Source: a virus. From it: a stretch of 20,625 nucleotides of DNA. Position 1 is the first letter of the stretch, and every line of letters begins with the position of its first letter. The notes under the pieces were generated by a model. The model saw only the letters and a program-made list of their open reading frames with translations. It was not told where the DNA came from and ran no database searches. Location: the IMG/VR virus record IMGVR_UViG_3300027734_000375, positions 1-20,625 of that record; one strand, given 5' to 3'. Positions 1 to 20,625 of the stretch are shown here, piece by piece. Both the position numbers and the translations under genes were made by a program.

Positions 1-783
1 GCTACACCTAACGCTACAAACGTAGCCTATCTTTACGGTAATACTGCACCTAGTGCCTATATTACCAATGAAACCGTTGGCCTATTTTTGGTTGATGCAA
101 CCGAAAGATTTGCCGGTTCCGATAATGTTACCGATGTTTCCATCATCAATGGTGGTACATTGTATGTGGAAGCACCAACCGTAACATTCTCTGGTGGAGG
201 CGGCGCAAGTGCTGCAGCTACTGCAACGATTTCTGGTGGAGTCGTTACAAAGATTGTCGTTACCAATGTTGGATCATCATATGAAACAGTTCCAACTGTA
301 ACAATTCCAAAAGCTAGGGTAACAATCCCTACTACTGGTATCAATACTGGTACCGATACTATTGCTTACACAACGCACGGACTAACTGCTAATAGCCAAG
401 TGGTATATCAAAACGGTGGCGGTGCTTCTGCTACTGGATTAACTAGTGGTAATACCTACTATGTTATTGCCTCTGGTTTAACTGCTAACGCATTCAAGGT
501 GTCAGAAACTCTTGAGGGTGCCTCTGTTAATATTACCGGTACTGGTAATAATGCTCAGTACTTTGAGAAAGTTGCTTCAACCGCAACAACAGCAATTGCT
601 ATTAAAGGTTTAGGTCAAGCCGGTGGTAGTGATTCTGGTTTTACAAATGCAGCACACGTTGGCTGGAATATAAAGAGAGTTGGAACTGGTGGTCGTGCTG
701 GCCGTGTTCAATATGAAACTCTAGTTGCTTTAGCTAATCCAACTGGTGATGGTTCTGACGATATTGCATTACCAGACGCTTAA
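1..783 (+). CDS. Phage virion structural protein, C-terminal part (5' end outside window)
   Basis: The frame is open from base 1, so the gene enters from the left; about 260 residues are visible and the Met at position 88 is not a convincing start. The sequence is rich in Gly, Thr, Ala and Val. It has a beta-repeat segment of the kind common in phage structural proteins (APTVTFSGGGG, later VPTVTIP), then a second module (AYTTHGLTANSQVVYQNGGG, LTSGNTYYVI), and ends with GWNIKRVGTGGRAGRVQYE followed by TGDGSDD and LPDA. This ending resembles C-termini of virion proteins in T4-like marine phages (from memory of the family). No enzymatic motif is visible. A hairpin terminator follows it. Virion location is well supported; the exact role (neck, head decoration or fibre) is not. 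Confidence 0.75.
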   Translation, partial: ATPNATNVAYLYGNTAPSAYITNETVGLFLVDATERFAGSDNVTDVSIINGGTLYVEAPTVTFSGGGGASAAATATISGGVVTKIVVTNVGSSYETVPTVTIPKARVTIPTTGINTGTDTIAYTTHGLTANSQVVYQNGGGASATGLTSGNTYYVIASGLTANAFKVSETLEGASVNITGTGNNAQYFEKVASTATTAIAIKGLGQAGGSDSGFTNAAHVGWNIKRVGTGGRAGRVQYETLVALANPTGDGSDDIALPDA

Positions 784-809
784 TATTGAAATTTGAAGTT
801 GATATATAG

Positions 810-840
810 ACGGAGATAGCTTAACTGATATCTCCGTTTC
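810..840 (+). terminator. Rho-independent-type terminator hairpin after the virion gene
   Basis: A perfect 9-bp inverted repeat (ACGGAGATA at 810-818, TATCTCCGT at 829-837) encloses a 10-base loop and is followed by a short TTC-TAATTTAT tract. It lies 27 bases after the stop codon of the structural gene. The U-tract is weak, so termination may be partial. Confidence 0.7.
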
Positions 841-864
841 TAATTTATAGGTTTACAAAATAAT

Positions 865-1251
865 ATGTTTGATGATTTGAATGATGACAATTTTTTATTA
901 TTTGCGATGAAGTGTTACGAATCGCCTAATTGTGTCATGTCGGAATTTGAAGGCGACATGAAAAGGACCAAATATTTAAAAAGATTGTTTCGTAGATACA
1001 AGGTTACTAAGGCTTTAAAAGAACGATTGATTTTAAATCATATCATTCTATTGAATAATGTTTTTGGTCCAGAAGCGACCACAAGAATACTATTCTATAG
1101 GATAGATGAAAGAGATTATGATATATTGAAAACCTTTTTATTATATCTGAATGTTTTACCAGATACAGTAAAAGGTATTAATGGAAAGAATATAAAGGTA
1201 GACGAGATACCTTTAGACATGCACATTGCAGAAATGTTAAGACAACTATGA
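865..1251 (+). CDS. Conserved T4-like phage protein of unknown function (128 aa)
   Basis: The product is charged and mostly helical, with an acidic N-terminus (MFDDLNDDNFLLFAMKCYE), a basic stretch (KRTKYLKRLFRRYK) and a hydrophobic helix (LILNHIILLNNVFG, then ATRILFYRIDE). Its pattern resembles a conserved hypothetical protein of cyanophages and other aquatic T4-like phages; that is recollection, not a search. No signal peptide, membrane segment or catalytic motif is visible. It is the first gene after the terminator, and its last codons overlap the next start by 4 bases (ATGA), so it is translationally coupled to the candidate head protein downstream. No strong ribosome binding site was found; the ATG at 865 is the first start in the frame. 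Confidence 0.8.
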   Translation: MFDDLNDDNFLLFAMKCYESPNCVMSEFEGDMKRTKYLKRLFRRYKVTKALKERLILNHIILLNNVFGPEATTRILFYRIDERDYDILKTFLLYLNVLPDTVKGINGKNIKVDEIPLDMHIAEMLRQL

Positions 1252-1730
1252 AATCTTTTAAACAATTTGTAGAAGAAAGTTACTGTAACGTTACCGCCTT
1301 AGAAAAAGGCTTAAAGAAATTAGATAATCATGATTATGAATCAATTAATAAATTGATGATGAATATATCTAAAAAAGGTAACACTACGGGTAAAGAATTG
1401 CATAACGATTTTGTATCCAGACACGGTAAAACTCCCGATGAGTGGATTAAAGAACAAATAGAAGAATCTGCTGCGTGGCAAAGAAAAGCAGGTAAGAATC
1501 CTGAAGGCGGATTAAATCGTAAAGGTATTGCTTCTTATCGTAGAGAAAATCCTGGTTCCAAGTTATCGATGGCTGTCACAACACCTCCATCTAAATTAAA
1601 ACCAGGTTCTAAAGCGGCTAATCGTAGAAAATCATTCTGTGCTCGCATGGGTGGCATGGAAGGTGCTATGAAAAAACCAAATGGTGAACCAACTCGCAAA
1701 GCACTAGCACTAAGAAAGTGGAACTGCTAA
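1248..1730 (+). CDS. Candidate internal head protein: CTS-like N-terminus plus Cys/Arg-rich C-terminal domain
   Basis: The 160-residue product begins MKSFKQFVEES, which closely resembles the T4 capsid-targeting sequence of internal proteins (MKTYQEFIAEA in IPI/IPIII, from memory). Residues 74-160 form a separate basic domain: AAWQRKAGKNPEGGLN, then SYRRENPGSKL, SKAANRRKSFCARMGGM and a C-terminal RKALALRKWNC. This domain recurs in many phages as a domain of unknown function (I recall DUF6321). Between the two parts, IEE|S at residues 71-74 fits the T4 prohead-protease consensus (I/L-x-E before a small residue), so maturation could release the basic domain. It overlaps its neighbours by 4 bases upstream and 1 base downstream. 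Head localisation is inference; the biochemical function is unknown. Confidence 0.8.
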   Translation: MKSFKQFVEESYCNVTALEKGLKKLDNHDYESINKLMMNISKKGNTTGKELHNDFVSRHGKTPDEWIKEQIEESAAWQRKAGKNPEGGLNRKGIASYRRENPGSKLSMAVTTPPSKLKPGSKAANRRKSFCARMGGMEGAMKKPNGEPTRKALALRKWNC

Positions 1731-2257
1731 TGAAAAAATTTAAACAATACTTGGATGAAAAAGGCCGTTGCTGGACAGGATATAAACCTGTTCCAGGTAA
1801 GAAGGCATTTTCAAAAGATTCTTGTGTTAAAGAAGAAGAGATTGAAGAGAAAGTTAAACAACCTACAGGCGATTTAAAGTCGGCTTGTTGGAAAGGTTAT
1901 ACTGCCGTAGGCACTAAAGAGAAGAATGGTAGAACAGTTCCTAACTGTGTGCCGGTTAAAGAATCAAAATTAAATCCTGCGGATCCACATAAAGATTATG
2001 CATCAAAATCTAAAGTATTGCAAGACCTATCCAGAAATAAAGATGTTGATCAAAAAGCAGTTCAACAACGCCGTTTAGATTTAGATAAAGAACATTCTAG
2101 GCTTAAAGAAGATGGTTCTGCTGGACCAACTAATGTTGTTGGCGGTGGCGCTATCGCTGGTACAGGTGGTAAGGGTGGAGAACCTGGTGTTTATCTAAAG
2201 AAAAAGAAAGATAATACTCCTATTATGATGAATGTTCGTAGAAAGGCACCACAATGA
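1730..2257 (+). CDS. Candidate internal head protein with two CWxGY cysteine repeats and a Gly-rich tail
   Basis: I start the gene at ATG 1730, which overlaps the previous stop (TAATG), instead of a further in-frame start 12 bases upstream, because only this choice gives the N-terminus MKKFKQYLDEKGR, again similar to the T4 capsid-targeting sequence. The 175-residue product has two related cysteine units: CWTGYKPVPGKK...SCVKEE near residues 14-40 and CWKGYTAVGTKEKNGRTVPN followed by CVPVKE around residues 53-80. A charged helix follows, then a Gly-rich stretch (AGPTNVVGGGAIAGTGGKGG, then EPGV) typical of some T4-like structural proteins. The last bases overlap the spanin start. The function is unknown; internal or prohead location is inference. 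Confidence 0.78.
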   Translation: MKKFKQYLDEKGRCWTGYKPVPGKKAFSKDSCVKEEEIEEKVKQPTGDLKSACWKGYTAVGTKEKNGRTVPNCVPVKESKLNPADPHKDYASKSKVLQDLSRNKDVDQKAVQQRRLDLDKEHSRLKEDGSAGPTNVVGGGAIAGTGGKGGEPGVYLKKKKDNTPIMMNVRRKAPQ

Positions 2258-2841
2258 TATGGTTATTAAGTTTATTACCTGATTTTGTATTTCACTTAAT
2301 TGTTATTATTGCAATTTTAGGTCTGCTTGCGGCCACGTTTTTCAGTTACATTCCTTTTGTTGGTACATATACAACACCAATTAAAATTGTTTCTATCATA
2401 ATGTTAGTTATTGGCATTTGGTTCGAAGGTGGTATAAGCAATAATAATGATTGGTTGGCCAAAGTAAAAGAAATGGAATTAAAAGTTGCCAAAGCGGAAG
2501 CACAATCTGCTCAAGCAAATACAAAATTAGCATATGAAATTAATGTAAAAAATAATATTATTAAGGAGAATAGTAATGCAAATTCTAAAGCGATTACTAA
2601 GTACATTACTGATGAGTGTAAGTTGTCTAATATTGCTGTTGGCCTGCACAACAGTTCCAGTCGTAACGAAGTTCCCTCAAGCACCATCGGAACTATTACG
2701 GGAACCAGCAACTTTAAAGCAGTTGACCTCCTCACAACAGTAAATGAAAATTATGGTACATACTATGAGTTAGTCAACACGGTGAAAGGTTGGCAAAAGT
2801 GGTATAGTGAACAGAAACAAATTTTTGAAAGTGTGAAATAA
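2254..2841 (+). CDS. Rz-like inner-membrane spanin
   Basis: The 195-residue product has two hydrophobic segments (about residues 9-30 and 41-59), a long charged helix likely to be a coiled coil (about 66-110), and a C-terminal part resembling phage Rz proteins: DECKLSNIAVGLHN, then LLTTVNENYGTYYELV and GWQKWYSEQKQIFE. Rz-type proteins sit in the inner membrane, span the periplasm and help fuse it with the outer membrane at the last step of lysis. The gene overlaps both neighbours (4 bases upstream, 1 base downstream) and directly precedes the endolysin, as expected for a lysis cassette. Two membrane segments rather than one are unusual for Rz. No lipobox partner (Rz1) was recognised inside or next to it. 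Confidence 0.7.
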   Translation: MIWLLSLLPDFVFHLIVIIAILGLLAATFFSYIPFVGTYTTPIKIVSIIMLVIGIWFEGGISNNNDWLAKVKEMELKVAKAEAQSAQANTKLAYEINVKNNIIKENSNANSKAITKYITDECKLSNIAVGLHNSSSRNEVPSSTIGTITGTSNFKAVDLLTTVNENYGTYYELVNTVKGWQKWYSEQKQIFESVK

Positions 2842-3452
2842 TGGAACTTACTAGAGAACAATTAAGTTATCTATTACCAAATAATCCATACATCGATCAA
2901 TGGCACCATGCCTTATCCCAATTATTACCGGATTACGAAATCGACACATCAAAAAGAATTGCATCTTTCATAGCCCAATGTTCACATGAGAGTGGTGGTT
3001 TCACTGCCTTGAAAGAAAACTTGAATTACCGTGCTGTTACATTGCGCAAGGTATTTCCAAAGTATTTTCCAAATGACGACCTATCCAATGCCTATGCAGG
3101 TAAGCAGGAGATGATTGCTAACAAGGTCTACGCTAATCGTATGGGTAATGGAGATGAAGCGTCTGGCGATGGTTTCCGTTACTGTGGTCGTGGTCTAATT
3201 CAACTAACTGGTAAGAGCAACTATCAAGCATTTGCGGACAGTTTGGAGATGAATGTTGAAGATGTTCCAGAATATCTACAATCTTTTGAAGGTGCCGCTC
3301 AGTCCGCTTGCTGGTTTTGGGAATCTAACAATTTAAATAGATTTGCCGATACCGGTGACATCAAAGGTATGACAAAAGTGATTAATGGTGGTTATATTGG
3401 TTTGGACGATAGGATCAAACATTATGACCATGCACTAAGCGTTTTGGCATAA
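2841..3452 (+). CDS. Endolysin, glycoside hydrolase family 19 (chitinase-like)
   Basis: The 203-residue protein is a single GH19 catalytic domain that cleaves the glycan of peptidoglycan. The first catalytic glutamate is in SHESGGF (E50) and the second is likely E59 in KENLNYRA. The family block G-D-G-x-x-Y-x-G-R-G-x-I-Q-L-T-G is present at residues 109-124, with Cys (YCGRG) where Arg is common. TKVINGG (179-185) matches the conserved substrate-cleft Asn region. No signal peptide is visible, so export needs a holin. The ATG overlaps the spanin stop by 1 base. The length is normal for phage GH19 endolysins. Confidence 0.93.
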   Translation: MELTREQLSYLLPNNPYIDQWHHALSQLLPDYEIDTSKRIASFIAQCSHESGGFTALKENLNYRAVTLRKVFPKYFPNDDLSNAYAGKQEMIANKVYANRMGNGDEASGDGFRYCGRGLIQLTGKSNYQAFADSLEMNVEDVPEYLQSFEGAAQSACWFWESNNLNRFADTGDIKGMTKVINGGYIGLDDRIKHYDHALSVLA

Positions 3453-3455
3453 ATA
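3448..3455 (+). promoter_or_regulatory. Possible T4-type late promoter box (CATAAATA)
   Basis: CATAAATA differs by one base from the T4 late promoter consensus TATAAATA. It overlaps the endolysin stop and lies 33 bases before the next start, a suitable distance. Such a short AT-rich word can occur by chance. Confidence 0.3.
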
Positions 3456-3488
3456 TATCAATAACTTTTATAGTATTAGGAGATTAAT

Positions 3489-3734
3489 ATGTTAGACAAT
3501 CAAGAAGATCAACAGCGATTTAATGAAGCAGTCGGTAGAGCTCATCTTTACCACCAACAACACATTATTGATGAGTACAAGATCGATTATACTGAATTTA
3601 GAAGCCGTATCGATCCGTTTGATATTCCTGGAATCATGACAGAATTTGCTACTGAAATTGACCTTCCAGAAAACACAGAAACCAAAGTAATCCTACAAAG
3701 AGCTTTGGATCTAATCAATAATCCTCCAAAATAA
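3489..3734 (+). CDS. Small acidic protein of unknown function (81 aa)
   Basis: A good ribosome binding site (AGGAG, 8 bases before ATG) supports the start. The product is soluble and acidic (MLDNQEDQQRFNEAVGRAHL, later DPFDIPGIMTEF and LPENTETKVILQRALDLINN) with no membrane segment, signal peptide or known motif. It lies between the endolysin and a membrane coiled-coil protein in the lysis module, and a possible late promoter precedes it. It could be a lysis regulator or an unrelated virion protein; nothing in the sequence decides this. Confidence 0.75.
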   Translation: MLDNQEDQQRFNEAVGRAHLYHQQHIIDEYKIDYTEFRSRIDPFDIPGIMTEFATEIDLPENTETKVILQRALDLINNPPK

Positions 3735-3743
3735 GGAATTAAA

Positions 3744-4067
3744 ATGGCAGAAGAATCATCAAAAGGTGTGTTTATAGAGAAAATGTTGTTTGCTCTACTA
3801 CCCTTAATTATAGCAGGTGTAGGTTATTTGTTAAGTTCAGTAGCAACACTTAATCACCAAGTTACTATCTTAGAAAGCAAAGTAAGTCTAGTAGTAACAC
3901 AGGACAATAAACAAGCTAGTAATACTGGCAGCGAACTTGCCCGTGAAAAACTACGTCAGGACTTAACAGAAGCTATTCAAAAGAATCGTGATAGTATTCA
4001 AGCAAATAAAGAACACATTGCTGTTATTGAAGAAAAATTAAAAGCTGCAATTAATAAAGGTAAATAA
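3744..4067 (+). CDS. Small membrane-anchored coiled-coil protein (107 aa)
   Basis: One hydrophobic segment near the N-terminus (about residues 14-32, MLFALLPLIIAGVGYLLSSV) is followed by a charged heptad-rich helix to the C-terminus (TILESKVSLV, then ELAREKLRQDLTEAIQKNRD). The topology is that of a single-anchor coiled-coil protein. The gene has a GGA-type binding site (AAGGAATTAAA) and ends 1 base before the holin start. The location suggests a part in lysis (for example an antiholin or spanin accessory), but no family is recognised. The 139-residue protein at 4759 has a mirrored arrangement with the membrane segment at the C-terminus. Confidence 0.75.
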   Translation: MAEESSKGVFIEKMLFALLPLIIAGVGYLLSSVATLNHQVTILESKVSLVVTQDNKQASNTGSELAREKLRQDLTEAIQKNRDSIQANKEHIAVIEEKLKAAINKGK

Positions 4068-4068
4068 A

Positions 4069-4449
4069 GTGGCCGACATCAAAAAAGACGAAGATTGGAT
4101 GCAAAAGAAGTGGCGTCCTGCCATGGGCTGGATGTATATGGTTGTCTGTATGTTTGATATGGTTATATTTCCTGTTTTGTGGAGCATATTACAAGCAGTG
4201 CAACATGGCCAAGTACATAACCAATGGCAACCATTAACATTACAAGGTGCAGGTTTATTTCACCTTGCTATGGGTGCAGTTCTTGGTATTGCTGCTTTTG
4301 GTAGAACACAAGAAAAGGTGGCCGGCACTGCTGTAAATCCTGTTCAAACATTTGCACCCACACCTATGCCTGTACAACCACCAGGACCAATGTTAACAAC
4401 AATGGGTGGAAAGATTGCTCCTCCCTCAGCACCACAACCAGAACTATAA
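4069..4449 (+). CDS. Holin, GTA-type 3TM holin-like
   Basis: The 126-residue product has hydrophobic segments at about residues 19-43 (WMYMVVCMFDMVIFPVLWSI) and 58-78 (LQGAGLFHLAMGAVLGIAAF). The spacing and words WRPAMGWMY, FPVLW, PLTLQGAG and FHLAMGAVLG match the phage holin family I know as GTA_holin_3TM (Pfam). A Pro-rich tail follows (TFAPTPMPVQPPGP). The start is GTG, one base after the previous stop, and the upstream gene's AAAGGTAAATAA supplies the binding site. Holins form inner-membrane lesions that release the endolysin, and the GH19 endolysin is two genes upstream. The unusual start codon may keep expression low. Confidence 0.82.
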   Translation: MADIKKDEDWMQKKWRPAMGWMYMVVCMFDMVIFPVLWSILQAVQHGQVHNQWQPLTLQGAGLFHLAMGAVLGIAAFGRTQEKVAGTAVNPVQTFAPTPMPVQPPGPMLTTMGGKIAPPSAPQPEL

Positions 4450-4461
4450 AGGATAATCATC

Positions 4462-4581
4462 ATGTTAGACATAATTTTTTGGATCGCAGTAGGCGCATTT
4501 GTTGGATGGAATTTTCCACAGCCATTTTGGGCTAAAGCAATTCAAGCAAAAATCCAGGCTATGTTGGCCAAAGGAAAATAA
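4462..4581 (+). CDS. 39-residue single-membrane-segment protein
   Basis: ATG 4462 is preceded by AAAGGA (4448-4453). The product reads MLDIIFWIAVGAFVGWNFPQ, then PFWAKAIQAKIQAMLAKGK. It has one hydrophobic N-terminal helix with Gly (VGAFVGW) and a basic amphipathic C-terminus, a shape common in very small phage membrane proteins. It is tightly packed between the holin and a secreted protein gene. The role is unknown; a lysis accessory is plausible by position. A longer overlapping open frame that starts at 4499 lacks a binding site over its first part and is rejected as a gene. Confidence 0.7.
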   Translation: MLDIIFWIAVGAFVGWNFPQPFWAKAIQAKIQAMLAKGK

Positions 4582-4582
4582 A

Positions 4583-4759
4583 ATGAAGAAATTATTAATC
4601 TCATTTGGATTGATATTTTGTTTTTCACAAGTTTCTTATGCTGAATCTGTGGTAAAGAAAGTTTGCCACACGGATGAAAAGACCAAAAAAGAAGTGTGTA
4701 AGAATGTTAAGACACACAAAAAACTAGAAGCCACTAAAGTACCAGAAAAGAAAAAATAA
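4583..4759 (+). CDS. Small secreted basic protein with two cysteines (58 aa)
   Basis: ATG 4583 follows AAAGGAAAATAAA. Residues 1-20 form a classical signal peptide (MKKLLISFGLIFCFSQVSYA) with cleavage expected before ES. The mature peptide of about 38 residues is very Lys-rich and has the unit KVCHTDEKTKKEVCKNVKTH, whose two Cys could form one disulfide in the periplasm. There is no lipobox, so it is not an ordinary Rz1-type outer-membrane spanin. It lies in the lysis module and overlaps the following start by 1 base (TAATG). A cationic periplasmic peptide next to lysis genes could act on the outer membrane; that is inference. Confidence 0.78.
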   Translation: MKKLLISFGLIFCFSQVSYAESVVKKVCHTDEKTKKEVCKNVKTHKKLEATKVPEKKK

Positions 4760-5178
4760 TGGCAGACGATATCTCGGAAATCAAAGTTGATGTTGGTGTA
4801 TTAAAGACCCAAGTATTGACTTTATCAGCATTGTGTAATAAAATGGACCAGGTAATAGAAAAACTGGTAGACCAACACGACCGCCACCTTAGTAAAGTGT
4901 ATGACGATATGGACGATCAAAGAAAAGAAAAAGATACTAATATTGCCGAAATCCATGAAAGAATTGATATGGTATTGGACAAGGTCCAAGAATCCGAAAA
5001 ATGTATTATGGAAGAAATTAAACAATTGAAAGATACCATGTCTAGCCATGTGGAATCTTCTAGAGACCAATATGAGAAATTGAACCAATGGAAGTGGACA
5101 CTTGCCGGTGGTATTGTTGTTATAACATGGTTGATTTCTCACTCCAGTTTTGATACAATACTGAAAGCATTACGTTAA
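4759..5178 (+). CDS. Coiled-coil protein with C-terminal membrane anchor (139 aa)
   Basis: The N-terminal 110 residues are highly charged with heptad-like spacing (VGVLKTQVLTLSALCNKMDQ, then EIHERIDMVLDKVQ and IKQLKDTMSSHVE), indicating a long coiled coil. A hydrophobic segment near the end (WTLAGGIVVITWLISH, about residues 113-128) predicts a tail anchor. There is no signal peptide. It is the last gene of the lysis/membrane block, 27 bases before the primase. The topology resembles small phage coiled-coil membrane proteins of unknown function and could also fit a spanin-like or tape-associated role. Confidence 0.78.
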   Translation: MADDISEIKVDVGVLKTQVLTLSALCNKMDQVIEKLVDQHDRHLSKVYDDMDDQRKEKDTNIAEIHERIDMVLDKVQESEKCIMEEIKQLKDTMSSHVESSRDQYEKLNQWKWTLAGGIVVITWLISHSSFDTILKALR

Positions 5179-5205
5179 TCATTAACCCTATTTGGCATTT
5201 ATATT

Positions 5206-6216
5206 ATGAGCGTGTTTATCGACAGGAAGTTCCTGTTATTGGTTTCTCCCAAGTTGCAGAGGTTCGCCAAGAAAAAGGACGACCTCTATAACTTTAGATG
5301 TCCTCTCTGTGGCGACTCACAGAAAAATAAAACAAAAACCCGTGGTTACGTTTACCGCAAAAAGAATGACTATTTTTATATGTGTCATAATTGTGGTGCA
5401 TCGACTACTTTTTACAATTTTCTAAGCCAAGTTGATCCAAACCTAGTTGCTGAGTATTCACTTGAAAGATATAAAAATGGAACAGACAATGGAAACTATC
5501 CGAAGCCCGATTTCGAGGAAATTAAGCAAGAAGCGCCGAAGTTTAAAAAGTCCTTGGAACTTCCATCAATCGACAGTTTACCAGAGGCGCATTATGCTAA
5601 GGTCTATATTCAGAAGAGATGGATTCCACAGGCCTTTCACTCGCAACTATACTATGCGGAAGATTTCGCCGCCTTCATACAAAATCTTGGGATTAAGAAC
5701 ACAAGCCTTAAAGAGAAAGACAGCCGCCTCGTCATACCGTTTTATGATAAAGAAAAGAACCTGGTCGCTGTTCAGGGGAGAGCGCTAGGCGAATCCAAAC
5801 TAAGATACATCACTCTGAAACTCCATGACGATAACCAAAAGGTCTTTGGAATGGATAGGATCAATCAGGAGGAGATGATCTATGTAGTGGAAGGTCCTAT
5901 TGACAGCATGTTCCTAGAGAATGCCGTGGCGACTGCTGATTCTAACTTGGAATCCATCAGTAATATATACGATAAGTCCATGGTTACTTTGGTATTTGAC
6001 AACGAACCAAGAAATAAAGAAATTGTGATGAAGATTGACAAAGCAATCGAAAATCATTATAATGTGGTCATCTGGCCAGAAATGATTGAATCTAAAGACA
6101 TTAATGATATGGTGCTAGATGGGTTCTCACCAGACGAAATCCAAGACATTATAAGTAACAATACCTTTGTGAATTTGCGAGCAAAAGCAGAATTTATTAA
6201 TTGGAAAAAGATTTAA
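5206..6216 (+). CDS. 61: DNA primase, T4 gp61 type
   Basis: The 336-residue length is close to T4 gp61 (342). Residues 32-63 hold the zinc-binding domain, CPLC (32-35) and CHNC (60-63), separated by a basic stretch. The catalytic toprim core is visible as VVEGPIDSMF (E229, D233) with the second acidic motif VFDNEPRN (D265). It makes RNA primers for lagging-strand synthesis and in T4 works with the gp41 helicase, which is not in this window. Only a weak ribosome binding site precedes ATG 5206, and the 27-base gap before it holds no clear promoter. It begins the replication and nucleotide-metabolism block. Confidence 0.92.
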   Translation: MSVFIDRKFLLLVSPKLQRFAKKKDDLYNFRCPLCGDSQKNKTKTRGYVYRKKNDYFYMCHNCGASTTFYNFLSQVDPNLVAEYSLERYKNGTDNGNYPKPDFEEIKQEAPKFKKSLELPSIDSLPEAHYAKVYIQKRWIPQAFHSQLYYAEDFAAFIQNLGIKNTSLKEKDSRLVIPFYDKEKNLVAVQGRALGESKLRYITLKLHDDNQKVFGMDRINQEEMIYVVEGPIDSMFLENAVATADSNLESISNIYDKSMVTLVFDNEPRNKEIVMKIDKAIENHYNVVIWPEMIESKDINDMVLDGFSPDEIQDIISNNTFVNLRAKAEFINWKKI

Positions 6217-6224
6217 ATTTGTGC

Positions 6225-6232
6225 AGTAAATA
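6225..6232 (+). promoter_or_regulatory. Possible late-type promoter box (AGTAAATA) before nrdA
   Basis: AGTAAATA followed by TAATAAAA lies 25 bases before the nrdA start, in the 40-base gap after the primase. It shares TAAATA with the T4 late consensus but not the first two bases. The evidence is weak. Confidence 0.2.
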
Positions 6233-6256
6233 TAATAAAAAGAAAGCGAAATAAGA

Positions 6257-8050
6257 ATGACTGAATACCTAGGCATTAGAATAGATTTGGAACAAGATAA
6301 ATTATTTGATGAACTTGGGATTAAAAGATTAAAAGAAAGCTACATGAAGGAAGATGAAGAATCTCCACAACATAGATTCGCATTTGTATCAAAATCATTC
6401 GGGAGTAATCAAAAACATGCACAAAGATTATATGAATACAGCAGTAAACATTGGCTCTCTTATTCTACTCCCATTCTCAGTTTTGGTCGTAGTAAGCGTG
6501 GCATGCCTATATCATGTTTCCTTAATTATATTGAAGATACTGCAGAAGGATTAGTTGATAATCTTTCTGAAACTAATTGGCTTTCTATGCTTGGTGGTGG
6601 CGTTGGTATTGGCTTTGGTATTCGTTCAGCAGATGATAAATCTACTGGTGTCATGCCTCACCTCAAAATCTACGATGCTAGTTCTCTTGCATATCGTCAA
6701 GGTCGCACTCGTAGGGGCAGTTATGCTGCTTATCTCGACATCAGCCATCCAGATATCATTGGTTTCTTAGAGATGCGTAAACCGACTGGTGATCCAAACC
6801 AGCGGTGTTTAAATTTACATCACGGTATTAATATTACTGATGAGTTCATGCACCTCATTGAACAATCTATGTTGGATCCCGAATTTGATGATTCTTGGAA
6901 TTTAGTAGACCCAGCATCAAAAGAAATTCGTGAAACTGTATCAGCAAAGATGTTATGGCAAATGATCCTTGAATTGCGTATGCACACAGGTGAACCATAC
7001 ATTCACTATATTGATACAAGTAATAATCAGTTACCACAACACTTAAAAGATTTAGGTTTAAAAGTACATCAATCAAATCTTTGTTCTGAAATTATTTTAC
7101 CCACCAATGAACAGCGAACAGCAGTATGTTGTTTATCAAGTTTAAATTTGGAGACATATGATGAATGGAAAGATAACAAACTATTTCTTAAAGACGTTGC
7201 TGAGATGCTTGATAACGTGCTCAATTACTTCATTGATAATGCTCCTGACAGTATCAGTCGTGCTAGATACTCCGCTCAACGAGAGCGCTCTATTGGCATT
7301 GGTGCTCTCGGGTTTCATGCTTATCTACAGCGTAACGGAATCGCTTTTGAAGGTGTTATGGCCAAAGTTGCCAACAACCGCATTTTCAAATCTATTCGAG
7401 AAGGACTAGATAATGCTAATAAAGAACTTGGATTGGAAAGAGGTGAGGCTCCTGATGCGGTGGGAACTGGCAATCGTTTCAGCCATCTTATGGCTATCGC
7501 ACCAAACGCATCTTCTTCAATTATTATGGGTAACACTAGCCCTAGTATTGAGCCTTACCGTGCTAACGCTTATCGACAAGATACTCTTTCGGGATCATTC
7601 TTAAATAAGAATAGATGGTTGAATGAATTAATTATTAAATTATCACATGATAAGCCAGCCGAATGGTACGATGATGTTTGGTCAACAATTATTGCTAACG
7701 ATGGTTCTGTTCAACATTTAGATTGGATGTCACAGCACGATAAAGATGTATTCAAAACATCCATGGAAATTGACCAAAGATGGGTAATCGAATTGGCTGG
7801 TGATAGACAGCAGTATATCGACCAAGCACAATCATTGAACCTATTCTTTAGACCAGATGCACACATTAAATATATTCACGCCATTCACTTTATGGCATGG
7901 AAAAAAGGACTGAAAACTCTTTACTACTGCCGTTCTGAAAAGATTGGTAAGGCAGACAAGGTGTCTAAGAGGATTGAAAGAAATGTTATTAAAGAGCTAG
8001 ATATGACACAGATTGCTCAAGGTAACGATTGTATTGCTTGTGAAGGTTAA
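6257..8050 (+). CDS. nrdA: Ribonucleoside-diphosphate reductase alpha subunit, class Ia-like, lacking an N-terminal ATP-cone
   Basis: It reduces ribonucleotides to deoxyribonucleotides together with NrdB. Catalytic residues are in place: C87 in PISCFLN and C291 in AVCCLSSLNL are the redox pair, NLCSE (C276) is the thiyl-radical site, and the Tyr pair in LKTLYYCRSE belongs to the radical-transfer path. The C-terminus CIACEG keeps the CxxC that passes electrons from thioredoxin or glutaredoxin. The length is 597 residues against 761 in E. coli, and the N-terminus starts almost directly at the catalytic fold, so the roughly 90-residue ATP-cone that mediates dATP inhibition appears absent. The gene abuts iscU with no spacing, indicating translational coupling in an nrdA-iscU-erpA-nrdB operon. 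Confidence 0.96.
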   Translation: MTEYLGIRIDLEQDKLFDELGIKRLKESYMKEDEESPQHRFAFVSKSFGSNQKHAQRLYEYSSKHWLSYSTPILSFGRSKRGMPISCFLNYIEDTAEGLVDNLSETNWLSMLGGGVGIGFGIRSADDKSTGVMPHLKIYDASSLAYRQGRTRRGSYAAYLDISHPDIIGFLEMRKPTGDPNQRCLNLHHGINITDEFMHLIEQSMLDPEFDDSWNLVDPASKEIRETVSAKMLWQMILELRMHTGEPYIHYIDTSNNQLPQHLKDLGLKVHQSNLCSEIILPTNEQRTAVCCLSSLNLETYDEWKDNKLFLKDVAEMLDNVLNYFIDNAPDSISRARYSAQRERSIGIGALGFHAYLQRNGIAFEGVMAKVANNRIFKSIREGLDNANKELGLERGEAPDAVGTGNRFSHLMAIAPNASSSIIMGNTSPSIEPYRANAYRQDTLSGSFLNKNRWLNELIIKLSHDKPAEWYDDVWSTIIANDGSVQHLDWMSQHDKDVFKTSMEIDQRWVIELAGDRQQYIDQAQSLNLFFRPDAHIKYIHAIHFMAWKKGLKTLYYCRSEKIGKADKVSKRIERNVIKELDMTQIAQGNDCIACEG

Positions 8051-8437
8051 ATGGCATATTCAGATAAAGTATTAGACCATTATGAAAATCCACGAAATGT
8101 AGGTAAAATGGATTCTACTGATGAAAATGTTGGCACGGGTATGGTGGGAGCACCTGCCTGTGGTGATGTAATGAAACTCCAGATAAAGGTCAAAGATGGA
8201 ATTATTACGGATGCTAAATTTAAAACTTACGGTTGCGGATCGGCGATTGCTAGCAGTTCGCTCGTTACTGAGTGGGTTAAAGGTAAAACGCTAGAACAAG
8301 CAGGATCAATTAAGAATTCTCAGATTGCGGAAGAGCTTGCTCTACCACCTGTCAAGATACACTGCTCAATCTTGGCTGAAGATGCAATTAAAGCAGCAAT
8401 AAAAGACTACGAACTTAAATGTTCATGTAAGGTATAA
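8051..8437 (+). CDS. iscU: Fe-S cluster assembly scaffold protein IscU
   Basis: The 128-residue product looks like a complete IscU. The cluster ligands are present: C37 and D39 in PACGDV, C62 in YGCGSAIASS, and H104/C105 in KIHCSILAEDAIK. The LPPVK motif (98-102), recognised by the HscA chaperone in the bacterial Isc system, is intact. The C-terminus ends KCSCKV, two extra cysteines not typical of E. coli IscU. The start follows the nrdA stop directly, with GAAGGT inside the nrdA end as binding site. IscU assembles [2Fe-2S] clusters from IscS-derived sulfur; no iscS, hscA or fdx is in the window, so it would depend on host partners. The similarity to cellular IscU suggests capture from a bacterium. 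Confidence 0.95.
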   Translation: MAYSDKVLDHYENPRNVGKMDSTDENVGTGMVGAPACGDVMKLQIKVKDGIITDAKFKTYGCGSAIASSSLVTEWVKGKTLEQAGSIKNSQIAEELALPPVKIHCSILAEDAIKAAIKDYELKCSCKV

Positions 8438-8438
8438 A

Positions 8439-8765
8439 ATGATTACTGTAACAGATAACGCTTTTAATAAAATTAGAGATTTAATTTTTGAAGAAAAAGA
8501 CAACAGTAATTTGGCATTAAGAATGTCAGTAAGAGGTGGAGGGTGTTCGGGTTTTCAATATGAATTCACCTTTGATGACAAACAAGAAGAAGATGATTTT
8601 GTGATTGAAAAAGATTCCATTAAAGTGTTTGTTGATTCAATGTCGGCACAATACTTAATGGGAGCTACTTTAGATTATAAAGATGTAAAATTTAGTTCAC
8701 AATTTATTATAACCAATCCAGAAGTTAAATCAACCTGTGGTTGTGGTTCATCAGTAGCATTTTAA
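8439..8765 (+). CDS. erpA: A-type Fe-S carrier protein, ErpA-like
   Basis: The 108-residue product has the three A-type cysteines: C36 in GGGCSGFQYEFTFDD and C100/C102 in STCGCGSSVAF. The GGGCSGFQY and CGCGSS contexts fit ErpA better than IscA. DSMSAQYLMGATLDY and FIITNPEVKS match the rest of the fold. A-type carriers receive clusters from IscU and deliver them to target apoproteins. The gene begins one base after iscU, so the scaffold and carrier are co-expressed, and nrdB follows after 15 bases. No truncation or missing ligand is seen. Confidence 0.94.
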   Translation: MITVTDNAFNKIRDLIFEEKDNSNLALRMSVRGGGCSGFQYEFTFDDKQEEDDFVIEKDSIKVFVDSMSAQYLMGATLDYKDVKFSSQFIITNPEVKSTCGCGSSVAF

Positions 8766-8780
8766 TGTAAAGAGAAAAGA

Positions 8781-9767
8781 ATGATCAAAAAAACAGAATC
8801 AAGGATGACCGATGATCGCTCATATTTTAAACCTTTTAATTATCCTTGGGCTTATGATGCATGGCTTAAGCATGAGCAATCTCATTGGTTACATACTGAA
8901 GTACCAATGCTTGAAGATGTTAAAGATTGGAAGAAAAAACTTACAAAAGAAGAAAAACAATTCCTCACTCACATTTTCAGATTCTTCACCCAAGGAGATA
9001 TTGACGTTGCTGGCGGTTATGTTAATAATTATCTTCCTTATTTCCCTCAACCCGAAATACGAATGATGTTATTGGGATTTGCTGCTCGTGAAGCCTTACA
9101 TATTGCTGCTTATTCACATTTGATCGAAACTCTCGGTCTACCAGATACAACATATAATGAATTTATGGCTTATGCCGAAATGAAAGAGAAACATGATTAT
9201 GTCATGAATATCTCTGGCCAAAATACAACCAAAGAAAATACAGCAACACATATTGCCGTATTCTCGGCCTTTACTGAAGGTATGCAATTGTTCTCATCAT
9301 TCATTATGTTGTTGAACTTCCCACGCCACGGTAAGATGAAAGGTATGGGTCAGATTGTTACTTGGTCTATTGTTGATGAAACACAACATACCGAGAATAT
9401 GGTCAAATTGTTCCGTACATACATAGAAGAGAATCGTGAAATTTGGAACGATGAATTAAAAGGTAGATTATATACCATTGCTGAACGCATGGTAGAATTA
9501 GAAGATAAGTTTATTGATTTGGCATTTCAAATGGGTGCCATGGAAGATTTATCATCTGAAGATGTTAAGAAGTATATTCGTTATATTGCCGACCGTAGAT
9601 TGATTTCTTTAGGACTCAAAGGTCAGTTTAAAGTGAAACGTAATCCTCTGCCGTGGGTAGAAGAAATGATTAACGCACCAACACACACAAACTTCTTTGA
9701 GAACAGAGCAACTGATTATGCTAAAGGTTCTTTATCAGGAGATTGGGGTGATGTTTGGGCTCATTAA
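8781..9767 (+). CDS. nrdB: Ribonucleoside-diphosphate reductase beta subunit, class Ia-like
   Basis: The 328-residue ferritin-like subunit generates the radical used by NrdA. The dinuclear metal ligands are present: D73 (QGDIDV), E104 and H107 (REALHIAAY), E166 (FTEGMQ), E200 and H203 (DETQH). Y111 sits at the position of the E. coli radical Tyr122 (E-x2-H-x3-Y), so a diferric-tyrosyl radical is expected; a manganese-dependent variant cannot be excluded from sequence. The last residues (SGDWGDVWAH) form the flexible tail. The start at 8781 has AAAGAGAAAAGA upstream; a second in-frame Met is at residue 9. It is separated from nrdA by iscU and erpA, unlike the usual adjacent nrdAB order. Confidence 0.96.
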   Translation: MIKKTESRMTDDRSYFKPFNYPWAYDAWLKHEQSHWLHTEVPMLEDVKDWKKKLTKEEKQFLTHIFRFFTQGDIDVAGGYVNNYLPYFPQPEIRMMLLGFAAREALHIAAYSHLIETLGLPDTTYNEFMAYAEMKEKHDYVMNISGQNTTKENTATHIAVFSAFTEGMQLFSSFIMLLNFPRHGKMKGMGQIVTWSIVDETQHTENMVKLFRTYIEENREIWNDELKGRLYTIAERMVELEDKFIDLAFQMGAMEDLSSEDVKKYIRYIADRRLISLGLKGQFKVKRNPLPWVEEMINAPTHTNFFENRATDYAKGSLSGDWGDVWAH

Positions 9768-9776
9768 AGGTTGCAT

Positions 9777-9962
9777 ATGACAGACAAAGCACTATCAGGC
9801 GATTGCCTCAGTTGTGAATCACAATACACAGTTCAATTCACAGAAGAATTGGTTTCACAAGAACTACCTGAACATTGTCCATTCTGTGGCGAAATCATCG
9901 AAGAATTATCCGAATCCTATATAGAGGATGAAGATGATTTGGATGATGAGGCATGGGAATAA
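9777..9962 (+). CDS. Small zinc-ribbon protein with acidic tail (61 aa)
   Basis: I place the start at ATG 9777, seven bases after AAAGG, not at the TTG six bases upstream. The product has two CxxC knuckles, CLSC (residues 10-13) and CPFC (34-37), 20 residues apart, forming a probable zinc ribbon, and then a very acidic C-terminus (YIEDEDDLDDEAWE). Similar small zinc-ribbon proteins occur near replication and nucleotide genes of T4-like phages. It could bind nucleic acid or a polymerase; the acidic tail argues for protein contacts. It follows nrdB by 9 bases and overlaps the next gene by 10 bases. Confidence 0.85.
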   Translation: MTDKALSGDCLSCESQYTVQFTEELVSQELPEHCPFCGEIIEELSESYIEDEDDLDDEAWE

Positions 9963-10390
9963 ACTGGACATATAATAATACAGATTTTACGGAAGACTTG
10001 ATTGGTAATAATTACGGGTTCGTGTATCAGATAACCAATCTGACGAATGGTAGAAAATATATTGGGAAGAAATTCTTTTACTCTTCCAAAACCAAACAAG
10101 TCAAAGGTAAAAAGAAACGGTACAAAGCATCAAGTGATTGGCAAACTTACTATGGAAGTAGTGCCGAACTAACTACAGATGTGTTATCATTAGGTCATGA
10201 CAAATTCACCCGTGAAATTTTACATCTTTGCCAATCCAAAGGCGAATGTAGTTATGTTGAAGCAAAAGAACAATTCATCCGTGGCGTTATGGAAACGGAA
10301 GAATACTACAACAGTTGGATTATGGTAAGAGTGAGAAAATCACATCTCAAGGATTACAATGTTAGACTATCTCAAAAAATTAAAGAATGA
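9953..10390 (+). CDS. GIY-YIG nuclease-like protein (145 aa)
   Basis: The N-terminal region carries the two signature strands of the GIY-YIG fold: YGFVYQITN (GFVY, 22-25) and NGRKYIGKKFF (YIG, 36-38). Downstream are YYGSSAEL, a FTREIL helix and YVEAKEQF, in which E103 is a good candidate for the metal-binding glutamate. The protein is short, with no separate DNA-recognition domain such as homing endonucleases of the Seg or I-TevI type carry, so it may be a resident phage nuclease instead of a mobile one. It overlaps the preceding gene by 10 bases and the following one by 32 bases, which also argues against recent insertion. The substrate is unknown. Confidence 0.78.
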   Translation: MGINWTYNNTDFTEDLIGNNYGFVYQITNLTNGRKYIGKKFFYSSKTKQVKGKKKRYKASSDWQTYYGSSAELTTDVLSLGHDKFTREILHLCQSKGECSYVEAKEQFIRGVMETEEYYNSWIMVRVRKSHLKDYNVRLSQKIKE

Positions 10391-10712
10391 TCCTGAAGGA
10401 CCATTTGATGCAATCTTCTTTCTACCAGGTGAAAAGGATGATGAAGTTCATATCGAAGCTTCAATATTTAAAACACCAGGAGAAAAATTAGGTGGTAATG
10501 CATTGGGTGATTCTTATGAAGTGGTATTATTCAAAGATGATACCGAAAACGATAAGTTATATGATGTTGATCGGTTCGAGGCAATCTTCTTGGATCCATA
10601 TGAATACATTTCCAATCTAATACCACAAAATTGGTTTGGTATGGTTGTAAGGAAAACTACCACTTCTGGTGGCTTCATCCAACGAATATTTGACAAATTA
10701 GAAAAAGTGTGA
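10359..10712 (+). CDS. Unknown protein (117 aa)
   Basis: AAGGA about 7 bases before ATG 10359 supports the start even though it lies 32 bases inside the preceding gene. The product is acidic and looks soluble, with beta-type segments (FDAIFFLPGEKDDEVHIEAS, then SYEVVLFKDDTE and FEAIFLDPYEYI) and a C-terminal helix (GGFIQRIFDKLEKV). No family or motif is recognised. It is the last gene of the operon that begins at nrdA; the promoter for the RNase H gene lies across its final codons, so the two units are separately controlled. Confidence 0.78.
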   Translation: MLDYLKKLKNDPEGPFDAIFFLPGEKDDEVHIEASIFKTPGEKLGGNALGDSYEVVLFKDDTENDKLYDVDRFEAIFLDPYEYISNLIPQNWFGMVVRKTTTSGGFIQRIFDKLEKV

Positions 10713-10718
10713 TACAAT
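10690..10718 (+). promoter_or_regulatory. Sigma70-type promoter for the RNase H operon
   Basis: TTGACA (10690-10695), a 17-base spacer and TACAAT (10713-10718) form a near-consensus host sigma70 promoter. The -35 box and spacer lie within the end of the upstream gene. The first gene starts at 10750. Confidence 0.75.
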
Positions 10719-10742
10719 AGCCTCCTATTGAAACTATTGAAA
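10715..10742 (+). repeat. Operator-like inverted and tandem repeats at a promoter
   Basis: CAATAG (10715-10720) and CTATTG (10725-10730) form a perfect 6-bp inverted repeat around CCTC, overlapping the -10 box and start site. CTATTGAAA then occurs twice in tandem (10725-10733 and 10734-10742). It could be a repressor site or a 5' RNA hairpin. Confidence 0.5.
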
Positions 10743-10749
10743 GTTTGTT

Positions 10750-11589
10750 ATGATTCTCGTTGACCTAAACCAAGTATTACTTGCCGGACTTATGGCACAA
10801 ATTGCCAATCATAAAGGCAAACTAGATGAAAGTCTGGTTCGCCATATGATTCTGAATATTATCCGAAACCATGTTAAGAATTTTAAAGCAGAATATGGTG
10901 AAGTGGTATTATGTTGTGATAACCGTAAATACTGGCGTAAAGAGTATTTTCCATTCTATAAAGCAGGTCGTAAGAAAAGTCGTGAAAAGTCCAACTTAGA
11001 TTGGCACATGATTTTTGAAATGCTTGCCAAATTCAAAGTAGAACTCAAAGAAAACTTCCCATACAAAGTAATTGATGTTGATGGTGCCGAAGCCGATGAT
11101 ATTATTGGTACTTTAGCACCACGCCAAGCTGCTCACGAAAAAGTACTGATTCTATCAAGTGATGGTGATTTCCTACAGTTACAGAACTATGCAAATGTGA
11201 AACAATACAATCCATCACAGAAGAAATATGTGGTATCAAAGGAACCAATCTTAGAACTCAAGGAGAAGATTATCCGTGGAGATAAGGGTGACGGTATACC
11301 TAATGTACTTTCTTCTTCCGATTGTTTTGTCCGTGACCTCCGCCAAACTCCTATTACACAGAAGGTATTAGACAAGTTGATGAGTGAGAATTACTTGGAC
11401 CAGAATGAATCCATCAAGGCTAATTTTATCCGTAATTCCACACTAATCGACCTATCTTTTACTCCAAAAGAGATAAGAGAAAAGATTATAAATACCTATG
11501 AAGAAACAAAACCTGCTAAAGGTAAATTGTTGAATTATTTTATTGAACATAAACTGAAAAACTTAATGGAAGTGATAGAGGAATTCTAA
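10750..11589 (+). CDS. rnh: RNase H / 5'-3' exonuclease, T4 Rnh type (FEN-1 family)
   Basis: The 279-residue product matches T4 Rnh (305 residues) along its length. It removes RNA primers and adjacent DNA from Okazaki fragments. Conserved acidic residues are visible: D5 in ILVDLNQV, the Asp of LCCDNRKYWRKEYF, EADDIIG, SSDGDFLQL and RGDKGDGIPNV. The C-terminus keeps the T4-like end KGKLLNYFIEHKLKNL. It lacks the short N-terminal extension of the T4 enzyme. It starts 32 bases after a strong promoter and overlaps the next gene by 1 base (TAATG). No truncation of the catalytic core is seen. Confidence 0.95.
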   Translation: MILVDLNQVLLAGLMAQIANHKGKLDESLVRHMILNIIRNHVKNFKAEYGEVVLCCDNRKYWRKEYFPFYKAGRKKSREKSNLDWHMIFEMLAKFKVELKENFPYKVIDVDGAEADDIIGTLAPRQAAHEKVLILSSDGDFLQLQNYANVKQYNPSQKKYVVSKEPILELKEKIIRGDKGDGIPNVLSSSDCFVRDLRQTPITQKVLDKLMSENYLDQNESIKANFIRNSTLIDLSFTPKEIREKIINTYEETKPAKGKLLNYFIEHKLKNLMEVIEEF

Positions 11590-12011
11590 TGAAAAACATT
11601 TATGAAGTATTTGATGAATTTGAAGAGGCTGATGGCAAAAAAGCCAAAATGGCAGTAATTGAGAAGAATCTTTCTCAGACATTGGTACAGGTATTAGAGT
11701 TGGCATTTCATCCAACACATGAATGGTTGATTGATGATATTCCTGCGGAATATAAAATTCCACATACTCTTCCCGGCATTTCACCGTGCCAATTGTCAAC
11801 AGAGATTCGTAAGTTGTATTTGTTCAAAAAAGGACATCCATCCGCTGAACAATTGACACAAGAAAAGAGAAAACAATTATTATTGCAGTTGATTGAATCA
11901 ATAGAACCCCGTGAAGCAGAAGTTGTTGGTGGTATTCTAAGAAAAGATTTAGGCGTTAAAGGTTTAACTTACAAATTTGTTAAAGAGGCATTCCCCGATC
12001 TTATACCATGA
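11589..12011 (+). CDS. Protein resembling a stand-alone N-terminal domain of T4-type DNA ligase (140 aa)
   Basis: The helical 140-residue product ends in EAEVVGGILRKDLGVKGLTY, then KFVKEAFPDLIP. T4 DNA ligase residues about 98-131, recalled as DVEVLRRVMMRDLECGASVS followed by IANKVWPGLIP, align with it in order and length. The N-terminus (IYEVFDEFEEADGKKAKMAV, then IEKN) also parallels the ligase start (ILNEIASIGSTKQKQAILEK, then NKD). No nucleotidyltransferase motif (KxDG) follows, so it cannot seal nicks alone. I recall relatives in aquatic T4-like phages as a domain of unknown function (DUF6433). It is coupled to rnh upstream, consistent with action on nicked or gapped Okazaki intermediates, and overlaps the next gene by 4 bases. 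Confidence 0.75.
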   Translation: MKNIYEVFDEFEEADGKKAKMAVIEKNLSQTLVQVLELAFHPTHEWLIDDIPAEYKIPHTLPGISPCQLSTEIRKLYLFKKGHPSAEQLTQEKRKQLLLQLIESIEPREAEVVGGILRKDLGVKGLTYKFVKEAFPDLIP

Positions 12012-12382
12012 TAAGTCGAAAAGATAGAATAATAATTACTTGTGGTACTTTTGACCCATTATCTAATCAAGAGTTAAACTTCTTGAAAAGATGTAGGTCG
12101 AAAGGTGATTGGCTTATCGTTGGTGTTCATTCAGACTGGTGGATGGCTTGGTCTGAAGGTGGTTATGTACAAGATTATCCTGCTCGTAAAAATATCATAC
12201 AACATTTAAAATGTGTAGATGAAGTGTTTACATTCAATGATTCCGATGGCACCGTCTGCCAATTACTCAAAATCGTAAAAATTTGTTATCCTCATGCCGA
12301 TATTACCTATATTTCGGAAGAGGATATGCATAATATGCCTGAAACTAAGATTAGAGGCATAACCTTTGAAACCATGAAATAG
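12008..12382 (+). CDS. Cytidylyltransferase-fold protein with a degenerate active site (124 aa)
   Basis: The N-terminus RIIITCGTFDPLSNQELNFL aligns with the start of cytidylyltransferase-like enzymes (GTFDPxHxGHxxFL), and GDWLIVGVHSDWW, YPARKNIIQHLKCVDEVF and ITYISEED follow the fold. The two catalytic histidines of HxGH are replaced (S19-N-Q-E22), and no ISTT-type motif is visible near the C-terminus, where PETKIRGITF stands. Normal members transfer CMP or AMP to phosphorylated small molecules; this one is unlikely to do so by the usual chemistry. It overlaps the ligase-domain gene by 4 bases (ATGA). It may be a binding or regulatory pseudoenzyme, or use a different chemistry. Confidence 0.75.
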   Translation: MISRKDRIIITCGTFDPLSNQELNFLKRCRSKGDWLIVGVHSDWWMAWSEGGYVQDYPARKNIIQHLKCVDEVFTFNDSDGTVCQLLKIVKICYPHADITYISEEDMHNMPETKIRGITFETMK

Positions 12383-12391
12383 GAGATTGAA

Positions 12392-12577
12392 GTGACAAAG
12401 TTTGTAGGTAAGTTCCGTAAGAACCAAGATTATAATGAAGATTACATTTATATGCCAAAACGAAAACATCGTAATGAGCATTCCGAAATTAAGAAATTGA
12501 AGAATAGGAATGTAGAAGAGTTACTAAGTGACCTTGAAGATACAAGTTTACCAGAAAAAACTCAGCAACATAGATAA
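12392..12577 (+). CDS. Small basic/acidic protein of unknown function (61 aa), GTG start
   Basis: GTG 12392 is placed 8 bases after AGGAG, a strong binding site that fixes the start. The product has a basic first half (FVGKFRKNQDYNEDYIYMPK, then RKHRNEH) and a mixed helical second half (IKKLKNRNVEELLSDLEDTS). It looks soluble with no motif. It is the last gene of the rnh operon and is followed by a 132-base gap with a new promoter. Confidence 0.75.
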   Translation: MTKFVGKFRKNQDYNEDYIYMPKRKHRNEHSEIKKLKNRNVEELLSDLEDTSLPEKTQQHR

Positions 12578-12651
12578 TTTTGGCATAAGTAGGTATGTCC
12601 GCCTTTGATATGAGGTATTGGTAATAGTGTTGTATCCTAGCAACAAAGCAC

Positions 12652-12680
12652 TTGACACCAGCTTGTAATTATGAGATAAT
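12652..12680 (+). promoter_or_regulatory. Sigma70-type promoter with extended -10
   Basis: TTGACA (12652-12657), a 17-base spacer and GATAAT (12675-12680) preceded by TGA (TGAGATAAT) form a strong promoter 30 bases before the start at 12710. The downstream GGTTCT and CGGAGA are spaced exactly as at the promoter at 13597. The rest of the 132-base gap (12578-12651) shows no gene or clear structure. Confidence 0.75.
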
Positions 12681-12709
12681 GGTTCTTCAGTCACGGAGAA
12701 CTCATTATT

Positions 12710-13051
12710 ATGATATATGGTTATATTCCCAAATCTAAACCCAAGAAATTAACTAAAGCTCAACAAGAGCAAAAAGATCAATGGTTAAGGTCTATCAATT
12801 CAATGTCTACCAATTTCAGTAGAAATAAATCCACGAAGTTTTCCAAAATAACTCCAATGTTTTCCATTCCTGCAGGTCGAGAAACTCCTCGTCTTGCGTC
12901 CTTAGATACTGGTTTTATCGCTTGTACTAAGAAATTCGGAAATTCTTACACAGGAGCAAAGATTAAAGGTATTGGTACGATGCACAAGTCAAATGCTGTG
13001 CCAATTTTTACAGATAATGAAGCAAAAGAGATTGCGAGTATGAGAAGATGA
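12710..13051 (+). CDS. Conserved phage protein of unknown function (113 aa)
   Basis: CGGAGA lies 11 bases before ATG 12710. The N-terminal half is basic and low in structure (IPKSKPKKLTKAQQEQKDQW, then NFSRNKSTKFSK). The second half has the ordered words FSIPAGRETPRLASLDTGF, TKKFGNSYTGAKIKGIGTMH and KSNAVPIF, ending EAKEIASMRR. I recall the SIPAGRETP and GIGTMHKSNAVPIF pattern from many unrelated phages, but no function is known to me. It is the first gene behind a strong promoter and overlaps the next start by 4 bases. Confidence 0.82.
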   Translation: MIYGYIPKSKPKKLTKAQQEQKDQWLRSINSMSTNFSRNKSTKFSKITPMFSIPAGRETPRLASLDTGFIACTKKFGNSYTGAKIKGIGTMHKSNAVPIFTDNEAKEIASMRR

Positions 13052-13206
13052 CGATTAGTAATTTGGATTGGGAAGAATATGAACATTATCTCAAAGCTTT
13101 ATCAGAATCGGAACTCAAAATTGAGTTGGAATGGTTAAAATCAGTCGGAATTGCGAAAGAAAGAGGCAGTACAGTCGCTTCCGAGCAAAATGACACACTA
13201 CAGTAA
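13048..13206 (+). CDS. Small acidic protein of unknown function (52 aa)
   Basis: The ATG overlaps the preceding stop (ATGA), and AGAAG just upstream may serve as binding site. The product reads MTISNLDWEEYEHYLKALSE, then SELKIELEWLKSV, a Trp-containing acidic helix, and ends with a polar tail. No motif is recognised. The coupling and the frame's continuity support a real gene. Confidence 0.65.
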   Translation: MTISNLDWEEYEHYLKALSESELKIELEWLKSVGIAKERGSTVASEQNDTLQ

Positions 13207-13213
13207 GGTGATT

Positions 13214-13402
13214 ATGCTAGCAAAACACGAAGAAACACAAATTTTGCAAGGAATTGACAATATTATGTTCAACTTGCGTCATGTACCAACAGAAGATGTT
13301 GCGTATTTTTTAGTAAAGTTCGATCCGAAGCTTGCCGACAAGTTGGCAGCTGCAATTGAACAGAATTTTTTCGAAAAAAGTCAAGGAAAATCATATGAGT
13401 GA
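13214..13402 (+). CDS. Small helical protein of unknown function (62 aa)
   Basis: I place the start at ATG 13214, 5 bases after AAGGTG; the open frame extends further upstream but only through the preceding gene. The product is helical (MLAKHEETQILQGIDNIMFN, then LRHVPTEDVAYFLVKFDPKL and ADKLAAAIEQNFF) and without Cys or membrane segment. It follows its upstream neighbour by 7 bases and overlaps the next start by 8 bases. Confidence 0.68.
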   Translation: MLAKHEETQILQGIDNIMFNLRHVPTEDVAYFLVKFDPKLADKLAAAIEQNFFEKSQGKSYE

Positions 13403-13556
13403 TATTGGACATTACATTTGGCTCGATGCCAATGTGCAGGATGCAGAAATTCCTGATTGGAAGCACTTGGATTTAGTAACTCGCAAGTGGGCAGTACTTT
13501 CCTTGCATGAAAAAGATCAGGCCGACTACCAAAAACGCAAGGAATTATACGAATAA
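13395..13556 (+). CDS. Small soluble protein of unknown function (53 aa)
   Basis: AAGGA eight bases before ATG 13395 decides the start; the open frame extends 63 bases upstream within the previous gene. The product has several Trp and His (MSDIGHYIWLDANVQDAEIP, then DWKHLDLVTRKWAVLSLHEK) and a charged C-terminus. No family is recognised. It closes a run of four small genes that share the promoter at 12652. Confidence 0.68.
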   Translation: MSDIGHYIWLDANVQDAEIPDWKHLDLVTRKWAVLSLHEKDQADYQKRKELYE

Positions 13557-13596
13557 TCATTATGTTGCTAAAAAACAACGCTTTTCCCGAAACTAC

Positions 13597-13625
13597 TTGA
13601 CGGTAAGCGATATATAGCGTATAAT
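13597..13625 (+). promoter_or_regulatory. Sigma70-type promoter for the vWA-domain gene
   Basis: TTGACG (13597-13602), a 17-base spacer and TATAAT (13620-13625) are near consensus. The leader GGTTCT, seven bases and CGGAGA (13639-13644) precede ATG 13649. The same arrangement occurs at 12676-12699. Confidence 0.8.
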
Positions 13626-13648
13626 GGTTCTATTAACTCGGAGATTAT

Positions 13649-15790
13649 ATGGAACTTATTCAATCAAAATCACTACTTGCCAAACTTATGGCAACAGAAA
13701 ATCTTATTGTCGAACAACGCAATGTATCAACTGCGTCATTCGATGTCAAAAACCGTGTATTGACGGTACCTGTATTAGACAAAAACATTTCTGGTTACCT
13801 TTATGACCTTTTCATGGGTCACGAAGTTGGCCATGCACTTTACACTCCTCTTGATGGTTTAATTAAAGCTCACGAAGAAAAGATTCCATCTGGCATTATG
13901 AATGTGTGTGAAGATGCTCGTATTGAGAAAAAAGTCAAAAACAAATATCCTGGAATTCGTTCCAGTTTTATCCGTGCGTACAAAGAATTAATTGATAAAG
14001 ATTTCTTTGGTACTGCTGGTACAGACCTTAACGATTTGAACTTTATTGACCGTGTTAACCTTTATACTAAAGGCGGCGCAACACAAGGTATCAAATTTAC
14101 CCCCTATGAGCAAACCCTCGTTCACATGATTGAAGGTACCGAGACCTACGATGATGTGATGAAGGTTGCTCGCCTCGTTTCTGATTACATGAAGAAACAA
14201 GCCGAAGAACATCGAAAAAATCATCCAGAAGAATTTGAAGAAGATGAAGATGGTGATTATGAAGGCATCGATGCCGATGGTTATGATGATTCTGATGAAT
14301 TTGATGAAAATGAAGAAAATCGTCAAGATGGTAATTCTGGCGAAGAATATCCAAATGCAAAAGATGAAGATAAAGATTTAGAATCTGATGGCCATCATGA
14401 AGCTGGTGGTGCCGAAATTTCTGAACACGAAGCGTTAGAAACCAAATCTTATACAGATGAGGCATTCCGTAAGAATGAGAAGAAGTTATATGCTACTGAT
14501 GGTAGTACACATTACTATGGTAACATTCCTAAAATTGACCTTACTGATGCAATTGTACCCCACAAGACTTTATGGAAACGTTTTCGTGTAGATGCTGAAA
14601 ACCCTTACGCATACAAACGGGGTATTGACACCGAGAAGTTTATGAAGTTGCGTAATGATTCTAAGAAAGTTGTTGGTTATCTTGCCAAAGAATTCGAATT
14701 GCGTAAAAATGCCGACCAGCTGAAACGTGCAAGTATTGCCAAAACTGGTGATTTGAATATGAGTAAGATTTATTCTTATCAGTTAACCGATGATATCTTT
14801 AAAAAGATGACAATTGTTCCTGGTGCTAAATCACACGGTCTTGTTATGTTCCTTGACTGGTCTGGTTCTATGTCTAATCACTTAGAAAATACCGTCAAGC
14901 AATTAATCAATTTGGTAATGTTCTGCAAGAAGGTAAATATTCCTTATGATGTATATGCTTTCTCTTGTGAATATGATGAACCGTACCAACAACCTTTAGT
15001 TGAAGGTGATATTGTGATGCATCGGTTCAAATTATTGAATCTGTTATCAAGTAAGATGACTGCGGCTGAATTCACATATGCCGGTTCTGCCTTAGTTCAG
15101 ATGTCCGAGTTACGCCGTGGCTGGAAACCAAACTGGTTCCAAAAAGGCGGTACACCTTTGAATGAAGCTGTTATCTCTGCTATGACGATTGTTCCTGAAT
15201 TTCAGAAACAATATAAGTTACAGATTGTAAATACTGTATTTCTAACTGATGGTGAAGGCCATAGTAATAAAGAAGTATTTTACAAAGATGACAAAGGTAA
15301 TATGAGAGATGGTACAACCAACAAACAGATTGATTATGATGCAATCGATTGGCGGGCTCAACGTAAGATGGTCATTCGTGATCCAATTACTAAACATCAA
15401 GAATTTGTTGATAACGCATACAGTCGTGAGTTGACAGCATCATATATAAAGATGTTGAAGGCAAGAACTAATTGTAACATTGTTGGTTTCTATGTATTGG
15501 CTGGCCGTGAATTGGGTCGTGAACTACATCATTTTTATCCTAACAATTATATGTTACACGATAAAATCAAAGCAGAGTTCCGCAAGAACAAATCATTGAC
15601 TGTTAAGAATGCCGGTTTTGATGAATACTATTTGTTGAAAACTGAAGCATTAGATACTGATGAAGATGTGACTTTTGAAGTGAGAGAGAATGCCACTACC
15701 CGTGGTCTGGTTTCAGCATTTAGTAAGTATGCTGGTAACCGTTTGAATAACCGTGTTGTATTAAATCGTTTTATAGGATTAATATCATGA
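13649..15790 (+). CDS. CobT-like protein: HExxH metalloprotease-like domain plus von Willebrand factor A domain (713 aa)
   Basis: Residues 57-64 read GHEVGHAL, an HExxH zinc motif (H58, E59, H62), followed by NVCEDARIEKK (86-96), whose acidic residues could be the third ligand. Residues about 189-262 are a strongly acidic, low-complexity linker. A vWA domain starts near 397: LDWSGSMS supplies the MIDAS DxSxS (D403, S405, S407), with T502 in GGTPLNE and D534 in FLTDGEGH completing the site. The order resembles phage CobT-like proteins that pair with a CobS-type AAA+ ATPase, and more broadly MoxR/vWA systems. No cobalamin genes or CobS are in this window, so cobalt chelation is unlikely to be its role. 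It has a strong promoter and a good CGGAG binding site. The substrate is unknown. Confidence 0.88.
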   Translation: MELIQSKSLLAKLMATENLIVEQRNVSTASFDVKNRVLTVPVLDKNISGYLYDLFMGHEVGHALYTPLDGLIKAHEEKIPSGIMNVCEDARIEKKVKNKYPGIRSSFIRAYKELIDKDFFGTAGTDLNDLNFIDRVNLYTKGGATQGIKFTPYEQTLVHMIEGTETYDDVMKVARLVSDYMKKQAEEHRKNHPEEFEEDEDGDYEGIDADGYDDSDEFDENEENRQDGNSGEEYPNAKDEDKDLESDGHHEAGGAEISEHEALETKSYTDEAFRKNEKKLYATDGSTHYYGNIPKIDLTDAIVPHKTLWKRFRVDAENPYAYKRGIDTEKFMKLRNDSKKVVGYLAKEFELRKNADQLKRASIAKTGDLNMSKIYSYQLTDDIFKKMTIVPGAKSHGLVMFLDWSGSMSNHLENTVKQLINLVMFCKKVNIPYDVYAFSCEYDEPYQQPLVEGDIVMHRFKLLNLLSSKMTAAEFTYAGSALVQMSELRRGWKPNWFQKGGTPLNEAVISAMTIVPEFQKQYKLQIVNTVFLTDGEGHSNKEVFYKDDKGNMRDGTTNKQIDYDAIDWRAQRKMVIRDPITKHQEFVDNAYSRELTASYIKMLKARTNCNIVGFYVLAGRELGRELHHFYPNNYMLHDKIKAEFRKNKSLTVKNAGFDEYYLLKTEALDTDEDVTFEVRENATTRGLVSAFSKYAGNRLNNRVVLNRFIGLIS

Positions 15791-15990
15791 AAGATATAGC
15801 AACTTTTGTTGGTGAAGCTGGTAAAATTATGGCCGTGATTTATGAAGGCGAAGGCTTTTGGAAAGTAAATTATGGTACATCAGATGCACCATCCTCTTTT
15901 AGTAAAGTGTTTATGACGGAATCTGAAGCAACTGACTTTGCATCGGATTACACAAGTAAAAATTCTAAACCTACTTTTTTGAATGAATAA
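15787..15990 (+). CDS. Small protein of unknown function (67 aa)
   Basis: The ATG overlaps the stop of the vWA gene (ATGA), with AGGATT upstream as binding site. The product reads MKDIATFVGEAGKIMAVIYE, then GEGFWKVNYGTSDAPSSF and ESEATDFASDYTS, suggesting a small beta-rich fold. It has no Cys, membrane segment or motif. Coupling to the vWA gene suggests co-expression, possibly partnership. Confidence 0.72.
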   Translation: MKDIATFVGEAGKIMAVIYEGEGFWKVNYGTSDAPSSFSKVFMTESEATDFASDYTSKNSKPTFLNE

Positions 15991-16258
15991 GATGGAATAT
16001 GTTGAAGCGGATGATTTTAATCCCAAGAAGATATATGACGATTTGATTGACCGTGCAAAACAGGCAAAAGAATGGTTTGTATATTGTTATATTGAAGAAG
16101 AATGGATGCCAAGAGGAGAAGCATTACCTTTTGACCTCATCATTAAAGACGGAGTATTTACCTGCCGTGTAGTCTGTACCACTTATACAGAAGCGCAGAC
16201 TATCGTAGCCAATACTCTACCCGTAATTAGATTTATAGAAGATCCCAATGAAAGATAA
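15983..16258 (+). CDS. Unknown acidic protein (91 aa)
   Basis: The frame starts at ATG 15983, overlapping the previous gene by 8 bases; ATG 15992 is an alternative and neither has a clear binding site. The product has an acidic, aromatic first half (DDFNPKKIYDDLIDRAKQAK, then EWFVYCYIEEEWMPRGE) and a beta-type second half (LIIKDGVFTCRVVCTTYTEA) with three cysteines in all. No family is recognised. It overlaps the MazG-like gene by 11 bases. Confidence 0.7.
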   Translation: MNKMEYVEADDFNPKKIYDDLIDRAKQAKEWFVYCYIEEEWMPRGEALPFDLIIKDGVFTCRVVCTTYTEAQTIVANTLPVIRFIEDPNER

Positions 16259-16523
16259 AGTTAGAGAAGCATTAATTATAACACAAGAAGAATGTGCTGA
16301 AGTAATTCAGGCAGTATCCAAAGTCATGAGATTTGGATTTGATTCTTGTTACCCAACCGAAGATTCTGCCTCAACCAAAGAATGTCTAGATATGGAACTT
16401 GGCCAATTACTTTGTATGATTGGTATTCTCGTAGACCAAGGTGTGGTAGATGAGAGCGCCATGATGGAAGCCATGGAAGCCAAAAAGATTAAACTAGAAA
16501 CTTGGTCAGATATTTTTAAATAA
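16248..16523 (+). CDS. MazG-like nucleotide pyrophosphohydrolase
   Basis: The 91-residue all-helical protein has the magnesium-binding pattern of the MazG/dUTPase-like family: EECAE (E14, E15, E18) and, 26 residues later, ECLD (E45, D48), giving EExxE...ExxD. The context QEECAEVIQAVSKVMRFG is typical of single-domain phage MazG proteins. Such enzymes hydrolyse non-canonical or surplus (d)NTPs to monophosphates and pyrophosphate; an effect on host ppGpp has been proposed for some phage members. It fits the nucleotide-metabolism theme of the phage. It overlaps both neighbours (11 bases upstream, 1 base downstream). Confidence 0.88.
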   Translation: MKDKVREALIITQEECAEVIQAVSKVMRFGFDSCYPTEDSASTKECLDMELGQLLCMIGILVDQGVVDESAMMEAMEAKKIKLETWSDIFK

Positions 16524-16645
16524 TGGATATCAACCAATTAATTGCTTTCCTACATAGAGTATACGTTTGGATTCCTAAAAATAATGCCATGCGTACCGAA
16601 TTAGAGAATGTTATTAACCAATTAAAATCACAGAGACCACAATAA
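16523..16645 (+). CDS. Very small protein of unknown function (40 aa)
   Basis: The ATG overlaps the mazG stop (TAATG) and its own stop overlaps the next ATG in the same way. The product reads MDINQLIAFLHRVYVWIPKN, then NAMRTELENVINQLKSQRPQ: an amphipathic helix and a charged helix. The double overlap in a compact operon is the main evidence that it is translated. Confidence 0.6.
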   Translation: MDINQLIAFLHRVYVWIPKNNAMRTELENVINQLKSQRPQ

Positions 16646-16860
16646 TGGAAGCCCTAAAGATAACCGGTTTCATTATGTTACTTGCCGTAGCCTACGCTGT
16701 GGTAAATGACAATGATTACCATGATAAATTTGACAAACACCTCACAGTCCGTTATAATTGTGAGATGTTAATAGGTGGTTGGCATCCTGATGTTCCACCA
16801 CAAGTAATCGAAGAATGTAGAAAAGCCAACCGAAGAGAAGTGATTACTTATAAAGATTAA
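16645..16860 (+). CDS. Small membrane-anchored or secreted protein (71 aa)
   Basis: An N-terminal hydrophobic segment (MEALKITGFIMLLAVAYAVV, about residues 5-20) could be a signal anchor or a signal peptide cleaved after AYA. The rest is charged with two Cys (YNCEMLIGGWHPD, then PQVIEECRKANRREV). It is the last gene of the vWA/MazG operon and converges with a minus-strand gene, overlapping it tail to tail by 4 bases. Confidence 0.7.
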   Translation: MEALKITGFIMLLAVAYAVVNDNDYHDKFDKHLTVRYNCEMLIGGWHPDVPPQVIEECRKANRREVITYKD

Positions 16861-16973
16861 CTTCTGTAAAGTGCCTGAGCTTCTTTGTACTTACCGTTAC
16901 GAGATAGTTCAGCTGCATACTTGGCTTTACCCATTGCGCAGAAAAAAGAATAGATAGTGTTTAGAAAGTTCAT
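16857..16973 (-). CDS. 38-residue conserved-type small protein on the minus strand
   Basis: Read on the minus strand, ATG (complement of 16971-16973) is preceded by AAGGA at a proper distance, a strong binding site. The product is MNFLNTIYSFFCAMGKAKYA, then AELSRNGKYKEAQALYRS: a hydrophobic first third and a TPR-like helix (AAELSRNGKYKEAQAL). I recall similar tiny proteins in aquatic T4-like phages. It is the only minus-strand gene supported in the window. The plus strand here has no open frame of its own. Confidence 0.72.
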   Translation of the reverse strand: MNFLNTIYSFFCAMGKAKYAAELSRNGKYKEAQALYRS

Positions 16974-17034
16974 TGTAAATCCTTATTAGTGTTTATACTA
17001 ATATATAGGTACCAGAATGTTACAGGAGAATGAC
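16974..17034. promoter_or_regulatory. Divergent control region with inverted repeat
   Basis: These 61 bases separate a minus-strand gene from a plus-strand gene. ATTAGT and ACTAAT (16985-17002) flank GTTTAT as a 6-bp inverted repeat, and TATACTAATATATAGG is promoter-like on either strand, but no clear -35/-10 pair is seen. AGGAG at 17024-17028 serves the gene at 17035. Confidence 0.5.
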
Positions 17035-17247
17035 ATGACAACATTTACAACCGAAGATAGATTGAGCGCCATGCCTAGGGAAAATATTCCAAGAAGTAGG
17101 ACTATTATTAAGTTAATGAATATTGCTGATGATTGCCATAGAGCAGTTAAAGACTTAAATGATCCAGACCTTGAAATGAGATTGAAACTGGTGGCTAATC
17201 TGGTTGCTGGTATTCTGAATGATTACCATGACAGGACTCCTAAATGA
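17035..17247 (+). CDS. Small soluble protein of unknown function (70 aa)
   Basis: The AGGAG at 17024-17028 decides the start at ATG 17035; the open frame begins 18 bases earlier but that start would lie before the binding site. The product is charged and helical (MTTFTTEDRLSAMPRENIPR, then IIKLMNIADDCHRAVKDLN and MRLKLVANLVAGILNDYHD). No motif is recognised. It overlaps the next gene by 4 bases. Confidence 0.72.
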   Translation: MTTFTTEDRLSAMPRENIPRSRTIIKLMNIADDCHRAVKDLNDPDLEMRLKLVANLVAGILNDYHDRTPK

Positions 17248-17414
17248 ACCAGTTGGAACTCGATATAGATTTTCAACCACTCACCGAACAGATTGAGTTA
17301 GACTTAGAATACGGACCAACACACTTCCATTTCAGAGTACAAGGAATTGCTGGTACTATTTCAATGCATATCTTAGGCTCTATACACGAATATAAAGAAC
17401 CACCTACCTATTAA
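17244..17414 (+). CDS. Small acidic protein of unknown function (56 aa)
   Basis: The ATG overlaps the previous stop (ATGA). The product reads MNQLELDIDFQPLTEQIELD, then LEYGPTHFHFRVQGIAGTIS and HILGSIHEYKEPPTY, with alternating hydrophobic residues that suggest a beta-sheet fold. It has no Cys, membrane segment or known motif. Coupling supports translation. Confidence 0.62.
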   Translation: MNQLELDIDFQPLTEQIELDLEYGPTHFHFRVQGIAGTISMHILGSIHEYKEPPTY

Positions 17415-17430
17415 ATTGGAAACAAACATA

Positions 17431-17658
17431 ATGCGAAACGTAAAATCGAAACTGGCCGGCCTAGTCCTTCTCACACTTCTGGTTTTTGCCAGCGCTTCCG
17501 GGGTCTATGCGTATATTGGTAAACCTTATATTTTCACTATAACCGAGGATAGTATTCTTTGTAAGCCTCAAAAGAATTCCTCAGAGGATCTGTGGGATTG
17601 CCAAGATTATCACGGTAACGTAATTAAGAATCTGGCCATTTCTATCTTTATCGACTAA
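17431..17658 (+). CDS. Small secreted protein with signal peptide (75 aa)
   Basis: I choose ATG 17431 over a TTG 15 bases upstream. Residues 1-27 form a signal peptide (basic RNVKSKLAG, hydrophobic LVLLTLLVFASASG, then VYA before YIG). The mature part of about 48 residues has two Cys (SILCKPQKNSSEDLWDCQDY) that could pair in the periplasm. The gene starts 16 bases after the previous stop and ends 1 base before the next start. The function is unknown; its setting among other envelope proteins suggests action at the cell surface. Confidence 0.7.
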   Translation: MRNVKSKLAGLVLLTLLVFASASGVYAYIGKPYIFTITEDSILCKPQKNSSEDLWDCQDYHGNVIKNLAISIFID

Positions 17659-17659
17659 T

Positions 17660-17920
17660 ATGAAAATCGAAAGAACCTGGATTCCTGGTGGCCTTCCCAA
17701 TTTATACTACTACGTTAACCAGACAGGTAGAATTATCGCTGAAACGACTATCACCGGTACTGGTAACTCTAGTAAGTATTCTTGTATAGTTTATCCCAAC
17801 CCTAGAGATAGTGAAACCTTAGGAATGTATATTAGTTCCGAAAAGGCCAAAGAAGCCATAGAATATTACTGGTATGAATCAGATAGTGTATATGATACTT
17901 CTAATAATGTACTCGAATGA
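17660..17920 (+). CDS. Unknown protein, beta-rich (86 aa)
   Basis: The product starts MKIERTWIPGGLPNLYYYVN, continues QTGRIIAETTITGTGNSSKY and ends EKAKEAIEYYWYESDSVYDT. It combines a strand-rich N-terminal part with a C-terminal helix like a small domain seen in phage proteins of unknown role; the helix ISSEKAKEAIEYYW is reminiscent of the helix AKAAVE in short hypothetical proteins that carry a KxxxE pattern. There is no membrane segment. It overlaps the next gene by 4 bases. Confidence 0.68.
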   Translation: MKIERTWIPGGLPNLYYYVNQTGRIIAETTITGTGNSSKYSCIVYPNPRDSETLGMYISSEKAKEAIEYYWYESDSVYDTSNNVLE

Positions 17921-18087
17921 TTCTGAAGAAAAGGAATACTCAGACTGCTCGATGGGACCATGAAAATAATAAATGGTTAGTAGGCACTCTGGAGTATCAA
18001 TGGTTGGACATGAAGAATAAACCTATTAGTAACTGGATGAATCTCGATGATGCCTTAGTATGGATACAAGAATACGATAGTAAATAA
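17917..18087 (+). CDS. Small protein of unknown function (56 aa)
   Basis: The ATG overlaps the previous stop (ATGA). The product has a basic start and several Trp (MILKKRNTQTARWDHENNKW, then LVGTLEYQWLDMKNKPISNW) and ends in a short helix. No motif is recognised. It may share ancestry with its upstream neighbour, since both combine a strand-rich start with a short aromatic C-terminal helix, but this is only an impression. Confidence 0.6.
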   Translation: MILKKRNTQTARWDHENNKWLVGTLEYQWLDMKNKPISNWMNLDDALVWIQEYDSK

Positions 18088-18095
18088 ATAACTGT

Positions 18096-18329
18096 ATGAA
18101 ACTAGGAAGATTACAGTTATTCTATTACACTAAGATATTACTGAAATATTTACCAGCACCACTATTCCTAGTAGGGTTTATACACAGTATATACTCACCA
18201 CCTTTAATGTGTGGTACTGATTTATCAATGACCCTTATGTGGTTAATCATGGCATTAGCTCATTTAACACCTTATGTAAAATTATGGGAAATATGTGGTT
18301 GTCCAAAAGGATGTAGACACGACCACTAA
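18096..18329 (+). CDS. Small membrane protein with two predicted segments (77 aa)
   Basis: Hydrophobic segments are at about residues 16-33 (LKYLPAPLFLVGFIHSIY) and 42-62 (LSMTLMWLIMALAHLTPYVK). The C-terminus is Cys/His-rich (WEICGCPKGCRHDH, four to five possible metal ligands). The start has no strong binding site (TAACTGT before ATG). It lies between an unknown soluble protein and a lipoprotein, and could be part of an envelope-altering cluster. The metal-binding idea is inference from residue content only. Confidence 0.65.
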   Translation: MKLGRLQLFYYTKILLKYLPAPLFLVGFIHSIYSPPLMCGTDLSMTLMWLIMALAHLTPYVKLWEICGCPKGCRHDH

Positions 18330-18335
18330 TACATT

Positions 18336-18626
18336 ATGAAGATTTTTTATATTATGATTTCTGTGATACCAGCACTCCTTTCCGGATGCGCTGTAATAAC
18401 TCAATACCCAACGACCATAGTATCCACAGCGATTTGGGGTACGACTGGTAAATCCACTACTGACCATGCTTTGAGTTTCGTTACTGGCAAGGACTGTGTG
18501 ACCATGCGGGTATTCTCTTCATATGCCAATGAGTATGTCTGTGAGGACCTTGTGGAAGAATCACCGGTGTATAAACTCCGTGGACTAGACAGATTGGCTC
18601 TGGTTCCTATCCAGGAAAAAAATTAG
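18336..18626 (+). CDS. Outer- or inner-membrane lipoprotein (96 aa)
   Basis: The N-terminus MKIFYIMISVIPALLSGCAV ends in a lipobox (L15-S-G-C18), so the mature protein should be lipidated at C18. Ala at +2 would favour outer-membrane sorting in enteric-type hosts. The mature part includes WGTTGKSTTDHALSFVTGKD, then C54, and a second Cys (C69 in YVCEDL). I recall this TGKS..DHALS..TGKDC pattern in short chromosomal lipoproteins of Proteobacteria. A 60-base row of the gene is about 47% GC by hand count, higher than the AT-rich tail that follows. Phage lipoproteins often block superinfection; that role is inference here. Confidence 0.75.
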   Translation: MKIFYIMISVIPALLSGCAVITQYPTTIVSTAIWGTTGKSTTDHALSFVTGKDCVTMRVFSSYANEYVCEDLVEESPVYKLRGLDRLALVPIQEKN

Positions 18627-18702
18627 GAATCACGAAACCCCTCCAGGAAATTTTCTATTTCCTCAAAAAATCACCGTGTGAAAAAGTTACTGAACTCTTG
18701 GT

Positions 18703-18731
18703 TTGACCAGGTGGCGCTTTTTTATTATACT
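18703..18731 (+). promoter_or_regulatory. Sigma70-type promoter, first of three
   Basis: TTGACC (18703-18708), a 17-base spacer and TATACT (18726-18731). Confidence 0.6.
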
Positions 18732-18828
18732 GCTCATACCAGGTCTGCGCTCCCAGTCGATTTTCTGTATCTCTCCGCCTTACCCCCTCTAGCGCTGTAC
18801 TATCAATTTCAGAGCGCCTCAATAATAC

Positions 18829-18858
18829 TTGACCAAAATGCTACAGTATTATTATCAA
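18829..18858 (+). promoter_or_regulatory. Possible sigma70-type promoter, second of three
   Basis: TTGACC (18829-18834) is followed by AT-rich sequence with TTATCA or TATCAA at 17-18 bases spacing. The -10 box is poor, so this is the weakest of the three. Confidence 0.35.
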
Positions 18859-18893
18859 TATAATCAATAGCATACCGCATCAAAAATGAGCGC

Positions 18894-18921
18894 TTGACTC
18901 TTTTCTGGAATCGTGTATAAT
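18894..18921 (+). promoter_or_regulatory. Strong sigma70-type promoter, third of three
   Basis: TTGACT (18894-18899), a 16-base spacer and TATAAT (18916-18921). It lies about 64 bases before the start at 18985 and rules out an upstream GTG at 18913 as the gene start. Confidence 0.75.
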
Positions 18922-18984
18922 AATAAAATCGAATCTGCGCACGATTATTGCGCTTTATTATGTATTATTATTATTGAGTATTAT

Positions 18985-19305
18985 ATGAATATAGAAAATT
19001 TATCATTATCAGAATTAAAACACTTATTATATGCTGTTAATCGTGATATTAAAATCGCTAAAGAAAAAGCAGATATTATACCGTCCGAATATGATATTTG
19101 TAATGATATTGCTAAACGATTTACTAATAAGCAATATGATAAACCAGTAGAGAATAAGCGTATTAAGCAAGATATTCAAATCCAGAAAGATATTCTCGAT
19201 TATCTTAATAGTGGCAATCATATTATCTGCCATTATGCTAGAAAATCAAAGAGAAAACCAGTAAAAGCATTAACTGTATTATCAACCAAAATCGTATCAC
19301 TTTAA
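18985..19305 (+). CDS. Unknown helical protein (106 aa), first gene of AT-rich array
   Basis: I start at ATG 18985, because the longer frame from GTG 18913 would begin before the -10 box of the promoter. The product is Lys/Ile-rich and helical (MNIENLSLSELKHLLYAVNR, then DIKIAKEKADIIPSEYDICN) with a basic C-terminus (CHYARKSKRKPVKALTVLST). A nucleic-acid binding role is possible from charge alone. Codons are strongly AT-biased (TTA, ATT, TAT) compared with the left part of the window. No binding site better than TTGAGTATTAT is present. Confidence 0.65.
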   Translation: MNIENLSLSELKHLLYAVNRDIKIAKEKADIIPSEYDICNDIAKRFTNKQYDKPVENKRIKQDIQIQKDILDYLNSGNHIICHYARKSKRKPVKALTVLSTKIVSL

Positions 19306-19327
19306 TATTAAACTAAAAGGAAATTAT

Positions 19328-19546
19328 ATGTTATTAATCGACACCATTCAAGCATTATCATTATCAGATAAAAAAGCATTAGTTAAAACAATCCGTTCTA
19401 TTATCTCTGAGGAAGTAAAAGATAAAAAGATAATGGCAGTATTTGCAAAACAAGCAAAAGAAAATGAAAAGAAAGCGAAAATCGAAGCGCAAATAAAAGC
19501 TGCTCAAGATAAACTAGCGAAATTAACTGCTAAATTGGCAAGTTAA
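19328..19546 (+). CDS. Small Lys/Ala-rich coiled-coil protein (72 aa)
   Basis: AAAAGGAAATTAT gives a good binding site before ATG 19328. Residues 1-30 (MLLIDTIQALSLSDKKALVK, then TIRSIISEEV) look like a short globular or membrane-surface helix pair, and residues 35-72 are a regular coiled coil (KQAKENEKKAKIEAQIKAAQ, then DKLAKLTAKLAS). It has no Cys or motif. It could oligomerise; the function is unknown. Confidence 0.7.
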   Translation: MLLIDTIQALSLSDKKALVKTIRSIISEEVKDKKIMAVFAKQAKENEKKAKIEAQIKAAQDKLAKLTAKLAS

Positions 19547-19565
19547 TAGTGCTTATAATATGCTT

Positions 19566-19574
19566 TGAGATAAT
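19566..19574 (+). promoter_or_regulatory. Possible extended -10 element (TGAGATAAT)
   Basis: The 9-mer TGAGATAAT is identical to the extended -10 of the promoter at 12652 and to a second copy at 19958. It lies 49 bases before the next start. No -35 box is seen. Confidence 0.3.
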
Positions 19575-19584
19575 CAGAGTATAT

Positions 19585-19609
19585 TAGTAAGTATTATTAC
19601 CACTTATTA
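19585..19609 (+). repeat. Hairpin upstream of a small gene
   Basis: An 8-bp stem with one G-U pair (19585-19592 with 19602-19609) encloses a 9-base loop (ATTATTACC). It sits just before the binding site (GAAAGAGAAA) of the gene at 19623 and resembles the hairpin at 20581. Confidence 0.45.
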
Positions 19610-19622
19610 TGAAAGAGAAAAT

Positions 19623-19868
19623 ATGTTAATAGAAAAAGAGCGCCATTATAAAGTATTACAATCATATGCATCCCGTACCGAAAATGAGTTTGAAGTATAT
19701 GATTTTAATGATAATCGGGTCGGGTATTTTGTAGAGAGAGATAATCAATATGAAGTATATCATAATGCTGATAGTGATTATGAAGATTATACCAGTATTG
19801 ATTATACCGATAACTATAATGATGCATTGAATATGATTACTAGTGAGATTGAATATGATATGAATTAA
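19623..19868 (+). CDS. Very acidic, Tyr/Asn/Asp-rich protein (81 aa)
   Basis: ATG 19623 follows GAAAGAGAAAAT. The product starts MLIEKERHYKVLQSYASRTE, has strand-like words (FEVYDFNDNRVGYFVERDNQ) and an extremely acidic, Tyr-rich middle (YHNADSDYEDYTSIDYTDNY). Such acidic surfaces are seen in DNA-mimic inhibitors, but the composition may just reflect AT-rich codons (TAT, GAT, AAT). There is no signal peptide or motif. It is flanked by gene-free stretches with hairpins. Confidence 0.65.
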   Translation: MLIEKERHYKVLQSYASRTENEFEVYDFNDNRVGYFVERDNQYEVYHNADSDYEDYTSIDYTDNYNDALNMITSEIEYDMN

Positions 19869-19957
19869 TACCATATTGATGATTTATAATAACCTCTGAT
19901 ACGCTTAGAGATTATTAGTAAGTTATTGATTATATTAGATAATTTATTGTGGTAGTA

Positions 19958-19966
19958 TGAGATAAT
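19958..19966 (+). promoter_or_regulatory. Possible extended -10 element (TGAGATAAT)
   Basis: This is another copy of the 9-mer seen at 12673 and 19566, here 154 bases before the next start. No -35 box is visible at the right distance. Confidence 0.3.
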
Positions 19967-19989
19967 GCTCGGAATATCTTTTTGGATTA

Positions 19990-20073
19990 ACTAGGACGCA
20001 CTAGGATAATCAGGAATAGAAATTAAGACCAATACAGAGCACATATACAGCGACCATATTAGCGACTATATTA
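19990..20073 (+). repeat. Cluster of short direct repeats (iteron-like)
   Basis: ACTAGGA occurs at 19990-19996 and 20000-20006 (period 10). ATACAG occurs at 20032-20037 and 20045-20050 (period 13). GCGAC(C/T)ATATTA occurs in tandem at 20050-20061 and 20062-20073 (period 12, one mismatch). All are in a gene-free stretch. Confidence 0.55.
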
Positions 20074-20119
20074 CCAAAAGTAATAAAGGTTATTATTAAT
20101 TATTATAAAGGAAGTTATT

Positions 20120-20266
20120 ATGAGTAAAAAGCATTATATTATCGTAGCAAAATCGTTATTTGAATCAAAAGCAGATTTTCTATTATGTTCTAATCTGGCA
20201 GTCCAGTTTAAGAATGATAATAGATTATTCGATATTAACCGTTTTCTAACAGCGTGTGGACATTAA
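20120..20266 (+). CDS. Small phage/plasmid-type protein (48 aa)
   Basis: AAAGGAAGTTATT provides a strong binding site before ATG 20120. The product reads MSKKHYIIVAKSLFESKADF, then LLCSNLAVQFKNDNRLFDIN and RFLTACGH. This resembles a widespread short family with the end pattern A..F..DNP.FD..RFL.ACG found in phages and plasmids of many bacteria (recalled, not searched). The family's function is not known to me. Recognition of this ending supports that the AT-rich array encodes real proteins. Confidence 0.78.
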   Translation: MSKKHYIIVAKSLFESKADFLLCSNLAVQFKNDNRLFDINRFLTACGH

Positions 20267-20267
20267 T

Positions 20268-20387
20268 ATGGTAAATGATATTGTAGTAAGCATTATTTGT
20301 ATGTTATTATCTCGTTTTTCTTATGATTTTACATGGGAACAGCGAGATAGAATCCAAGATATACTATCAGAAAATCAACCAATTTAA
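20268..20387 (+). CDS. Very small protein with hydrophobic start (39 aa)
   Basis: The ATG lies 1 base after the preceding stop. The product reads MVNDIVVSIICMLLSRFSYD, then FTWEQRDRIQDILSENQPI: a hydrophobic helix that may contact the membrane and a charged helix. No own binding site is evident, so translation would depend on coupling to the gene upstream. Confidence 0.5.
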   Translation: MVNDIVVSIICMLLSRFSYDFTWEQRDRIQDILSENQPI

Positions 20388-20398
20388 AGGGGTATTAT

Positions 20399-20572
20399 AT
20401 GAGTTTATCTAAATCAGATATGGTAGTATTATTAGAGAAAGCACAGGAGTTAATCGATACTGTTATTGGTGATTATCCAGATGATAATGATTTGGACGAT
20501 ATGGATTCACCATTATCTTATCTTATTAATGCTTCTGGTGATATTCAGGACGCTATTAATCTGATAGAATAG
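20399..20572 (+). CDS. Small acidic protein of unknown function (57 aa)
   Basis: AAAGGGG seven bases before ATG 20399 supports the start. The product reads MSLSKSDMVVLLEKAQELID, then TVIGDYPDDNDLDDMDSPLS and ends in a helix (DIQDAINLIE). It looks like two helices joined by an acidic loop. No motif is recognised. Confidence 0.65.
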   Translation: MSLSKSDMVVLLEKAQELIDTVIGDYPDDNDLDDMDSPLSYLINASGDIQDAINLIE

Positions 20573-20580
20573 TGATATTA

Positions 20581-20607
20581 TAGTAACCATTATTATAGTG
20601 GTTATTA
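20581..20607 (+). repeat. Hairpin upstream of the next, truncated transcription or translation unit
   Basis: A 9-bp stem with one G-U pair (20581-20589 with 20599-20607) encloses a 9-base loop (TTATTATAG). AGGAG at 20619-20623 follows, indicating that another gene starts just beyond the window. No U-tract follows, so it is not a standard terminator. Confidence 0.5.
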
Positions 20608-20625
20608 GTAATATTATTAGGAGTT

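Follow-up and report, generated by a model that had tools for sequence, protein, structure and literature searches.

Introduction

In Escherichia coli in air, IscA and SufA transfer Fe-S clusters to ErpA, while anaerobically IscU can serve ErpA, and surplus ErpA compensates, via IscU, for the loss of both IscA and SufA (PMC2682760, in the portion of that paper available to us). The same portion (Vinella et al., 2009) raises the possibility that certain scaffolds were modified and can dispense with the customary carriers in cluster delivery. An Fe-S function also lies within the nrdAB operon of E. coli, where the record NC_000913 has yfaE after nrdB. In phages, the available sections of PMC5332604 describe 16 marine genomes, one of them with 12 radical-SAM genes; 14 have a carrier and six have IscU, so at least four must have both. 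An earlier note on the DNA studied here, which held that only single genes of this kind were reported in aquatic viruses, was therefore out of date on that point. Excerpts of two further papers report HMO-2011-type genomes with iscU and erpA (PMC9038755) and two OM43-phage-related genomes with sufA (PMC10580990).

Phage iscU and A-type carrier genes are thus already known. New here are a Cys-x-Cys tail on the phage IscU and the embedding of an iscU-erpA pair within nrdAB; in the open-licence PMC literature we found no description of either.

Results

An intact iscU-erpA pair lies between nrdA and nrdB of a T4-like phage

The stretch of DNA analysed, hereafter the window, is an IMG/VR virus record of 20,625 bases from a T4-like phage. 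Its plus strand carries, in order, genes for a primase, NrdA, IscU, ErpA, NrdB, a small CxxC protein, a SegE-like GIY-YIG endonuclease and a T4-type RNase H (Table 1). Open reading frames, family scores and alignments bear out the order nrdA-iscU-erpA-nrdB proposed in the earlier note, with all ligands intact, all four genes on the plus strand, and 0, 1 and 15 bases separating nrdA from iscU, iscU from erpA and erpA from nrdB. A contig of 105,516 bases (L378, here G056) encodes primase, NrdA, IscU, ErpA, NrdB and SegE proteins 100% identical to those of the window, indicating that it derives from the same phage species.

Table 1. Positions of the nrd operon of the window and of its neighbours.
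Feature	Position	Strand	Evidence
DNA primase, upstream neighbour of the nrd operon	5206..6216	+	PHROG 47 (phrog_47), E 8.1e-82; relatives with the same neighbour
nrdA, class I RNR large subunit, 597 aa, C-terminal CxxC	6257..8050	+	PF02867, PF00317; PRK09102
iscU, predicted Fe-S scaffold, 128 aa, all ligands, LPPVK and C124-S-C126 tail	8051..8437	+	TIGR01999, alignments
Codons for the IscU Cys-x-Cys tail (Cys124-Ser125-Cys126)	8420..8428	+	Sequence, alignment
erpA, A-type carrier of the ErpA kind, 108 aa, C36/C100/C102 intact	8439..8765	+	PRK13623
nrdB, class Ia-like R2, 328 aa, six metal ligands and radical tyrosine	8781..9767	+	PRK09614.1-5, alignment
Small CxxC...CPFC protein, zinc-ribbon-like by eye	9771..9962	+	ORF; adjoins nrdB in many relatives
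SegE-like GIY-YIG endonuclease	9953..10390	+	PF19835, 135.9 bits

LPPVK is the motif bound by HscA. The window IscU scores 221.5 bits against TIGR01999 (cut-off 192.4), and its C37, D39, C62, LPPVK (98-102), H104 and C105 are identical in 90 of 90 aligned phage sequences; the solved structures nearest to it are bacterial IscU. From these sequence features the protein is a true IscU, a predicted Fe-S scaffold with its ligands intact. The downstream product scores 143.8 bits against PRK13623 (cut-off 117) and 83.0 bits against the IscA model TIGR02011, under the cut-off of 150.6, marking it as ErpA rather than IscA. C36 and C100 are kept in 84/84 aligned A-type carriers and C102 in 83/84, and the nearest solved structure is the protein HI1723, whose aligned sequence carries ErpA motifs.

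The flanking genes encode a class I ribonucleotide reductase (RNR), NrdA scoring 759.8 bits against PRK09102 (cut-off 620) and NrdB 436.8 bits against PRK09614.1-5 (cut-off 237). The class Ia assignment of NrdB in the earlier note is upheld by alignment to the E. coli protein, in which the residues matching D84, E115, H118, E204, E238, H241 and the radical tyrosine Y122 are all kept; the nearest solved chain is 9dws_A. Judged by this alignment, NrdB is an R2 protein with class Ia iron ligands and tyrosine. Pfam finds no N-terminal ATP-cone on NrdA, PF02867 and PF00317 being the only matches; the ATP-cone is absent from many class I RNR enzymes.

Comparison with four relatives (L002-L005) gives dN/dS values of 0.02-0.04 for IscU and 0.10-0.16 for ErpA. 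Against three other relatives (L015, L072, L097) the ErpA values are 0.18-0.32, again below 1, confirming that iscU and erpA are under purifying selection; some IscU silent rates are saturated. These low values, and the recurrence of the gene order at 25 of 45 loci described below, show that the arrangement is no accident. Silent divergence is uneven between the genes: against L003 it is 1.02 for IscU, 0.18 for ErpA, 0.47 for NrdA and 0.52 for NrdB, and L004 behaves alike, which indicates that iscU and erpA alleles were swapped while the gene order stayed.

The earlier note proposed a tree of IscU to date its capture. In ours, 64 of 77 phage rows form a group apart from the bacterial rows, with weak support (64%), so a recent capture from a host is not supported. 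One phage row (L071) falls among Comamonadaceae and two (L067, L074) among gammaproteobacterial rows. The nearest 80 bacterial IscU are 80-86% identical to the window protein, and 38 of the 73 distinct ones are from Burkholderiales.

Several further features of the window were recorded. A perfect TTGACA-17-TATAAT promoter-like match lies at 6035-6063, near the end of the primase gene and upstream of nrdA; promoter-like matches in the window total 29, little above the 23.3 (sd 3.8) found in shuffles. An Rfam search of the window gave no match. The small CxxC...CPFC protein has a Pfam YhfH match under the cut-off, in a scan that omitted its first residues, and another small protein (18096-18329), with CGCPKGC near its end, is resembled by eye by a gap ORF of L119.

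Many different genes occupy the nrdA-nrdB gap

A scan with ErpA as query, which reaches close relatives with a short peptide in common, gave 45 loci in all. The earlier note had suggested looking for the order nrdA-iscU-erpA-nrdB elsewhere, and it is found in IMG/VR contigs, at 25 of these loci; nine others read nrdA-erpA-nrdB, one reads nrdA-erpA-trx-nrdB and nine are cut at one side, so that erpA occupies the slot without iscU in 10/45. An nrd gene stands beside erpA at 44 loci; at the remaining one, none was within reach. Such a figure is also what vertical descent would produce, and it therefore speaks for a stable place and not for a function.

The wider set of relatives indicates that the gap takes many other genes. 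Among the best 80 of at least 599 relatives found with NrdB as query, not de-duplicated, 68 loci could be evaluated: nrdA and nrdB are adjacent in 15, IscU and a carrier lie between them in seven, a carrier alone in one, other cargo with a thioredoxin-like gene in 38 and other cargo without one in seven. In 78 distinct nrdAB loci, counting the window and those contributed by the IscU scan, the gap ORFs form 26 clusters, IscU and ErpA being two of these; the small clusters may be spurious. Named by eye, the tenants are thioredoxin-like (37 loci), GATase-like (23), an unknown 212-residue protein (13), ErpA (12), IscU (11), nuclease-like (10) and rarer ones, with micrococcal nuclease-, glycosyltransferase- and desaturase-like proteins among the further examples. 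The GATase-like protein of about 212 residues, second commonest of all, is seen at L003:6691-7350, L049:2608-3255 and 21 other loci.

The placement of the pair also varies among kin. It is found downstream of nrdB, with either gene first, or upstream of the primase gene, and it lies far from nrdB in G012 (iscU 38 kb away) and G021 (34 kb), with the iscU of C48C1 also in the 34-38 kb range; the earlier note had named iscU and erpA located elsewhere, unlinked to nrd, as evidence against functional coupling, and such cases do exist in part. One locus (L133) reads nrdA-iscU-iscA-erpA-trx-nrdB, its IscU belonging to another, weakly supported group. On a tree of NrdB with 91 rows, the state of having IscU and ErpA in the gap changes six times among the 79 rows with a readable gap; with the 12 unreadable rows scored as lacking it, at least five changes fall on starred branches; L088, sister to L005 and L007, has nrdA and nrdB adjacent. 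These observations show the nrdA-nrdB gap to be a general cargo slot in which such genes are gained, lost and exchanged. Because the gap takes so many other genes, position is weak evidence of function, and as a sufficient proof of function it is ruled out.

A serious alternative, which we hold to be somewhat likelier wrong than right, is that iscU and erpA are ordinary auxiliary genes that came to rest in a recombination-prone gap near the SegE-like gene, with a general host Fe-S role and no special tie to NrdB. The diversity of tenants, the counts of gap contents in the NrdB scan, the scattered positions in kin, the repeated changes of gap state and the swapped alleles seen against L003 all suit this account, and the SegE-like endonuclease is a possible driver of gene exchange around nrdAB. 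Against it stand the near-constant company of close ErpA relatives with nrd, though vertical descent alone suffices for that, and the commonest tenant, the thioredoxin-like gene, which is of a kind that serves RNR.

Other genes noted at these loci include a multi-pass membrane protein, Bax-inhibitor-1-like by eye, between iscU and two carriers (L046:6387-7082), and, near nrdB, ORFs that by eye are 2OG-Fe(II)-oxygenase-like and desaturase-like (L025:3885-4388, L011:5297-6001, L147:2568-3281).

A cysteine-pair tail marks phage IscU with ErpA as the only nearby carrier

The window IscU ends in KCSCKV and so has an extra Cys124-Ser-Cys126, a feature that the earlier note did not mention; both cysteines are absent from the aligned solved bacterial IscU. 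Merging five scans gave 170 distinct phage iscU genes with a complete end, of which 54 encode a CxC tail and three a CC tail. Carriers were sought in a stretch reaching 2,000 bases upstream and 2,500 bases downstream of iscU and sorted by motif (GGGCSG and CGCGSS for ErpA, TxGCSG and CGCGES for IscA). Where ErpA is the sole nearby carrier, 52 of 53 phage IscU have a cysteine-pair tail (49 CxC, three CC, and one, L294, with none); where IscA is nearby, with or without ErpA, neither CxC nor CC occurs in any of 89, other cysteines being present in four. Genes with both flanks read and no carrier comprise two with CxC (L026, L036) and eight with none, those with short flanks and no carrier three with CxC and 14 with none, and a single IscU with an unclassed carrier is tailless.

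None of the nearest 80 bacterial IscU has a cysteine-pair tail. A pattern search of 369 genomes of the class of a Polynucleobacter, using a pattern that recovers 54/54 phage CxC tails, matched 21 of them; 20 loci were decoded, eight of them IscU genes, and a CxC tail is in frame in 0/20, while the part read of the 21st does not look like IscU.

In 44 chosen contigs searched along their whole length for carriers, the 20 that bear a tail have one carrier in 18 cases and none in two (G019, G025). Five tailless contigs (G017, G040, G044, G050, G053) have IscA beside iscU and ErpA tens of kilobases off. In two exceptions a tailless IscU is accompanied by ErpA as the only carrier found: G047 (L294, 47 kb) and G055 (L362, 110.5 kb), in the latter 3.2 kb downstream. 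Several tailless contigs, including C48C1 (a complete record), have no carrier found. In every case observed the tail thus occurs without IscA on the same contig or stretch, but IscU without IscA is not always tailed. In one tailed contig (L036, G025; 156,456 bases) we found 13 radical-SAM genes and not one A-type carrier, and its IscU is a possible carrier-free scaffold.

Besides C48C1, five IscU from GenBank "phage" records were examined and set aside. Two records (CAKLQH020000011.1 and MW495066.1) are likely bacterial sequence, because iscU lies within a bacterial-type operon (isc in H2, suf in MaAM05); the others, three unverified gut scaffolds, encode a different, tailless IscU, with a cysteine-desulfurase motif near it in two.

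Tailed genes also lie near nrd more often than tailless ones. With flanks pooled over all scans and both flanks present, an nrd gene lies within about 3 kb of iscU in 9/16 tailed and 4/64 tailless cases (p 2e-5, kinship ignored), a stricter count giving 4/11 and 4/63; such enrichment weighs against the view of the pair as passing cargo.

On a tree made without the tail columns, the tail changes 13 times and the presence of IscA 14 times. The best tree yields 14 independent pairs, only two of them on starred branches, both in the expected direction. These best trees, with their 13-14 changes, suggest several independent origins of the tail, and its differing forms (KCxC at the helix end; NCKC, SECAC or QCC following a spacer) hint that it may have been rebuilt. 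An AU test does not reject a single clade of tailed IscU (p 0.52), and the ErpA of these loci look co-inherited with the tailed IscU; for these two reasons the match between tail and partner may be one linked event.

In the AlphaFold model of the window IscU (mean pLDDT 73), a helix spans residues 100-123; C105 is close to where it begins, and the tail follows beyond it. At a helix rise of 1.5 A per residue, the tail would lie about 28 A from C105 along the predicted helix, probably too far to bind the cluster that the scaffold itself carries. On this model a role of the tail in docking or in handing over the cluster is more probable than one in ligating the nascent cluster.

A bolder reading extends this to the whole pathway: a shortened phage ISC system in which a carrier-like Cys-x-Cys arm replaces IscA and feeds ErpA, and which one lineage wired into nrdAB, where it would preserve the iron-radical cofactor of the RNR through infection. 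We consider this version rather unlikely. A replacement of IscA by the tail is put in doubt by the unrejected single origin and by the two tailless contigs with ErpA alone.

Host partners and likely clients

Profiles were run on 52 contigs, including the window and G056, most of which are fragments. No IscS-family cysteine desulfurase (PF00266) and no Fer2 ferredoxin of the YfaE kind (PF00111) was found in any of them, nor a [2Fe-2S] ferredoxin in the window's operon among the genes scanned beside nrdB. In none of the 52 does iscU lie alongside iscS and fdx, as it would in an ISC operon, and host IscS would be needed given the lack of a phage match. It is through a Fer2 ferredoxin of the YfaE type that Fe-S supply would be linked to NrdB.

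One candidate use of the pair is the maturation of the phage's own Fe-S enzymes, radical-SAM proteins among them, as PMC5332604 proposes, in its available text, for marine phages. This suits the tailless IscU-IscA kit, since radical-SAM-rich phages carry iscU-iscA (matches over cut-off: G017 14, G039 15, G040 10, G053 8), and one tailed contig, G025, has 13 such matches. For the window's phage it is improbable: G056 has no radical-SAM match in 105.5 kb, and its 141 called ORFs hold zinc-like cysteine patterns but no obvious Fe-S ones; there is likewise no radical-SAM match in the 160-kb record G012, which looks closed because part of its ErpA recurs at both ends. Phage contigs that combine iscU-iscA with 8-15 radical-SAM matches over cut-off are L024, L069, L071 and L337, three of which also have a separate, distant erpA.

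Leaving out six contigs without a seen iscU, radical-SAM matches over cut-off occur in 3/19 tail contigs of at least 30 kb (G025 13, G061 1, G063 1) and in 11/14 tailless ones (Fisher p 0.0005, kinship ignored). Four of the six contigs left out (G443-G446, 89-161 kb), which share the window's RNR type, likewise give no match over cut-off, so that the lack may be a trait of the lineage and not a mark of the kit, and the use of radical-SAM content as such a mark is weakened. Given that G056 shows no radical-SAM match and no obvious Fe-S protein of its own, a host Fe-S protein is the most probable client in the window's lineage, and the upkeep of NrdB through a ferredoxin may reasonably be counted among the candidates.

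Discussion

Our preferred reading, which could with equal ease prove right or wrong, is that the window encodes a phage-adapted scaffold-carrier pair that uses host IscS and chaperones, passes clusters directly from IscU to ErpA and is co-made with a class Ia RNR. The phage IscU would dock on host IscS, as its intact scaffold ligands and LPPVK suggest, and would be served by host HscA and HscB. With no IscA gene beside the pair, IscU would hand clusters straight to the phage ErpA, a transfer that the Cys-x-Cys tail may aid, to judge from the match between the tail and ErpA-only loci. The pair could in this way sustain Fe-S supply in the infected cell; its clients would probably be host Fe-S proteins, among them the ferredoxin on which upkeep of the NrdB diferric tyrosyl radical depends, and its siting between nrdA and nrdB would give co-expression with dNTP synthesis. 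Telling against this reading, the available part of PMC11327457 has a host monothiol glutaredoxin also able to feed ErpA.

The proposal in the earlier note that the pair is a cofactor-supply unit survives in part. It draws strength from the intact pair inside an nrdAB operon, the class Ia iron ligands and tyrosine of NrdB, the nrd neighbourhood of erpA and the lack of radical-SAM matches and obvious Fe-S proteins in G056, and loses it to the many other tenants of the gap, the kin with iscU far from nrdB, the loci with erpA but no iscU, and the 52 contigs without Fer2. A direct donation of iron, rather than a cluster, from IscU or ErpA to apo-NrdB would fit the gene order and has a precedent in E. 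coli HypCD, for which the iron of the [NiFe] cofactor is argued to come from the Isc core (PMC10847431, available sections), but we think it quite improbable, as in those sections the HypCD modification persists without ErpA and IscA, whereas erpA stays in the phage slot even without iscU.

As a possible scaffold of the kind raised by Vinella et al., able to work without IscA, the tailed phage IscU is an obvious candidate, and it comes in a small, expressible gene pair. The nrd placement makes it possible to ask directly whether class Ia RNR is limited by Fe-S supply during infection. The survey further separates two phage kits, IscU with IscA (often with radical-SAM) and tailed IscU with ErpA (T4-like, mostly without radical-SAM), and with them two uses so far lumped together as Fe-S auxiliary genes.

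Four known systems are closest. Like the bacterial ISC operon (iscRSUA-hscBA-fdx, e.g. in E. coli), the phage locus encodes an IscU with TIGR01999 and LPPVK features and an ErpA of the E. coli type (PRK13623); it differs in its placement within nrdAB, in the Cys-x-Cys tail of IscU, in having no adjacent IscA, and in the absence of IscS-family and Fer2 matches from the 52 contigs. With the Fe-S auxiliary genes of marine phages (PMC5332604, PMC9038755, PMC10580990) it shares iscU and A-type carriers in tailed phages, some of them T4-like, but the available text of these papers mentions neither nrd embedding nor a cysteine tail, and PMC5332604 ties the genes to radical-SAM enzymes. IscU-like domains fused to the C-termini of class II RNR (PMC9669993) likewise link the IscU fold to RNR; as far as the available part of that paper goes, the enzymes are of class II, the domain is fused and mostly without cysteines, and no phage operon is involved. 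In E. coli nrdAB-yfaE an Fe-S function again accompanies nrdAB, but YfaE is itself a ferredoxin, whereas the phage has a scaffold and a carrier instead.
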